This document shows positions 1 to 64,000 of a stretch of 64,000 nucleotides of DNA, one piece after another. A model generated the notes under the pieces. It did no database searches. It was not told the origin of the DNA and worked only from the letters and a program-made list of their open reading frames with translations. How positions within the stretch are numbered: position 1 is the stretch's first letter; each line of letters opens with the position of its first letter. This DNA is from Prochlorococcus sp. MIT 1300. Its GTDB lineage: Bacteria; Cyanobacteriota; Cyanobacteriia; PCC-6307; Cyanobiaceae. The position numbers and the translations under genes were made by a program. The DNA is taken from assembly GCF_034092375.1 (NCBI RefSeq), contig NZ_CP139302.1, positions 1,674,001 through 1,738,000 of the forward strand, given 5' to 3'.

Positions 1-1
1 G

Positions 2-85
2 GCAGCGCATCTATGCAATTTTCTTGAGGCTTCTATTCAAAAAGGTAGACGTGGTCCCATGCCATTAAATATTTCTACTAATTAA
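2..85 (+). CDS. lpxA: LpxA C-terminus (acyl-ACP--UDP-GlcNAc O-acyltransferase), partial
   Basis: Only the last 27 codons are inside the window, ending with TAA at 83-85 directly before the lpxB ATG. The tail includes the peptide IQKGRRGPMP, which resembles the C-terminal helical part of cyanobacterial LpxA. LpxA performs the first acylation of UDP-GlcNAc in lipid A synthesis in the cytoplasm. The identity rests on this short tail plus its position immediately before lpxB, the usual lpxA-lpxB order. The zero-base gap to lpxB suggests translational coupling. Confidence 0.7.
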   Translation, partial: AAHLCNFLEASIQKGRRGPMPLNISTN

Positions 86-1264
86 ATGCTTAGGTTGTTA
101 ATTAGTACAGGTGAGGTTTCAGGTGATCTTCAGGGAAGCCTTTTGATTGAGGCATTAAAAGAGGAGGCTTTAAGACGAGATTTGTCCATAGAGATCTTAG
201 CGCTTGGTGGTAATCGAATGGAAGCTGCCGGAGCTGAATTGATTGCAGATACTGCTCCTATGGGTGCTATTGGTCTTTTAGAAGCTCTGCCACTAGTTTT
301 GCCTACATTGCTTATTCAGTCTAAAGTAAATCAGTTGTTAATAAGTCGACCGCCGGATGCAGTAGTTTTGATTGATTACATGGGTGCAAATATTCGTCTA
401 GGTAACAGGTTGCGTAAACACTTCGCTAAAATCCCTATTATTTATTATATTGCGCCTCAGGAATGGGCTTGGCGCATAGGTGATGGTGGGACTACGGATT
501 TGATCGCATTTACTGATAAAATACTTGCTATCTTTCAGGCAGAGGCGGATTTTTACCAAGAGAGGGGAGGGAATGTGGTTTGGGTTGGTCACCCAATGAT
601 TGATATACATGGAAAGCTGCCTGATTGCTCTTTCGCAAGGAGGGAGCTTGGGCTTTCACCCGAACAAAAGCTCTTATTACTTTTGCCAGCCTCACGTAAA
701 CAGGAGTTGCGTTATTTAATGCCCAATCTTGCTAAAGCAGCTGCAATGCTTCAAGCGGAAGATTCAAACCTAGAAGTAATTGTTCCTGCTGGGCAGGAAA
801 GCTTTGAATTTCAACTAAGGGAAACCTTAAAAAGAGAGAAAGTTCGAGGTAGGGTTATTCCTGCTAATCAAGCTAATAATTTAAAGCCAATTCTCTTGTC
901 AGCAGCGGATTTAGCACTTTCAAAATCAGGAACAGTGAATATGGAATTAGCATTACATGGTGTTCCACAAGTTGTAGGGTATAAAGTTAGCAGAACTACA
1001 GCATTTATTGCACGCAATATTTTAAAGTTTAAAGTAGAACATATTTCACCCGTTAATCTTCTATTAGAAGAAAGATTAGTTCCCGAGCTTGTTCAAGATG
1101 ATTTTACGGCCGAAAAAATCTTCCAATTAGCAATGCCTTTGTTAAGTCAGAAGGAAGCTAGATTGTCAATGCTTGAAGGTTATAGGCGCCTTAGAGGAAA
1201 GCTTGGTTCTCCAGGGGTAACATCTAGGGCTGCTGGACAAATTCTTGATTTTATTAGCCAATGA
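86..1264 (+). CDS. lpxB: Lipid-A-disaccharide synthase
   Basis: 392 residues, the usual LpxB length. It joins UDP-2,3-diacylglucosamine and lipid X into the lipid A disaccharide at the inner face of the plasma membrane. Family signatures are visible: the N-terminal [23 protein letters not shown] near residue 95, [10 protein letters not shown] near 120, and a C-terminal nucleotide-sugar region with [12 protein letters not shown] near 280. The ATG directly follows the lpxA stop, and the stop overlaps the msrA start in an ATGA, so lpxA-lpxB-msrA look like one transcript. Confidence 0.95.
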
Positions 1265-1896
1265 TTCGATTGCTGCGTTATCTGCGAGATGCATTGATAT
1301 GTAGTCTTTTAGTTGTTTCTTTGTTTGGGAGCCCTCTCCAAGCAAATGCTTCCGAAGAACAAGCGATGTTTGCCGGAGGATGCTTCTGGTGCCTTGAGCA
1401 TGATTTAGAGGCTATTAGTGGGGTCATTTCGGCTGATAGTGGTTATGCAGGAGGAACAATCTCATCTCCTACATATCGCAATCACGAGGGTCACCAAGAA
1501 GTCGTTCAGCTTAAGTTCGACCCTTCAATTCTTTCCTATGAAGAATTGCTTAGGAGTTATTGGAGGAATGTGGATCCTTTGGATTCCTCTGGACAGTTCT
1601 GCGATAGGGGGGATTCCTATAAACCGGTTATTTTTGTTGAAAATGACGAGCAAGAACTGGCTGCTCAAGAGAGCATTAACTTCGCCGCCTTGGAATTAGA
1701 TCAGCCTATTAAGGAAATTAAGGTTGAGATTCTTTCTGGAAAGAGATTCTGGCTTGCTGAAAATTACCATCAAGATTTTGCAGAGAAAAATCCAATTAAA
1801 TACAGTTTTTATAGAAATAGCTGTGGACGCGATAGGCGACTTGATCACCTATGGGGAGATAAGGCCAAAACAAACTCTGAATGGAAAAATCGGTGA
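1261..1896 (+). CDS. msrA: Peptide methionine sulfoxide reductase A, exported form
   Basis: 211 residues. It reduces methionine-S-sulfoxide in damaged proteins. The catalytic motif GCFWC lies near residues 40-44, and candidate resolving cysteines occur at QFCDRG and in the C-terminal NSCGRDRR. A hydrophobic N-terminal segment of about 20 residues ends in QANASEEQ, which looks like a signal peptide, so the enzyme probably works outside the cytoplasm (inference). It overlaps lpxB by four bases. An MsrA travelling with lipid A genes fits repair in the envelope. Confidence 0.93.
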
Positions 1897-2029
1897 GAAC
1901 ATTAAGCAAACCTTAAATCTTTAGGAAATATGCATCTCTTGGAAATCTTGGTGAAGATGTGGGTTTCCACCCATCCCTTCTTGCGAGAAATTTGATTAGC
2001 ATCAGTCCGTGATTCGGGCCAGGAGATGT

Positions 2030-2239
2030 ATGTATTTGCTGACTGTCAAAGATGGTTTGATTACTCGACATGTAGGCCCATATCTAACGCCAAAGAAAGC
2101 CTCTGATGATTTGGATAGAGTTTTAGCAGAATGTTCCGATAGGGCTCGATGGCAGATTCATGCACTTGAGAGCCCAAACTTGTGTTCTTTTTCAGAAAAG
2201 TTGCAACAAAGAAACCAGGCTCTCAGCGCGGCCTCTTAA
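2030..2239 (+). CDS. Small conserved-looking hypothetical protein
   Basis: About 69 residues beginning MYLLTVKDGLITRHVGPY. The reading frame is open back to a GTG at 2009, but the ATG at 2030 has AGGAG a few bases upstream and gives a sensible N-terminus, so I prefer it. There is no signal peptide, membrane segment or recognisable domain. The middle is acidic and helical. It lies alone between msrA and the convergent pepA. Function unknown. Confidence 0.6.
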   Translation: MYLLTVKDGLITRHVGPYLTPKKASDDLDRVLAECSDRARWQIHALESPNLCSFSEKLQQRNQALSAAS

Positions 2240-2303
2240 ATATTTCATACAAATTCCGCTTAATGCTTAAGAGGCTAGTGAAATGTTTGTGAACCTTCAG
2301 TAG

Positions 2304-3776
2304 CTAATTTTCTCTGATAATCCAGTTTACAAGAGTTCTTACTCCATAACCCGTTGCTCCTGCAGGATTAACTCCTGACCCTTTTTCTGACCAAACAGTT
2401 CCAGCAATATCTATGTGTGCCCAAGAGATTGATTGGTCGACAAATTCTCGGAGAAAAAGAGCAGCTGTAATTGAGCCTCCTGGACGTGGGCCTGTATTTT
2501 TAATATCAGCAAGCATGGATTTTAGTCCTTCTTTATAAGAGTTCTGTAGCGGCATACGCCAAAGTCCTTCTCCTGCTTTATGAGCTGCTTTGGTTAACTC
2601 ATTGGATAGTTCGTCACTATCTGTCCATAGACCAGCGATTTCATCGCCCAATGCAATGACACACGCACCAGTAAGTGTTGCTAAATCAATGATTGAATCT
2701 GGTTCTAATTTGCTTGCATAAACTAGAGCGTCAGCAAGTGTAAGCCTCCCCTCTGCGTCGGTGTTATTGATTTCGATAGTAGTTCCATTTGACGCTTTGA
2801 CTATATCTCCAGGATGAACTGCAGATCCGTTTACCATGTTTTCACAAGCAGCAACTATGAAATGAACCTCAACCCCTTGGGGACGTAACTCTGCTATGGC
2901 TCTTGCTGCACCAATTACCGCAGCACTTCCTCCCATGTCAAATTTCATTAGTTCTATTTGAGAAGCCCCTACTTTTAAGTTGTATCCTCCAGAATCAAAG
3001 GTCAGCCCTTTCCCCACTAGTGCCACTTTTCTCTGAATTGGACCATTTGATCGATATGAAAGATGGATGAATTTTGGATCTAAGTCTGAACCTTGGGCGA
3101 CTGCAAGGTAGGCGCCCATTCCTTTTCTATTACATTCTTCTCTACTAAGTACCTTTAACTGCAATCCAAATTCTCTGGAAAGTTTTGTAGCTTCTTTAGC
3201 AATTGCATCGGGGGTAAGGCTGTTTGGAGGTGCTCCTACAAGTTCTCTCGCTAATTCCACCCCTGAACAGATTGGAGAAATATTTTTGAAATTATCAAAA
3301 TCATTTGTGTCTACTCCAATGAATTCAATACGTTTAGGTGGTTGTTTTGTTTCTGGATTGCTCCTAAAGCGCAAGTCTTTGAAGAGTGATAGGCGTATTG
3401 CTTCGGCTACGACATTAATTAAGTCTTTTGAGTGAAGTTTCTTCCAAGGGAAGAATATCCCCAAAGGGCCTTCGCTACCTAGAGATTCTTTTGCACTTTT
3501 GGCAGCCGCATTACGAAATGTATTTACTGAGAGGTCTTCCAGTTTCCCTAAACCAACCACAATCAGTTTGAGTGGGGAATTTTGGAGGAGTTGGAAGCTA
3601 GTTATTTCTCCATTTTCAGCCTGAAAATTTTGCTTCTCAAGAATCTTTGTTAGAGGAGCATCGAAGCGGCTTTCCAATGGATGCAACTGAGTTTCAAAGT
3701 CCCCTTCATGAATGCCAACAATCAGCACAGCGCCGGGCCATTCCTGCAAGCTTGCAGGAGTTAGAGAGAATTCCAT
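2304..3776 (-). CDS. pepA: Cytosol aminopeptidase (leucyl aminopeptidase, M17)
   Basis: 490 residues with the N-terminal macro-like domain and C-terminal M17 catalytic domain. It releases N-terminal amino acids from peptides using two metal ions. Catalytic signatures are intact: GKGLTFDSGGYNLK (metal and catalytic Lys), FDMGGSAAV, and NTDAEGRLTLADAL, the family signature with metal-binding Asp and Glu. The gene is transcribed on its own at the 3' end of a minus-strand group and converges with the small gene at 2030. Confidence 0.95.
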   Translation of the reverse strand: MEFSLTPASLQEWPGAVLIVGIHEGDFETQLHPLESRFDAPLTKILEKQNFQAENGEITSFQLLQNSPLKLIVVGLGKLEDLSVNTFRNAAAKSAKESLGSEGPLGIFFPWKKLHSKDLINVVAEAIRLSLFKDLRFRSNPETKQPPKRIEFIGVDTNDFDNFKNISPICSGVELARELVGAPPNSLTPDAIAKEATKLSREFGLQLKVLSREECNRKGMGAYLAVAQGSDLDPKFIHLSYRSNGPIQRKVALVGKGLTFDSGGYNLKVGASQIELMKFDMGGSAAVIGAARAIAELRPQGVEVHFIVAACENMVNGSAVHPGDIVKASNGTTIEINNTDAEGRLTLADALVYASKLEPDSIIDLATLTGACVIALGDEIAGLWTDSDELSNELTKAAHKAGEGLWRMPLQNSYKEGLKSMLADIKNTGPRPGGSITAALFLREFVDQSISWAHIDIAGTVWSEKGSGVNPAGATGYGVRTLVNWIIREN

Positions 3777-3812
3777 CTTTAAGTTATTGCACTCGTGAAT
3801 TTTAGCGGTCGA

Positions 3813-4406
3813 TTATTTGATGTTTGCCGTGAAAGGTGTAGCCCAATGCCCCCTTGTTTCTTTGTTGAAAGGTGGTAGCCAAAGTTGAATTAGATGTTGC
3901 TCTAATTTTCTTCTATGCTTGGTCTCTTCTGGGACATCTGTGTAGAAGCGAATGCTTAGTTGGCTTTCTAACCCTGCTTTGGATAGTGCTTCGGTATAAG
4001 CAGCTAAATAAGATTTACAGTCATGGTCACCTTTCCATCGACGATCGGCAGCAATTGTTTCACCTATATATAAGAGTAAATGTGTGTTGAAATTTGTAGG
4101 TCGATCCATGACTAGATAAAGAGCGGGTCCTTCATGCGGATTGCTTGGCCATCTCCAAAAACTGAGTGGTAAGGGTGTTAATTTGAGTGGATTTAAATAA
4201 ATACTTGGATCTTTACGCTCGTTATTTTCTATTAGCGATTTTTGTACAGGAGAAGATGATTCTCTCTTAAATAGCTTTGACTGGTGGAACTGTACTCTCC
4301 TTTGCCATTTGATTAAGACTTCCTTGGTCAGTTTAATTTCTGTAGGTATATTATCCCCATCTGAAATACTATGCTCAGGGAAAAGTTGTCCTTGAGATGA
4401 TTTCAT
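3813..4406 (-). CDS. GIY-YIG nuclease domain protein
   Basis: About 197-199 residues. The C-terminal half (residues about 95-190 counted from the upstream ATG at 4412) carries the GIY-YIG signature: ALY (97-99), YIGET (115-119), Arg in DRRWKG (124-125), Glu in LEQHL (171) and Asn in PPFN (183). These are the positions of the conserved Tyr, Tyr, Gly, Arg, Glu and Asn of the family. The N-terminal 90 residues are basic and unassigned. I favour the second ATG (4404-4406) because it overlaps the upstream stop as ATGA; the first ATG would give a 10-base overlap. A structure-specific DNA endonuclease is likely, but the substrate is unknown. Confidence 0.75.
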   Translation of the reverse strand: MKSSQGQLFPEHSISDGDNIPTEIKLTKEVLIKWQRRVQFHQSKLFKRESSSPVQKSLIENNERKDPSIYLNPLKLTPLPLSFWRWPSNPHEGPALYLVMDRPTNFNTHLLLYIGETIAADRRWKGDHDCKSYLAAYTEALSKAGLESQLSIRFYTDVPEETKHRRKLEQHLIQLWLPPFNKETRGHWATPFTANIK

Positions 4407-5035
4407 TTCCATCCAGAAGGAAGTACTGGGCCTGATTTCTTTAAGCCAAATCTCACTTTGCCAATAAGATTCTCGATAATGCTTGCTGGCAATAAGAGAC
4501 GCTCTTGAAAATCGGCTAAATTCTTAAAAGGCCGCCTTTGTCGTTCTTTTAAAAGAGTTTGAATGTCTTTCTCGTTGAACTTAAGACCATTTTTCAATTC
4601 AGTAGAAGTGGCATTATTTATATCTACTATAGGGGTATCAGCTTTGGGCACTGGGTCGCCATACCACCTGAAAATTAGATGAGGACTCCATTGTTCTTTT
4701 AGATGATTAGGTAGCTCTAGTAATTGGAATAACTCTTCTTCGCAACTTAGCTGAACTCCACCTTGTTGGAGCTTTATCATTAGCTCAGCCATGTTTTCTG
4801 AACATTTGGGAAGCTTTTGCCAATCTGAAAAATTAGCTCGGTTAACGTCTATTTGAAGGCTGGCAAGGTTTGAATTGCTCACTCCTTGTTTCTTTTTAAG
4901 TGCTATTAATTCTTTTTCGATTTCCTGAAGCTTTATCCGTCTAGAACGACCTGAGGCCTCTTGCTTCTTTGGCAGTTGGCCCGTTGCTTCCAAGATTTTC
5001 CGGGCCAGAGGATCCAGCCAGTGGCCCCTGGTCAT
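4403..5035 (-). CDS. Tandem helix-hairpin-helix (ComEA-like) protein
   Basis: 210 residues. The N-terminus starts MTRGHWLDPLARKIL, followed by a basic helical stretch (residues 25-50). Two ComEA/UvrC-like HhH segments follow: about 63-122 (begins VNRANFSDWQKLP) and about 137-197 (begins VDINNATSTELKNG and contains RPFKNLADFQERL). HhH pairs bind DNA backbones without sequence specificity. There is no signal peptide or membrane anchor, so it is not a classic competence ComEA. It is translationally coupled to the GIY-YIG gene that follows, which suggests the two work together. Confidence 0.7.
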   Translation of the reverse strand: MTRGHWLDPLARKILEATGQLPKKQEASGRSRRIKLQEIEKELIALKKKQGVSNSNLASLQIDVNRANFSDWQKLPKCSENMAELMIKLQQGGVQLSCEEELFQLLELPNHLKEQWSPHLIFRWYGDPVPKADTPIVDINNATSTELKNGLKFNEKDIQTLLKERQRRPFKNLADFQERLLLPASIIENLIGKVRFGLKKSGPVLPSGWK

Positions 5036-5191
5036 GTAAATAAAAACTCTCTAATGAATAAGATACCTAACTTTGCAAGGGTTACTAACCCCGGGGGACG
5101 ATTGGCAAGATACTGAAGCATGCCCAATGGATCACTTTAAAAGTCTGTAAGCATAAACTTAATATAGGAAAGAAAGATATGTCTCTTCCTC

Positions 5192-5764
5192 CTATTTTAT
5201 AACAACAATATCTATTTGATACTCTTCAATCATATTATTGTAAATTGAGGTGTCACGCTCCACTATTTCTGGATCAGTGCACCCTCCTGGGTGGAGGCTA
5301 TACCAATTTGGCGAAAAAGTGGTTTTAATTGATGTGATCTCTAGATTTACGCCAAGGTATAGTCCTAGAGGTGTATTAGAACCACCTCTTAGAATAACTT
5401 CTTTGTTGATTCTTTGTGAAAAAAGCCCTAAACTTGAAGGGGTTATTACTCTTACATGAGTGGGGTCGTTGAAGAAGTTGTCATGCCTAAAATGAGGAAC
5501 CTTTATTAGAATAATTGCACCTGATTCGCATACCCTATACATTTCCTGGATTACTTTTAGATAAACATCTGTCTTATGACCTAGATGTTCAAGCACATGG
5601 ATTAGTTTTATTTCCTCCACGGAATTATCTGCCCAAGGCCAAGGGAAAGTTTCGAGATCGTGTTTAACATCTGGGTTACCATATTTATCCACATTGATAT
5701 ATCCATTTAGGCGTTTTTCGCCACATCCCAGATTGAGCTTTAAACCTGACATTCCCTTTGACAA
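5192..5764 (-). CDS. Class I SAM-dependent methyltransferase, substrate unknown
   Basis: 190 residues. Motif I is LNLGCGEKRLNGYINVD (residues about 10-26). A later segment, HVLEHLGHK, matches the region after motif II, and GAIILIKVPHFRHDN matches the strand that carries small-molecule methyltransferase substrates. The fold resembles the Methyltransf_11 group. Similar proteins are often found with sugar or surface polysaccharide genes, but none is adjacent here. It stands alone between the HhH pair and the divergent DUF1825 gene. A 13-bp perfect inverted repeat lies 33 bases upstream of the ATG. Confidence 0.75.
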   Translation of the reverse strand: MSKGMSGLKLNLGCGEKRLNGYINVDKYGNPDVKHDLETFPWPWADNSVEEIKLIHVLEHLGHKTDVYLKVIQEMYRVCESGAIILIKVPHFRHDNFFNDPTHVRVITPSSLGLFSQRINKEVILRGGSNTPLGLYLGVNLEITSIKTTFSPNWYSLHPGGCTDPEIVERDTSIYNNMIEEYQIDIVVIK

Positions 5765-5796
5765 CCTTTTAAGATTTTACGTGTGCATTTGATTTA

Positions 5797-5832
5797 TTGA
5801 ACTGAAGAGAAGATGTTGGCTCTTCAGTTCAA
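5797..5832. promoter_or_regulatory. Perfect 13-bp inverted repeat upstream of methyltransferase gene
   Basis: Arms at 5797-5809 (TTGAACTGAAGAG) and 5820-5832 pair perfectly around a 10-base loop. Neither side has a U-run, so it is not a typical intrinsic terminator. It could be a hairpin in the methyltransferase leader or an operator. The rest of the 278-base divergent gap (5765-6042) holds an unconvincing 59-codon ORF and the leader of the DUF1825 gene. Confidence 0.55.
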
Positions 5833-6042
5833 AGTGGTTTAAATCTCCTATAGCATTATGGCTTTTCATGGTGGTCTGGTTTTCCCCCTACACGATCTTG
5901 CGCATTTCGGGCAGAATTACTGTTTAATTGATAGGAATCCACTGGAGCTCGCAGTGAACACTTCGTATTGCATCTCAGAAGTTTTGCTAGTCGAGCGTTC
6001 CTTTGGGAAGAAGAGCATTCAAGCCAAAGGGAGGTAAGAATT

Positions 6043-6369
6043 ATGGCATTTTTTGAATCCGAGATTGTTCAAGAAGAGGCTAAGAGGCTTTTTAATGACT
6101 ATCAGCAGTTGATGCAGCTTGGTTCTGATTATGGAAAGTTTGATCGTGAAGGCAAGAAGAAGTTTATTGACACTATGGAGGATCTTATGAGCCGATATCG
6201 TGTTTTCATGAAGCGTTTTGAGCTTTCTGAAGACTTTCAAGCCAAGATGACTGTTGAGCAATTGAGAACTCAGCTCAGTCAATTCGGAATAACCCCTGAA
6301 CAGATGTTTGATCAAATGAATTTGACCCTGGAAAGGATGAAAGCGCAGTTAGAACAGAGCTCAGAATGA
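6043..6369 (+). CDS. DUF1825 family protein
   Basis: 108 residues from the ATG at 6043, which has GGGAGG about seven bases upstream; the open frame extends 25 codons further but that part does not look like protein. The sequence MAFFESEIVQEEAKRLFNDY and the rest are almost entirely helical and highly charged. It matches the cyanobacterial family DUF1825, whose function I do not know. It lies 45 bases before tyrS and may share its transcript. Confidence 0.85.
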   Translation: MAFFESEIVQEEAKRLFNDYQQLMQLGSDYGKFDREGKKKFIDTMEDLMSRYRVFMKRFELSEDFQAKMTVEQLRTQLSQFGITPEQMFDQMNLTLERMKAQLEQSSE

Positions 6370-6414
6370 TATTTTGATAGACCTCCAATTACTTTCCGAT
6401 CGGTTAATACTTTT

Positions 6415-7662
6415 ATGACTGATAAGTTTTTATCACTTCCAGGCTGGCTAAATAGAGGAATTGTTGACATCTTCCCTGCTGGAAATACAAATGAGCCCAA
6501 TGAATTTTTAGGCGCTCGACTAGAAGAAGCTGTGAAACATAATCGTCCTTTGCGAATAAAGTTGGGTATTGACCCTACAAGTACTTCGATTCATTTAGGG
6601 CACAGCATTCTCTTTCGCAAATTGAGATCTTTTCAAGATGCAGGCCATACGGCAGTTTTGATTATTGGAGATTTTACGGCTCAGATAGGTGATCCAACTG
6701 GTAAGAGCTCTACTCGCGTTCAATTGACATCTGAAGAGGTTGAGGCTAATTCAGTTAATTACCTAAAGCAGCTTGGAAAGGATGAGCCTCCTGAAAGGAG
6801 TTTGTTGGATTTCGCTACCCCAGGTCGTCTTGAGGTTTATCGCAATAGCGAGTGGCTCTCTGAGATTTCTTTGCCAAGAGTCATTGATCTGCTTAGTACT
6901 GCAACAGTAGGGCAGATGCTTGCTAAAGAAGATTTTGGGACTCGGTTTAGATCGGGCACTTCAATTTCTCTTCATGAGTTTCTTTATCCGTTGCTACAGG
7001 GCTATGACTCGGTGGCCGTTAAGGCAGATGTTGAACTAGGGGGTACAGATCAGAAGTTCAATGTCACCATTGGTAGAGATCTTCAGAGATATTTTGGTCA
7101 GAGGCCCCAATTTGGATTATTGCTACCAATATTAATCGGACTTGATGGTGTTCAAAAGATGAGCAAAAGCCTTGGCAATACTGTCACTCTTGATGAAGAC
7201 CCTATTTCAATGTATTCTAAATTGGAGAAGGTCCCTGATGAACTTGTAGACAGCTACATTACTTTATTGACTGATTTAAATAAGAATAACTTGCCTTCAG
7301 AACCTAGGGAATTACAAAAGGCGATGGCATTAGCTGTAACTGCAAGTAGGCATGGAATAAAAGTAGCAAAAGAGGCTTGTAACAGTGCTGCAAGTTTAGT
7401 CTCTGGATCAGATCATGGGTTCGCAGATGTCCCTGAAGTGTCTTTGGGCGAGATTAATTTTCCTGCCAAAGTTTTTTATCTGCTAAGTGCAATAGGTATG
7501 TCTCCTAGTAGCAGTGAAGCTAGGCGTCAGATTCAAGGTGGTGCAGTTCGTTTGGATGGGGAGAAAATTGTTGATCCAAATCATGAATTTATAGACAGCA
7601 GCTATTTGTTAGGTAAAGTTATACAAATAGGCAAAAAGAAGTTTTTACGACTTTCAAGGTAA
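6415..7662 (+). CDS. tyrS: Tyrosyl-tRNA synthetase
   Basis: 415 residues, class I synthetase. The HIGH motif appears as HLGH (near residue 61) and the KMSKS loop as KMSKSLGN (near 246). The C-terminal end (residues about 345-410) is an S4-like RNA-binding domain with [18 protein letters not shown]. This is the longer TyrZ-like subgroup by its HLGH motif (inference). It charges tRNA-Tyr. Good collinearity with family length makes the ATG at 6415 credible. Confidence 0.95.
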
Positions 7663-7697
7663 TTACTCGCTTCGTTTTTTTTACTGGGAGTTTGTAA

Positions 7698-8417
7698 GTG
7701 GAAAACCCTGCCGATAAAATCATTTTGGCATTAGATGGTATGGAAAAAGCAGAGGCTTTCTCAATGGTCTCGAAGCTTTCTGGATTGAAATGGGTAAAAG
7801 TTGGGCTAGAGCTTTTTGTAAGTAGTGGACCTGAAATTATTTCCAACTTTCGTGAAGATGGTCTAAAAGTGTTTTTAGATCTCAAATTTCATGATATCCC
7901 TGTAACCATGTCAGCTGCTTGTAGAAAAGCTGCAGGTTTTGGTGCTGAATTAATTACTGTTCACGGATGTGCAGGCCGAAAGGCACTTGAACAGGCAAAT
8001 CGAGCTGCTATTGAAGGTGCCTCCCTAGTAGGACTTCCTCCACCAAGGCTTTTAGTAGTGACTGTGCTTACTAGTTGGGAGGGCAAGGATATAAAGGATC
8101 AGTTGCTTATAAATCAATCTATTCAAAGTAGGGTTCAATTGTTTGCTAAATTGTCTTCCGAATTGGGCCTTGGTGGGTGTATTTGCTCTCCTAAAGAAGT
8201 TCGTGGTTTACGGTCGCTATGTCCATTGCCATTTGAACTGGTTACCCCAGGTGTGCGATTAGAAGGAGACCCACTTAATGATCAAGCAAGAGTAATGACT
8301 CCTTCCGAAGCAATTAATGAAGGAGCTTCAAAACTAGTAATAGGTAGATCTATAACTCAAGCATTGAACCCTGAAGATGCTTTTTCGAAATGTTGTAATC
8401 AGTTGGAAAGAGTTTAA
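7698..8417 (+). CDS. pyrF: Orotidine 5'-phosphate decarboxylase
   Basis: 239 residues. It converts OMP to UMP in pyrimidine synthesis. The family catalytic motif DLKFHDIP is present near residues 60-67, preceded by LALDGM and GLELF strands, and the phosphate-binding end has LVIGRSIT. The start is a GTG at 7698, supported by GGGAG at 7686-7690 with a seven-base spacer. Its last four bases overlap the end of convergent plsY, so neither gene can have an independent terminator here. Confidence 0.95.
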
Positions 8418-9019
8418 CGAAACTGGCTTATTCTTGGCTCAGTACCTGCAATTAATCTTTTTATATTACTTCTATGTCTCCAAAGAACCATAATTGTTGT
8501 TGCACATGCAACTATCAAATAAGCAGGCTTTGTTGTGCCATCTAAACTCCATGCCATCAACCAGGGCAAACAAATAGAAGTGAAGATGCTCGAAAGAGAA
8601 ACGATTTTGGTGAAGCTGATAGTTGCCAAGAATATTCCTAAACAAGCAAGCCCAACTGGCAATGAAAGACCTAGCAACATGCCCAGGCTAGTTGCTACCG
8701 CTTTGCCACCTTTAAACTTAAGCCAAATGGGCCAAATATGACCTGATAAGGCAGCTAGACCAACTAATACTTCTGAGGTCTCGCTGAGATTAAAAGCTTT
8801 GGCAATTAGAACAGCTATTGCACCTTTAGCTATATCTACTATCAAAACCCCAATTGCAGCTGCTTTGCCTACTTCCCTAAGGACATTTGTTGCTCCAGTA
8901 GACCCCGAACCTTTAGCCCGAATATCAATACCTGCAAACCATTGGCCAGCAAGATATCCGCTGGGCATAGATCCAAGTAGGTACCCAATGCAAATGAAGT
9001 AGATCAATTGAAAATGCAT
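8414..9019 (-). CDS. plsY: Glycerol-3-phosphate acyltransferase PlsY
   Basis: 201 residues, multi-pass membrane protein. It transfers the acyl chain from acyl-phosphate to glycerol-3-phosphate, the first step of phosphatidate synthesis. The three conserved motifs are visible: [23 protein letters not shown], and [20 protein letters not shown]. The ATG at 9019 overlaps the stop of the DUF3086 gene by one base, so plsY is probably the distal member of the minus-strand cluster starting at the MFS gene. Confidence 0.95.
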
Positions 9020-10008
9020 TACAGGAATTCCTCGTATTCGTAAAGTTCATCAGGCTCAGCTGCAAATGCTAACCAAAGGGGGAATTGAAGGACTGGTATA
9101 TCAATATTCCTTTCTGCCGAATCTATGAGAATAAATGGTACTTCTCCTCTTTCTTCAAGGCGGTCTGCTCTCTCAATTAAGCCATCAGTTCTTTCGAAAA
9201 GGACAATGCCGCTGGTGGGCCCGAAGTCTTCTCTGCCAAGTCCTAGTGCATCTTGAAGCCCCCTTCTCCATTCTCCAAGCCTCTCTGGTTGACCCGCTAA
9301 GACTAGAGTTTGAAATCGGTCACCATAAAGTTCACCCAGAATTGCGATTACTGCCGCACCAATAATGATATTGCTAGAGCGATTGCCTCGGCTGGGCTGT
9401 GCGCCACGGCCTCCTTGGTTAAGGAACCAGTCTGCTATAAGACCTATCCCCCTTTCGTCGAGACTCCGTCTTAACTTCCATGGGTCTGCGTAAAAGTCTG
9501 GTTGGGTTGAAAACTGTGCCAAGCATTCACGTATAAGAGACTCATCCGGTTTGAAGGTATCTGCTACCGCTGGGACATATTGTTCTTGATTCTTTGATTC
9601 TGCTTGTGTTTGATTTTCATCTAATGGTGAAGGTTTGACTACGAGAGGTTGGGCGATTAGCTCTAATTTCTCCGCTGATTGAGCAAGTTCCTGAAGGGCT
9701 CCCGTTAAATAATCTTGAAACCCTTTTACTCTTCGTGCAATAGCATCTGATTGCCCTGCAAAGGACCCTTTGATATCTTTTTCTAATTGAGATTTACGTT
9801 TATTGAGTTCATCAACTTCTTCTTGAAGTTCATTCCTTTGGGCGATTAATTTCCCCAATGTGAGTTTGACAAGAGAGTCCAAACTCGGTTCATTCCCATC
9901 GTCCTTCGAGTTGATTGCACTGGTATTTTGTGATTGATCTAATGGAAGAGGCTTGCTAATTTCTTCGGTATTAGATTGCTCCGAAAGTGGGGATTTAGCT
10001 TCAGACAT
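9019..10008 (-). CDS. DUF3086 family protein
   Basis: 329 residues. The first 50 residues are Ser/Asn/Gln-rich and probably disordered. Residues about 50-85 form a coiled coil (LIAQRNELQEEVDELNKRKSQ). The C-terminal half is a conserved globular region with FYADPWKLRRSLDERGIGLIADWF and GGRGAQPSRGNRSSNIIIGAAV. This matches the cyanobacterial family DUF3086, function unknown to me. It abuts plsY and the DUF3119 and MlaE-type genes, which hints at a role around membrane lipids. Confidence 0.8.
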   Translation of the reverse strand: MSEAKSPLSEQSNTEEISKPLPLDQSQNTSAINSKDDGNEPSLDSLVKLTLGKLIAQRNELQEEVDELNKRKSQLEKDIKGSFAGQSDAIARRVKGFQDYLTGALQELAQSAEKLELIAQPLVVKPSPLDENQTQAESKNQEQYVPAVADTFKPDESLIRECLAQFSTQPDFYADPWKLRRSLDERGIGLIADWFLNQGGRGAQPSRGNRSSNIIIGAAVIAILGELYGDRFQTLVLAGQPERLGEWRRGLQDALGLGREDFGPTSGIVLFERTDGLIERADRLEERGEVPFILIDSAERNIDIPVLQFPLWLAFAAEPDELYEYEEFL

Positions 10009-10041
10009 AAACTATTTAGCAATGTTTTTTGATGAGCTTTT

Positions 10042-10467
10042 TTAGGAGTCTTGAATAGGTTTCACCTTTGGTTTCTCCAGAGAGCCAACTCTCAGCCTTA
10101 GTTGATTTTTTAGACTTTCGGGTTCGAAAAGTATTGGTAAAAGATGGGGGCTGGCTTTTTCGCGGAAATATAAAATTCCAGGTAGCCAAGGTAAAAAGAT
10201 TCGCCAGGCTAGCCAGTCTCCAAATGGGAAGCGTCTTAATTCACGATTGAGTTGCCAAACCACTAAGGCCTCTGGAGTGAGCTCGACTCTGAGTATGAAA
10301 GTTTGCAAAAGAAGAAAGAGTCCAAAAATACCAGTTAATATTGATGGAAATGGGTGAAATGGTCCTGGCAGTATTAGAAGGCTTAAAACAATTATCAGAA
10401 TTGCTAAGCGAGGAGAGGGTTTTAAGGTGACGTTCTGTTTTAAATCAGATTGGTTCATAAAAAACAA
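10042..10467 (-). CDS. DUF3119 family membrane protein
   Basis: 141 residues. Two hydrophobic segments at about residues 18-35 and 40-58 are followed by a PH-like beta region with LTPEALVVWQLNRELRRFPFGDWLAWRIF. It resembles the cyanobacterial family DUF3119. It sits between the MlaE-type permease and DUF3086 genes with gaps of 6 and 33 bases, so co-transcription is likely. No catalytic motif is visible. Confidence 0.7.
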   Translation of the reverse strand: MFFMNQSDLKQNVTLKPSPRLAILIIVLSLLILPGPFHPFPSILTGIFGLFLLLQTFILRVELTPEALVVWQLNRELRRFPFGDWLAWRIFLPWLPGILYFREKASPHLLPILFEPESLKNQLRLRVGSLEKPKVKPIQDS

Positions 10468-10473
10468 TTGAAA

Positions 10474-11220
10474 TCAACTGAAAAGAATTTGTGTTAGCAA
10501 AACATCCATTAATGCCACTGTCACTAGAGTCATTACAACAGCTCCTGTGGTACTTGTGCCGACTTCTTTTGGCCCCCCTCTAGTTGTTAGTCCCCAACCA
10601 CAGGCTAGAACAGAAATCTGTAGACCGAAGACTAATGCCTTTATGAGCATGAAAGGAAGATCAGCTACGGATAACCAAGTCCTAACAGAAGTCCAGAAAA
10701 CATCAGGAGCTATTTGATAAAGGTGGGTGCTACTGATTTGTCCACTCCACAGTGCAACAACAAAGAAAAAAAGACATTGCACTGGCGCCATGATTACCAT
10801 TGCGATCATTCGTGGTACTACCAAATATTCAACGGGATCAGTTCTCATCATTGTTATCGCCTCAATTTGTTCGGTAACTTTCATCGTCCCGAGCTGAGCG
10901 GCATAAGCAGTAGCTACTTTCCCTGTAAGGAGAGTTGCGGTTAGTAAAGGGGCGATTTCTCTTGCCATACCAACCGCGAGGAGACCACCAACTTGGCTAC
11001 CTAGATTCTGGTCGCTTAGCTCAGCAGCCACTTGGATGTTGAAAACTGTTCCTGCTGCTATGCCAGTAATAATTACGATGATGAAACTTCCTGGTCCTGC
11101 TTCTAATAGTTGCTCAAAGAGCTCTAACCAATTAATACGTCCTTTCACGGTTGCGGTTATCGCTTGCCCGCCAATTAACAGGCTGCTGCAAAGTCGTCGT
11201 AACCAGCGTGGATTAAACAT
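10474..11220 (-). CDS. mlaE: MlaE-type lipid ABC transporter permease
   Basis: 248 residues with the MlaE/permease family pattern: an amphipathic N-terminus, GPGSFIIVIITGIAAGTVFNIQVA, the conserved REIAPLLTATLLTGKVATAYAAQLGTMKVTEQIEA segment, and about five membrane helices. MlaE homologues move phospholipids between envelope membranes with an ATPase (MlaF) and an MCE protein (MlaD). Neither partner is adjacent, so they must lie elsewhere in the genome. The start overlaps the stop of the MFS gene by one base. Confidence 0.85.
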   Translation of the reverse strand: MFNPRWLRRLCSSLLIGGQAITATVKGRINWLELFEQLLEAGPGSFIIVIITGIAAGTVFNIQVAAELSDQNLGSQVGGLLAVGMAREIAPLLTATLLTGKVATAYAAQLGTMKVTEQIEAITMMRTDPVEYLVVPRMIAMVIMAPVQCLFFFVVALWSGQISSTHLYQIAPDVFWTSVRTWLSVADLPFMLIKALVFGLQISVLACGWGLTTRGGPKEVGTSTTGAVVMTLVTVALMDVLLTQILFS

Positions 11221-12617
11221 CAGTTGATAAGCTGCGCGCTTGGTGTTTTATTTGGCCATTTACTCATCATTATTATTCCCAAACTTACAAGAATGGCTGG
11301 AATTAATCCCATGCAAATCCTTATAGCTATTTGGGCTGAGATTGTCTGTTCTAGGAAGGTAAGCGCTCCTGTGCATTCTCTAGGAGATTGATAACCGCTA
11401 ATTTGTAGAAAGAATGTGACTATCCACATGCTCATTGCGACTAGAAATTTTTGAGAAAAGACCATCCATGCTGTATAAAAACCAGCTGGTTTATCAGGGT
11501 CAGAATCTATTGCATCTGGCAGCAATGACCATGGAATTAAATATGCAGTAGAAGCTCCAAAGCCTGCTATAAGAATGCTTATCAATAAGAGGATTATTTT
11601 TATTGTATCTGCACCATTTGTTAGTAGTGAACTTGTCAATGTTGACCCAGCAGAAACAGGTGGAAGCACCATTGCACAAAGGCATCCAATTATCCAAAGA
11701 GATCCTCCAGCACGGAGTGATTTTATTCGACCATGTTTGTTTGAATAAAGGCTCCAAACTTGAAGCCCAATTAGTGAACTCACCATAAATGGAAGTAATA
11801 TCCATGTTGACATGCCAGGGGGTATACGCATTACCTGAACTAAGTAAAATAGGGCTACAGATTGCATGATTTGAAGCCCACACCAAAGTAAAAGGTATAA
11901 GGCTAAAACCCTTAGGAAACAGTTGTTATGAATTATTCGAGATAACTGCTTAGTAAATGGCTCAGATTGCTTTTTAGGTTTTTGTGCTTTTTTCGCAAAG
12001 GGTGCTAGCCCCCAGCAGCAGGCCAGGGTTGATAAGGCGGCAATTGCTCCGCTAATTCTGCCCATGCTGATATATCCAGATAGTCCATTGCTTGTGAGGA
12101 GAGAGGCGACCACAAGTCCTGTCAGGCTTGCCAATATCGAACCAGTAAAGCGAGCTGCATTAAGCCTTGTTCTGATTGAGGTTGTTTTAGTTAATTCTGT
12201 TGAGAGTGCTGCATAAGGGAGGTTCACGCTTGTATATGCAGTCATTAAAAGCAGAACCATAAAAATGTAGTAGGTGATTTTTGAAGCCAATCCACCTGGG
12301 GGCACCCACCAAATACCCGCGAGACTTATTCCTAGGGGGACAGCCGCTCCAAGCATCCATGGCAATCTCGGCCCCCAGCGACTTTGCGTATGGTCGCTAA
12401 GCCAGCCAATCAGTGGATCATTCAATCCATCCCATAATTTGGTGACCATGAGCAGGAGGCCTCCTATCCAGACAGGGAGGCCTGCGGCGCAAGTGAAAAA
12501 TGGAAGTAAGTAAAAACCAAGTTGAGAGGCTGCCAGGCCAGTGCCTGCATCACCAAGCCCATAGGAGAGCATTAGCCTTCGCCTGGTTCTTTCGCTAGCG
12601 AATAAGGATGAATTCAA
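11220..12617 (-). CDS. MFS permease, GPH sugar:cation symporter-like
   Basis: 465 residues with about 12 membrane helices. The N-terminal part (YGLGDAGTGLAASQLGFYLLPF, then LWDGLNDPLIGWLSDHTQSRWGPR) carries the Asp pair and loop 2-3 motif of the glycoside-pentoside-hexuronide (melibiose) family. The substrate cannot be read from sequence. It overlaps the MlaE-type gene by one base, heading the minus-strand cluster down to plsY. A lysophospholipid-transporter-like role is another possibility, since MelB-type folds also carry lipids. Confidence 0.75.
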   Translation of the reverse strand: MNSSLFASERTRRRLMLSYGLGDAGTGLAASQLGFYLLPFFTCAAGLPVWIGGLLLMVTKLWDGLNDPLIGWLSDHTQSRWGPRLPWMLGAAVPLGISLAGIWWVPPGGLASKITYYIFMVLLLMTAYTSVNLPYAALSTELTKTTSIRTRLNAARFTGSILASLTGLVVASLLTSNGLSGYISMGRISGAIAALSTLACCWGLAPFAKKAQKPKKQSEPFTKQLSRIIHNNCFLRVLALYLLLWCGLQIMQSVALFYLVQVMRIPPGMSTWILLPFMVSSLIGLQVWSLYSNKHGRIKSLRAGGSLWIIGCLCAMVLPPVSAGSTLTSSLLTNGADTIKIILLLISILIAGFGASTAYLIPWSLLPDAIDSDPDKPAGFYTAWMVFSQKFLVAMSMWIVTFFLQISGYQSPRECTGALTFLEQTISAQIAIRICMGLIPAILVSLGIIMMSKWPNKTPSAQLIN

Positions 12618-12705
12618 GTTTTTCTAAAGGCTTGATGGGAAGGCATAATGCAGTTGTACTTTTATACTGAATCGAGCTCTAGGGCTATGGTTCCTTCGTA
12701 TTAGT

Positions 12706-12776
<71 letters not shown>

Positions 12777-12791
12777 TAAATAACATTCCCA

Positions 12792-14897
12792 TCAATCAAA
12801 CTTCGAGGAGTATTCTTTAGAAAGGGCCAGGACAAGACTTCTGTTTTTTAGCTCAATAAAGGTTTCATCCCAGTTCATAGGTTCAACTTTGGTCTTGCTT
12901 TTAGTTCTCTTTGCTGTGTTTACGATTATTTCCCATCCAGAGTTAGTCTTAGGCAGCTCGAATTTCATATTTTGATTATAAGCATTTAGTCCCATCCACA
13001 TGTGGGCAATGTCATCAGACTCTTTGTGAAGGCTATAGCTGATTGTGTGTGACCAGTCGCTCCAATCAGGTTTTTGGAGATTCACTCCATGCCATTGGAT
13101 GGAAAAGCCATGTGAAAGTTTTTGTGTGTTTGATTCAATTTCAGTGTGAGGTGTGCTTGGGCTAAAAATTTCGGGTATTGTTTTTCTTATTTTCAACATT
13201 TTTGTCACAAAAAGCCTTAGCTCAAGGTCACATTTGTCTTTTGACCAGATCATCCAACTTAATGGACTGTTTTGACACCAAGAATTATTATTGCCGCCCT
13301 GGCTTCTGCTTACCTCGTCACCCATAAGTATCATTGGAACCCCTGGATTGAGCAGAAGAGTTGCTAAAAGATTCTTTTGCTGTCTCTTCCTTAGCGCTTG
13401 TAGGTTCTTGTCAGTACTAGGACCTTCAATACCATGATTCCAGCTGTTGTTGTGATTGTCGCCGTCCCTATTGTTTTCACCATTTGCAAGGTTATGCTTC
13501 GAGTTAAAAGTGACTAAATCGTTTAAGGTAAATCCATCATGGGAAGTGATAAAATTTATTAAAGGTTTATGAGATTTTTCATCGTCCTTTGGGTCAAAGT
13601 TATTGCTATTTATACTTTCTTTTATGTTCCATGTGGTATTTTGATCTCCTTTCCAAAACCTTCGTACATTATCTCTAAATTGTCCATTCCAAGCCCCTAT
13701 TTTTTTGCTTGGGAAATCTTTAAGTTTATAAAGTCCTCCGCAGTCCCAGGGCTCACTAACTAGTTTTAAATCACTTAGCTCAGGGTCTGCTTCGATTTCC
13801 TCGAATAGAGGTGGATTATCCAATGGCTCTAGCTTTTCTCCTCGACTAAGTGCTATGCCTAAATCAAAACGGAAGCCGTCTACTCCTAGTTCGCACGCCC
13901 AGCAACGCATTGATTCAAGGATTAATTTTCTAACTAATGGTCTATTTGCCGCAATGCTGTTTCCGCAGCCACTTACATCCAAAAATTGATTGTCTTTATT
14001 CTTATAATAATAGAGGCTTTCACCACAACCTTTCCAGCTAATAATAGGTCCTTCTTCATTGCCCTCAGTTGTGTGATTATATACAACATCTACAATAACT
14101 TCTATGCCTTCATCGTGGCAGGCTGCTACAAAATTACGAATTTCTTGTCGACCTTTAAGAGGGTCTTTGCTTGTAATATATTCCTGATGTGGGGCAAACC
14201 AGCTAATTGGGCTATAACCCCAGTAATTGCAGTTCCCTGCTGGAGAGTCTGTTTGATCAAATGCATGTATAGGCATTAACTCAATAGTGGTTATGCCAAG
14301 TTCCTTTAAATAAGGAATTTTTCTTATTAATCCTTTGATCTTACCTTTTTCATTTCTTTGAATATCTTCTAATGAACAATGGGTAAAGCTGCTGACATGT
14401 AGCTCATAAATAACAGTTTTACTCCAAGGGTGCTTTGGTCTTGGATGGGATTTAAAGTCGAACTTATCTCTTTCGCATACCACCCCTTTCAAGCATGAGC
14501 CTTCGTTGGACGAATTCCCTGTAGCAGCTTTTCTTTGAAATACATCCCACCCACTGATTGCTCTTGCACAAGGGTCTATCAATAGTTTCTCTGAATAGCA
14601 GTGGTTTCTTTGTTCTTCTCCAGCATTTGATATTCGATAGCAATAACAACAGCCTTCTTTGATGCCTTCAATTTCTATATGCCAGTAATCTCCGGAACGA
14701 TTGCTAGCGTTCAACTCAAATACGTTTTGAGGCTTAGTGTGGTTTGGGTCTGCAAAGAGTACTAGCTCTATGTGGCTAGCATCTGGTGCAGCTATAGAAA
14801 AATTTACGCCTCGGTCAGTGATGCTGCTACCAAGGGGCCAAGGCGTTCCTGGGTAAGCTTTGTTCAGTGACCCAGATTCCGGCGAGGCAGGCAGCAT
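12792..14897 (-). CDS. glgX: Glycogen debranching enzyme (isoamylase type)
   Basis: 701 residues. An N-terminal CBM48 beta-sandwich (PWPLGSSITDRGVNFSIAAPDA) precedes a GH13 barrel. Catalytic regions are visible: VIVDVVYNHT, GFRFDLG (nucleophile Asp), VSEPWD (acid Glu) and FITSHDGFTLNDLV. It hydrolyses alpha-1,6 branches during glycogen breakdown. The gene is divergent from the MBL-fold gene with a gap of 41 bases, and its 3' end faces tRNA-Gly. Confidence 0.93.
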   Translation of the reverse strand: MLPASPESGSLNKAYPGTPWPLGSSITDRGVNFSIAAPDASHIELVLFADPNHTKPQNVFELNASNRSGDYWHIEIEGIKEGCCYCYRISNAGEEQRNHCYSEKLLIDPCARAISGWDVFQRKAATGNSSNEGSCLKGVVCERDKFDFKSHPRPKHPWSKTVIYELHVSSFTHCSLEDIQRNEKGKIKGLIRKIPYLKELGITTIELMPIHAFDQTDSPAGNCNYWGYSPISWFAPHQEYITSKDPLKGRQEIRNFVAACHDEGIEVIVDVVYNHTTEGNEEGPIISWKGCGESLYYYKNKDNQFLDVSGCGNSIAANRPLVRKLILESMRCWACELGVDGFRFDLGIALSRGEKLEPLDNPPLFEEIEADPELSDLKLVSEPWDCGGLYKLKDFPSKKIGAWNGQFRDNVRRFWKGDQNTTWNIKESINSNNFDPKDDEKSHKPLINFITSHDGFTLNDLVTFNSKHNLANGENNRDGDNHNNSWNHGIEGPSTDKNLQALRKRQQKNLLATLLLNPGVPMILMGDEVSRSQGGNNNSWCQNSPLSWMIWSKDKCDLELRLFVTKMLKIRKTIPEIFSPSTPHTEIESNTQKLSHGFSIQWHGVNLQKPDWSDWSHTISYSLHKESDDIAHMWMGLNAYNQNMKFELPKTNSGWEIIVNTAKRTKSKTKVEPMNWDETFIELKNRSLVLALSKEYSSKFD

Positions 14898-14938
14898 TTG
14901 GCGAAAGGTGGTTTTTAGGCACTTTTAAAGGTGTTGTT

Positions 14939-15601
14939 ATGTCTATTAATTCTTTTTCAGTTATGGGTGTTGGCCCCTCTCAGGTAGAAAGTGGCCTTTG
15001 GGCTTTTCCTCCCAATCCAAATTCTAGAGGCGGGGTCTCTTGGTGGCTTGAGTGCGAGCCAGAGCCATTGTTGATTGATTGTCCAGAAATTAATGAGTTC
15101 ACCATTCATTCGCTTAAGGAGCTTGCCGCAGGTAGAAAACCTCAAATTTTTTTAACTAGTAGAGATAGCCATCCAGGTGTTAGCAGGTTGCAGGATGTTC
15201 TTGGATGGCCTGTTTTAGTGCAGGAGCAAGAGGCCTATCTTTTGCCTGGGTTAAAAGACCTAGAAAGTTTTGCCGATGAATACAAAACAATTTCTGGAGT
15301 TAACTTTTTGTGGACGCCTGGACCTACTCCTGGGACCACTGTTGCTTATGCATCTCACCCTTTGAATGTGCTGTTCTGCGGACGTTTCTTAATTCCTTCA
15401 AGTTTGCATTCTTTCGCTCCTGTTCGAAATAAGAGGACTTTTCACTGGCCGCTTTATCAAAAAAGCTTGCGAAAGCTTCGAGATTGGATTCCTTCAGATG
15501 CCTGTCCTTTACTGGCATCTGCTGTTCTTACTCGAGGTGCCAAGGCGCAACGGTTAGCTCCTTGGGAGGCTTGGGCGGATCCTTACACCAAAAAAGGCTA
15601 A
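14939..15601 (+). CDS. Degenerate MBL-fold protein lacking metal ligands
   Basis: 220 residues from the ATG at 14939; the frame is open to 14867, but that would run into glgX. The strand order fits a metallo-beta-lactamase fold: LLIDCPE (44-50), FLTSRDSHPG (71-80) where active members have THxHxDHxGG, LWTPGPTPGTT (125-134) where they have TPGHTPGS, and LFCGRFLI (145-152) where they have FxGD. Most metal-binding His and Asp are replaced, so hydrolase activity is unlikely. Function unknown; binding or regulatory roles are possible. Confidence 0.65.
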   Translation: MSINSFSVMGVGPSQVESGLWAFPPNPNSRGGVSWWLECEPEPLLIDCPEINEFTIHSLKELAAGRKPQIFLTSRDSHPGVSRLQDVLGWPVLVQEQEAYLLPGLKDLESFADEYKTISGVNFLWTPGPTPGTTVAYASHPLNVLFCGRFLIPSSLHSFAPVRNKRTFHWPLYQKSLRKLRDWIPSDACPLLASAVLTRGAKAQRLAPWEAWADPYTKKG

Positions 15602-15696
15602 TTGGACCATTTAAGGTATAAAGCATTGCGCCACAGCCTTTTTCGGTTGCCGCTAAGGCTTTATGTCCATACGATTAGCGCGCTTCGAGTTATTGC

Positions 15697-15723
15697 TGAC
15701 GAATTCCATTTTTGGTTTCGTCA
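15697..15723. promoter_or_regulatory. 7-bp inverted repeat upstream of the HU gene
   Basis: TGACGAA (15697-15703) and TTCGTCA (15717-15723) are perfect inverted copies separated by 13 bases, 32 bases before the HU start codon. It could be a leader hairpin or an operator. No Shine-Dalgarno is visible directly before the HU ATG. Confidence 0.35.
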
Positions 15724-15755
15724 TTTAAATCTCTCCGCTCCATCATCCCATTCCA

Positions 15756-16031
15756 ATGAACAAAGCTGATCTGGTCAATCTGGTGGCAGCACGTACTGAA
15801 CTCACCAAGACAGATGTCTCTCTGGTGGTGGATGCCGCCATCGACACCATCATCGACTCCGTAGTGGAGGGCAAAAAGGTCTCCATCCTTGGTTTCGGTT
15901 CTTTTGAGCCCCGTGAGCGTTCCGCTCGTCAGGGTTTAAACCCGAAAACCGGGGAGAAGATCAAGATCCCTGCAAAGCGTGTGCCTGCTTTTACAGCTGG
16001 CAAGATGTTTAAAGATCGAGTTCAGGGTTAG
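15756..16031 (+). CDS. hup: HU-family DNA-binding protein
   Basis: 91 residues, the standard length. It begins MNKADLVNLVAART and contains the family signature GFGSFEPRERSARQGLNPKTGE across residues about 46-67, with the DNA-intercalating arm proline in NPKTGE. It forms dimers that bend and compact DNA. Codon choice looks richer in GC than its neighbours (frequent CTC, ATC, ACC), as often seen in highly expressed genes. It is followed at once by a strong terminator. Confidence 0.97.
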   Translation: MNKADLVNLVAARTELTKTDVSLVVDAAIDTIIDSVVEGKKVSILGFGSFEPRERSARQGLNPKTGEKIKIPAKRVPAFTAGKMFKDRVQG

Positions 16032-16048
16032 ATTTAAAATCTTGCTCC

Positions 16049-16083
16049 AAAAAAAAAGCGGTCTTAAAGACCGCTTTTTTTTT
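16049..16083 (+). terminator. Intrinsic terminator after the HU gene
   Basis: The stem GCGGTCT (16058-16064) pairs with AGACCGC (16068-16074) around a 3-base loop and is flanked by an A-run and a run of nine T. The symmetry lets it act in both directions, but the + strand gene hup is the obvious client. Confidence 0.93.
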
Positions 16084-16097
16084 GGTCAGGCTTTTCA

Positions 16098-17030
16098 ATG
16101 CCTTTCATGCATCCCCCCTCCCAATTGCTACCAGAGCAATTTTTGAAGAAGTTTGCGAATGGGAGTCGATTAAAACTCAGTGGATATCGAGGGAGGTTCG
16201 CTCCATCACCCACTGGACCTTTACATTTCGGGAATTTACGCACAGCACTTCTTTCTTGGCTCAAAGCCAGAGTCTCTAAAGGTACTTGGTTATTACGAAT
16301 TGATGACCTTGATTATTCAAGAAATCGCTTTGGTGCAAGTGAAGGCATTAAGGAAGATCTTTTATGGCTGGGACTTGAATGGGACGGACCAGTCGTCTAT
16401 CAGAGTAAAAGAAGAGGGCTTTATTACACCGTCTTGTCTGCATTGAGAAAAGAGGGGCTTCTTTATGCTTGTCGTTGTTCTAGAAGGATGTTTCTTGAAA
16501 GAGCTATAAGGGAACATCAAAGCGGAATTGCTAACTGCCGTTGTAGGGAGATTACAAATTCTTGGGGGTGGCAAAATAATCGACTTCCTTCGTGGTGCTT
16601 AATGCCAAAAAATGAAGTTACTTCTAATTGTCGTGGTGTGGTATTAAGGCGTGCGGATGGAATCGTTGCTTATCATTTGGCTACTGTAATCGATGAAATA
16701 TTGCTTGGTATAAATGAAGTCGTTCGTGGAGGAGATCTCTTGGAGGCCTGCTCCTCACAGCTTTCAGTCTTTGAAGTACTTTCTCAACCCCGTATTAAAT
16801 ATATTTATACCCCATTGATTTGCAATGAAGCAGGGGAAAAACTGTCTAAACGAAATAATGAAAATGGGCTAGATTACTATAAAAAAAAGGGTTTAGACCC
16901 TTCACAAGTTATAGGCTTGTTAGCGGAAAGCATTAAGCTTGTCCCGCCTAATACTCCAATCTCTTCAAATGAACTATTGGTTGAGATGAAGAAAGACCCA
17001 GCTATTCTTGATGCTGTTTTTATCCATTAA
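16098..17030 (+). CDS. gluQ: Glutamyl-Q tRNA(Asp) synthetase
   Basis: 310 residues. A truncated GluRS-like enzyme that attaches glutamate to the queuosine base of tRNA-Asp. The motif RFAPSPTGPLHFGN (HIGH-like) is near residues 34-47, a zinc-binding pattern YACRCSRRMF...CRCRE is near 120-150, and the KMSKS-like motif is EKLSKRNN. There is no anticodon-binding domain. The ATG at 16098 lies just after the HU terminator; a later start is possible because the family core begins about 30 residues in. Confidence 0.88.
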   Translation: MPFMHPPSQLLPEQFLKKFANGSRLKLSGYRGRFAPSPTGPLHFGNLRTALLSWLKARVSKGTWLLRIDDLDYSRNRFGASEGIKEDLLWLGLEWDGPVVYQSKRRGLYYTVLSALRKEGLLYACRCSRRMFLERAIREHQSGIANCRCREITNSWGWQNNRLPSWCLMPKNEVTSNCRGVVLRRADGIVAYHLATVIDEILLGINEVVRGGDLLEACSSQLSVFEVLSQPRIKYIYTPLICNEAGEKLSKRNNENGLDYYKKKGLDPSQVIGLLAESIKLVPPNTPISSNELLVEMKKDPAILDAVFIH

Positions 17031-17135
17031 TGAATTGATTCTTCCTGGCTTGGAATCTTATTCTTTGAATTGAATATGGCTAAAGTCACAGCTTCTGTTG
17101 GTTTTCTGTATAGGTAATTCCTTTTAGGTCTATAC

Positions 17136-17172
17136 AAAAAAAGTGTCCTTACCTAATGAGGAGGACACTTTT
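17136..17172 (-). terminator. Intrinsic terminator for the 70-residue membrane protein gene
   Basis: AAGTGTCC (17141-17148) pairs with GGACACTT (17163-17170), extending to about 11 bp with flanking A/T pairs around a loop of about 12 bases. On the minus strand it ends in a run of seven T (17142-17136). The + strand side has only four T, so it mainly serves the minus-strand gene and perhaps gluQ. Confidence 0.8.
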
Positions 17173-17183
17173 GCTAATAAATT

Positions 17184-17273
17184 AGTCTTGTCTCTAGAAC
17201 AAGACTTCAAAAGTTTTTTGGAGAACTTAGAAGAACTCTGCTTTTAATTAAAAGCTTTTAGCAGACTCAGTTC
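17184..17273 (-). ncRNA. Highly structured 3' region, possible 3'-UTR-derived RNA
   Basis: Read on the minus strand after the small gene at 17289-17501, three more hairpins precede the terminator: GAAC+TCTGCT arms at 17233-17242 with 17260-17273 (a 4-base bulge), AAGTT/AACTT at 17211-17228, and AGTCTTGT/ACAAGACT at 17184-17206. No ORF is seen. A stable 3'-end RNA is inferred; no known small RNA family was recognised. Confidence 0.35.
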
Positions 17274-17288
17274 CTTCCCTTTCTTTGG

Positions 17289-17501
17289 CTAGAAACTGTA
17301 AGAGGGGTCTCCGCTTGTTAGATAGAAAAAGTAAGCAGCTGCAGCTCCTACAACAAACATAGGAAGACCTACTAGTAGATGGCCACTAGCGAAACCTACG
17401 CCCTTGGCTCGTGCCACAAAGTAACCGACACCTGCGGCACCAGCAGCTAGTGGAATTGCGGTGTGGAGAATGCCTGCAACAGCGTGGTAGTCGAAGTACA
17501 T
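17289..17501 (-). CDS. Small two-helix membrane protein, unknown function
   Basis: 70 residues starting MYFDYHAVAGILHTAIPL. Two hydrophobic helices (about residues 8-28 and 41-62) are joined by a basic loop with ARAKGVGF, and the tail is SGDPSYSF. The small size, Ala/Gly-rich helices and strong terminator suggest a well-expressed thylakoid or plasma membrane protein. I do not recognise it as a named photosystem subunit. Confidence 0.75.
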   Translation of the reverse strand: MYFDYHAVAGILHTAIPLAAGAAGVGYFVARAKGVGFASGHLLVGLPMFVVGAAAAYFFYLTSGDPSYSF

Positions 17502-17715
17502 CTGTGTTAGTGGATTTTCTTGCCGAATAGAGTATCTCAGTAAACAGCTTTTAAGAATGCCTTTTTAGTCATTTGCATTGAATTTGCTTAAGGCCGCCTT
17601 CATGGAGAGGGCGCTTCTTAAAGTTTTTGCCTTCGGGTTCTAGGAGCTCATAAGGCTGTGGTACTGCCCTTTTGAGGAAAGCTCGATTGAGCTGTCAAAA
17701 CATTTTTAATGGATT

Positions 17716-18081
17716 ATGTCGCCCAAAAAGGTTCAAATGCGACTTTTCGAGAAGCAACATTTTGGGAGGTGTTTGCTTTGTTGCTTGCTCTCTCTGGCAT
17801 GCCTCCAAGCTAAGAGTGAGCTGGCTCAAGCATCAGATCTTCCAAGCCTTAACAAGTTGGCTGTTAGTTGCTTTCGTTCAAACGAATCCGAATCTTGTCT
17901 GAAAGGCCTTGTAATGTCTGAATACTTGCAGAAGAAGGCTGAGAAGCGAAAACGATTCCCCTGTCAGACAAGACTCTTAGGTCTTGGTAGCGATTTGATT
18001 TTGAGTCAAATGCAGAAAGGGGATGTTGAGACTGGTATGAAAATGCTTGGAGAAGTAAACGAGAATTGTGTTGGATTCTGA
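17716..18081 (+). CDS. Hypothetical exported protein
   Basis: 121 residues from the first ATG; a second ATG at 17737 is equally possible, and neither has a Shine-Dalgarno. A hydrophobic, cysteine-rich stretch (CLLCCLLSLACLQA) ends at LAQASD, resembling a signal peptide. The mature part is short, helical and charged with pairs of Cys (SCFRSNESESC, FPCQTR, NCVGF) that could form disulfides outside the cytoplasm. No family was recognised. Confidence 0.6.
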   Translation: MSPKKVQMRLFEKQHFGRCLLCCLLSLACLQAKSELAQASDLPSLNKLAVSCFRSNESESCLKGLVMSEYLQKKAEKRKRFPCQTRLLGLGSDLILSQMQKGDVETGMKMLGEVNENCVGF

Positions 18082-18170
18082 TCTTGGACAAATTTTTAAT
18101 ATTAAACTCAACCTTAAAAGTGACTTATTGCCCAAGAAACTGCTATTAGAGGTAAAGAGATATTTTTGTA

Positions 18171-18476
18171 ATGGAAGAATCTAAAGAAACCTCTGGAATG
18201 GGTATCGGCGAAAGCACAGGGAATGCGAAGAAGGTCAATGCTAATTCACGTAAGTCAAGTAAGAAGAAGTTTGGGGTTGATGAAGGTGGAGACTCAGAAC
18301 AAGGAGAAGTCCTTTTTAAAGTTGGACCTTTTAGGTATAGGTTGCCTGGTAAGCGGCAACGTACCATTCTTGGATTGGTTGTAGTTGGTTTAAACTTGTT
18401 GTTGCTTTTAGCCGTGGCTTTATACTTTTATAACCCAACCTTTCATGAATTTGTATTTACAGTAGGTAGAGATTAA
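18171..18476 (+). CDS. Hypothetical single-pass membrane protein
   Basis: 101 residues. The N-terminal 50 residues are hydrophilic and Ser/Lys/Gly-rich (probably disordered). A segment VLFKVGPFRYRLPGKRQRTI is followed by one membrane helix (about residues 66-88) and a short tail. The basic residues before the helix predict the N-terminus in the cytoplasm. No family was recognised. It is followed by an AT-rich 137-base gap containing the palindrome AATCTATAGATT at 18556-18567. Confidence 0.65.
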   Translation: MEESKETSGMGIGESTGNAKKVNANSRKSSKKKFGVDEGGDSEQGEVLFKVGPFRYRLPGKRQRTILGLVVVGLNLLLLLAVALYFYNPTFHEFVFTVGRD

Positions 18477-18613
18477 CCTTGGTAATTAATAAATAACTTT
18501 AACCTTGAAATGTTTTAAAGATTAACATCTAAATATAAGAGTTAACCTATTTAAGAATCTATAGATTTTGCTTCATCGTTCAATCCACTTATATTTTTTT
18601 AGAAGCTCTAACT

Positions 18614-19432
18614 CTACATATTGGATTTATTGATAAAAAGCACTGTTCCCTCTCTTATATTGCTTGGATCTCTTATATCGTTTAAGCTTATTAATCCTTT
18701 TAAGCTTACGTTGTACTTTCTTGCGAGGCCGCTAAGAGTCTCACCTCTTTTAATCGTATGTTTTATTGCTTTTTCTCGGATAATTTTTTCAATTTTGAGT
18801 TCTGATGTTAGCTCGTTGTCTTTATATTTCTCAGGGCTCTCGATTAGGTAGAGACCAGCACCTCCAATAGCCAGCAAAGCAACTGCTGCGATTTGCCAAG
18901 GGTTAAAACTACTTAAGAACGAAGGGAGCAACTCATTGGTTTCGCTTGAGTTATTTGTTTGGCTCGACTCCGCCTCGAGTCTCACTGTTTCTGCTTTTAG
19001 CCTCGTTTCTAATTCCGACTCAGCCTCAAGCCTATTGGCCTCCGCCTGTAGTTTGGCGGTGAAATCTTCTTCTTCTTCTTTTTCTATTCGTTTTTGGGCT
19101 TCAGCATTTGCTTTTTGACGCTTTAACTCCTCTTTGAGCTTTTCTTCGGCTTTACGTTTGTCATTGAGCAATTGGCTTTCTATTTCCTGGGCCTTGCGTC
19201 TTTCAGTAATTAGCTGTCTTTCTTTTTCTTCATCTTTAAGCCTTGCATTGAGGTCAATTATCTCTTTTGAGGTTTCAGAGGAAGTATCCTCTCCGCTATC
19301 AGTTTTTTTATCTTGTTTGTTTGATTTGTCTAAGCGACTCCGGATAGCACTATTAAAGAAAAGCAGAAGGCCCACAAGAACCGGAATGTGGGCTAATCCG
19401 CCTGCTAGAACCTCAGCTTCTGAATAAGCCAT
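18614..19432 (-). CDS. LysM-domain protein with coiled coil and two membrane segments
   Basis: 272 residues. A first membrane helix (about 14-30) precedes a long charged coiled coil (about 55-155), which includes two similar segments ending RLEAES. A second helix (about 180-197) is followed by a C-terminal LysM domain (about 224-268: HTIKRGETLSGLARKYNV, then ISLNDI). LysM binds peptidoglycan. With two helices the coiled coil and the LysM lie on opposite sides of the two membrane passes, a bridge-like layout. It is divergent from the TPR gene. Confidence 0.75.
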   Translation of the reverse strand: MAYSEAEVLAGGLAHIPVLVGLLLFFNSAIRSRLDKSNKQDKKTDSGEDTSSETSKEIIDLNARLKDEEKERQLITERRKAQEIESQLLNDKRKAEEKLKEELKRQKANAEAQKRIEKEEEEDFTAKLQAEANRLEAESELETRLKAETVRLEAESSQTNNSSETNELLPSFLSSFNPWQIAAVALLAIGGAGLYLIESPEKYKDNELTSELKIEKIIREKAIKHTIKRGETLSGLARKYNVSLKGLISLNDIRDPSNIREGTVLFINKSNM

Positions 19433-19731
19433 TCTGCCCTTTGTTTGTGTCTTGCTTAGTTAACCGCAAGAATCTCTTCAAATCCAGTTATTAGAAAGGT
19501 TTATTGGGAATTTCTGCTTGAAATTTGATGAACTTCTAAACGAAAGCGTTCCATACCATCATTTATTCAAATGGCAATGCAATTGCTTGGCGATTTCTTG
19601 CTAAGTATTTTCGCTAGGTAAATTATTTTCGCCGTGTTTACAGAATCTATATACAAATCCATTTTCTATTTGTCCTTTTCGAGTATTATCTAAGCATATT
19701 TTTGTTTTAGGAAGTTGGGATATAAGAGCGC
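19433..19731. other. 299-base divergent intergenic region
   Basis: The longest gene-free stretch here, between the LysM gene (-) and the TPR gene (+). It is AT-rich, with no tRNA or convincing ORF. TATTTTCGC occurs twice in the same orientation at 19606-19614 and 19624-19632, 18 bases apart. Both promoters presumably lie here, but I cannot fix their -10 boxes. Confidence 0.5.
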
Positions 19732-21435
19732 ATGAGTACTTTAAAACTGCAATATTCTATATTCCTATTATTTACTACCTTGTTGCTGCCATGTCAGGGT
19801 TGTGTACCTTCCCCAGTCCCTAAGATAGAGGGGCTTAGCTCATTCTTTATAGGGAATAAGAAAAAAGAATTCTTGAATCTTGGCATTAATATGGCGAATA
19901 AAGGTGATCATCTTCAAGCTATAGAAGCTTATGGTAAGGCTATTGAAATCGATCCTAATTATGGCCTTGCTTTCTTTAATCGCTCAATATCTTGGCTTGA
20001 TCAGGGTGATATAAGAAAAGCATTGGCAGATTTAAATAGTGTTATTGAAATTGACCCTAAAAATTCATATGCTTATTATAATCGTGCTAATTTACAATTT
20101 AGGGATGGTAATAGGCAGGAGGCTTTATCGGATTACACTAAAGCTATAAACTATAATAAAAACTTAGTAGCTGCATTCGTCAATAGAGGCGCTACAAGAT
20201 TTCTTTTAGGGGATGCTCAAGGGGCATTGATTGATTATAAAAATGTTATTCAAAAAGGTTCAAAAGATGCTTACTCGTACTTGAATAGGGGTGTGTTATT
20301 TTCAAAAGCTGGAAGACATAATGATGCAATTTTAGACTTCGACTCAGGGATTGAATTGGAACCAAATCAATCCCTAGCTTATTTCCAGAGAGCCAACTCT
20401 AAGGTTCATACTGGTAATATCATTGGGGCTATAGAAGATTATAGAGAGGCTATTAAGATTGATTCTTTAAACCCATTTTATTATTATAACCTGGCCGTTG
20501 TCTATTACAATAGAAGCAATTATTACCTTGCGATCCAAAATTTTAATAAAGTACTTGAAGTAGAGCCACTTTTAAATGAGGTTCATTTTTATAATGCTTA
20601 TGCGAAAAGCAGGATAGGAAGATTAAAAGATTCAATTTCAGATTATACAAAAGCCATCTTGGCTAAACCCAACAATTCTAATGCTTTCAATAATCGAGCA
20701 ATTGTTAAAAGCATGATTGGGGACAAGAAGGGTGCACTAAGTGACTTAGAGACCGCATTGACTTTGGCCCCTTCCTCGGCCAGTTTCTTTTCTAATCGAG
20801 GGAATCTATACCTTTCTTTTGGGAAATATCGTCAGGCTATAAAAAATTTTGATCGAGCTATTGAATTAGACCCAAAATATCTCAGTGCATATTATGGAAG
20901 TGCGATAGCTCTACAAAACCTAGAAGAACATCAGAAAGCTATTCAAATTTTGGATAGCTTACTTAGTTTAAAAAGCGAATTTGCCAAGGCTTATTTTAGT
21001 CGTGGTCTTTCTAAACAACGGATTGGTGATTACAAAGGTGCTATAAATGACTTAACTGAGTCGCTGAAAATTCAACCTTCACATGCAAATTCATATTTGA
21101 ATAGAGCAAATGCGAAAGTTGACTTCGGAGATTACTTAGGGGCAATAGAAGATTTTGGTTATGCTCTGGATTTGGACTCATCGAATAAATCGATTTATCT
21201 AACACGAGGTCAGCTTAAGGTCCTTATTAATGACAATGAGGGAGCGATTAAGGATCTAACCACTTTCTTGAAAATTTCTCCTGAGTCTGCATCTGCGCTT
21301 AGGAGCAGGGGGTTGGTTCGAATAAGGTTGGGTGATTGGAGAAATGGCTGTAGAGACCTTCAAAGATCTGTAGCCTTAGGCGATTCAGAAGCATACAAAT
21401 TTATAAAGTCAAAGTCTGCATCTTGCGGAGACTAA
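19732..21435 (+). CDS. Exported protein of 15 tandem TPR repeats
   Basis: 567 residues. A hydrophobic N-terminus (FLLFTTLLLPCQGC) looks like a signal peptide with a poor lipobox. Residues about 46-555 divide cleanly into 15 consecutive 34-residue TPR units with no gaps, each ending in an IELDP-like turn (for example KAIEIDPNY, RAIELDPKY). No catalytic domain is present, so it is a scaffold for protein binding in the periplasm or lumen (inference). The last unit contains GDWRNGCRDLQRSV, common at the end of cyanobacterial TPR arrays. Confidence 0.85.
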   Translation: MSTLKLQYSIFLLFTTLLLPCQGCVPSPVPKIEGLSSFFIGNKKKEFLNLGINMANKGDHLQAIEAYGKAIEIDPNYGLAFFNRSISWLDQGDIRKALADLNSVIEIDPKNSYAYYNRANLQFRDGNRQEALSDYTKAINYNKNLVAAFVNRGATRFLLGDAQGALIDYKNVIQKGSKDAYSYLNRGVLFSKAGRHNDAILDFDSGIELEPNQSLAYFQRANSKVHTGNIIGAIEDYREAIKIDSLNPFYYYNLAVVYYNRSNYYLAIQNFNKVLEVEPLLNEVHFYNAYAKSRIGRLKDSISDYTKAILAKPNNSNAFNNRAIVKSMIGDKKGALSDLETALTLAPSSASFFSNRGNLYLSFGKYRQAIKNFDRAIELDPKYLSAYYGSAIALQNLEEHQKAIQILDSLLSLKSEFAKAYFSRGLSKQRIGDYKGAINDLTESLKIQPSHANSYLNRANAKVDFGDYLGAIEDFGYALDLDSSNKSIYLTRGQLKVLINDNEGAIKDLTTFLKISPESASALRSRGLVRIRLGDWRNGCRDLQRSVALGDSEAYKFIKSKSASCGD

Positions 21436-21462
21436 GCGTGCTTATTTAGAGGGGGGTAATGG

Positions 21463-21636
21463 CTAGTCGTTTTGCTGATCTCTTTTATTTATGGCTTGGC
21501 TCAATATTAACCAGGCGATACCGCTGGATAAGCCTGCTACCCATTCCTGCCTAAATAAATCAACTATGCATATTGTACTTGCAGCTATACAAAGAAAAGA
21601 AAGAGAAGTCTTTCTGAGATTGAATTTACTGATCAC
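21463..21636 (-). CDS. Possible 57-residue membrane protein missed by size cut-off
   Basis: An open frame with GTG start (21634-21636) and TAG stop (21463-21465) encodes VISKFNLRKTSLSFLCIAAS followed by more hydrophobic sequence. It has a basic N-terminus, two hydrophobic segments (about 11-25 and 34-48) and a polar tail ending NKRDQQND, a believable small membrane protein. The antisense ORF on the + strand looks less protein-like. No Shine-Dalgarno is visible, and the frame stays open about 16 codons upstream of the GTG. Confidence 0.5.
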   Translation of the reverse strand: MISKFNLRKTSLSFLCIAASTICIVDLFRQEWVAGLSSGIAWLILSQAINKRDQQND

Positions 21637-21735
21637 TTTCTTTAATCTTTTAACTTTAAGTTGGAAGCCAAAGTAAAGCCTAGTTCAATCAACTTTCTAT
21701 AAATTTACATCAACTTAGGCTCCGCTTTTAAGCCA

Positions 21736-22023
21736 TTAGCTCCCTGATTGTAATGGGAAGAAAATAATTCCTGGGCCTGCAAATATTACTGAGGTGGCAA
21801 TTATGATTGTAAGTATTTGAACCCCAATAAACTGTTTCCAGCGATAGCTGAATAATGAGGCGTCGGAATCAAGGCCCCAGCCAGACTGAGGTTCGTTATC
21901 GGGAAGTCCGTAATAGAAGATTTGAAAGACTTGGAAAATGATTATTGCTCCAACAATTGCCGCTAGTGGGTTCAAACCACCAAAAGCTATGGTCGCAAAG
22001 AGTGGGGAGGAGTCAATCATCAC
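21736..22023 (-). CDS. Small two-helix membrane protein, unknown function
   Basis: 95 residues with helices at about 15-38 and 66-88 separated by a polar loop (GLPDNEPQSGWGLDSDASLFSYRWKQ). The ATG is at 22023. I do not recognise a family. It is the next gene upstream of the possible 57-residue ORF on the same strand, with a 99-base gap, so the two could share a transcript. Confidence 0.7.
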   Translation of the reverse strand: MMIDSSPLFATIAFGGLNPLAAIVGAIIIFQVFQIFYYGLPDNEPQSGWGLDSDASLFSYRWKQFIGVQILTIIIATSVIFAGPGIIFFPLQSGS

Positions 22024-22179
22024 TAAATTAACGGATAAAGCTGTAAGGCTTGTTATTTAAGCCCAACTACCCATTAAAGGAGGCTTCTCTTTACTTGGAT
22101 CGTTACAAAATTGGTTGCTTCGTGTAATTGATCAGCAGCTTGCAATCAGCAAGAGCATTTGCCTTAAAGCTTTTTGTAA

Positions 22180-22253
22180 CGCCCCCTGTTGGATTCGAAC
22201 CAACGACCGGCTGCTTAGAAGGCAGCTGCTCTATCCAGCTGAGCTAAGGGAGC
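22180..22253 (-). tRNA. trnR-UCU: tRNA-Arg (anticodon UCU)
   Basis: Read on the minus strand, 74 bases fold into a cloverleaf: acceptor GCTCCCT pairs with AGGGGGC (one T-G pair), the D arm is GCTC AGCTGGATA GAGC, the anticodon loop CTTCTAA gives UCU, and the T arm has GGTTCGAATCC. No CCA is encoded. No duplicated tRNA 3' end was noticed nearby. Confidence 0.97.
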
Positions 22254-22310
22254 ATTTGACCATTGTGGCAGTTTTTGGGTGCAGGCCGCTTAAGGTTGGG
22301 TCCTGCGCAT

Positions 22311-23147
22311 ATGAATCAGATGGCCGGTAGCAGGCTCACTGAAAGACAGAAGAAAGATCTTGTTGCTTGCTTTCGGGCTGGAGAGACGACAACAAGTCTG
22401 GCTTCCTTATACCGATGTAGTCCAAACACCGTAATAAGGCACGTTAAGTCCCTTTTGCCTGCTGAAGAATATAAATCGCTAAAAGCAGCAAGGTCTAGAG
22501 GTCAGTTAGTTAATGCGCTCAGAGGTTCTAGTGATTCAATTCTGGTGGGCTCTGATATTGCTTCGGGAGTGAATTCAATTGATATTGAAAATCAAGAGAT
22601 TGATAACAATCAGTTTTTACGATCTTCTGCTAAGGAAGATGATCTCGATTTAAGTAATGCCCTTAAAAGTGGCCCCTTGGATCTTGATGATGCTGAGGAT
22701 TTTGGGGTTAACACTGGTGAAGTCACAACATCGGATGATGAATTAGAAAATTATTCACAAGACAAACAAAGCTTTGAGGCCTTGCCAGAACTAATACCTC
22801 TTGTGGATGGAATTGACTTTGATGATCATCCAAAGGCACTTTGTGAGCCTCTCTCCCCAGGATTATTACCAGAAAGTGTTTATATGCTCGTCGATAAAAC
22901 CGTTGAGCTTTTTGTGAAGCCTTTGAAGGAATTGCCTGAGTTGGGTTATTTGTCTGAGGATGATCAGGATTTAAAAGCTATTTTGCTTTATGCAAATCCG
23001 CGCTCAGCCAAAAGACAGTGTGGGCGGAGTCAGAGAGTTATAAAAGTACCTGATAGTTCAGTATTCGGTTTGTCAACTCCTTATCTTCTTTCAAAGGGTA
23101 TTACCCGTTTAGTTTTGGATGGGTCGATTATTTCTCTTGACGAATAA
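22311..23147 (+). CDS. HTH-domain protein, putative transcription regulator
   Basis: About 278 residues from the ATG at 22311 (a second ATG follows at 22320). The first 60 residues form a helix-turn-helix of the resolvase/transposase-like type: RLTERQKKDLVACFRAGETT, then ASLYRCSPNTVIRHVKSLL. The middle is acidic and probably disordered. The C-terminal part is globular (QRVIKVPDSSVFGLSTPYLLSKGI). This architecture resembles a conserved cyanobacterial protein of unknown role. No recombinase catalytic domain is visible. Confidence 0.75.
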   Translation: MNQMAGSRLTERQKKDLVACFRAGETTTSLASLYRCSPNTVIRHVKSLLPAEEYKSLKAARSRGQLVNALRGSSDSILVGSDIASGVNSIDIENQEIDNNQFLRSSAKEDDLDLSNALKSGPLDLDDAEDFGVNTGEVTTSDDELENYSQDKQSFEALPELIPLVDGIDFDDHPKALCEPLSPGLLPESVYMLVDKTVELFVKPLKELPELGYLSEDDQDLKAILLYANPRSAKRQCGRSQRVIKVPDSSVFGLSTPYLLSKGITRLVLDGSIISLDE

Positions 23148-23168
23148 GCTATTTAATTATGTTTTTAT

Positions 23169-23402
23169 TTAGTCTTTTTCAATTGGCATCAATAAAGCTG
23201 CAGCAAATCCACCACTAATTAACCCTAGAACTATAGATCCTCCCAACCAATATCCTGACGGTAGAGAAACACTTTTATCAATGCCTAGATTCAGGACAAG
23301 GAAGTCTCTTGGCTTTTGGTTGTTTTGTGCTCCAAGACATAAAATAATTACTAATAAGATGCTGCTTGTTAAAGTCTTAGTTAGTAGCCTTAGTCTTATC
23401 AT
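23169..23402 (-). CDS. Small membrane protein, LapA-like by layout
   Basis: 77 residues. An N-terminal hydrophobic helix (about 12-26) and a second helix (WLGGSIVLGLISGGFAAALL, about 52-71) flank a polar stretch with DFLVLNLG and SVSLPSGY. This layout is reminiscent of LapA/DUF1049 proteins, but I am not sure. It lies 58 bases before rsmI on the same strand reading order and converges with the HTH gene. Confidence 0.6.
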   Translation of the reverse strand: MIRLRLLTKTLTSSILLVIILCLGAQNNQKPRDFLVLNLGIDKSVSLPSGYWLGGSIVLGLISGGFAAALLMPIEKD

Positions 23403-23460
23403 GGGTACTAAATTCTGATGTGTTTAGATTTTGGGTTTAATCATACCTGTTAGCATCCCT

Positions 23461-24315
23461 TTAAGCCTTGCGGTGAATAAGGTCATAAAGGTATCTTTTT
23501 GATTTTCTAGATTTCTCGGCAATAATTTTTGCTGCTTCAGTTGAGCTTACCCCTTTTTTGATTAATAGCTCAAGTTGGCTTTTTAAATCTTCATCTGATT
23601 CTTCCTGAGGAATTGTAGGAGTGTGACCACCTAGCACTAAAGTACATTCCCCTATTGGTTTATTTGTTGTGAAATGTTCAAGTGCAGCTGCAATATTTGG
23701 ACCTATATGATGCTCATATTTTTTGGTTAGCTCTCTTGAAACTTGTAATGGTCTTTCTTCACCACAAAACTCAATAAGTTCTTCTAACAATTTCAGCAGC
23801 CTATGTGGTGCTTCATAGATAATTGTGGTTCGCTCTTCTTTTGCTAAGACGCCTAATCTCCTTCGCCTTTCACTGTTTTTAGTTGGTAGAAAACCTTCAA
23901 AACAGAATCTTGATGATGGGATTCCGCTGCTTACAAGTGCAGTTGTTGCTGCACAAGGTCCAGGGATGCAGATCACGTCATGACCTTCCATACGCGCTGA
24001 GGCAACCAAAGTTTCTCCAGGATCACTTATGCCTGGCAACCCAGCGTCGCTGATTAAAGCAAGACTTTTACCTTCACGAAGAAGTTGAAGGATTTTAGGG
24101 ATTTGGCTTTGTGTATTGTGTTGATGGAAGCTGAAAAAAGGGCCTTGACGGCCGAGCTGATTTAATAGTCGTCCGCTTCGGCGCGTATCTTCACAAGCTA
24201 CAGCCGAAACCTTGGCAAGGATTGATTTGGCTCTTGGCGACAAATCCCCAAGGTTCCCTATTGGAGTGCCTACTACGTAAAGCACTCCTTCCGCTGGTTC
24301 AGGTCTTTGATTCAC
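23461..24315 (-). CDS. rsmI: 16S rRNA (cytidine1402-2'-O)-methyltransferase
   Basis: 284 residues. Tetrapyrrole-methylase-like fold with the RsmI signatures YVVGTPIGNLGDLSPRA at the N-terminus, ACEDTRRSGRLL near 37, LISDAGLPGISDPG near 84 and PGPCAATTALVSSG near 117. It methylates the ribose of C1402 in the decoding centre. It is divergent from the CysQ-type gene with only five bases between their annotated starts, so at least one start is probably further inside. Confidence 0.95.
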   Translation of the reverse strand: MNQRPEPAEGVLYVVGTPIGNLGDLSPRAKSILAKVSAVACEDTRRSGRLLNQLGRQGPFFSFHQHNTQSQIPKILQLLREGKSLALISDAGLPGISDPGETLVASARMEGHDVICIPGPCAATTALVSSGIPSSRFCFEGFLPTKNSERRRRLGVLAKEERTTIIYEAPHRLLKLLEELIEFCGEERPLQVSRELTKKYEHHIGPNIAAALEHFTTNKPIGECTLVLGGHTPTIPQEESDEDLKSQLELLIKKGVSSTEAAKIIAEKSRKSKRYLYDLIHRKA

Positions 24316-24320
24316 AATGA

Positions 24321-25256
24321 TTGCATTTCCAGCTTTTAATGATGTCGATAGAACCTTGTTTCCCGAAGGGCGTAGATCTAGAAGTTTTATTGACCAAACT
24401 TAGGTTTCTGAGTTGGGGGGCTTCAGCGATCTTAAGGGCTTACGCCAGAGGGCAGAAGCCACCATATGGCTTTCCTGAAGCGCTTGATATTCAAAATGGG
24501 GGGGAAGGACCTGTTTCTGCAGCAGATCTTGCAGTAAATAAATGGTTAATAGATGGCTTGCAAGAAAACTTTCCCCACGCAAATTGGACTCTACTGAGTG
24601 AGGAAACTGCAAAAGAGCAACTAAAAGAGGGGGAACCTATTGCAGCTGAATGGCTCTGGATTTTGGACCCTTTAGATGGAACCAGGGACTTTTTACAAGG
24701 GACGGGGCAATATGCGGTTCATCTAGGACTGGTGCATAACAATCAACCTCTATTAGGAGTAGTTTTGCTCCCAGAGCTAGAGGAATTATGGTTAGGAGTT
24801 GTTGGAGTTGGTGCATGGTGTGAGGACATAACAGGTAATCGCAGTTCTGTGATGTTTAGTCAAAGGCGAAAGTTAAGAGATTTGATTATTGTTTCTAGTC
24901 GGAATCATCGTGATTTTCGCCTGGAAAAATTGATTGAGAAGCTTGACTTGGGTGGTACTAAATCAATTGGAAGTGTTGGCTGTAAGATCGCTACTATTTT
25001 AAGAGGTGAGGCGGATTTATATTTATCTCTTTCTGGAAAGAGTGCCCCAAAAGATTGGGATATGGCTGCTCCTGAAGCACTCTTAAGGGCCGCCGGAGGG
25101 GCTTTTACACATGTTGATTTAGCACCTTTGGAATACAACACAGGGGATGTTCGACAATCTGGCTGCTTATTAGCAAGCCATGGATTAAATCACACTGAAA
25201 TATGTCAATTAATTCTAAGAGAGATTCAACTTATAGATCCTGATTTTTCAGTTTAA
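24321..25256 (+). CDS. cysQ: CysQ/inositol monophosphatase-family phosphatase
   Basis: 311 residues with the metal-dependent phosphatase motifs: LLSEET (near 91), WILDPLDGTRDF (near 111) and WDMAAPEALLRAAGG (near 250). CysQ-type members hydrolyse 3'-phosphoadenosine 5'-phosphate made during sulfate assimilation; inositol-1-phosphate is the alternative substrate. The first 20 residues are poorly typical, and the ATGs at 24339 or 24342 may be the true start. Confidence 0.85.
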   Translation: MHFQLLMMSIEPCFPKGVDLEVLLTKLRFLSWGASAILRAYARGQKPPYGFPEALDIQNGGEGPVSAADLAVNKWLIDGLQENFPHANWTLLSEETAKEQLKEGEPIAAEWLWILDPLDGTRDFLQGTGQYAVHLGLVHNNQPLLGVVLLPELEELWLGVVGVGAWCEDITGNRSSVMFSQRRKLRDLIIVSSRNHRDFRLEKLIEKLDLGGTKSIGSVGCKIATILRGEADLYLSLSGKSAPKDWDMAAPEALLRAAGGAFTHVDLAPLEYNTGDVRQSGCLLASHGLNHTEICQLILREIQLIDPDFSV

Positions 25257-25267
25257 TCAATTTAAAC

Positions 25268-27433
25268 CTAATTCAAAGGTGCTACTGGAGTTGGAGTTGG
25301 CTCTGGGTGTGAGTCTTCACCATGTTGTGGAACCCCTCTTAAAGTCAAATTGATACGACCACGGTTGTCGATCTCTCTAACACGAACGGTTACTTCATCC
25401 CCAACCTTTACAACGTCTTCAACTTTTTCTACACGGGCTTCAGAAAGTTGGGAGATATGAATCATTCCTTCTTTCCCTGGGAGAATTTCGACAAAAGCTC
25501 CTATTGGAATAATTCGGGTTATTGATCCAGTAAATACCTCTCCTTCATTAACTTTTCGAGTGAGACCTTCGATGATCCTTTGAGCTTCCTCTGCTGCCGC
25601 CCCATCATGAGAGGCGATAGTAACAATTCCTCCATCCTCAATATCTATCTTTGTATTGGTTCGTTCTGTAATGCCTTTGATGGTTCTGCCACCTGGACCA
25701 ATTACTGTTCCAATAAGCTCCGGATCGATTCTGAAACTTAGAAGCCTTGGAGCGTGAGGGGAGAGTGTCTCGCGAGGAGTATCTATTGCCTCAAGCATTT
25801 TTTCAAGAATATGGAGTCGAGCAGGGCGGGCTTGATTAATTGAATCAGCAATTATTTCTACAGAAAGACCTGTGATCTTCATATCCATTTGTAGTGCAGT
25901 GATACCTTTCTCCGTTCCAGCGACCTTGAAATCCATGTCTCCAAGGAAGTCTTCAATACCTTGAATATCAGTGAGGATTTTAACTTCATCTCCTTCTTTT
26001 ATTAAGCCCATTGCGGCTCCGCTTACTGGGGCTTTAAGAGGTACACCTGCATCCATAAGTGCAAGGGTGCTACCACATACGGATCCCATTGAGGTTGAGC
26101 CATTTGAACTGAGAACTTCACTGACAACTCTTAAGACATATGGGAAAGTGTCTTTTGCTGGAAGCACAGGAATAATTGCCCTCTCCGCTAGAGCTCCATG
26201 ACCTATCTCTCGGCGCCCAGGAGATCTCATTGGACGAGTTTCCCCTACTGAAAATGGAGGGAAATTGTAATGATGTAGATAAGTCTTTTCCGTATTGGGG
26301 TTTAAATCATCCATTTCTTGCGCATCACTTGGGGTGCCCAAAGTGGCTGTTGATAGAACTTGGGTAAGACCACGTTGAAAAAGGCCGGAGCCATGTACTC
26401 GTCGAGGCAAGACCCCAGCTGCAGCATCGATTTTTCTAACTTCATCAAGTTGTCGTCCGTCTACTCTTTTACCCTCTTTGAGTATTTGTTCACGCATTAA
26501 CTTTTTAGTCAAAGCTTTAAAACTATTCGCGAGGAGCTTTGAGTTTTTAGCAATTGCCTTCCTCACAGCATGATCTTCTTTCAAAGATTCAATTGTTTCT
26601 GTTATTTCGTTTTTAATTGCATCTAATTTTTCATCCCGCTCGGCTTTTGTTTGTTCAAATTGTTTTAAGACTTCTCCGATGGATTTACTGCAATTTTTCT
26701 CTAAGTAATTTGGGAGAGTTTCTTCTTCATTAGGCTCTTCTGGCTTTAATTGTTCGACACCTGAGGACTTAAGGATCGCCTGTTGAGCTTTTATAAGTTC
26801 GCAAACAGCTTCATAGCCAAAGTCAATTGCTTCAATCACGTCTTGTTCAGAAAGTTGGTTTGCACCAGCTTCAACCATGACTACACCGTCGGGAGTCCCC
26901 GCAACCACTAGGTCTAGATCACCTCTCTCAATTTCTCGGTAGCTGGGGTTTAGGACGAAATCATCTCCTAGTAAGCCGACTCGAACGGCTGCCATAGGGC
27001 CTTGGAAAGGTATGCCAGCTAAGAGGGTTGCCATAGATGCGCCAGTTACGGCGAGTACATCTGCTGGAACACGCTCGTCAAGTGAAAGGCATGTAGCGAC
27101 TATTTGTATGTCGTCTCTCATCCAACTAGGGAAGAGAGGGCGCATAGGCCTATCAATTAGCCTTGCTGTAAGAGTCCCTCGCTCAGGTGGACGTCCTTCC
27201 CTACGCATGAAGCTGCCGGGAATACGACCAGCGGCATATAAACGCTCTTCGTAATCACAGATGAGAGGAAGGAAGTCGATACCCTCTCGCCCTCCTGATT
27301 GAGTTGCCGTCACGAGGACTGCGGTATCTCCGCATTCCACCATGACTGAACCTCCTGCTTGTGGCGCATATCGCCCAGTGGTCAGTCTTATCTCTCGTCC
27401 ATCAAAGGAGATCGTCTCTGTCTGCCCTTGCAC
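25268..27433 (-). CDS. pnp: Polyribonucleotide nucleotidyltransferase (PNPase)
   Basis: 721 residues. Two RNase PH-like domains (starting [20 protein letters not shown] and [15 protein letters not shown]), a KH domain ([16 protein letters not shown], near 570) and an S1 domain ([27 protein letters not shown], near 640). It degrades mRNA 3'-5' with phosphate. The tail is Pro-rich. A short hairpin lies in the leader at 27467-27485, a place where other bacteria regulate pnp. Confidence 0.97.
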
Positions 27434-27466
27434 GTGCTTTTATGTCTTTATTGTCTTCGAACATTC

Positions 27467-27485
27467 TTGCACTTGATAGGTGCAA
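27467..27485 (-). promoter_or_regulatory. Hairpin in the pnp leader
   Basis: TTGCAC (27467-27472) and GTGCAA (27480-27485) pair around a seven-base loop, ending 34 bases before the pnp start codon. It may be part of a leader structure. In E. coli the pnp leader is autoregulated through a longer hairpin, so function here is only an inference. Confidence 0.35.
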
Positions 27486-27604
27486 TGGTGAAGAATCTTT
27501 CATTTCATACCCATTGGGTCACTGATCCAAGACTTTGCAGTTTTCTTTAGGTTTTCTTTCTTGACCTTAAAGATGTTTGCTAGTGCTGGCTTTGAATGAT
27601 TCCT

Positions 27605-27907
27605 TTACCAGCTTGACTTGACCACACCAGGCAATTCCCCTTTGTGAGCTCTTTCGCGCAGTTGGTTACGGCAGAGGCCAAAATCTCTATAAACCCCTCT
27701 TGGCTTACCTGTGGCCCAGCAACGATTTCTAACTCGGCTGGGAGCACTGTTCCTTGGTAGCGCCTGAATTTTTCGATGAATTTCCAATCTTTCCATAGGG
27801 TCTCTCGCTGAATTAAAAGCATTCATGAGAGCACTGCGCTTTTGTGCGTAGCGCTCGACAAGCTTCTTTCGCTTCACATCGCGAGCGATCATTGACTTCT
27901 TGGCCAT
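27605..27907 (-). CDS. rpsN: 30S ribosomal protein S14
   Basis: 100 residues, the long zinc-free form: [20 protein letters not shown], a basic helical middle, and the C-terminal [35 protein letters not shown] signature, which lacks the CxxC pairs of the zinc form. It is a single gene away from the large ribosomal operon, followed 171 bases later by pnp on the same strand. Confidence 0.97.
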
Positions 27908-28011
27908 GCGCCGATTTTAAACTTAGATAACCCGTAGGGAATACTAACGCTTCACCTGTATGAAACTAATATTCTGTTTATGGGCAGTTTTTCGTATGCG
28001 CAAGGTGATTT

Positions 28012-29094
28012 TTAATGACCCATAAGCTGTTGAACCATTGAGAGTTGACTGGTGTCGCGAATGATTAGCACAACGCTTAGGCCTACAAGAAGAAGAAAAC
28101 CCGATTGAGTAAATGCCATTTGAAGGTTTTCAGGAACTGGCTTACCTCTGATAGCTTCAGCTATAAGGAGAACTAACTGTCCACCATCAAGAAGAGGCAG
28201 AGGGAGTGCATTTAATACAGCCAAATTAATTGAAATCAAAGCTGCAAAAAGCACCAAGCCAGAACTGCCTTGTTCAGAAAGCTGGGCACCAATTTCTACG
28301 ATTTTGACTGGTCCACTAAGTTGTTGGGCTGTTGAATTGAAGTCAGTTAAAAGGCCTTTATATCCTTGAACAGTCCTAAAAAGTAAATCTAAGAACTGAG
28401 TGTCAGAGTGGCTGATGATTTCTCCGATACCATTGGCCGCTCTCATTGTGCCGGTTACGTTCGGTTGTAATTGGGCCCCTATTTTCCCTTTCCCTTGGTT
28501 TTTGGTAGGGGTAATTCTGAGACGACTTTCCTCGCTCCCTCTGCTGCGCTGGAGCTCAAGAGTGATTCCCGGAGATTCTTTGATTTCTTTTACAAGCATT
28601 TGAACAGCGTCAGAACCCCTGCCAAGTTCTTTCCCTTCCACGCTCAAGATCCTGTCTCCAGCTGCTAGACCTGCCGCTGCTGCTGCTTGATCGCTTTGAA
28701 CTGATACGACCAATACCCCAGGGTCGGGTTGGTTGGGCAATCCCATAAAGGTTGCTTGCCCAAAGAGGACTACCCAAGCAAGTAGAAGATTTGCAAGTAC
28801 CCCAGCAGAAATAACAAGGGCTCTTTGCGGAATTGGACGGTTTTGAAGAAGGTCAGGGTCATCTAAAGAAATTAAATTGTCGCTAGATTCTTCCGGGAAA
28901 GATACGTATCCGCCAAGTGGGAGTGCCCTTATTGCGAAAGTAATTCCTTTTAATTCTTTTTTTATTAATGCTGGGCCAAACCCAATAGAAAACCCTTTCA
29001 CTTTGATCCCTTGGAAAGTAGCCGCTAGAAAATGGCCTGCTTCATGGATCAGGATTAGTAATCCTAAAACTGCTAGTGATGACAGAACGTTCAT
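28012..29094 (-). CDS. rseP: Site-2 intramembrane zinc protease (RseP type)
   Basis: 360 residues. Active-site motif HEAGH (near 17-21) lies in the first membrane helix; the second zinc ligand motif NALPLPLLDGGQL is near 300. A PDZ domain (DPGVLVVSVQSDQAAAAAGLAAGDRIL) lies between them. Such proteases cut single-pass membrane proteins, for example anti-sigma factors or signal-peptide remnants. It is 19 bases downstream of serS on the same strand. Confidence 0.93.
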   Translation of the reverse strand: MNVLSSLAVLGLLILIHEAGHFLAATFQGIKVKGFSIGFGPALIKKELKGITFAIRALPLGGYVSFPEESSDNLISLDDPDLLQNRPIPQRALVISAGVLANLLLAWVVLFGQATFMGLPNQPDPGVLVVSVQSDQAAAAAGLAAGDRILSVEGKELGRGSDAVQMLVKEIKESPGITLELQRSRGSEESRLRITPTKNQGKGKIGAQLQPNVTGTMRAANGIGEIISHSDTQFLDLLFRTVQGYKGLLTDFNSTAQQLSGPVKIVEIGAQLSEQGSSGLVLFAALISINLAVLNALPLPLLDGGQLVLLIAEAIRGKPVPENLQMAFTQSGFLLLVGLSVVLIIRDTSQLSMVQQLMGH

Positions 29095-29113
29095 TGGTGA
29101 TTAGTGAATGGGT

Positions 29114-30391
29114 TCATATCGGATGAATTGCATTTGATCCAAAGTATGGAATTAGTGCACTTGGTAAGAGAACAGTCCCGTCGGGTTGCTGACCATTCTC
29201 TAGGAGTGCAGCCATTGTGCGGCCTACTGCAAGTCCACTGCCATTGAGGGTATGAACTAGCTGGGTGCTTTTGCCTTGTTTTGTGCGTATTGAAGAACGT
29301 CTTGCTTGAAAATCACCACAGATACTGCAACTGGAAATCTCTCTATAAGCCTTGGCTCCAGGTAGCCATACTTCGAGGTCAAAAGTCCTAGACGCTGCAA
29401 AGCCTAAATCTCCTGTGCATAGTTCTAAAACTCTGTAAGGAAGTTCTAGTGCCTGAAGAACTGATTCTGCATCAGCTGTGATTTGTTTGTGAGCTTCCTG
29501 GGAATTTTCAGCTGTAACAAACCAATAGAGCTCAACCTTGTTGAATTGATGAAGTCTTATAAGCCCTCTGGTATCTCTGCCATAGCTTCCTGCTTCTCTT
29601 CTAAAGCAAGGAGAGTATGCGACATATTTCAATGGCAGCTTATTGATGGGGATAATTTCATCCCTATGGAGAGAAGTAACAGGTACCTCTGCTGTAGGTG
29701 TTAGCCATAGGTCATCTTCAGCACATTTAAAGCTTTCCTCTGCAAATTTTGGGAGTTGGCCAGAACCTGTAAGACTTTTTGTATTGACTAATACAGGAGG
29801 GAGTACTTCTTTATATCCATTAGAACTATGTAGATCGAGCATGAAATTGATTAGTGCTCTTTCGAGGCGAGCCCCTTGATCAATCAGTGTTACAAAACGG
29901 CTTTGGGCAATTCGTACTGATCTTTCAGTGTCTAATAGACCGAGCTTTTCGGCTATGTCCCAATGCTGATATAGGTTTTCTTCAATTCGAGGGTCTCCCC
30001 ATTTCTTGATTTCAATATTGTCACGCTCATCTTTCCCATCTGGGCATTCTGGCAATGGCAAATTGGGAAAGGTAAGAAGCTCATCACGAAGTATCGAAGA
30101 GACTTTCTTCTCTTCTTCTTCTATTAAGGCAACTTCTTGTTTGATTTTGTTCCCTTTTTGGCGGAGATCACTCACCGCTTTGGAGGTTGGTTCCGCTCCA
30201 TTTTGAATTAGTTGGCCAACTTCTTTGCCAACACGGTTCCCATCAGCTTGAAGACTGCTTCTCTTTTCTTCGAGGTTTTTTTGTTTATTGGCGATTGACT
30301 GAAGGGGACCTAGGTCTACCTTGATTCCTCTTCTTCCAAGCTGTTCGGAAATCAGATTGGGATTGTCACGCACTAGGCGCTGGTCAAGCAC
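29114..30391 (-). CDS. serS: Seryl-tRNA synthetase
   Basis: 425 residues, class II synthetase. The N-terminal coiled coil (residues about 25-110, rich in KEEE) reaches the long variable arm of tRNA-Ser. Class II motif 2 is visible as [24 protein letters not shown] and motif 3 as [18 protein letters not shown]. It charges tRNA-Ser. It lies between ycf46 and rseP in the long minus-strand block. Confidence 0.97.
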
Positions 30392-30560
30392 GAGTGTTTT
30401 GAATTCAGCGCCGGCAGCCTAGTTGGTGGTGGCAAGATTCTCAATTAGCTGTTCTCGAATCTAGTAATTGTTAGCCACCTTTTGACTTTGCAGCAACTCT
30501 ATTTGCCTAGGCCTGGCTTGTGATTAGCCATAAAAGGTTTGGTTTTTGGGTTTGTGTTTT

Positions 30561-32057
30561 TTAGTTTGGATTAGTTAGTTTGCTCAACATCACAGAGGCT
30601 GGCCTTGCTCGACCACCTGCAGCCCATTGTTTGAGTGAATCTAGTTGCTCTTTAGCTGTTCTTGACAGAGGAATTAACTGTGAAGCAGCAAGAATAAGGT
30701 CACTTTCTTCAAGTTCACGCCTTTCTGCGAAGGCAAAGTGCATCGCTTCTATAACAGCTTGTTCTAGTTCTGCACCAGAGAAACCTTCGGTGCGATCAAC
30801 TACAGCATCAAGTGGAATGTTTAGGCCTGGTCGCCTTTGGTCTATATGCAGAGTCAAAATGCTGAACCTTTCTTCTTTGCGAGGAAGGTCAAGCATGAAA
30901 ATCTCGTCAAATCGACCTTTGCGCAACAACTCAGCAGGGAGTCTTTCCACTCCATTAGCAGTTGCAACTACAAAGACTGCAGAGGTCTTTTCAGCCATCC
31001 AAGTAAGGACATTGGCGAGGACTCGTTGACTAGTCCCTCCATCACTTCGGGCATCGCCTCCAAAACCTTTGTCTATCTCGTCGATCCAAAGTACGCATGG
31101 CGCCATTGCTTCTGCACGTTGGATGGTCTCGCGTGTCCTGGCCTCACTCGCCCCCACAAGCCCAGCAAAAAGACGGCCTACATCGAGTCGAAGTAATGGC
31201 ATTGACCAGCTGTGGGCAATTGCCTTGGCCGTAAGAGATTTCCCTGTCCCTTGGGGTCCGACTAATAAAACGCCTCTTGGCAGTGGTAGGCCAAAGATTC
31301 TTGCTTCATTTGAGAATGCCTGATGCCTTTGGTCTAGCCAGTTTTTAAGAGCATCTAGGCCTCCTATATCAGCAGGAGTTGCATTGGTTACGCAGTATTC
31401 GAGTACTTCACTTCGTGCAACAGTTTGTCTTTTTTCTTCAAGCACTTCAGCAAGGTCTTCCAGGCCTATTTGGCCTCTTTGTGCTAATGCACGAGCTGCT
31501 ACTTGTCTAACTCGTATTTCACTCAGACCACTGCAGGCATGAGTTAACTCCTCTAAAACATCTTTTTCGATAGAGGAGTCAGTTTGTAGGGCAATATTTG
31601 AAAGAAGAGTTCTTATTTCTGGCTCTTGAGGTAGAGGCAGGTCAAGAATGGTCAGTGCTTCTTCAAGGTCTACAGGAGGATTCCAGTGCCCTGAACAGAG
31701 CACCACAGTATGAGGAAGTTTACGTAGATGTATCGATAAGTTCCTAAGCATTCTGGAAATCCCAGGATCTTCACAAAAACGGTGAAAATCTTTTACAAGT
31801 AAGATCGTTGGGTTTGTCGCTTCTAGGTTTTTTAACCATTCAAGTACCGCCATAGGTTGGCGAGATCCTGTGCCTTCAGAATTTAAAATTCCTTGTAATC
31901 CTTCAATGTAGTCCCAACTTGCTAGTCGTCTAGGCTGAAGCCTTTCAGCAGCTCTTTTTAATAAGACCTCAACTCTTTCTTCTTCACTACTGCGAATCCA
32001 GATTAGAGGAGTCCTTGCTCTGACTAAAAGGTCTAGATGGTCTTCCCAGACTTTCAT
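30561..32057 (-). CDS. ycf46: AAA ATPase Ycf46
   Basis: 498 residues. The N-terminal half is a degenerate ATPase-like domain (LILLVKDF-like segment near 85, no intact Walker A). The C-terminal half is a full AAA module: Walker A GPQGTGKS (267-274), Walker B CVLWIDEIDK (321-330), sensor and arginine-finger region RKGRFDEIF. Ycf46 is conserved in cyanobacteria and some plastids; reports link the Synechocystis homologue to inorganic carbon use. The start overlaps the DUF177 stop by four bases. Confidence 0.88.
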   Translation of the reverse strand: MKVWEDHLDLLVRARTPLIWIRSSEEERVEVLLKRAAERLQPRRLASWDYIEGLQGILNSEGTGSRQPMAVLEWLKNLEATNPTILLVKDFHRFCEDPGISRMLRNLSIHLRKLPHTVVLCSGHWNPPVDLEEALTILDLPLPQEPEIRTLLSNIALQTDSSIEKDVLEELTHACSGLSEIRVRQVAARALAQRGQIGLEDLAEVLEEKRQTVARSEVLEYCVTNATPADIGGLDALKNWLDQRHQAFSNEARIFGLPLPRGVLLVGPQGTGKSLTAKAIAHSWSMPLLRLDVGRLFAGLVGASEARTRETIQRAEAMAPCVLWIDEIDKGFGGDARSDGGTSQRVLANVLTWMAEKTSAVFVVATANGVERLPAELLRKGRFDEIFMLDLPRKEERFSILTLHIDQRRPGLNIPLDAVVDRTEGFSGAELEQAVIEAMHFAFAERRELEESDLILAASQLIPLSRTAKEQLDSLKQWAAGGRARPASVMLSKLTNPN

Positions 32058-32632
32058 GGTAAATAATTTTTCTGTAGTTTTTTTAATATTGCAAGGCGTG
32101 GATCTGCTGAGTCTTTGACATTGGTTTTTTGGGGCTGAGTTTTATTGGTAATTGTTGTCTTTGGAGTGAATTCAATATGGGAATGCATAGGACATTTTTC
32201 GCCACAATGTTTTGAGATAGGTAATTCTAAATTTACATGTTCAAAGATCCATCTTTCGGGATCGAAGTTTGATGAACTATCTAGCGATTCATTCAGTTCG
32301 GCAAGTTCATGAGAACTTTCCATCTGTGTGTAATGAGATTTTTTATTGTTTTTAGTTGATATGCGTATCAACTCTTCTGTGTTGCAAAATAGTTTATGTT
32401 CAAATTGTTGTGAGCATCTATCACAACAAAGTTCAATTAATGTTTGAAGTTCAGACTTAACTATTATTGATTCAGATAGGTGTTCCACACTAACCCATCC
32501 CGTGATAGGCCATAGGGAGTTGAAACTATGTAAAAAACATTCAACTTCCCAAACCTTTGGAGTGTTAAAAGATTCCAACTCCTTAATAGAAATTGGTTTT
32601 AGCTCTTTATCATTTTCCACTTTTTGGTTCAA
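32054..32632 (-). CDS. DUF177/YceD-family protein
   Basis: 192 residues. The conserved Cys pair CCDRCSQQF (near 60) and the second pair HCGEKCP (near 147) fit the YceD/DUF177 family, linked in bacteria and plastids to 23S rRNA accumulation. Its first 23 bases overlap the end of yidC, and its stop overlaps the ycf46 start, so the three are translationally linked. The usual partner rpmF is not adjacent. Confidence 0.8.
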
Positions 32633-33752
32633 ATGGAAGTCTCTCAGAGGTGCCTAGTGTCGTTACTGGTAAAGGGTCTTTGCCTTGTTGGTTTAGTTGA
32701 TCATTCAGGATCTTTTGAAGGTTCTCTGGAAGTTCTTCACGGCTGAGTAAAAACGTCTGAAGGGCTTGGAATATATTTGCTATCACCATATAAAGCAGAA
32801 CCCCTGCAGGTAGTGGGAAGAAAAGAAACATCCCAGTAATCATTATTGGGGTAATTTTGTTAGCAGTTGACTGTTGTGGGTTGGCGGGCATCCCTTGTCC
32901 TGAAAGGGTTTGGGATATCAAAAGAGTTAATCCAAACCCCCCAACAAGTATCGCGATATCCCAGTTAATTGCACCGTCAACGTAGAAGCCAACCTGGCCA
33001 AGAGCTTTAATGAATAGGAATCCACTTCTTGCTGCTATCCCCGGAATTTTCCCTTCAACAGTTGCGTCCCCTGGAGATATTGCTTGAACGGTGCCATCAG
33101 AAGTAACGTTTACAATCCCTTCTCCCTTAGTAACTTTCCATTGGGCTGCAAATTTGGAGCCGTCTTCAAATCTGTTTAGAAGATTTCCGAATTTTTCCCC
33201 AGAAAGAGTTTGTAAGTTGATTTTTACCTTGTCTCCAGTACCTAGTTTTGTGCCGCCAGGTAGTGTTGCAACTACAGGGAAGTGATCTGTCTCTGTAACG
33301 AAAATGGAGTGCCTAGGACTGGTAAAGGGTTTTGGTTCAATAGCTGCAATTTGCTCTGAGGGAAGGATCTTTAGGTTTACGAGGTATGGAACGTCAGCAA
33401 AAGGTGATCCTCTTAGAGTCGCAAAAAGGGCAAACAATATTGGCATTTGCACCAGGAGGGGGAGGCATCCTGCAAGTGGACTGCCGAACTCCTTCATGAG
33501 GTTGCCTAGCTCCTCTTGCTGTTTTTGAGGATTGTTTGCATATCTGGTTTTTATCTCTGCTTGACGTTTTTGCATTACAGGTTGTGCAATGCGCATTCGG
33601 CGAGCACTTCTGATTGAGCCAGCGCTTAAAGGGAATAGGGCTAAGCGGATGACTATGGTGAGGGCAACAATGGCAAGACCATAGCTAGGAACTAATCCAT
33701 AGAAGAAGTCTAGGATTGGTATCAATAGGTTGTCGGAGATGTATCCGATCAC
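32610..33752 (-). CDS. yidC: Membrane protein insertase YidC with lumenal/periplasmic insertion
   Basis: 380 residues. The Oxa1/Alb3 core is present: helix 1 about 20-42 with conserved Arg36, a cytoplasmic helical hairpin 50-92, helix 2 about 95-113, helix 3 about 265-283, helices 4-5 about 300-335. Between helices 2 and 3 there is an insertion of roughly 120 residues; its part 175-248 ([20 protein letters not shown]) looks like a bacterial Ig-like group 2 domain. It inserts membrane proteins, including thylakoid ones. It follows the PH-domain gene by 79 bases. Confidence 0.93.
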
Positions 33753-33831
33753 GATGATTCTCTCAAGAGGTTTGGTAGTTCATGCCAGTTTGCATCACCA
33801 ACAGATCATCTGTGGTGAAAAATTTGCTTTC

Positions 33832-34239
33832 CTAGGCAGCAAAGCCTTGAACATCCTTGCTGGAAGGCACGGAACGCTTGTTTTCGGTTTGTTCGAGAAT
33901 AAACTTCTCGGTTTCCCTGAAGTTAGGAACAGACCTCATTTCAATTTTTGCACCATCTTTCAGAATTAGCACCATGTCACCCCATGACCCGAGTCCTCTT
34001 GGTACAGACCGTACTTCTTTGATCTTGCTATAAACAACTTGTGTTTGGTTTCTGCCTAGCCAGCCACCTGTAACAGAAACCCTTCTATTGGTGATTCGGA
34101 ATCGAAGCCACAATGCCCTGACTAAGGCTCCAAAGGTGAATGGGAGGCCTATAAGAGTGAGTCCAGCAAGGAGATTTAAATAGAGGTCCCCTTTGGCTGG
34201 ACCTCCTTCATAAAAGACTTTTTCTGCAATCGTTGTCAT
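33832..34239 (-). CDS. PH-domain membrane protein
   Basis: 135 residues. Two closely spaced hydrophobic segments (about 18-47) precede a bacterial PH-like beta domain (FRITNRRVSVTGGWLGRNQTQVVYSKIKEVRSVPRGLGSWGDMVLIL). Its start overlaps the rnpA stop by four bases. It takes the place where many bacteria have yidD between rnpA and yidC. Role unknown; association with YidC or RNase P is inferred only from position. Confidence 0.8.
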   Translation of the reverse strand: MTTIAEKVFYEGGPAKGDLYLNLLAGLTLIGLPFTFGALVRALWLRFRITNRRVSVTGGWLGRNQTQVVYSKIKEVRSVPRGLGSWGDMVLILKDGAKIEMRSVPNFRETEKFILEQTENKRSVPSSKDVQGFAA

Positions 34240-34622
34240 GAAATTAGGCCAGCGTCACGAAGTAATTTGTCGCATTCTTCTAGCAAAGGTGCGATGTTTT
34301 TGGGCATATTACTGGGCTTTATCGTTAGGAGAGCCCAAGAGGAGATTTTTTGAGGAGTGCTTTCTAGCCTGAGCCTTAGGTGATTATGTATCAACCTCCT
34401 AAGGCGGTTTCGAATGACTGCTTTTTTGCTTACCTTCGCGCTTATTACTACAGCGCATCTGCAAGTCTTAGATTCCGAATCTCTGTAAGTTCCTTTCATT
34501 ATTTTGGGTCTGGCTTTAGCAACCCTCAGAAGCATTGAGTGGCTATGGAACTTGACCCCAGTTCTATGAAGGTGCCCAAAACACCTATGCCCTTTAATTC
34601 GCATTGAGGATGGCAAGACCAT
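34236..34622 (-). CDS. rnpA: Ribonuclease P protein component
   Basis: 128 residues, basic. The family signature is recognisable as VSKKAVIRNRLRRLIHNHLR (near 67-86), together with the N-terminal region around FGHLHRTGVKFHSHSMLLRV. It supports the RNase P RNA in tRNA 5' maturation. It follows rpmH by 60 bases in the classic rpmH-rnpA order. RNase P RNA itself is not in this window. Confidence 0.93.
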   Translation of the reverse strand: MVLPSSMRIKGHRCFGHLHRTGVKFHSHSMLLRVAKARPKIMKGTYRDSESKTCRCAVVISAKVSKKAVIRNRLRRLIHNHLRLRLESTPQKISSWALLTIKPSNMPKNIAPLLEECDKLLRDAGLIS

Positions 34623-34682
34623 CGAAAGAGCCCTGGATTAGGAGTTTGTTTCTTGGCTTTTTGAGTTAAAGGGCTTTGAAAA

Positions 34683-34820
34683 TTAGACGGCTAATCGGCT
34701 CCTTCCACGCTTGCGTCTGGTACGTATAACTCTACGTCCAGTATGAGTTCGCATGCGTACACGGAAACCTGAGACACGCTTACGCTTTCTACTGGTTCCC
34801 CCTAGGGTTCTCTTTGTCAT
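34683..34820 (-). CDS. rpmH: 50S ribosomal protein L34
   Basis: 45 residues, too short for a 60-residue ORF cut-off. It begins [20 protein letters not shown] and contains [19 protein letters not shown], the unmistakable L34 pattern, ending RLAV. The stop lies 60 bases before rnpA. No dnaA gene or cluster of DnaA boxes was noticed beside it, so this rpmH is not an origin marker here. Confidence 0.97.
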
Positions 34821-34868
34821 TGGACTTTAGGTAGCAGTCTGCTCATCTTTGATTATGTAATTTATCAG

Positions 34869-35450
34869 TTAATCGATATCGATACTCCAGCTACCTAGAT
34901 AGCCCGCCATGGGGACATCGCCTGGGGCCTGTGCTAAGGCATTGAATTGGAACATCCCAGAATCCGTAGGGTTAAAGATCTTCATGACGACTGCATAGCT
35001 TCCATTAGATGGAATTGGTTTTTTAGGGAAGACATCTATTGCTGTTTGCGTTTTGTTTACCTCAAACGTTGCCGAAATATTTTTTATGCATTTAGTGCGA
35101 GAGGTCATGCCTCCAAGTTGTACTTCACATAGCTTTAGCTTTTTTGGTGTTATTTTCGCGTCAAAATAATCAGGGACAGTAATGCTTAGCTTAAGAATTG
35201 CGGTTCTACGATCTTGTGGCTTAAGAATTAAGTAATAGGTTGCACGGTCCCTTTGGCGCCTAGAACTCTGCCAGTAGTAAAGCTTGCGATAGTCTTTGTT
35301 TTGATCCCATCTGAACTCCAACAAAGATGGTATTGCTTTGACTTGGTTTGGTTTGGTTATATCAATTATTAAGCCAGTGCATGCAACCCCTGTTACGAGA
35401 CCCAATGCTGCGATTTTGTTAGAGCAGAGTTTTGGAAAGTGTTTCAGCAT
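34869..35450 (-). CDS. DUF2808 family exported protein
   Basis: 193 residues. A signal-peptide-like N-terminus (IAALGLVTGVACTGLIIDI, then KAIPSLL) leads into a beta-rich domain with YYLILKPQDRRTAILKLSITVPDYFDAKITPKKL and the C-terminal YLGSWSIDID. This matches the cyanobacterial family DUF2808, of unknown function. It lies 48 bases upstream of rpmH on the same strand. Confidence 0.85.
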   Translation of the reverse strand: MLKHFPKLCSNKIAALGLVTGVACTGLIIDITKPNQVKAIPSLLEFRWDQNKDYRKLYYWQSSRRQRDRATYYLILKPQDRRTAILKLSITVPDYFDAKITPKKLKLCEVQLGGMTSRTKCIKNISATFEVNKTQTAIDVFPKKPIPSNGSYAVVMKIFNPTDSGMFQFNALAQAPGDVPMAGYLGSWSIDID

Positions 35451-35558
35451 TTGATGGGGGGAGTGGGTGTTGAGGACGTAGTCGTTAGCACTTAGAACAG
35501 ATTGATTCTCGGTTGTTAGTTTCTTTAATCGATCCCTATTAGGCCGGCCATGGATTTG

Positions 35559-35969
35559 TCAGTTGTTTTTTGATCTATCTGGACGCAGAACGCTGGCTTC
35601 TTCAAGGTAGGGATGTTGAGGGTCTTGCTTAGAGGGAATCCACACATGCGCAAGTATGCGAATACAACGTGGAAGATCACCTTTGACCGCCATTTGTTGG
35701 CAATCAAGTAAGGCCACGTTATCCCATCCTTTTTGTCGACGGGCTATTGCAGCTGGGAAACATGCAGTGAGGTCTGATGTCGCTGAAAAGGTTATTGAAA
35801 CAATTTGTTCAGGCTTTAGAAGGTTCCTTTGAACCAACTCATTTACTAGTTCAGTTACAGAGCTTTCAATTTCCTTGAATGAGTTTTCTTTGCAAGTAGT
35901 GGCCCCCCTAAGAGCTCTCAGTTGAAGAGTGGTTTGTTGTGCCTCCATGATCAAGGACGGAATAACCAT
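35559..35969 (-). CDS. aroH: Chorismate mutase, AroH type
   Basis: 136 residues. AroH-class trimeric chorismate mutase, which makes prephenate for Phe and Tyr. Signatures LRALRGATTCKENS, TFSATSDLTACFPA and ARRQKGWDNVALLDCQQMAVKGDLPRCIRILAHV include the family Arg and Cys-Glu neighbourhood of the active site. The ATG at 35969 has AGGAA seven bases upstream and overlaps sppA by 19 bases; an internal ATG at 35948 would start just after the sppA stop. Confidence 0.93.
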   Translation of the reverse strand: MVIPSLIMEAQQTTLQLRALRGATTCKENSFKEIESSVTELVNELVQRNLLKPEQIVSITFSATSDLTACFPAAIARRQKGWDNVALLDCQQMAVKGDLPRCIRILAHVWIPSKQDPQHPYLEEASVLRPDRSKNN

Positions 35970-36763
35970 AAAGGGGTTCCTGAAGCAGTGAGTTCAATGC
36001 TCAATAGATCAAAGATTGTTGAGACAAGCTTGCCGCCTGGTAAAAAATTAAGCAGCTTTTTTTTCTTGCCTCCAAGTTCAACCGGACGAATATTTTCTTC
36101 CTCTAGGCCTGCAATTTTGGCTGCAAGCTGCTTTGCATACTCTTCATCCCCTAGTTCATCAATTAATCCAAACTCTTGCCCCTGTGCGCCACTGAAAACC
36201 CTGCCATCAGCAAATTCCTTTACTTGCTCTGTGCTCAAGTCGCGACCTTCAGCGACAGCATTTACGAACTGGTTGTAACTGCTATCAATTAATGATTGCA
36301 GCAATTGCCGCTCTTCATTTGTTAGTGCACGGTCAGGAGAAAGAATGTCTTTGAATACGCCACTTTTGATTGTTTCAAAACGAACCCCTACTTTTTCCAA
36401 TAATTTTGAGAGGTTGTTCCCACGGAGGATTACTCCAATTGAGCCTGTAATGGTTCCTGGATTTGCAACAATTTTTTCTGCGGCCACGCCTATGTAAACG
36501 CCACCTGAAGCTGAGATGTTTCCAAAGCTGGCCACAACATGGCAGCCCTTTTCTTTTAGCCTCACTATTGCCGAATGAATTTCCTGACTGTCACCAACAG
36601 TGCCACCAGGACTGTCAATTCGAAGCAAAAGCGCAGGAAACTCTCTTTCATCAACTTCCCGGAGAGATTTCAACACTGACTTCCTTGTAGACCCACTGAT
36701 TGGACCTTCAATGCATATGCGCGCCATTCTCTTGCGAGACTTACGAGGCCAAGGCCAGATCAT
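35951..36763 (-). CDS. sppA: Signal peptide peptidase SppA, short form
   Basis: 270 residues, the single-domain form. Ser-Lys peptidase motifs are present: LLLRIDSPGGTVGDSQEIHSAI (substrate groove), ASGGVYIGVAAEKIVANPGTITGSIGVI with the catalytic Ser and the Lys further on in the TIKSGVFKD region. It degrades leftover signal peptides in the membrane. No long N-terminal anchor is seen beyond MIWPWPRK. Its 3' end overlaps aroH, indicating coupled expression. Confidence 0.92.
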   Translation of the reverse strand: MIWPWPRKSRKRMARICIEGPISGSTRKSVLKSLREVDEREFPALLLRIDSPGGTVGDSQEIHSAIVRLKEKGCHVVASFGNISASGGVYIGVAAEKIVANPGTITGSIGVILRGNNLSKLLEKVGVRFETIKSGVFKDILSPDRALTNEERQLLQSLIDSSYNQFVNAVAEGRDLSTEQVKEFADGRVFSGAQGQEFGLIDELGDEEYAKQLAAKIAGLEEENIRPVELGGKKKKLLNFLPGGKLVSTIFDLLSIELTASGTPLWLFRP

Positions 36764-36816
36764 TTCAAGTTCCCAAACATGATTGAATCTTAAAAAGGAG
36801 CCTGCTTGCTGACCTC

Positions 36817-37767
36817 ATGTCTTCAATTCGGCACTGGTTCCTAATGGTGTTGCCATTCGCTTTATGGGGCACCGCTATGACGGCAATGGCTCCTCTTGTT
36901 CATTCAGGTGGACCGGTGTTGGTGGCATTTTTGCGACTAATTCCAGCCGGCGCAACCCTTTTGATAGCAGTTGGTTTGACTGGGAGGAGTTGGAAAATTG
37001 CCCCTATTGATTTGGGATGGTTTTCTCTTTTTACACTTGTTGATGCAACTATTTTTCAAACGTGTTTAGCTAAAGGGCTTTCAGAAACCGGTGCCGGTTT
37101 GGGTTCTGTTCTTATTGATTCTCAACCTCTAATGGTGGCACTCCTTGCAAGAAGCCTGTTTGGTGAAGCTATAAACCCGATTGGTTGGGTTGGCTTAATG
37201 CTTGGTTTGGTAGGGATAGTTTTTCTAGGTTCTCCACCAGATTTACTTAGTCATTGGTGGCTAATGGGCAAAGAGGTCTCGGTTGGCAGTTTTTGGGACA
37301 GTGGAGAGGGATGGATGCTTCTTGCTGCCATCTCAATGGCTTTTGGGACTGTTCTTAGCCGTTATGCTTGCCAAAAAAGTGATCCAATAGCAGTCACTGG
37401 ATGGCATATGTTGATAGGGGGGGGGCCTTTACTCGCTTGGCATTTTGTTGATCAAAGTTGGCCTTTGATCCCTCAGTGGTCTGGCTTCGATTGGATATCA
37501 ATGGCATATGCAAGCTTTTTAGGGAGTGCAGTTGCATATGGTTTGTTCTTTTGGTTTGCAAATAATGAAGAGTTAACTGGTTTTACTACGCTGGCTTTTC
37601 TTACTCCTGTGTTTGCTTTGGCTACTGGAGGATTATGGCTTGATGAAAGACTATTGCCTTTGCAGTGGATAGGAGTTGTTTTTGTCCTTTTCTCAGTTTT
37701 ATTGGTCAGTCAACGCCGTCGTATTTGGGAACCTCATGAATTTGAACCAAAACTGATTAAAAAATGA
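36817..37767 (+). CDS. EamA/DMT-family transporter
   Basis: 316 residues with about ten membrane helices in two EamA repeats (first near 5-125, second near 165-300; for example FALWGTAMTAMAPLV and SAVAYGLFFWFANNEELTGF). Family members export amino acids or other metabolites; the substrate cannot be read from sequence. It heads a + strand group and is followed 12 bases later by a glycosyltransferase gene. It is divergent from sppA. Confidence 0.88.
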   Translation: MSSIRHWFLMVLPFALWGTAMTAMAPLVHSGGPVLVAFLRLIPAGATLLIAVGLTGRSWKIAPIDLGWFSLFTLVDATIFQTCLAKGLSETGAGLGSVLIDSQPLMVALLARSLFGEAINPIGWVGLMLGLVGIVFLGSPPDLLSHWWLMGKEVSVGSFWDSGEGWMLLAAISMAFGTVLSRYACQKSDPIAVTGWHMLIGGGPLLAWHFVDQSWPLIPQWSGFDWISMAYASFLGSAVAYGLFFWFANNEELTGFTTLAFLTPVFALATGGLWLDERLLPLQWIGVVFVLFSVLLVSQRRRIWEPHEFEPKLIKK

Positions 37768-37779
37768 ACTGGCTTTAAA

Positions 37780-38889
37780 ATGCAAGGAGCAATGAAATTG
37801 GTCGTAGTAAGTACTCCAATAGGTTATTTGGGAAGTGGTCGTGGAGGAGGTGTTGAATTAACTCTTTGTTCGTTAATTCAGGGCCTTGTAAATCTAGGAC
37901 ATCAATTGACTCTAGTTGCGCCTAATGGTTCAGTTTTGCCCCCAAAATGCTCTAGCGTTGATCTTCATTGTGTGCCCGGAATAGACCAGCCAAGCTGGCA
38001 ACATTGTGACAGTGAGTCTCCAGTAATAATCCCTTATCAGGCAGTTTTGCCAAGGCTTTGGGAAGAAGCTTTATTAGTGGGAAATTCAGCAGATGCAGTT
38101 ATAAATATGAGTTACGATTGGTTGCCGATTTGGCTTACTCCCAGAGTGGAATCTAACTTGTTTCACTTGATAAGTATGGGAGCTGTCTCTTCGGTGATGA
38201 AATCTTTGATTCAAGAAGTGGCTAAGGATAACCACAACAGATTTGCTTTTCATACTCATATACAGGCCTCTGACTTTGAACTATTTAAAGAGCCTATTGT
38301 GATAGGAAATGGTTTTAAGCTTGAAAACTATAATTTTCAAAAAAATAACAATGGCCCTCTTGGTTGGGTTGGGAGGGTTGCTCCTGAAAAAGGATTAGAG
38401 GATGCAGCTGCAGTTGCTGCATCACTTAATGATCATTTATTGGTATGGGGATTAATAGAGGACTCTGACTATGCAGATTTTGTTGAGTCATCCTTTCCCC
38501 CAGGGACAATTGAATGGCGAGGTTTCGTGCCAACTTCAGAGTTGCAAAAACAACTTGGAACTTGTCGTGCAATGTTGAACACGCCCAAGTGGAATGAAGC
38601 GTATGGAAATGTTGTTGCTGAAGCCATGGCCTGCGGGGTGCCTGTTGTTGCCTATAACAGAGGCGGGCCAGGAGAATTAATTGAGTCAGGAGTTACTGGT
38701 TGGTTAGTTCCGCCGGATGACATTGAAGCTCTTACTTGTGCAACAACCCGTGTAAGAGAACTGGATCGGAGGAATTGTCGGGAATGGGCAAAAAGGGTTG
38801 CTTCTCAAGAGGGATTCGCAAAAAGGATTGTTGATTGGATTCAATTAGGAATTGATAATGATGATGGGGACCTCGCTTCAAGTCCCTGA
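37780..38889 (+). CDS. Glycosyltransferase family 4 protein
   Basis: 369 residues. GT-B fold: the N-terminal domain has YLGSGRGGGVELTLCSLIQGL (acceptor domain Gly loop) and the C-terminal domain has LGWVGRVAPEKGLEDAA and the sugar-nucleotide motif KWNEAYGNVVAEAMACGVPVVAYNRGGPGELI, an EX7E pattern. It probably transfers a sugar to a lipid or surface polysaccharide. The ATG at 37792 (MKLVVVS) is an equally good start. It precedes a GT39-type gene by eight bases. Confidence 0.9.
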   Translation: MQGAMKLVVVSTPIGYLGSGRGGGVELTLCSLIQGLVNLGHQLTLVAPNGSVLPPKCSSVDLHCVPGIDQPSWQHCDSESPVIIPYQAVLPRLWEEALLVGNSADAVINMSYDWLPIWLTPRVESNLFHLISMGAVSSVMKSLIQEVAKDNHNRFAFHTHIQASDFELFKEPIVIGNGFKLENYNFQKNNNGPLGWVGRVAPEKGLEDAAAVAASLNDHLLVWGLIEDSDYADFVESSFPPGTIEWRGFVPTSELQKQLGTCRAMLNTPKWNEAYGNVVAEAMACGVPVVAYNRGGPGELIESGVTGWLVPPDDIEALTCATTRVRELDRRNCREWAKRVASQEGFAKRIVDWIQLGIDNDDGDLASSP

Positions 38890-38897
38890 AGGGTTTT

Positions 38898-40739
38898 ATG
38901 CGCGATTCGGGACTAGATAGTTGCTTGTCACATCGTCAGCATCGCAATGGCCTTTTGCTGATTTTGGCTGTCGGAGCTGCCATATGTGTTTGGGACCTTG
39001 GCTCTACTGGATTGGTAGATGAAACGCCGCCTCTTTTCGCTGCCGCAGGCAGAGCTATGCGGGATACGGGGGATTGGCTTACTCCAAGAGTGAATGGTTT
39101 GCCTCGTTATGACAAACCTCCTTTGCTTTATTGGTTAATGGCTTTGTTTTATTCATTGCCTGGTCATTCTTTTTGGGATCCATTAGGGACTTGGGCTGCG
39201 CGTTTGCCTTCAGCTCTGTCATCCGTTCTGATGATGCTGGTTATGGCAGACACCTTGATGCGATGGCCACAGAACCATGACCCGTATCCCCGCAGAACAG
39301 CTATAGGGACAGCTCTCGCATTTGCGTTATCTCCAATTGTCTTGGTATGGACTCGGATCGCAGTAAGTGATGCACTTTTGTGTTGCACATTTGGGCTGAG
39401 TATGATTTTTCATTGGAGATGTTATGTAAATCCAAGCACTAATCAATGGTGGTTAGGATGGTTTTTCTTAGGATTAGCAGTTCTTACTAAAGGACCTGTT
39501 GCAATAGCTCTTGCAGCTATATCTTTAATTGCTTTTTCATTGCTACATGGTGACTCTGCCTCTTTTTGGAGGTGTATTAAGCCAAGGTTGGGTATATTCA
39601 TCACTTGCTTAATAAGTTTGCCTTGGTATCTGCTAGAGCTGATTTTTGAAGGCAAACCTTTTTGGGATAGCTTTTTTGGTTACCATAACTTTCAGCGATT
39701 TGCATCTGTAGTTAATAGTCATTCTCAGCCTTGGTGGTTTTTCTTTCTCATGTTAATTGTTGCCTCTTTGCCATTCACGCCCTTTTTAATTCTTGGATTG
39801 ATTAGGTCATTTGAGGACTTGATGAGTAATTTTTTTGTGGGCTATGCTCCTAGCCCCAAAAATTCAATGCCATTATTTGCGACTTGTTGGCTATTAACAA
39901 TTCTTCTGTTTTTCACATTGGCTGCCACAAAATTACCAAGCTATTGGCTCCCCGCAACGCCAGCTGCAGCTTTTTTAATAGGACCTTCTGCTAGTTATTC
40001 TATTAGAAAAGATTTTCTGAAGCCTACCGCTTCTTTGTTGATGATTTTAATTCTATTTTTTGTGGCTTTGGTTTTGTGGGGGTCCCAAATTTGGATTTGG
40101 AATATTCATGATCCTGAGATGCCTACTTTGGTAAATGATTTATATGTAAGTGGACTTATAAATAGAGCAGCATTTTTCTTTGCGATTGCTGGATTAATTG
40201 GGTTTGTATACGTCTTATTTTTTAGGCCTTTATTGTTACTGGCTGTGCAGGTTCCATTAATCTTCTTTCAGTTGTTTTCTTTCTTGCCTTTATGGAGACT
40301 TGGCGATGACCTTAGACAGTTGCCTTTAAGACAGGTCTCCGAGTTGATTATTAATTTTAAAACAAAAAGTGAGCCTGTTTTAATGGTTGGTGCAATGAAG
40401 CCATCACTTCATTTTTATTCCAGACAAATTATCATTCAGGAAGGTCGTACAAAGGAAGCCTTAGTTAATCTTGAAGATCGACTTAGAAACGAAACCCGTC
40501 AAGGGTTTGAAGAAGGTTACCCTAAGGGCTTTAAAGGATTAAAAACAGCTATTGTGGTTATTGACCAGCAGACTATAAAGAGAAATCATTGGGCTCGTAT
40601 AAGCTTTGACCTTTTAGGAAAGCGTGGGATATATTTCGTTGGAAGAATTAATTTAAAGGATTTAGAAAATCAGGCAAATAGGCTTAAAAAACAAAATATC
40701 GTGCCTAATTGGGATAATCCAAGGCCGGAAAGATTCTAA
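38898..40739 (+). CDS. ArnT-like GT39/PMT glycosyltransferase
   Basis: 613 residues with about 12 membrane helices. The first extracytoplasmic loop has LVDETPPLFAAAGRAMRDTGDW and RYDKPPLLYWLM, the DE and DKPPL motifs of ArnT/PMT enzymes that use polyprenyl-phosphate sugars. The C-terminal 130 residues form a soluble domain. The target could be lipid A or another envelope glycan; that is inference, though lpxB is in the same window. It shares a transcript with the GT4 gene. Confidence 0.88.
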   Translation: MRDSGLDSCLSHRQHRNGLLLILAVGAAICVWDLGSTGLVDETPPLFAAAGRAMRDTGDWLTPRVNGLPRYDKPPLLYWLMALFYSLPGHSFWDPLGTWAARLPSALSSVLMMLVMADTLMRWPQNHDPYPRRTAIGTALAFALSPIVLVWTRIAVSDALLCCTFGLSMIFHWRCYVNPSTNQWWLGWFFLGLAVLTKGPVAIALAAISLIAFSLLHGDSASFWRCIKPRLGIFITCLISLPWYLLELIFEGKPFWDSFFGYHNFQRFASVVNSHSQPWWFFFLMLIVASLPFTPFLILGLIRSFEDLMSNFFVGYAPSPKNSMPLFATCWLLTILLFFTLAATKLPSYWLPATPAAAFLIGPSASYSIRKDFLKPTASLLMILILFFVALVLWGSQIWIWNIHDPEMPTLVNDLYVSGLINRAAFFFAIAGLIGFVYVLFFRPLLLLAVQVPLIFFQLFSFLPLWRLGDDLRQLPLRQVSELIINFKTKSEPVLMVGAMKPSLHFYSRQIIIQEGRTKEALVNLEDRLRNETRQGFEEGYPKGFKGLKTAIVVIDQQTIKRNHWARISFDLLGKRGIYFVGRINLKDLENQANRLKKQNIVPNWDNPRPERF

Positions 40740-40754
40740 AAAATATTAATATTT

Positions 40755-41285
40755 TTATTCGCTAATGTTTGGAGCAAAGTCTTTTCTCCTGCACAATCCA
40801 CATTTGCCCCAAAGAGCCATTTCTCCTGTTGGAGCAGGACTCCCGCAGGAATTGCAATCAGACATACCATGGATATCTATCCTGCTTGGGTGGCGAGCCC
40901 AAATATTTAGTTCACTTTCAGAAGGCTTTATTTTGTTTGGGTAGTATTGCTGAATTCTTAAGTCTTTGATTGGGTGGCCTGCAGCCTTAATCGCTGCAAT
41001 CAATTGTGGTTTGTTGTATTGAAGTGCTTGTCGCCATTGAGGGTGATTGGCTCCGATGACAAGAATTCGGTTTTTAAAGCTTATTGGTTGGCAATGCTCA
41101 GCTAATTGTGATCCAGCTATGTCTGCCCATTCATGCAAAATTCCGCCAATACTCTTTTTCTTTTTCCATTCAAGCCTCAGAGAAGTTAGGCAATCTGACA
41201 CCTTTGAGATTGGAAGGCCTGACTCTGACTCAAAGGAATCTCCTTCTCTATAGGGGTTATGTAGATTTTCCGATGCTAAAGCCAT
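40755..41285 (-). CDS. dciA: DUF721/DciA-like protein with C-terminal zinc ribbon
   Basis: 176 residues. The DUF721 core spans about 30-115 (GGILHEWADIAGSQLAEHCQP, then RILVIGANHPQWRQALQYNK). DciA loads the replicative helicase DnaB in bacteria lacking DnaC. The C-terminus has cysteines at about 144, 147, 162 and 165 (CNSC, then CGLCRRK), a CX2CX14CX2C zinc ribbon. Convergent with the GT39 gene; the 15-base gap holds an AT palindrome. Confidence 0.75.
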   Translation of the reverse strand: MALASENLHNPYREGDSFESESGLPISKVSDCLTSLRLEWKKKKSIGGILHEWADIAGSQLAEHCQPISFKNRILVIGANHPQWRQALQYNKPQLIAAIKAAGHPIKDLRIQQYYPNKIKPSESELNIWARHPSRIDIHGMSDCNSCGSPAPTGEMALWGKCGLCRRKDFAPNISE

Positions 41286-41352
41286 CTCATCATATTAATT
41301 GGAGGATTGGAGCAAAGTCGCTACTCTCAATAGGGTCTGATTCAATGCCTCA

Positions 41353-42150
41353 ATGGGCTTTTTTGACCGGCTTAGTCGCTTATTGCGCGCCAACCTCAAC
41401 GATCTTGTAAGTAAGGCTGAGGATCCTGTAAAGATCCTTGACCAGTCGGTTGCTGATATGCAATCTGATTTAGTCAAATTGAGGCAAGCGGTGGCTATGG
41501 CCATCGCTAGTCAAAAGAGACTTGCTAATCAAGCTTCGCAGGCAGAAACTCAAGTTGCGGTTTGGTATGAAAGAGCAGAGCTAGCTTTGAAGAAGAGTCA
41601 GGAAGATTTGGCGAGAGAAGCTTTGACTCGAAGAAAGAGTTTTCAAGAAACTGCTATTTCTCTGAAAAAACAACTTGATGGACAAGATGGTCAAGTTGAA
41701 ACGCTGAAAAGGAGCCTTGTTGCACTTGAAGGGAAGATTGCTGAGGCGAAAACGAAAAAGGACATGCTTAAGGCTAGGGCTCAAGCAGCTCAAGCCCAGC
41801 AACAACTCCAGAGTGCTGTAGGTGGTTTGGGCACTAATTCTGCTATGGCTGCTTTTGAACGGATGGAGGATAAAGTGCAAGCCTTGGAGGCGACAAGTCA
41901 GGCAGCTGCAGAACTTGCTGGTGCTGATTTGGAGAGTCAGTTTGCAGCCTTAGAAGGAGGAAAGGATGATGTTGATGATGAATTGGCTGCTTTAAGAAAG
42001 AGTCTGAAAGCAGGATCTGAGGCGGTGGCTTTGCCTTCTTCAGCTAGTGAATCTAAAATCTCAAATAATCAAGAAGTTGTTGAGCAAGTTAAAGTTGAGG
42101 AAGTTGATGCTGATTTAGAAGAGTTAAAAAGGTCAATCGATAGTCTTTAA
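41353..42150 (+). CDS. vipp1: Vipp1/IM30 (PspA-family ESCRT-III-like protein)
   Basis: 265 residues. It begins MGFFDRLSRLLRANLNDLVSKAEDP, the amphipathic membrane-binding helix, followed by a long coiled coil. The extra C-terminal segment ending DADLEELKRSIDSL is the Vipp1-type tail absent from PspA. It forms rings and rods that remodel and maintain thylakoids. Divergent from the DciA-like gene with a 67-base gap. Confidence 0.95.
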   Translation: MGFFDRLSRLLRANLNDLVSKAEDPVKILDQSVADMQSDLVKLRQAVAMAIASQKRLANQASQAETQVAVWYERAELALKKSQEDLAREALTRRKSFQETAISLKKQLDGQDGQVETLKRSLVALEGKIAEAKTKKDMLKARAQAAQAQQQLQSAVGGLGTNSAMAAFERMEDKVQALEATSQAAAELAGADLESQFAALEGGKDDVDDELAALRKSLKAGSEAVALPSSASESKISNNQEVVEQVKVEEVDADLEELKRSIDSL

Positions 42151-42216
42151 GAATTGGATTGATGTTCTTTATTTAGAAAAGTCGTTCTAGTAATTTAATT
42201 TCTTGAGAATCTTTAG

Positions 42217-43413
42217 ATGATTAGATCTAATCGCCTTTCTTTGTTGGGAACTGGAGTTTTTGCTCGTAATGATCGACGAAAGAATGCTTATAGATCTTTT
42301 AGTGAAAAATCTGGAGCATTACCTTTGCTTGATTTGTCATTAGGGTCTTCGGATCTTGAACCTCCTAAGAAGGTGGTTCAATGTATTCAAAATGCAATGT
42401 TCGATTCTGCCAGTTTCGCCTATTGCTTGCACTCTGGCACTAGACCTTTTAGAGAAGCAGTTGCCTGTTGGGCTAAAAAGCGTTTCGACGTAAGAGTTGA
42501 TCCTGATCGGGAGGTTTTGCTGTTAGTTGGTTCTCAGGAGGGGACGGCACATTTCCCTATGTCAGTTTTAAATCCAGGAGACCGAGGGTTAATCCTGGAC
42601 CCCTCATATCCTTCTCATAGGGCAGGTTTGCTTTTAGCTGATGCGTTTATTCAGAGACTTTCTCTTCGAGCAGAAGATAATTGGAGGCCCAGCTTTCACA
42701 CTTTAAGTAATGCTCAATTGGAACAGTTGAGCATTATGGTTTTTGGTTTTCCTCATAACCCTATAGCTCAAGTTGGAAAGCAAAGTTGGTTGGACGAAGC
42801 TATGGCAATAGGTGTTAGGAATGATGTAATTGTTGCTCATGACAATCCTTATGTAGATCTTGCCTTAGAAGGCGAGGCTCCTGCTTTATTGCGAACTGAA
42901 GGCTGGCGAGAATTGGGGATAGAATTTTTTTCTTTTTCAAAGGCTTGGTGCATGGGGGGGCTGCGCATTGCTTTTGCTATAGGGGGCGAGCCGTTGATTA
43001 GTGCGCTGAGAGACTTAAAGGGCGCAATTGATTTCAATCAATCAGTTGCACTTCAAGCTGGAGCAGTATCTGCAATTTCAGAGGCTGAGGATTGGCCTAA
43101 CTACGTTCGAGCTATTTATAGAAAGAGGAGAGATAAGACTCTCGGAGCTTTGCAAACTCTTGGCTGGGATGTACCTACACCAACAATGTCGCTGTATCTC
43201 TGGATGCCTCTCCCTCTTTGGGCTAAGCAAAAGGGAATAGATGATGAGACATTGGCTTTTGAAGTTCTTCAAAACACTGGTGTAGCTTTGACACCAGGCT
43301 CTGGATTTGGACCTGGAGGGAAAGAATGGCTTCGGCTTGCTTTGGTTCGCCCTGTTGATGAGCTAGAGGCAGCGATAAGTCGTATGAAGCTTTGGTGGCA
43401 TGAGCAAAGTTAA
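42217..43413 (+). CDS. Class I/II PLP-dependent aminotransferase
   Basis: 398 residues. The PLP lysine is in FFSFSKAWCMGGLRIAF (near 240). Other fold I landmarks are LGSSDLEPPKKV near the N-terminus, GSQEGTAHFPMSVLNPGDRGL, FGFPHNPIAQVG (the Asn) and the C-terminal Arg in EWLRLALVRP. It resembles the LL-diaminopimelate or alanine aminotransferase-like group; the exact substrate is uncertain. It overlaps birA by 14 bases. Confidence 0.88.
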   Translation: MIRSNRLSLLGTGVFARNDRRKNAYRSFSEKSGALPLLDLSLGSSDLEPPKKVVQCIQNAMFDSASFAYCLHSGTRPFREAVACWAKKRFDVRVDPDREVLLLVGSQEGTAHFPMSVLNPGDRGLILDPSYPSHRAGLLLADAFIQRLSLRAEDNWRPSFHTLSNAQLEQLSIMVFGFPHNPIAQVGKQSWLDEAMAIGVRNDVIVAHDNPYVDLALEGEAPALLRTEGWRELGIEFFSFSKAWCMGGLRIAFAIGGEPLISALRDLKGAIDFNQSVALQAGAVSAISEAEDWPNYVRAIYRKRRDKTLGALQTLGWDVPTPTMSLYLWMPLPLWAKQKGIDDETLAFEVLQNTGVALTPGSGFGPGGKEWLRLALVRPVDELEAAISRMKLWWHEQS

Positions 43414-44167
43414 TACATGGAAAGGAGCTGCTTCTGTGGCGAAATCTTTGCGAAATAATCCTTTGGCTAAAAATTATTGGCGACTTCGGTGGTACCCAGT
43501 CTGTGCGAGTACAGAAGTGTCATTATCAAATTGGTTAAATGAAGAACAATCTGCTTTTAAAGAGCAACAGCGAATAGCTATATTTGCTGCTCGTCAGAAC
43601 CATGGTCGAGGTCAGTTAGGTAGGGCTTGGCAATCACCTTTTGGAGGGGTTTGGTTGAGTGCTGCTATGCCTTGGCCTGACCTTGATAATTCAAGTGGAT
43701 TACTTGGCTTTGCAGTGGCGGTTGCCTTATGTGAAAGGCTGGAAAGAAAAGGTATAAATGTTAAAATAAAGTGGCCAAATGACTTGATGGTTGGAAATAA
43801 AAAGTTGGCAGGATTTTTGCCAAGGCTCATAAGTCGTGGAACTAAAATACGATTTGCTCGAATAGGACTTGGTCTAAATGTATGCAATCAAGTCCCTAAA
43901 GAAGGAATAAGTTTAGGTGAATTAATTAAAACTACTTATTGCCATATTGACTATTGGGCTTCGGAGTCACTTATAGCCCTTGATCATGCAATAGAACTTG
44001 CGAGTACGCCAGGTTGGGTGTGTTCTGAAACTCATAGAAGACTTTGGGCTAAATTTGTTGTTGATCCAAAGTCTGGCAAGTGTTGGGATATTGAAGGATT
44101 AAATTTTGACGGGAGTTTACGAATTCAAAGAAATGGTAAGGAGGTTAATTGGAGTAGATGGAATTAA
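43400..44167 (+). CDS. birA: Biotin--[acetyl-CoA carboxylase] ligase
   Basis: 255 residues, monofunctional. The family motif GRGQLGRAWQSPFGGVWLS is near 70-88, and the ATP/biotin site KIKWPNDLMVGNKKLAGFLP is near 126-145. It attaches biotin to the carboxyl carrier protein of acetyl-CoA carboxylase. There is no N-terminal DNA-binding domain, so it is not a repressor. Its stop overlaps the stop region of the convergent ABC ATPase gene by four bases. Confidence 0.93.
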   Translation: MSKVNTWKGAASVAKSLRNNPLAKNYWRLRWYPVCASTEVSLSNWLNEEQSAFKEQQRIAIFAARQNHGRGQLGRAWQSPFGGVWLSAAMPWPDLDNSSGLLGFAVAVALCERLERKGINVKIKWPNDLMVGNKKLAGFLPRLISRGTKIRFARIGLGLNVCNQVPKEGISLGELIKTTYCHIDYWASESLIALDHAIELASTPGWVCSETHRRLWAKFVVDPKSGKCWDIEGLNFDGSLRIQRNGKEVNWSRWN

Positions 44168-44871
44168 TTCTCTTGTGATAAGTGCATAATTTTTCCATCC
44201 TTAAAGTGAACAGTTCGCTTGGCTCTTGAGGCAACTTCATCCTCATGAGTAACCAGTACAAGCGTTATTCCTTGACTATGAAGCTCGTCAAACAGATTTA
44301 GTACACCTTCTGTTGTGCTCGAGTCTAAGGCCCCTGTTGGTTCATCTGCTAACAATAAAGCTGGTGTGTTGATAATTGCTCTTGCAATGGCAACCCTTTG
44401 TTGCTGGCCTCCAGATAGCTGGTTCGGCCGGTTATTAATTCTTTCACTTAAACCCACTCTAGTTAATGCTTCTTCAGCCCTGGTTTTGCGCTCTTTGTTG
44501 GGGATGCCTGCATAAATCATGGGAAGCATTACATTCTCCAATGCAGTTGCCTCAGGTAGTAAATGGAATTGTTGAAATACAAAGCCCAGCTCCTGATTGC
44601 GAAGGTCCGCTAGTTGGTCATCAGAAAGATCTTCAACAGCAACATTATTAAGCAAGTAGCTACCCTTAGAAGGACGATCAAGACAGCCAAGAATATTCAT
44701 TGCAGTACTTTTGCCGGAGCCGCTGGCTCCCATAACTGCAAGATAATCACCTTTGTTAACTACCAAGTTGAGTTGATCTAGGGCTTTTATTTGTAATGAA
44801 CCATCCCCATAAAACTTACTTACATTAGTAAGGCTTGCTACAGGCTTGTATGTGGTTTGTGTATTAAACAA
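44164..44871 (-). CDS. ABC transporter ATPase, LolD/MacB type, orphan
   Basis: 235 residues. Walker [10 protein letters not shown] (near 48), signature [15 protein letters not shown] (near 148) and Walker [14 protein letters not shown] are intact. The subfamily resembles LolD/MacB/DevA ATPases that act in release of lipoproteins or export. No permease is adjacent. Its start overlaps the ndhB stop by eight bases, so it is probably read from the ndhB transcript. Confidence 0.9.
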
Positions 44872-46438
44872 TTTCTTTTACTTGGGTGCTTAAAGAAATT
44901 GCTTCTTGAAGAAGTGGGGTTCCTGAAACGGTGTTATTTGCCCATTGGAATAATGGGTTGGAAAGTATTCCGCCTACAGCTGTAACTATTACACAGGTAA
45001 TTAGTGCAACTCTCAAAGGAGGCATGCCTAGTTTCTGCCATTGAATAGATGGATATTTTTTAACAACATCTGAGGCTTCTTGTGGCTCCTTTACCACCAT
45101 CATCTTTATGACAGAAATGTAGTAATAAATTGATATAACTGAGGTTACTAATCCAACAATTACTAATAGATACTGGTGATCGGCCCAACCTGCAAAGAAT
45201 AAGTAAATCTTTCCAAAAAAACCTATCATTGGAGGGATACCCCCTAGAGAGAGTAAGCAAAGGCTTAATCCGAGAGTTATCAATGGATCCTTTTGATATA
45301 AACCTGCAAAGTCAGAAATCCTGTCACTACCTGTACGTATTGAGAAAAGGATGATGCATGCAAATGCACCTAGATTCATAAATAGATAGGCGACCATATA
45401 TAACACCATTGATGCGAACCCGTCTTCGGTTCCACATACAAGACCAATCATGACAAACCCTGCTTGGCCAATAGAGCTATATGCCAACATTCTCTTCATG
45501 GATGTTTGGGCTAGGGCTACTACATTCCCTAACGTCATACTTAAGACTGCTAACACCGTAAAAAGTAGTTTCCATTGACTATCAAAAGCACTAAAACATC
45601 CAACTAGAAGCCTTAGAGCAAGAGCAAAGCCTGCCGCTTTTGAACCAACCGAAAGGAATGCAACAACTGGAGTTGGTGAACCTTCGTAAACATCTGGAGT
45701 CCATTGGTGAAATGGTACTGCTGCAATTTTGAAAGCAACAGTTGCAAGGATGAATACGAGTCCAACTGCTGCTAAAGGTGTTGGTGTTGTTGCAAGAGCT
45801 AGTCCAATGCTTTGTAAATTCGTAGTTCCGCTTATGCCATAAAGCAACGATGCTCCATAAAGAAATACAGCCGCCGCCGCAGAACCTACAAGGAGATATT
45901 TCAGAGCCGCTTCAGAACTTCTAGCATCGGTTTTTAGATATCCAGCAAGTAGATAGCTTGCTACGGATAACGTTTCTAAAGAAACAAAAACGCTTACGAG
46001 ATCGGTTGAGCCGCAGAGGAGCATCGCTCCCAAGGTAGCTGCAAGCAGAATGGCTGCATATTCACCAACTGGGCTTCCACTTTCTTCTGCGTAGCGCCAG
46101 CTGATCAGTAGGGATATGAGCGTAGAAAGGGCTACTACTGCTCTAAATGCAATGGCTAAGTTGTCAGCTAGAAATGCACCTAGAAACGCGTCCTCTAGGG
46201 GGCCATTCCATTGCAGTGCGAGTAGCACTAATGAAGCAATTAATCCCAAATAACAAATTGGAGGAGCCCACTTTGCAGCAGCTTTTTCGCCTGCTAGGTC
46301 CACTATGAGTGTCCCCAGCAATGCTAGTAATACTGCGCCTTCTGGGGCAATTGCCCCGGCATTTAAGGCAAGGTTTAGCAGTTCTGGTGGAGCTGCTGTG
46401 ACCATGGTGGAAAACAAAAAGACACCCGTCTCGGGCAT
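44864..46438 (-). CDS. ndhB: NAD(P)H-quinone oxidoreductase subunit 2 (NDH-1)
   Basis: 524 residues with about 14 membrane helices, a proton-pumping Mrp-like subunit. Family landmarks: [32 protein letters not shown] (with the conserved Glu and Lys), [27 protein letters not shown], and [19 protein letters not shown]. It belongs to the thylakoid NDH-1 complex for respiration, cyclic electron flow and CO2 uptake. Divergent from topA with a 110-base gap. Confidence 0.97.
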
Positions 46439-46548
46439 TGCGAGTGTGGGTTTAAACCTGTATTAGTAACTGTAGCGGTGGCAGCCTCCAGGATTTTATG
46501 AAAATGTTGATCTATGTAGTTTCGACCTCAATGCGATAGACAAAGAAG

Positions 46549-49272
46549 ATGGCAAAAAGTTCGTCTGTGGCACAAACATTAGTGATCGTTGAGAGCCCTA
46601 CAAAGGCTAGAACGATTAGAGGGTTCTTACCAAAGGCCTTTCAGGTAGAGGCTTCCATGGGGCATGTGAGGGATTTGCCCAACAACGCCAGTGAAATTCC
46701 TGCAGCTCAGAAAGGGCAGAAATGGGCCAACCTTGGTGTGAATACTGGAGCAGATTTTGAACCGCTTTATGTTGTTCCTAAGGACAAGAAAAAGATTGTT
46801 AAGGAGCTCAAAGCGGCTCTAAAGAATGCAGATCAATTGCTTTTGGCTACTGATGAGGACCGAGAGGGTGAGAGCATTAGTTGGCATTTACTTCAGTTGC
46901 TTGCACCAAAGGTGCCTGTCAAGAGGATGGTTTTTCATGAGATAACCAAGGAGGCAATTGCTAAAGCGCTCGATGAAACCAGGGATCTAGATATGCAGTT
47001 GGTTCATGCGCAAGAAACTCGCAGGATTTTGGATCGCTTGGTTGGCTATACCCTTTCTCCCCTACTTTGGAAGAAAGTTGCATGGGGACTTTCTGCAGGA
47101 CGAGTTCAATCAGTTGCTGTACGTTTGTTAGTTTTAAGAGAAAGAGATAGACGAGCTTTTCGAGTAGGAAATTATTGGGATTTGAAAGCAGGGCTTGAGA
47201 AAAAAGGAAGTCGCTTTGAAGCCAAATTAGTTAATTTAGCTGGTAAGAAAATTGCTACAGGGAGTGATTTTGATGAGACAACTGGAACTTTAAAATCTGG
47301 AAGTAATGTTCGACTGATTAATGAAGAAGAGGCGCTTAAACTTGTTGAAGATATTAGTAAAGGTGATTGGCGGGTACAGAAAGTAGAAGAAAAGCCAAGT
47401 GTTAGAAAACCTGTTCCACCTTTCACAACAAGCACACTTCAGCAAGAGGCAAATCGCAAACTTCGCTTATCTGCCCGGGAAACAATGAGATGTGCTCAGG
47501 GCCTTTATGAGCGAGGGTTTATCACATATATGCGTACAGATTCTGTGAATTTGTCGCAACAAGCTATTCAGGCTGCACGTGATTGTGTTGGTTCTCTATA
47601 TGGGAAAGAGTATTTGAGCAAGACTGTTCGAGAGTTCAGCACTAAGGCCAGGAATGCTCAAGAAGCACATGAGGCTATTAGGCCTGCAGGAGAAAGGTTC
47701 CGTATGCCTAATGAAACAAACCTAGAAGGACGTGATCTTTCTCTCTATGAATTGATTTGGAAGCGAACTGTTGCAAGTCAAATGGCCGAAGCACGCCTAA
47801 CAATGTTGTCTGTGGATATAAGTGTAAAGGAAGCAACTTTTAGGGCCAATGGTAAGAGAATTGACTTTCCAGGTTTCTTTAGGGCCTATGTAGAGGGAAG
47901 TGATGATCCAGATGCAGCTATTGAAGGCAAAGAAGTTCTTCTGCCTGATTTAAAGGTTGGTGATTCCCCTGTGGCTAATCAAGTGGAAGCTTTGCCCCAT
48001 CAAACTCAACCGCCTGCTCGCTATAGCGAAGCTTCTTTGGTCAAGATGCTTGAAAAGGAGGGTATAGGTAGACCATCCACATACGCGAGCATTATCGGAA
48101 CTATCGTTGATCGTGGATACGCAGCCCTTCAGAGCAATTCCCTGACACCTAGCTTTACTGCTTTTGCTGTTACAGCCTTATTGGAGAAACATTTCCCTGA
48201 TTTAGTCGATACAAGCTTTACTGCAAGAATGGAATCAACATTGGATGAAATTTCTACAGGGAAAGTTAATTGGCTTCCATATTTAGAAGATTTTTATAAA
48301 GGAGAAGAGGGCCTTGAAATTCAGGTTCAACAACGAGAGGGAGATATTGATCCTGGTGCTTCAAGAACCATTGATCTTGAAGGTTTGCCTTGTGTTGTGC
48401 GTATAGGGCGTTTCGGCGCCTATCTAGAAGCTAAGCGACAAGGTGATGATGGCCAAGAGGAGTTGATTAAGGCCAATCTTCCTAAGGAAATTACCCCTGC
48501 AGATCTAGACGAGAAAAAGGCGGAGTTGCTTTTGAAGCAGAAGGCAGAAGGACCTGAGTCAATTGGCGAAGATCCTGAAACGGGTGAGAAAATTTATTTG
48601 CTATTTGGTCAGTATGGCCCTTACGTGCAACGTGGTGAAGTTAGTGAAGAGAATCCAAAGCCGAAAAGAGCTTCTTTGCCAAAAGGAGTCAAACCTGAGG
48701 AATTAGTTCTTGAGGATGCGCTTGGTCTTTTGCGTCTTCCAAGATTGTTGGGGGAGCATCCAGATGGAGGCAAAGTTCAGGCTGGACTTGGTCGGTTTGG
48801 TCCTTATGTTGTTTGGAATAAAGGTAAGGGTGAGAAGGATTATCGATCTCTTAAAGGTGATGATGATGTTTTGGATGTTGGATTAAGTCGAGCACTTGAG
48901 CTGTTGGCTATGCCTAAACGAGGGCGTGGTGGCCGAACAGCATTGAAAGATTTGGGTCTCCCTGAAGGTAGCAAGGAAAATGTACAGGTTTTTGATGGGC
49001 CTTATGGTTTATACGTCAAGCAGGGCAAGGTAAATGCTTCTTTGCCAGAGGGCAAAAGTGCGGATGACATTACTTTAGAAGAAGCTGTAGAACTTTTGGT
49101 TGCGAAGTTAGCTACTAAAAAACCTGCTGGTCGAAAGAAAAGTCCATCTTCGAAGGCCCCTAAAAAGAAAACTTCAAAAGCTGCTTCTGCAAAGAAAAAA
49201 CCTCCAGCAACAACTAAGACAGGACGCCTTAGGGCTAGTGCGGTGAGAGTTATTAAGCCTGGGGATCCTTGA
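46549..49272 (+). CDS. topA: DNA topoisomerase I (type IA)
   Basis: 907 residues. The N-terminal Toprim domain ([17 protein letters not shown], then [19 protein letters not shown]) and the catalytic region with [13 protein letters not shown] (Tyr nucleophile near 325) are intact. Instead of zinc fingers the C-terminal third has four repeats of the [18 protein letters not shown] type (Toprim C-repeats), then a Lys/Ala-rich tail. It relaxes negative supercoils. Its stop overlaps the following gene by four bases. Confidence 0.97.
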
Positions 49273-49730
49273 TGCAAAAAACTTCAATAATATCCATACC
49301 CTATAAGTATTCAGCAATAATAATTTGCTGCTCATTCGTTATAGGAATCCAATCTTGTGCAGGTACAGAATTTGGGAAGGAACTTGCTGAAAGTTTTGAT
49401 TCAACAAGGGGTATTGATGACACTATCTTGCCGCGCAAAAAGTCAATTAAAAAAGCTGTCAGGGTAATTTCCAATAAAGATAGTAGGAAGTTAGAAGAAG
49501 TTGTTGATTCCAACCCTAAAAAGATCAAGGTAGTTGCTCGTAATCAGAAAAATAGAGTGATTGAAACTAGAAAACCATTTAAGCCACAACCATATCGAAT
49601 AACTATTCAACTCTCTGCTGCTGACCCTTCTGCACCAGCAGAGAGTGTTACTAAGGCATTGAGAGGTGCAGGCGTCAGTTTTGAAGTTGAAAAGATTGAG
49701 CGTGTTTTGTCGAATTCTTTGAGAGAGTAA
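49269..49730 (+). CDS. Hypothetical lipoprotein-like protein
   Basis: 153 residues. A hydrophobic N-terminus ([20 protein letters not shown]) ends in IQSC, an acceptable lipobox, suggesting a lipoprotein. The middle is basic and probably disordered; the C-terminal 45 residues ([39 protein letters not shown]) form a small alpha/beta unit. No family recognised. Overlaps topA by four bases. Confidence 0.65.
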
Positions 49731-49802
49731 TAGAAACTCTTCTTCGATCTATGAATCTTTTTTTGTGGTTTTCAGTAAGCGGAATATCAGAGGAGCTTTT
49801 AA

Positions 49803-50444
49803 TTGAGAAGCTTTAGCCGAAGAAAAGCTCTACGAATGATGGAGACGTCATATTTGGCAGCTGCTTTTGCCTTGATATGGCTTGCTTTGTATTACTTGCC
49901 AATAGGAGGAGCTTTTTTTCGCTTAGCACTACCATTGCCTCTTGCTTTGCTGCAATTACGCCGAGGCTTTAAAGCTGGGTATGAGGGGCTTCTGCTTGCA
50001 GTGATGCTTCTAGTTGTACTTATGGGGCCTGTGCGGGGGCCGTTGGTTTTGTTCCCTTATGGCTTCTTGGCCTTGTGGTTGGGGTGGTGTTGGCACAAAG
50101 GGTGTAATTGGTGGTTTAGTTGGTGGATAGGAGTTGTTATTGGATCTACAGGTTTTTTGGTAAGGGTTTTGATGTTGTCTCTTTTAGTTGGTGAAAATCT
50201 TTGGGTGGTAATTATTAGGGCGGGGTCTGGACTCCTTGATCGATTATTTGATTTTTTAAATCTTGGAATTACTCCTGAGTTAAATCAAGTGCAGCTTGCA
50301 GCGATTGGGTTAGTTGTTGTTCAAGAGATTATTTACGTTTTAGTTCTGCATGCTTTGGCTTTTTGGCTATTCCCTAGACTGAGGTCGCCAATTCCTGATC
50401 CCCCAGGAATTTTGCAAGGATTAGTAGCACTTGATCCACTGTAA
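49803..50444 (+). CDS. DUF2232 family membrane protein
   Basis: 213 residues with about six membrane helices. The segment AGYEGLLLAVMLLVVLMGPVRGPLVLFPYG and the general layout match cyanobacterial DUF2232 proteins, possibly transporter-like and of unknown substrate. The start is a TTG at 49803: AGGAG at 49791-49795 sits seven bases before it, whereas the ATG at 49836 has no such signal. It overlaps the CobT-like gene by 14 bases. Confidence 0.8.
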   Translation: MRSFSRRKALRMMETSYLAAAFALIWLALYYLPIGGAFFRLALPLPLALLQLRRGFKAGYEGLLLAVMLLVVLMGPVRGPLVLFPYGFLALWLGWCWHKGCNWWFSWWIGVVIGSTGFLVRVLMLSLLVGENLWVVIIRAGSGLLDRLFDFLNLGITPELNQVQLAAIGLVVVQEIIYVLVLHALAFWLFPRLRSPIPDPPGILQGLVALDPL

Positions 50445-51648
50445 ATTGAAGCAGAGTGTCTCGTTCAAAATAGGCTCCCAAGATTTTTCGGCCTTTGGCG
50501 ATTCGGCTGATCCAGTAGTTCTCAATCGCTGGTTAGAGGCATGGGTAGATCAGGCAAAATCAACGAATTTCGTTTTGGTTTTAGCGGGTTCTAAAACTTC
50601 TGAAATAGAGGGAATTTCTTCTGCAGGAGCTACTGGACTGTCTCGTAGGTATACAGCTTTGGCTGATGCTGAATTTGTTCTTAAAGGCCCTGGTTTTAAA
50701 AGTCAATACCCTTTGCCTTCACTTAAGGCTGGGTTTTCCCCTGCATTAATTACTTATGTAGCTGCTTGTTCCTTGGGGTTAGTCCCTTTGGTTTTAGTCG
50801 TAGGAATTCTAGGAAATGCGAGATTCCCTCATTTACTCTTTGAACCGCCTTCTTTGGGACCAGCTAATTGTCTTAGCAGTGGCAAAGCAATGCCATTAAA
50901 TCGCGTTGAAAGACTCTGGGATAGAGGATTCGCAATGGGTAGAAAATTAAAAGGAAATTTAGTTTTAGCTGAATGTGTTCCGGGTGGAACAACTACGGCT
51001 CAGGCAGTACTTACTGGTTTGGGTATCTGTGTGAGTGACTTGATTAGTGGGAGTGGAAAAACACCTCCATTGAAGTTGAAAAAGGAGCTAGTAGAAATTG
51101 GCCTTAGATCAGCATCGTTAGGGCCTAATCCATTGCCAAAGGAACTAATTGCCGCAGTTGGGGATCCTTTTCAAGCTGCTGCAGTTGGACTTTTGCTTGG
51201 GGCTAGAAGTGCTGAAAAACCAGTTTTATTGGGTGGCGGGAGTCAAATGCTTGCCGTCCTTGCAATCGCTTTGGCAACTTTGAAGCCGTCAAGACGCAAA
51301 AAATTTTTAGATGGAGTATCAATTGGTACTACAGCTTGGTTGATGAATGAATCTCTTCAGTCAGGCTCAAGAGCGAGTTCTCTTGGTGCATTGATGAATC
51401 GTGTAGAAGAACATTTTGGAGTCAGCCTTTTAGGCCTGGCATCAGGATTGAGGTTCCATATGAGTAACCATCAATGCTTACGAGATTATGAACTTGGTTA
51501 TGTAAAAGAAGGAGTTGGAGCTGGCGCTCTTGCATTATTGGCTCAGTTGCATGGAAAGTCTTGTGAAGACTTGGTCAAAGCCTGTGATTTTGGCGTTGAA
51601 ACATATATGAAAACAGTTAGTGAGGGGATATCCCCTTCAGATAAATAA
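50431..51648 (+). CDS. UPF0284/CobT-like phosphoribosyltransferase family protein
   Basis: 405 residues. Matches the TIGR00303/UPF0284 group related to nicotinate-nucleotide:dimethylbenzimidazole phosphoribosyltransferase, with VLAECVPGGTTTAQAVLTGLG near 188, GDPFQAAAVGLLLGARSAEKPVLLGGGSQMLAV near 245 and NHQCLRDYELGYVKEGVGAGALALL near the end. It probably activates the lower ligand of a cobamide. Marine picocyanobacteria make pseudocobalamin, so adenine is the likely base (inference). Confidence 0.85.
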   Translation: MIHCKLKQSVSFKIGSQDFSAFGDSADPVVLNRWLEAWVDQAKSTNFVLVLAGSKTSEIEGISSAGATGLSRRYTALADAEFVLKGPGFKSQYPLPSLKAGFSPALITYVAACSLGLVPLVLVVGILGNARFPHLLFEPPSLGPANCLSSGKAMPLNRVERLWDRGFAMGRKLKGNLVLAECVPGGTTTAQAVLTGLGICVSDLISGSGKTPPLKLKKELVEIGLRSASLGPNPLPKELIAAVGDPFQAAAVGLLLGARSAEKPVLLGGGSQMLAVLAIALATLKPSRRKKFLDGVSIGTTAWLMNESLQSGSRASSLGALMNRVEEHFGVSLLGLASGLRFHMSNHQCLRDYELGYVKEGVGAGALALLAQLHGKSCEDLVKACDFGVETYMKTVSEGISPSDK

Positions 51649-51656
51649 TTTTTGAA

Positions 51657-52652
51657 ATGGGATTTCAAATGCTTGGTAGAAGAGAATTCTTGAGGGGGGC
51701 ATTATCTGTAGGCCTTCTGAGCCTTTCGGGCTGTTCTTCTACTAAAAGCAGATCGATCTTGATGGCTAGTCCTGAAACTGTACCGAAGTATTGGCGACAA
51801 GTTTTGCCTATTGATTGGAGGTATAAACCATTGTCCTCAGGTTCTGAGCAAAAACCTTTTGATAAAGGACTTAAAGATGCAGATTTGCTTGCTCTTGGAG
51901 ATGGCTGGCTAATGAATTTGCCTATAGACCGTTTAAAGCCAATTGATGCAGATCTTTTGAAGAAAAGGTTAGGCTTTCAGGCCCAATCTTTTCTGGAGGG
52001 TCTGAATGAAAATCTTTCTAGTCGAGTATTACCTGTAGGGGTTAGCCCTTGGGCATTGCTTTTTAGAAATGGCGACTACTGGCAGGATGAAGCAAGTAAT
52101 GGTTGGGATGTTTTATTAGATCAAAAATTAAAAGGATTAATAGTTATGCCTGAAAGTCCTCTTTTGGTAATGAGTATTGCTCAAAGAATCAAAAGTTCTG
52201 ATGCGCTTAAGCAATTAGTTGCTCAGGTTTACTCTTTTGATGATAGAAATGCATTGAATTGGTTATTAAAAGATAAGGCTCGAGTTGCGATTCTTCCCGT
52301 AGAGCGATGTTTTGGTCTTTTAAGAAGAGATCCACGATTGAAGGCAATACTGCCTAATAGTGGTTCACCATTGCATTGGACTGTTTTGACCATTCCTGCT
52401 TCCAGTGGACAGAAACTTCCTAAAGAGTGGGTTGAAGCGGCTTGGGATTCATCTTTGACTAAAAAGCTTCTCTCTGAAGGGTGGTTGCCTCCTTTACCGT
52501 ATGAAAAGTTGAGTAAATTGGTTGCGCCTCTTCCTTTTAAAGACGCCTTATTGCCATCTCAAACTGTTTGGGACAGGTGCTGGTCTATCCCTCAATTAAC
52601 TTTTGAAAAGCAAAAAGAACTTCTTGAAGTGTGGAATCAATCATTCCCATAG
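51657..52652 (+). CDS. Tat-exported lipoprotein, solute-binding-like
   Basis: 331 residues. The N-terminus GRREFLRGALSVGLLSLSGC combines a twin-arginine motif with a good lipobox (LSGC), so export by Tat and lipidation are likely. The rest has the size and alpha/beta look of a periplasmic binding protein (DADLLALGDGWLMNLPI, WALLFRNGDYWQDEASNGWDVLL, similar to spermidine/putrescine-type binding proteins). The ligand is unknown; no permease is adjacent. It overlaps the convergent reductase gene by 12 bases. Confidence 0.7.
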   Translation: MGFQMLGRREFLRGALSVGLLSLSGCSSTKSRSILMASPETVPKYWRQVLPIDWRYKPLSSGSEQKPFDKGLKDADLLALGDGWLMNLPIDRLKPIDADLLKKRLGFQAQSFLEGLNENLSSRVLPVGVSPWALLFRNGDYWQDEASNGWDVLLDQKLKGLIVMPESPLLVMSIAQRIKSSDALKQLVAQVYSFDDRNALNWLLKDKARVAILPVERCFGLLRRDPRLKAILPNSGSPLHWTVLTIPASSGQKLPKEWVEAAWDSSLTKKLLSEGWLPPLPYEKLSKLVAPLPFKDALLPSQTVWDRCWSIPQLTFEKQKELLEVWNQSFP

Positions 52653-53777
52653 TCGTCTACGCGGCGAATCCTTTAATAGTTGATGAGTGTTTGAAAGTAG
52701 TTCAGGTATAGGTAGTTGATATGGACACCTGGGCAGACATTCTTGACAATTTTCACAAGCATCACCATTAACGCTTTCCCACCAATGGCCTGCTTTACCA
52801 ATGAGGTTGTATCTTTCTTTGGCAAATCCAATTAGGTCATGACCTATTGCAAGATTTCTCAAGCGTAAAATCTCGGGAATAGGGACAGCTTCAGGACATG
52901 GGAGGCATTTTTGGCATTGACCACATTGTGTAATTCCAAGTCTTTTTTTCCCAGCAAATTGAAGATGTAAAAGACAAGCTTCTTCCTGTTTTGTTAGAGG
53001 CCCATCTTTATGGGCTAGTTTTTGTGCAATAGAAAAGTCTTCGGGTTTAGAAGCTCCAAGGGTGAGCGTGCTTATGCCGTTTGCGATTAGGAACCTATAT
53101 GCAAGTTCAAGGGGAGGGATTGGATTGCAATCTTCAGTTAGGATTTTGCTAGGTGCTTGGAGTCTCCCTCCTTTATCGGCTGGTGAGATAGCCATGACTC
53201 CTATTCCTTCCTCTAAGGCTTTTTTTGCGAGGGGCAATCTCCCGGGGTCCAGAAGGTGAAGATGAAGGCTACAGAATTGAAATACTTTGCTAGTTAGTGC
53301 TTTTTTAATTAAGACTTTTGATCCATGGCTACTGAAACCAATTTGATCAATTAATCCTTCTCTCTTGGCCCAATTTAGGAGCTTCTTTCCGTCACCATTA
53401 ATGGCCCAATGAAGATGTTCTGGGAGGTTTAGTCCATGAATTGCAAGATTGTTAACTTTAGAAATTCCAAGTCGCAAAATTGATTTTTTGAGTTGGTTTT
53501 TTCCTTCTTCGAACGATAGACCTGGAATGATTTTGCTTGTAATTACCCATCCTCCAGGAGGATTGAGCTCAAGAAGCTTCATTTCTTTTAGAGCTAATCC
53601 CACAAAAGCTTCTGCTTGTCCATATGAAGGAGCTGTTTCAATGTGATTGATTCCAGAGAAATAAGCAGCTTTGAGAACATTGAACATTTGCTCGGATGAC
53701 TCGAGCGCTCTCATTGTGCCAAGAGTAAAGAGACTTACTTGTGAGCCTGCACCAAATGAACGCCGCATCATCGACAT
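52641..53777 (-). CDS. Aldo/keto reductase with two [4Fe-4S] motifs
   Basis: 378 residues. An AKR barrel (FTLGTMRALESS, HIETAPSYGQAEAFVGLAL with the catalytic Tyr, QIGFSSHGS) is followed by a ferredoxin-like tail with CGQCQKCLPCP (CX2CX2CX2CP, shorter than usual) and CENCQECLPRCP (classic CX2CX2CX3CP). Such fused proteins oxidise or reduce small carbonyls with iron-sulfur electron transfer. The substrate is unknown. Its start abuts the DUF151 gene with a shared base. Confidence 0.85.
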   Translation of the reverse strand: MSMMRRSFGAGSQVSLFTLGTMRALESSEQMFNVLKAAYFSGINHIETAPSYGQAEAFVGLALKEMKLLELNPPGGWVITSKIIPGLSFEEGKNQLKKSILRLGISKVNNLAIHGLNLPEHLHWAINGDGKKLLNWAKREGLIDQIGFSSHGSKVLIKKALTSKVFQFCSLHLHLLDPGRLPLAKKALEEGIGVMAISPADKGGRLQAPSKILTEDCNPIPPLELAYRFLIANGISTLTLGASKPEDFSIAQKLAHKDGPLTKQEEACLLHLQFAGKKRLGITQCGQCQKCLPCPEAVPIPEILRLRNLAIGHDLIGFAKERYNLIGKAGHWWESVNGDACENCQECLPRCPYQLPIPELLSNTHQLLKDSPRRRLWE

Positions 53778-54349
53778 TATTTCGTGCTTTTGTCTTCGGG
53801 ATCAGATGGTTCTTCCCCTTTAGGGGTACGAGATTTGAGATGCCTGACTAAGGCGGCCGGACTTACTTCATCTAAAAAACGTCTGAATTTGTCTTGGTCT
53901 TCTTCATCTGCTTCAGCATCAACTGGAATGGAAGCTTCTCCTACAACTTTTTCAAGCATCCAAATGCCGCAGTTTGTCCGCACTGCTAAAGCAATTGCAT
54001 CGCTTGGGCGTGCATCAACATCAAGTAGAGCTTTTGGCTTTTCATTGTTTTCGGTTTCATCTTTTGTAACTGGACTAATTTTGAGTATTGCTTGAAATGT
54101 GTTTGCTTCAATCGCATGAATGATTACTTTCTCTAGATGGAGGTTCCCAGCATGTAGAAGGTCAACCATTAGGTCATGACTAAGAGGACGCTCAAGGTGA
54201 GTACCTTTAATCCCCGCCAAAATATTGTGGGCTTGTGCATGATCTATCCAAATCGGCACTTGTCTTCTACCGGAGGGATCACGAAGTAAAACAATTGGTG
54301 TTCGATTGGACGCGTCGAGTGCGAGACCGGCCACGCTCATCTCGACCAC
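53777..54349 (-). CDS. Bifunctional nuclease family protein (DUF151)
   Basis: 190 residues. The DUF151 core is clear: VLRDPSGRRQ-type LLRDPSGRRQVPIWIDHAQAHNI, then RPLSHDLMVDLLHAGNLHLEKVIIHAIEANTFQAIL, then VDARPSDAIALAVRTNCGIW. Related proteins have RNase/DNase activity in some organisms. The C-terminal 40 residues are charged and disordered. It is divergent from ribE and followed directly by the reductase gene. Confidence 0.9.
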   Translation of the reverse strand: MVEMSVAGLALDASNRTPIVLLRDPSGRRQVPIWIDHAQAHNILAGIKGTHLERPLSHDLMVDLLHAGNLHLEKVIIHAIEANTFQAILKISPVTKDETENNEKPKALLDVDARPSDAIALAVRTNCGIWMLEKVVGEASIPVDAEADEEDQDKFRRFLDEVSPAALVRHLKSRTPKGEEPSDPEDKSTK

Positions 54350-54406
54350 AGTTCCTCCTTTATCTTTTATCTAATTATGGCTAGTTTTCATTAGCAGGGA
54401 ACTTCA

Positions 54407-55069
54407 ATGTTTACTGGGCTTGTTCAAGGCATTGGGAAAATTAGGCGTCGTTCACGTGGACTCCTGATTGAGAATTGTGAGTCTTTGGGACCTTTGACGC
54501 TGGGAGACAGCATTGCCGTAGATGGTGTTTGCCTTACCGTGGCGGAAATTGTTCCAAATGGTTTTTTGGCAGATGTTTCAGAAGAGACACTTCGTCGTAC
54601 AACACTTGGGCTAAAGGCCGATGCATTGGCGTGCGTGAATCTTGAACCCGCACTCAGATTGTCTGACCGGATGGGTGGTCACATAGTTAGTGGACATATA
54701 GACGGACTTGGAAAAGTAGTTGAAATTGTCTCTAATCCCCAGTCCGTACATCTTGAAGTGATGTGGCAGGAGTCTTCGTATGGACGGTATGTATGCGACA
54801 AAGCCAGTATTTGTCTTAATGGAATTAGCTTGACCGTTGCTGCAAGTATTAGTAATGGCAGTCGCTTTTCAATAGCTGTTATTCCCCATACATGGACAAA
54901 TACTTCGCTTAAGGTTCTTAAAGAGGGTGATCTGGTGAATTTGGAGGCTGATCTGATGGCTAAATATGCCGAAAGCTTGTTGTCAGCAATGTTTGAAGAA
55001 ACAAATATAAAATCCTCAGCGCATCCTCTTATTTCAAAAGAATGGCTGGCTAACCAAGGTTGGGTTTAA
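54407..55069 (+). CDS. ribE: Riboflavin synthase alpha chain
   Basis: 220 residues made of two similar lumazine-binding barrels: MFTGLVQGIGKI with LTLGDSIAVDGVCLTV in the first, and GGHIVSGHIDGLGKV with KASICLNGISLTV in the second. It dismutates two lumazines to riboflavin. No FMN riboswitch was seen in the 57-base gap before it. A terminator follows. Confidence 0.97.
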   Translation: MFTGLVQGIGKIRRRSRGLLIENCESLGPLTLGDSIAVDGVCLTVAEIVPNGFLADVSEETLRRTTLGLKADALACVNLEPALRLSDRMGGHIVSGHIDGLGKVVEIVSNPQSVHLEVMWQESSYGRYVCDKASICLNGISLTVAASISNGSRFSIAVIPHTWTNTSLKVLKEGDLVNLEADLMAKYAESLLSAMFEETNIKSSAHPLISKEWLANQGWV

Positions 55070-55076
55070 AAAAATT

Positions 55077-55103
55077 AAGCCCTAGAAGATTCCTAGGGCT
55101 TTA
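55077..55103. terminator. Bidirectional terminator between ribE and cyAbrB
   Basis: AAGCCCTAG (55077-55085) pairs with CTAGGGCTT (55093-55101) around a seven-base loop. An A-run before it gives a T-run on the minus strand; a short T-run follows on the plus strand. It serves the two convergent genes. Confidence 0.85.
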
Positions 55104-55125
55104 AAAGTATAGAAATGAGATGTTT

Positions 55126-55506
55126 CTAAGAGGTTTCGTCGGAGGCTTTTTTGTTTTGCAATGGGAGAAGCCCAATGATTCCAGAATCTCGATGAAGTTC
55201 AATTCGGAACTCTTGCCCAGGTTCTAGTCCTAGCTTCTTTGTATAGGCATGACCTATTAAAAGGTTGCCGTTCCCATGGACCTTCGTACGAAACTCGGCT
55301 TGGCGGCCACGAGAGGATCGATTTCCTGGCCTCCCAGAACGATTGGTACGTAATTTGTAGCCTTTAGCTTCTACTAGGGCTCGGTAGAAGCTTTTGCGTA
55401 GAACGCGACCACTGGGGCCCACATACCCACAACCTCGAGCAATTTCATCCTCAGGACGATTGCTGAGAGATCTGGCTTTGTCCAGGAGTTCTTTTCCGAC
55501 CAGCAT
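55126..55506 (-). CDS. cyAbrB-family transcription regulator
   Basis: About 126 residues from the ATG at 55506, where related proteins begin (MLVGKELLDKARSLSNRPEDEIARGCGY); the frame is open to 55557. The C-terminal half has a swapped-hairpin AbrB fold (GNLLIGHAYTKKLGLEPGQEFRIEL), preceded by a basic linker rich in Arg. Cyanobacterial AbrB proteins bind DNA loosely and adjust carbon and nitrogen genes. Encoded alone, convergent with ribE. Confidence 0.88.
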   Translation of the reverse strand: MLVGKELLDKARSLSNRPEDEIARGCGYVGPSGRVLRKSFYRALVEAKGYKLRTNRSGRPGNRSSRGRQAEFRTKVHGNGNLLIGHAYTKKLGLEPGQEFRIELHRDSGIIGLLPLQNKKASDETS

Positions 55507-55601
55507 TTCGCCAGCATTAGTTGAATCAATTCTGACTAGAAAGTGCAACTGTGGCAAGGGATTGCTCTAATCTTTGTTGATTGACAAGTCATAGCAAGGG
55601 T

Positions 55602-56204
55602 TTAAAGGAGGTAGAGGATGATAAATAAAATCACCCATATGCCATCAACAAAGTGCCAATAGAGCTCAGCAGCCTCAAGAGGAAAATGGTTATTGCTGTT
55701 AACTCGACCACCAGGGGAACGTGCTTGCCACCAGACAATTAAGATCATTATTGTTCCAAGACAAACATGTAATCCGTGAAAACCTGTTAATGCATAGAAT
55801 GTGCTTGCGTAGAGATTGTCAGTCAAGCCAAATGGCAGTGTAAAATATTCGAACATCTGGCTAATTAGGAACAAAGAACCCAAGGATGCAGTTAAAAGAA
55901 GCCAGCTTTGGCAAGTCTTTGACATGTCTTTTCTTAGTGCCTGTCCTGCTCGATGAAATGTTGCACTGCTTACAAGCAATAAGATTGTATTAAGCGTTGG
56001 GAGTGGAAGCTCTAATTCATATATAGCATCAGGTAATAATGGGTTTACAGCTTTAAAAGTTAGATAAGCAGCAAAAAAACCTGCGAACGTCATCCCATCT
56101 GCTACGAGGAATGCAGCTAGGCCAAAAAGTCTATAATCTCCGTGATTTTCCTGCTGTTCAATTTCAGGAGAACTTTCTTTGTTAATTGTTGATGAAGTTG
56201 TCAT
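55602..56204 (-). CDS. ctaE: Cytochrome c oxidase subunit III
   Basis: 200 residues, short five-helix form. The pattern LFGLAAFLVADGMTFAGFFAAYLTFK and the end AAELYWHFVDGIWVILFIILYLL, with the conserved Glu and His, identify subunit III. Last gene of ctaC-ctaD-ctaE; its start overlaps the ctaD stop by four bases. The complex ends respiration by reducing oxygen at thylakoid or plasma membrane. Confidence 0.96.
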   Translation of the reverse strand: MTTSSTINKESSPEIEQQENHGDYRLFGLAAFLVADGMTFAGFFAAYLTFKAVNPLLPDAIYELELPLPTLNTILLLVSSATFHRAGQALRKDMSKTCQSWLLLTASLGSLFLISQMFEYFTLPFGLTDNLYASTFYALTGFHGLHVCLGTIMILIVWWQARSPGGRVNSNNHFPLEAAELYWHFVDGIWVILFIILYLL

Positions 56205-57883
56205 TTTTCCACCTCTTTGGAATCTTCAAAGGGAGCTTGCTTTGTTTCCATATCAAGACTTAAGCCTTTTTGAGTCTCTCCATATCCATAAGGCTCTTTG
56301 ACGAGGGGAGCTGGGCCAGACCAGTTTTCAATTGGAGGAGGAGATGTGGTGAGCCACTCTGGGGTAAGTGCTTCCCATGGATTGTTCCCTGAAGGGATTC
56401 CATCAAATGCGCTTTTAACTACGTTCCAAAGAAAAGGAATAGTGCTGATGGCCATTATTAGTGCACCAGCGCTACTGATTTGATTAACTAAAGTGAATTG
56501 AGGGTCATATTCTGCAACCCGACGAGGCATTCCGTTAAGACCAAGCCAATGTTGGGGGGCAAAACAAAGGTTGAAGCCTATAAAAGTCAAAAGAAAGTGA
56601 ATGCGACCCAGATTTTCGTTAAGCATGTGACCAGTAAATTTTGGGTACCAATGATAGATAGAGGAAAAAATTACAAACACTGACCCTCCGTAAACAATGT
56701 AGTGAAAATGGGCCACTACAAAGTAGGTGTCATGAACATGAACATCGAATGGAACTTGCGCGAGTGCAACACCTGTTATTCCACCTAAGACAAAGTTAAC
56801 TATGAATCCACATGAAAAAAGAAGAGCAGAGTTAAGTGAGATTCTTCCTCCCCAAAGCGTTGCAACCCAATTGAAAAATTTTATCCCGGTTGGAACAGCA
56901 ATAAATGAGGTAGCAATTGTAAAAAAGAGTCTCATCCAAGGGGGGGTTCCACTCGTGAACATGTGATGAGCCCATACCACCAACCCTAAAACAACTATTG
57001 CCATGATTGAATAAACCATTGTGGTATAGCCGAACAGTGGTTTTCGACAATGAACTGGAAGTATTTCACTCACCAGGCCAAAAGCAGGCAAAACCATTAT
57101 GTAAACAGCTGGGTGAGAGTAAAACCAAAAAAGATGCTGATAGACAATTACATTCCCTCCTAATGAAGGATTGAAGAAGCCTGTATGAGCAACAATATCA
57201 AAGCTTAAAAGTATTAAAGTTCCCGCAAGAACTGGAGTGGATAGAACAACTAGAATACTTGTTCCCAGCATTGCCCAGCAATACATTGGAAGTTGCATCA
57301 GCTTTAAACCAGGCCTTCTAAGCTTTAAGATCGTCGCGATGAAATTGATGCCTCCAAAAATTGAACTTCCTCCTAATAGGAGAACACTAAGTATCCATAT
57401 GATTTGCCCTGCTGCTGGAGTGGTTATGCTTAAAGGCGGGTACGCTGTCCAGCCTGATTGAGCTGCACCAGTTATGAAGTAGCTAGTTATTAGCATTAAT
57501 CCAGCTGGGGGAATTAGCCAAAAGGCGACAGCATTTAGCCTCGGGAATGCCATGTCCCTTGCTCCAACGTAAAATGGAATTAGGTAATTACCAAATGCCC
57601 CATTTACCACAGGAACAATCCAGAGAAATATCATTATTGTTCCATGTAGAGTTAAAATTTGGTTATATACATCTCTGGGCATAAAGTCTGAAATGGGGCT
57701 TGTAAGCTCTATTCGAATTGCTCCAGCTAGTAATCCACCAATTAAATAAAATATAAAACCACAGATTAAGTATTGAAGGCCGATGACCTTGTGATCCAGG
57801 CTGAAACTGAAGTACTTTAGCCAACCAGTTGGTTGAAGACTAAGTTCAGAAAGATCACTTTCTTGAGGATTGGAAGTTGTCAT
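56201..57883 (-). CDS. ctaD: Cytochrome c oxidase subunit I
   Basis: 560 residues with 12 helices. Heme a/a3 and CuB ligands are intact: LTLHGTIMIF, HLFWFYSHPAVYIMVLP (His-Tyr crosslink region), WAHHMFTSG and HDTYFVVAHFHYIVYGG. The proton channel Glu region before the CuB His (WFYSHPAVY) fits the A-type heme-copper group. Coupled to ctaC and ctaE by four-base overlaps. Confidence 0.98.
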   Translation of the reverse strand: MTTSNPQESDLSELSLQPTGWLKYFSFSLDHKVIGLQYLICGFIFYLIGGLLAGAIRIELTSPISDFMPRDVYNQILTLHGTIMIFLWIVPVVNGAFGNYLIPFYVGARDMAFPRLNAVAFWLIPPAGLMLITSYFITGAAQSGWTAYPPLSITTPAAGQIIWILSVLLLGGSSIFGGINFIATILKLRRPGLKLMQLPMYCWAMLGTSILVVLSTPVLAGTLILLSFDIVAHTGFFNPSLGGNVIVYQHLFWFYSHPAVYIMVLPAFGLVSEILPVHCRKPLFGYTTMVYSIMAIVVLGLVVWAHHMFTSGTPPWMRLFFTIATSFIAVPTGIKFFNWVATLWGGRISLNSALLFSCGFIVNFVLGGITGVALAQVPFDVHVHDTYFVVAHFHYIVYGGSVFVIFSSIYHWYPKFTGHMLNENLGRIHFLLTFIGFNLCFAPQHWLGLNGMPRRVAEYDPQFTLVNQISSAGALIMAISTIPFLWNVVKSAFDGIPSGNNPWEALTPEWLTTSPPPIENWSGPAPLVKEPYGYGETQKGLSLDMETKQAPFEDSKEVEK

Positions 57884-58725
57884 GCTATTGGATTAGTTGG
57901 CTTTGCATTTGTGTTAAACCATTCTTCGTAATTTTCAGGTTCTTCTACAACGACTGAAGACCTCATTCCGCCATGGTATGGGCCACATAACTCTGCGCAG
58001 ATGATTGGATATCTTCCTGTTTTTGTTGCGGTGAAATTAAGGATTGTTGGTTGGCCAGGAATAATATCTTGTTTTAGACGAAATTCTGGGACCCAAAAAG
58101 CATGAATTACATCCTTGGAGTCCATTCGCATACTTATCGGTTGTCCTTTAGGAACATGTAATTCTCCTGAGGTGATATCTCCTTCAGGGTAATGAAAGAT
58201 GAAGGCGAATTGGAGAGCATTTACCTCAATACGTAGAGGTGCGAACATCCCTGTTTTTGTGGCATCTTCAGGATTGGAGCCGATGCCTCCCCAGATTCTT
58301 TGATCATTCGACATGGCCGCGTGGTCATGCACTCCATGATCCAATGGTTGCATCCCTCCCATTCGGTCATAAATGTCGTAGCTGTAGAGCCCAACAAATA
58401 AAACGACAACAGCAGGAACTGCAGTCCAAAGTATTTCAAGAGGCAGGTTCCCTTCTATGGGCAATCCATCACCAATTTCATCAGGGCGGCGCCGGAATTT
58501 GAAAAGGCTATATACAACTAGTCCTGTCATCCCGAGGAAAAGAATTGTCCCAATACTGAATAGAACTTTGAAAAGTTCGTCGTAAACAGGGGCATTCTCA
58601 CTGGCATCAACCGGGAGTAAATTGACGTTCTGTCCAGCCCACAGTCCCATAAGAATGAGGGCTGTGGAGATTAAAAGCGTCTTGATGGCCGAGGGAATCG
58701 GCAATTGTGGCCTCCAATATTTCAC
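57880..58725 (-). CDS. ctaC: Cytochrome c oxidase subunit II
   Basis: 281 residues. Two N-terminal membrane helices (about 12-32 and 50-72) are followed by the cupredoxin domain with the CuA site CAELCGPYHGGM (Cys, Cys, His, Met) near 240. Electron entry from soluble donors occurs here. The first gene of the ctaCDE operon, divergent from ctaA over 224 bases that must hold both promoters. Confidence 0.97.
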   Translation of the reverse strand: MKYWRPQLPIPSAIKTLLISTALILMGLWAGQNVNLLPVDASENAPVYDELFKVLFSIGTILFLGMTGLVVYSLFKFRRRPDEIGDGLPIEGNLPLEILWTAVPAVVVLFVGLYSYDIYDRMGGMQPLDHGVHDHAAMSNDQRIWGGIGSNPEDATKTGMFAPLRIEVNALQFAFIFHYPEGDITSGELHVPKGQPISMRMDSKDVIHAFWVPEFRLKQDIIPGQPTILNFTATKTGRYPIICAELCGPYHGGMRSSVVVEEPENYEEWFNTNAKPTNPIA

Positions 58726-58949
58726 TAAGCCTATGTAGTTACTGGGCGTTCATCATTCAGGGATTGTTAAGGCGTTATGAAGTCCTGATGGAAACTTGCT
58801 TTGAAAGGGATTGATTAGTGGTCGAACCGTGGTCGCAAATAATTTGTGTCAGGGATATGAGATTTTTCAAGGTTTTTTGATGTTGTAGTCGTCCATACAA
58901 CCTGACGTTTCTGCATCAATCGCTAGCTTTCACGAACATCAACCCATTT

Positions 58950-59897
58950 ATGAATAAGGGTGGATCATTGACTACTTCCTCCCTCCCTGTGATTCGATTG
59001 CGTCTTGCCCAATTGACTTCACATCTTGTGGTGGCCCTAATAGCCCTTGTGGTTATTGGTGGCTCCACAAGGGTTATGGAAGCGGGACTTGCATGTCCAG
59101 ATTGGCCTCTTTGTTATGGCTCGCTTTTCCCTGGCAGGCAGATGAACCTTCAAGTTTTTCTTGAATGGTTTCACCGATTAGATGCCTTTTTAGTAGGGGT
59201 CGCGGTGTTGGCTCAGTTTTGGGTCAGCTTGAGGTGGCGAAAGGTTTTGCCAACATGGCTTCCTTTTATATCTGGTTTACTTGTCCTTATGGTTGGGATC
59301 CAAGGAGGGTTGGGAGCCCTAACAGTCCTTCAATTGTTGCCTTCTGGTGTCGTTAGTGCTCACTTGGTTTTGGCACTAACTCTTGTTGCAATGGTTAGTG
59401 GAATAACTCAGCGGTTGTTTTCTCGCTCAAATTCTAATTCGCCATTTTGGTGGAGGTTGATGGGGGTTATTTCACTCTTTGCGGTAATTATTCAATCGCT
59501 TTTGGGTGGTCAAATGGCTACTGCCTGGGCTGCACAGAGGTGTAGGAATTTCGGACAGGCTTGTGAGCTCATTGATTTTCATCGCTTCTCTGCTGTTCTA
59601 ACTTCTGCAACTATTTTGAGCTTTGTATTAGTTGCCTTTATTGCAGGTGGGTGGCCTAGGAGTCAATGGCGGTTTCTTTTGTCTGTAGTTGGGCTCTTAA
59701 TCATCCAAATCACTCTTGGAGTACTTACCCTTCGTTTTGGTTCCTTCTACCCAACCATCACTATTTCCCACCAGTTAGTGGCAGCTTTGTTAGTTGCTTT
59801 TTTGGCGGCGTTGGTTTGCCGACGTCCCGATATTCCTACTAAGGAAATTAGTTTCATTTCCGAGATCTCATCCCCCCTGGAGCATTGTCATGGTTAG
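58950..59897 (+). CDS. ctaA: Heme A synthase (COX15/CtaA)
   Basis: 315 residues, eight helices in two four-helix halves. Heme ligands and conserved acidic loops: [19 protein letters not shown] (with Cys of the loop), [10 protein letters not shown] (His), [18 protein letters not shown] and SHQLVAALL. It oxidises heme O to heme A for the oxidase. The second loop has the pair CRNFGQAC. The stop overlaps the ctaB start by eight bases. Confidence 0.95.
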
Positions 59898-60891
59898 TTC
59901 CACCTCCGAGATGCTTCAGCCTCAAGCGATTCGGGAGCAAGTGGTCCCATCTCGCAGGTTTATAAAGCTCCCTCCATGGTTAGAGGTGGCAAAACCTCGT
60001 CTTATTCCTCTACTTCTAGCTACAACCATTGGAGGGATGGCTCTTACAGAGGGATGGCCATTGCCCTCTCCAAGACTGGCATGCACTTTGGGTGGCGGCG
60101 CCTTGGCGGCGGCGGCGGCAGGAGTGCTCAATTGTCTTTGGGAACAGGATCTTGATGGGAGGATGAAACGCACGAGTGGACGAGCACTGCCTTCAGGTCG
60201 TTTATCTTCGAAAACAGCTTTTGCAGTAGCTATTTCTTGCACCTTGGCGGCTGCAACCCTTCTTGTTAGTGGGGTTAACTGCCTTGCCGCTGGCTTGTCT
60301 TTGCTCGGACTTTGTAGTTATGTCTTGCTATACACAGCACTTTTAAAGCCAAGAACATCTAAAAATATTGTTGTAGGAGGTGTTGCAGGTGCAATACCTC
60401 CACTGGTAGGGGCAGCAGCTGCAACTGGGCATGTCGGTTTGGGAGGTTGGTGGTTATTTGCTTTGGTGATGGTCTGGACCCCAGCTCATTTTTGGGCATT
60501 GGCGTTGTTATTAAAGGATGACTATCGCTCAGTAGGCATACCTATGCTTCCAGTTGTGAAAGGTTCTTTCTTTACGGCAAAAGCAATCACCCGTTACGGT
60601 TGGGCAACGGCATTCTTAAGCGTTTTTGGAATATGGGCACTACCTGAAGGTGGTCTTTTATATGGTTTGCTGTGTTTGCCTTTTAATTTTCGGCTAATTC
60701 AAATGGTCCGCCGTCTTTGGCATGATCCTGAAGATCTGGAAAGGGCCAAGGGACTGTTTAGATGGTCAATCTTGTACATGTTCGGGATTTGTTTGCTCTT
60801 AGTTCTTAGTCGCCTTCCAGTCTCTGTTCAGTTCGATACACAGAGTGTCCTTTTGCTCCAACAGCTGGCAATGGGTGGTCAATTGAGCTAA
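59890..60891 (+). CDS. ctaB: Protoheme IX farnesyltransferase
   Basis: 333 residues from the ATG at 59890; the frame is open further back to 59794, but that part lies inside ctaA. A UbiA-family prenyltransferase that makes heme O, the step before CtaA. The Asp-rich motif is [23 protein letters not shown] (near 83), and the second aspartate loop is [16 protein letters not shown] (near 200). About nine membrane helices. Confidence 0.95.
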
Positions 60892-60991
60892 AGATATTTA
60901 AACTCTCCATTTTTATTTTTTTAATAGCACTTCTTTTTTGCTGTCTACATTTCACCAATGATCCTTAAGTTGTCCGCTAGATTCGATCGCT

Positions 60992-61999
60992 GTGATTGAA
61001 CTTCAGGAGCTCGAAAAGTCTTATGGGCCTGTAAAGGCTCTGAGAGGGTTAAGCCTTCAGGTTCCTTATGGGTGCTTATATGGCTTGCTAGGACCAAATG
61101 GAGCTGGGAAGACAACCACTCTTAGGATTTTGTGTACACTTCTTGCTCCAGATTCTGGGAAAGTCAGACTGGCTGGAATTGATGCATTAGAAGATCCTCG
61201 TGGAGCTAGGACTAGACTTGGATATGTGGCACAGGAAGTAGCAATTGATAAAATCCTTTCAGGAAGAGAGTTGTTGCAATTACAAGGTGATCTTTATCAT
61301 TTGCGTACTAAAGAAAGAGACAAGCGAATATCGGAATTGATAGACCAGCTTGATATGAGTTCATGGATAGATCGTCGTTGTGGTACTTATTCTGGAGGGA
61401 TGAGGCGAAGACTTGATCTGGCTACAGGCTTGTTACATCAGCCTGAGTTACTTGTTTTGGATGAACCAACAGTAGGTTTGGATATAGAAAGTCGCTCTGC
61501 AATTTGGAGTTTGTTGCGTAAGTTAGTCGATCAAGGGAAAACAATTCTTTTGAGTAGTCATTACTTAGAAGAGGTTGAGGCGCTGGCTGACCAGATGGCA
61601 ATTATTGATAATGGACGAGTTATTGCAGAAGGTACACCTTCAAGTCTTAAGCAGCAACTTGGGGGAGACAGAGTTACTTTAAGAGTCCGTGAATTTAGTG
61701 ATAAAAATGAGGCTGAAAAAGTTAAGGGACTTCTTGTAAATGTTGATGGTGTTCGCAAGGTGGTTGTTAATCGAGCACAAGGTTTTTCTCTGAACCTTGT
61801 GGTTGACAATGAAAAGGTATTGCAGCGCTTAAGAGATGTGCTTGCTAGTGCTCAAGTGCCCATCTTTGCGATTTCTCAGAGCCGCCCAAGTCTTGATGAT
61901 GTTTATCTTCAAGCTACTGGTAGAACACTTATGGATGCTGAATTGGAAGTTGCTGGTCAGCGAGATATAAAACTAGAAACCAAAAAATCTATGCGCTGA
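60992..61999 (+). CDS. ABC-2 exporter ATPase (DrrA-like)
   Basis: 335 residues. Walker A GPNGAGKTT (near 36), signature YSGGMRRRLDLATGLLHQP (near 133) and Walker B LLVLDEPTVGLD are intact; a C-terminal extension of about 110 residues is typical of the daunorubicin-resistance group. Starts with GTG. The substrate is unknown. Encoded just before the permease gene and about 100 bases after ctaB. Confidence 0.93.
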   Translation: MIELQELEKSYGPVKALRGLSLQVPYGCLYGLLGPNGAGKTTTLRILCTLLAPDSGKVRLAGIDALEDPRGARTRLGYVAQEVAIDKILSGRELLQLQGDLYHLRTKERDKRISELIDQLDMSSWIDRRCGTYSGGMRRRLDLATGLLHQPELLVLDEPTVGLDIESRSAIWSLLRKLVDQGKTILLSSHYLEEVEALADQMAIIDNGRVIAEGTPSSLKQQLGGDRVTLRVREFSDKNEAEKVKGLLVNVDGVRKVVVNRAQGFSLNLVVDNEKVLQRLRDVLASAQVPIFAISQSRPSLDDVYLQATGRTLMDAELEVAGQRDIKLETKKSMR

Positions 62000-62045
62000 G
62001 CTTTGCTTGACGAACACCCTCTTTTCTCATTTTATCAACATCCTA

Positions 62046-62900
62046 ATGACTATTAACAACTCAGTGTTTCTTGAAAAGTCTTCTCCAAATGGAGCTTTTG
62101 CAGAAATAACCCAAGAAACTCTTGGCTTGACTCGGCGGCTTTTCTTGCAATTGATGAGACGACCATCAACTTTGATAGCGGGAATTATTCAGCCTTTGAT
62201 TTGGCTTGTTCTGTTTGGGGCATTGTTTGCCAAAGCTCCTGAAGGAATGCTTCCTGGTGGAATTAGTTATGGTCAGTTTTTAGGAGCAGGCGTAATAGTG
62301 TTTACAGCATTTAGTGGCGCCTTAAATGCTGGTTTGCCTGTGATGTTTGATCGTGAATTTGGATTTTTGAACCGACTTTTAGTTGCGCCCTTGAGAAGTA
62401 GAAATTCTATTGTCTTTGCTTCTGTTATTTACATTACGATTATCAGTCTTTTGCAGAGCCTTGCAATTATGTTTACCGCGTCTTTGTTGGGTTATGGATG
62501 GCCAGGCACCTCTGGGCTTTTGGTTGTTTTAGTCACCTTGCTTTTGTTGATATTTGCTGTTACGGCTATGAGTCTTGGTTTGGCATTTGCTCTACCAGGT
62601 CATATAGAGCTTATCGCTGTCATATTTGTGGTGAACTTGCCGCTTTTATTTGCAAGCACCGCATTGGCTCCAATTTCTTTCATGCCTACGTGGTTGGGGT
62701 GGCTAGCTTCCATAAATCCGCTTACCTTTGCTATTGAACCGATTCGTGCCGCATATTGTGGTTCGATTGACCTGGGCCAGGCTTTAATTCATGCTCCCTA
62801 TGGGGATGTAAATGGTTATGGTTGTCTTAGTGTTTTATTGGCTCTAACTTTTGGACTTTTCTTTTTGGTTAGTCCTTTGCTAAATCGTAAACTCACTTAA
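62046..62900 (+). CDS. ABC-2 type permease
   Basis: About 284 residues from the ATG at 62046; an upstream TTG at 62007 is in frame, but neither has a clear Shine-Dalgarno. Six membrane helices with the ABC-2 signature region PSTLIAGIIQPLIWLVLFGALF and the conserved SMSLGLAFALPGHIEL-LINPLTF-like end (ASINPLTFAIEPIR). It pairs with the preceding ATPase as an exporter, possibly of lipid or glycan (inference). Confidence 0.9.
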   Translation: MTINNSVFLEKSSPNGAFAEITQETLGLTRRLFLQLMRRPSTLIAGIIQPLIWLVLFGALFAKAPEGMLPGGISYGQFLGAGVIVFTAFSGALNAGLPVMFDREFGFLNRLLVAPLRSRNSIVFASVIYITIISLLQSLAIMFTASLLGYGWPGTSGLLVVLVTLLLLIFAVTAMSLGLAFALPGHIELIAVIFVVNLPLLFASTALAPISFMPTWLGWLASINPLTFAIEPIRAAYCGSIDLGQALIHAPYGDVNGYGCLSVLLALTFGLFFLVSPLLNRKLT

Positions 62901-62904
62901 TCCA

Positions 62905-63444
62905 GTGAAAGACTTACCTTCTTCTGATTGTTTACTTAGGTCTAGAAAGAAGAATATTCAACAACAAATTAGGATCGCTATAGATCAAGGACGCTTCCAG
63001 GAGGTTTATAAACTGCAGTCACGATGGGTTCATCGCTATGGCTATTCAGATCTTCCATTGAGTTTGAGTGGACCAAATCAGCATAAGGAAAATATAAGTT
63101 TGGAAAGTCTTCTTGTTATGGACCTTGAATCTAATGATTTAAGCTTTGCAGATAAAAAACAAGGAAGGCGATCGATTTGTGATGAACTTATTAATTCAGA
63201 AAAATCAGGCATTCAGCCTAAAGTAGGCTTTCAAGAAGATTTGCCTATTCGTAGAGTGAGATCATTCATTGGAAACTCTTCTGAAGAGTTTGTTGCACCT
63301 GTAAGTCAAATACCAGCAAAACAATTAAAGCAATCTGAAAATAATGTCTCTAGCTCCTTCCCGCCACCTCCACGAAAATCGACTCCTAGGAATTTAAGAA
63401 GGTGGCTTGCTGATAGTGAGGATGAGCGTCCAAAAGCATGCTAA
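62905..63444 (+). CDS. Hypothetical protein
   Basis: 179 residues starting with GTG four bases after the permease stop. The first 50 residues (QQQIRIAIDQGRFQEVYKLQSRWVHRYGYSDLP) are helical and may be a small folded unit; the rest is polar, Ser/Asn/Gln-rich and ends in a proline run plus basic RNLRRWLADSEDERPKAC. No membrane segment and no recognised family. Probably on the exporter transcript. Confidence 0.6.
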   Translation: MKDLPSSDCLLRSRKKNIQQQIRIAIDQGRFQEVYKLQSRWVHRYGYSDLPLSLSGPNQHKENISLESLLVMDLESNDLSFADKKQGRRSICDELINSEKSGIQPKVGFQEDLPIRRVRSFIGNSSEEFVAPVSQIPAKQLKQSENNVSSSFPPPPRKSTPRNLRRWLADSEDERPKAC

Positions 63445-63517
63445 ACCTAACCAATTACCTTCATCCCTTGGTTTAGATTGTCAAATTAAAGTAAATTTCT
63501 TCCTTCTATTTGTAATT

Positions 63518-63575
63518 ATGATGTAGAAAAATACCCCCGATAAATTTATTTATCGGGGGTATTTTTCTACATCAT
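63518..63575. terminator. 27-bp perfect inverted repeat between the exporter group and groEL
   Basis: Arms 63518-63544 and 63549-63575 are perfect inverted copies around the four-base loop TTTA. The inner part (ATACCCCCGAT and its partner) is a GC-bearing stem with A- and T-runs on both sides, so it can end transcription in both directions. The right arm runs into the last codons and stop of groEL. Confidence 0.9.
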
Positions 63576-64000
63576 CCCTGGCATACCCATTCCACCCATT
63601 CCACCCATTCCACCCATTCCACCCATTCCACCCATTCCACCCATCATGCCACCCATAGGATCAGCACCACCTTCACCTGCAGGTGGTGCTGGAGGTTCTG
63701 GTTTGTCAGCTATCACTACTTCAGTTGTTATTAGGAGAGATGCAATAGAGACTGCGTCTTGGATTGCAAGCCTTAGGATTTTTGCTGCATCAACTATCCC
63801 TGCTTTTAGCAGGTCTTCGTAAGTTCCCTTCAGGGCATTGAAGCCTTTGCCAGAATTTTTGACTGAGGAAATAACCACATCACCATTCTCCCCAGCATTG
63901 ATAGCAATTTGGCGAAGTGGGGCACTTAAAGCTCTTTGAACAATTTCAACTCCTGTGAGTTGGTCGCCTGTGAGTTGTTTCGCTAATTGATTGAGATCAT
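63567..64000 (-). CDS. groL: 60 kDa chaperonin GroEL, partial (C-terminal part)
   Basis: The gene continues past the window edge; about 144 codons are visible. The peptide [30 protein letters not shown], then [49 protein letters not shown], is classic GroEL apical-to-equatorial C-terminus. The tail is a long GGM repeat ending GMPGMM. It folds proteins in the cytoplasm. Cyanobacteria often carry two groEL genes; which one this is depends on whether groES lies upstream, outside the window. Confidence 0.97.
63586..63639 (-). repeat. Six identical 9-bp units coding the GroEL GGM tail
   Basis: CCCATTCCA is repeated six times without any change (minus strand GGT GGA ATG in frame, Gly-Gly-Met). Identical codon use in every unit suggests recent slippage or gene conversion. 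The repeat lies inside the groEL coding sequence, so it is not a CRISPR or intergenic repeat. Confidence 0.9.

Follow-up and report, generated by a model that had tools for sequence, protein, structure and literature searches.

A gene pair on the minus strand of Prochlorococcus sp. MIT 1300 probably encodes a stand-alone GIY-YIG endonuclease tethered to the replication clamp together with an optional HhH partner, a joint reading to which we give a probability of about 0.6. In the mechanism that we propose, a short motif (QGQLF) in the flexible N-terminal tail of the GIY-YIG protein would let the beta sliding clamp recruit the protein to the DNA lying behind the replication fork; the HhH protein, co-translated but optional, would assist by binding DNA and would not be one half of the enzyme. 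As the likeliest pathway we tentatively propose mismatch repair that depends on MutS1, in a family without MutL, with the nuclease nicking the strand: MutS1, bearing the same clamp motif, would locate the mismatch and the clamp, loaded in a fixed orientation, would present the nuclease to the new strand. We infer clamp binding, catalysis, and the link to mismatch repair from sequence and predicted structure. The locus lies in a 64,000-nucleotide stretch (the window) and comprises the following features:

4403-5035, minus strand: HhH protein gene (ORF, 210 aa; Pfam HHH_3, E 9.8e-07).
3813-4412, minus strand: GIY-YIG nuclease gene (ORF, 199 aa; Pfam PF01541, E 0.0012).
4403-4412, minus strand: overlap of the HhH stop and the GIY-YIG start (ATGA at 4403-4406 if the start is Met3).
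2304-3776, minus strand: pepA (leucyl aminopeptidase), the constant downstream neighbor in the family, adjoining the GIY-YIG gene in nearly all fetched family loci.
6043-6369, plus strand: DUF1825-like gene, the divergent neighbor, also near the HhH gene in the distant genome G358.

Both are conserved genes and not chance ORFs, with 50 to 62% identity in the 80 relatives kept. The order given in an earlier note on this DNA, an HhH gene followed by an overlapping GIY-YIG gene, was found in place, on the minus strand. The ATGA overlap that it described holds with the second ATG (Met3, 4406-4404) but not with the first in-frame ATG (4412-4410), which gives a 10-nt overlap with the HhH gene. A methyltransferase-like gene (5192-5764, minus strand) is located between the HhH and DUF1825 genes in the window; none was seen in the relatives' loci that we read.

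The GIY-YIG chain carries three features of interest:

3843-4160, minus strand: GIY-YIG catalytic domain, residues 85-190 (Y99, Y115, R125, H130, E171, and N183 invariant).
4380-4394, minus strand: predicted beta-clamp-binding motif QGQLF, residues 7-11, in the disordered N-terminal tail (conservation; same dialect in MutS1 and DnaE).
4230-4244, minus strand: second conserved QxSLF-like motif, residues 57-61 (QKSLI in MIT 1300; alignment A3).

The predicted fold of this chain is GIY-YIG. Its PF01541 match (19.5 bits) is below the curated cut-off of 22.6, and when the GIY-YIG profile was run against the sequences of solved structures it gave a chance match only. The nearest folds to the AF2 model (mean pLDDT 84.9) were T4 EndoII (Z 8.1), the GIY-YIG domain of UvrC (Z 6.6), and Eco29kI (Z 6.0), the EndoII alignment spanning residues 43-184 with an rmsd of 3.2 over 102 aligned residues and 17% identity. 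All the catalytic landmark residues had been recognized in the earlier note, and the alignment bears this out, since 42 cyanobacterial relatives all share Y99, Y115/G117, R125, H130, E171, and N183; of the Arg124/125 that it named, only R125 is invariant.

In the N-terminal tail, which the earlier note had left unassigned, Q7 (98%), L10 (100%), and F11 (98%) are conserved, while the surrounding residues reach 10 to 31%, and the AF2 model is of low confidence there. A conserved motif in variable surroundings that are modeled with low confidence typifies linear motifs in disordered tails. Q..LF was present in 86 of 94 distinct relatives. Cyanobacteria outside the picocyanobacterial family have QLxLF a few residues past the start in nearly every GIY-YIG protein, and within the family QGxLF predominates, many members having Tyr, Phe, Lys, or other residues at position 2. 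The published consensus for high-affinity binding to the bacterial beta clamp is QLxLF, in which position 2 accepts other residues, weaker binding being expected for Gly, and Hda likewise has its clamp motif in a disordered N terminus (PMC11139829). By its sequence, then, the GIY-YIG protein looks like a beta-clamp binder, with a QLxLF-type motif in a flexible region. The second motif is also conserved in alignment A3 (Q57, 95%; L60, 88%; F61, 86%).

The Q-x-x-L-F tail motif was noticed by inspection and not specified beforehand. Its background in the first 40 residues of the other ORF proteins from the fetched loci was 2/1,333 for QL.LF and 19/1,333 for Q[LGFIMA].LF. Genome-wide, the QGxLF codon sites numbered 47, versus 45 in the reversed control, and therefore the motif is meaningful only by position and frame. 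When the QGxLF form alone was searched in frame at gene N termini of MIT 1300, only MutS1 and the GIY-YIG protein were found. A C-terminal QGELF match (L232) was discarded because it fell in a short ORF with no preceding start codon and antisense to other ORFs.

DnaE and MutS1 provided an independent check of this dialect, as neither had been used to find the tail motif. The QGNIF of MIT 1300 DnaE aligns column for column with QADMF, through which E. coli DnaE binds the clamp at an internal site. MutS1 binds the clamp in other bacteria, and QGSLF, QGNLF, QGDLF, or QKNLF was present at its N terminus in 14 of 15 genomes of the picocyanobacterial family, the MutS1 of one genus (G004), without QGxLF, being an exception; a C-terminal QLxxF was found in 7/7 other cyanobacteria. 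Given the same dialect in DnaE, at a known clamp site, and in MutS1, we take QGxLF as a probable clamp motif of this lineage, and we hold a clamp-tethered GIY-YIG endonuclease to be more likely than not. The picocyanobacterial MutS1 (G000:C1:1288939-1291716, outside the window; L164 and L218) bears QGxLF on a long N-terminal extension, whereas the clamp-type motif is C-terminal in other cyanobacteria, so that it has apparently switched ends.

MutL was over the family cut-off in none of 200 genomes of the picocyanobacterial family (also 0/19 in another search), the weak matches to the MutL model there being GHKL fragments of about 50 residues, and among the 79 Cyanobacteriia genomes sampled outside the family it was matched in 78. 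The absence covers the whole family and not just some Prochlorococcus strains. Several P. marinus strains had been described without mutL, with mutS universal and mutH absent from cyanobacteria (PMC5101192). MutS1 exceeded the cut-off in MIT 1300 and 25 of 30 relatives, the remaining ones being mostly incomplete or split, and the family protein retains the mismatch-reading F-x-E motif. With MutL lost, MutS1 kept, and a GIY-YIG nuclease near-universal and equipped with a predicted clamp motif, this nuclease becomes a candidate for the missing nick. There are precedents both for joining MutS to a GIY-YIG nuclease, as in plant MSH1 (PMC12292046), and for a clamp-linked nuclease able to stand in for MutS-MutL, as in NucS (PMC8228993). 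It is plausible, if rather doubtful, that the GIY-YIG nuclease substitutes for MutL in mismatch repair. We hold equally tentatively the fuller version of MutL-independent repair, which would have both MutS1 and a GIY-YIG nickase tethered to the clamp by an N-terminal QGxLF, the nickase doing the nicking of MutL. The loss of MutL in the family is a single event, so its match with the near-universal GIY-YIG gene amounts to one data point. A strict rule by which GIY-YIG replaces MutL across the phylum fails, since many genomes carry both: the gene is present in 30 of the 79 other Cyanobacteriia genomes, every one MutL-positive. Elsewhere in the phylum, G245 and a few group f29 genomes lack MutL, and these do not carry GIY-YIG.

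These 30 MutL-positive genomes, and the plasmids that carry the gene, argue that the role of the nuclease is independent of the loss of MutL. A clamp-tethered GIY-YIG nuclease might have a job other than mismatch repair: it might trim or nick DNA at the fork (flaps, gaps, or branched structures) or assist recombination, with the HhH protein adding affinity for branched DNA. The tail motif and the DnaE/MutS1 dialect fit such a role equally well, and the HhH modules resemble the DNA-binding ComEA. However, it leaves unexplained the near-universal retention of GIY-YIG in the sole family that lost MutL, and we regard it as a serious possibility that falls short of even odds.

We consider it unlikely that the Q-x-x-L-F motif serves some other shared partner or a structural role, in a GIY-YIG protein that does not bind the clamp. 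Clamp binding by this protein is a prediction, and the Gly, Tyr, Phe, or Lys at position 2 in many picocyanobacteria would suit that reading. Nevertheless, DnaE has the same dialect at its known clamp site and MutS1 has it too, and the low confidence of the tail in the model is what is expected of a linear motif.

The HhH protein was resolved into three parts:

4979-5023, minus strand: N-terminal helix HWLDPLAR..., residues 5-19, family-conserved (30 sequences).
4658-4861, minus strand: ComEA-type HhH module 1, residues 59-126 (AF2 pLDDT about 95; ComEA 8dss_B match).
4445-4630, minus strand: HhH module 2, residues 136-197 (Pfam 137-195; GspK-type HhH, Z 7.2-7.3).

The two HhH domains read in the first gene from sequence proved, by Pfam and by comparison of the AF2 model, to be two tandem ComEA-type modules. 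The HHH_3 match (PF12836) is over the cut-off, module 1 superposes on ComEA 8dss_B with Z 9.8 and an rmsd of 2.0 over 65 aligned residues, and W6, L7, D8, P9, A11, R12, and L15 of the N-terminal helix are invariant in the 30 sequences. The tandem HhH of UvrC was absent among the structural matches of the HhH model, an absence that proves nothing.

Within the 200 genomes of the picocyanobacterial family, GIY-YIG was present in 198 and HhH in 145; 53 of the 198 GIY-YIG-bearing genomes had no detectable HhH, and none of the 200 had HhH without GIY-YIG. Whole Prochlorococcus lineages are without HhH, and several fetched loci have no HhH-type gene, or a different gene, between GIY-YIG and the DUF1825/tyrS genes. 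On the PepA tree (78 scored loci), HhH gain and loss took at least seven changes, two of them forced by well-supported branches. A LuxR-type regulator occupies the HhH site in the MIT 0701-like lineage (L001, L013, L014, and L147). On the same tree, a contig labeled Rubrivirga (L055, from a Rhodothermota MAG) fell inside marine Synechococcus and is probably mis-binned.

Where both genes are present in the family, they adjoin, in all 34 fetched loci and in 55/55 further genomes compared, with a gap of 2 to 53 nt. In one MAG (G036; L235, G036:C3), HhH and GIY-YIG form a single open frame of 474 codons, which could be an assembly error, and its sister genomes keep the genes separate. The adjacency and this one fusion make some degree of coupling likely. 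Outside the family, the 79 Cyanobacteriia genomes had both genes in 28 cases, HhH only in 36, GIY-YIG only in 2, and neither in 13, a weakly positive association (odds ratio 5, p 0.04, uncorrected for relatedness). In the genomes inspected there, the two genes are unlinked, with one exception, G235, in which they are 0.8 kb apart with another gene between them. In G213 and G358, the HhH gene comes instead after a TM2-domain-like gene (the domain being named from sequence reading). In loci L140 and L143 of other cyanobacteria, it lies directly behind or overlaps such a gene, and in L143 it is near a DUF1825 gene, as in the MIT 1300 window; given that neighborhood, HhH may have occupied this site the longer of the two.

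The earlier note had proposed that the pair is a split UvrC-like nuclease, its two chains forming one structure-specific enzyme, and had named independent distribution of the genes as refuting evidence. Such a distribution is what we found, in the family genomes with GIY-YIG only and in the HhH-only (36/79) and GIY-YIG-only (2/79) genomes outside it. We reject a split UvrC because a full-length UvrC is encoded elsewhere in the MIT 1300 genome, and in nearly all relatives, and because the two genes are distributed independently. The GIY-YIG chain did not match the NCBIfam uvrC model at E up to 1, and the UvrB-binding and RNase H-like domains are absent from both chains (199 and 210 aa), which contain only a tail plus GIY-YIG and a helix plus two HhH modules, respectively. 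An obligate two-chain enzyme is not supported either, as GIY-YIG persists without HhH and the genes are unlinked outside the family. What stands of the proposal is a GIY-YIG protein that would act on DNA, with HhH as its coupled partner, given the adjacency at the 34 loci and 55/55 genomes and the one fusion. A looser two-chain, UvrC-like nuclease might still draw on the constant adjacency, the fusion, the UvrC GIY-YIG domain among the nearest folds, and the weak association outside the family. Against it, HhH is missing from those 53 family genomes, the genes are unlinked elsewhere, UvrC is intact, and the HhH modules are ComEA-like, so we think it improbable. We see in HhH an accessory, linked to GIY-YIG loosely and in a lineage-specific way.

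Just as improbable is a domesticated restriction-type or mobile-element nuclease (EndoII/Eco29kI-like) that arrived on plasmids and is directed against foreign DNA, a reading favored by its nearest folds and by the GIY-YIG relatives on 33 plasmid records, mostly of Nostoc, but opposed by the situation in the family, where the gene is near-universal, chromosomal, and next to pepA, almost always in one copy, with no constant methyltransferase partner there and no phage homologue found when searched for. Plasmid matches H1 to H10 (L243 to L245) place the GIY-YIG family on Nostocales plasmids, twice near an Hsp20 gene.

MutS1 occurs without MutL in Prochlorococcus and marine Synechococcus, and cyanobacteria lack MutH, yet the mutation rate of HLII Prochlorococcus is ordinary and low (3.5e-10; PMC10837832). 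A near-universal GIY-YIG nuclease with a predicted clamp motif makes the question of how replication errors are nicked directly testable. If the clamp-tethered reading is true, this would be a GIY-YIG nuclease tethered to a bacterial replication clamp, of which we found no description in the open literature searched, and, if its repair role is also true, a GIY-YIG nickase would have taken over the step of MutL in the most abundant photosynthetic organisms on Earth.

Compared with known systems, the window pair has in common with UvrC the GIY-YIG domain fold (Z 6.6) and associated HhH motifs. UvrC, in contrast, has UvrB-binding and RNase H-like domains that the pair lacks, while the HhH of the window is two ComEA-type modules on a separate, dispensable chain and the predicted N-terminal clamp motif is a feature of its GIY-YIG protein. 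ComEA shares the HhH module fold (Z 9.8), but the window HhH protein has two modules per chain and a family-specific N-terminal helix. T4 endonuclease II, the best structural match, is likewise a stand-alone GIY-YIG protein, although it is a phage enzyme with 17% identity, and we know of no clamp tail in it. EndoMS/NucS is a RecB-like mismatch endonuclease of genomes without MutS and MutL; the GIY-YIG protein differs from it in fold and in the presence of MutS1 in the genome, and from the MutL class (GHKL ATPase plus C-terminal endonuclease) in being of GIY-YIG fold. Bacterial MutL endonuclease and EndoMS/NucS are clamp-tied repair nucleases (PMC8228993), as proposed for the GIY-YIG protein, but their folds are unrelated to GIY-YIG, and MutL is absent from the whole picocyanobacterial family. 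Plant organelle MSH1 combines MutS and GIY-YIG (PMC12292046), as we propose for picocyanobacteria; it is, however, one fused chain, found in plants, some protists, viruses, and a few bacteria, whereas the picocyanobacterial proteins are separate and linked only by their motif dialect.
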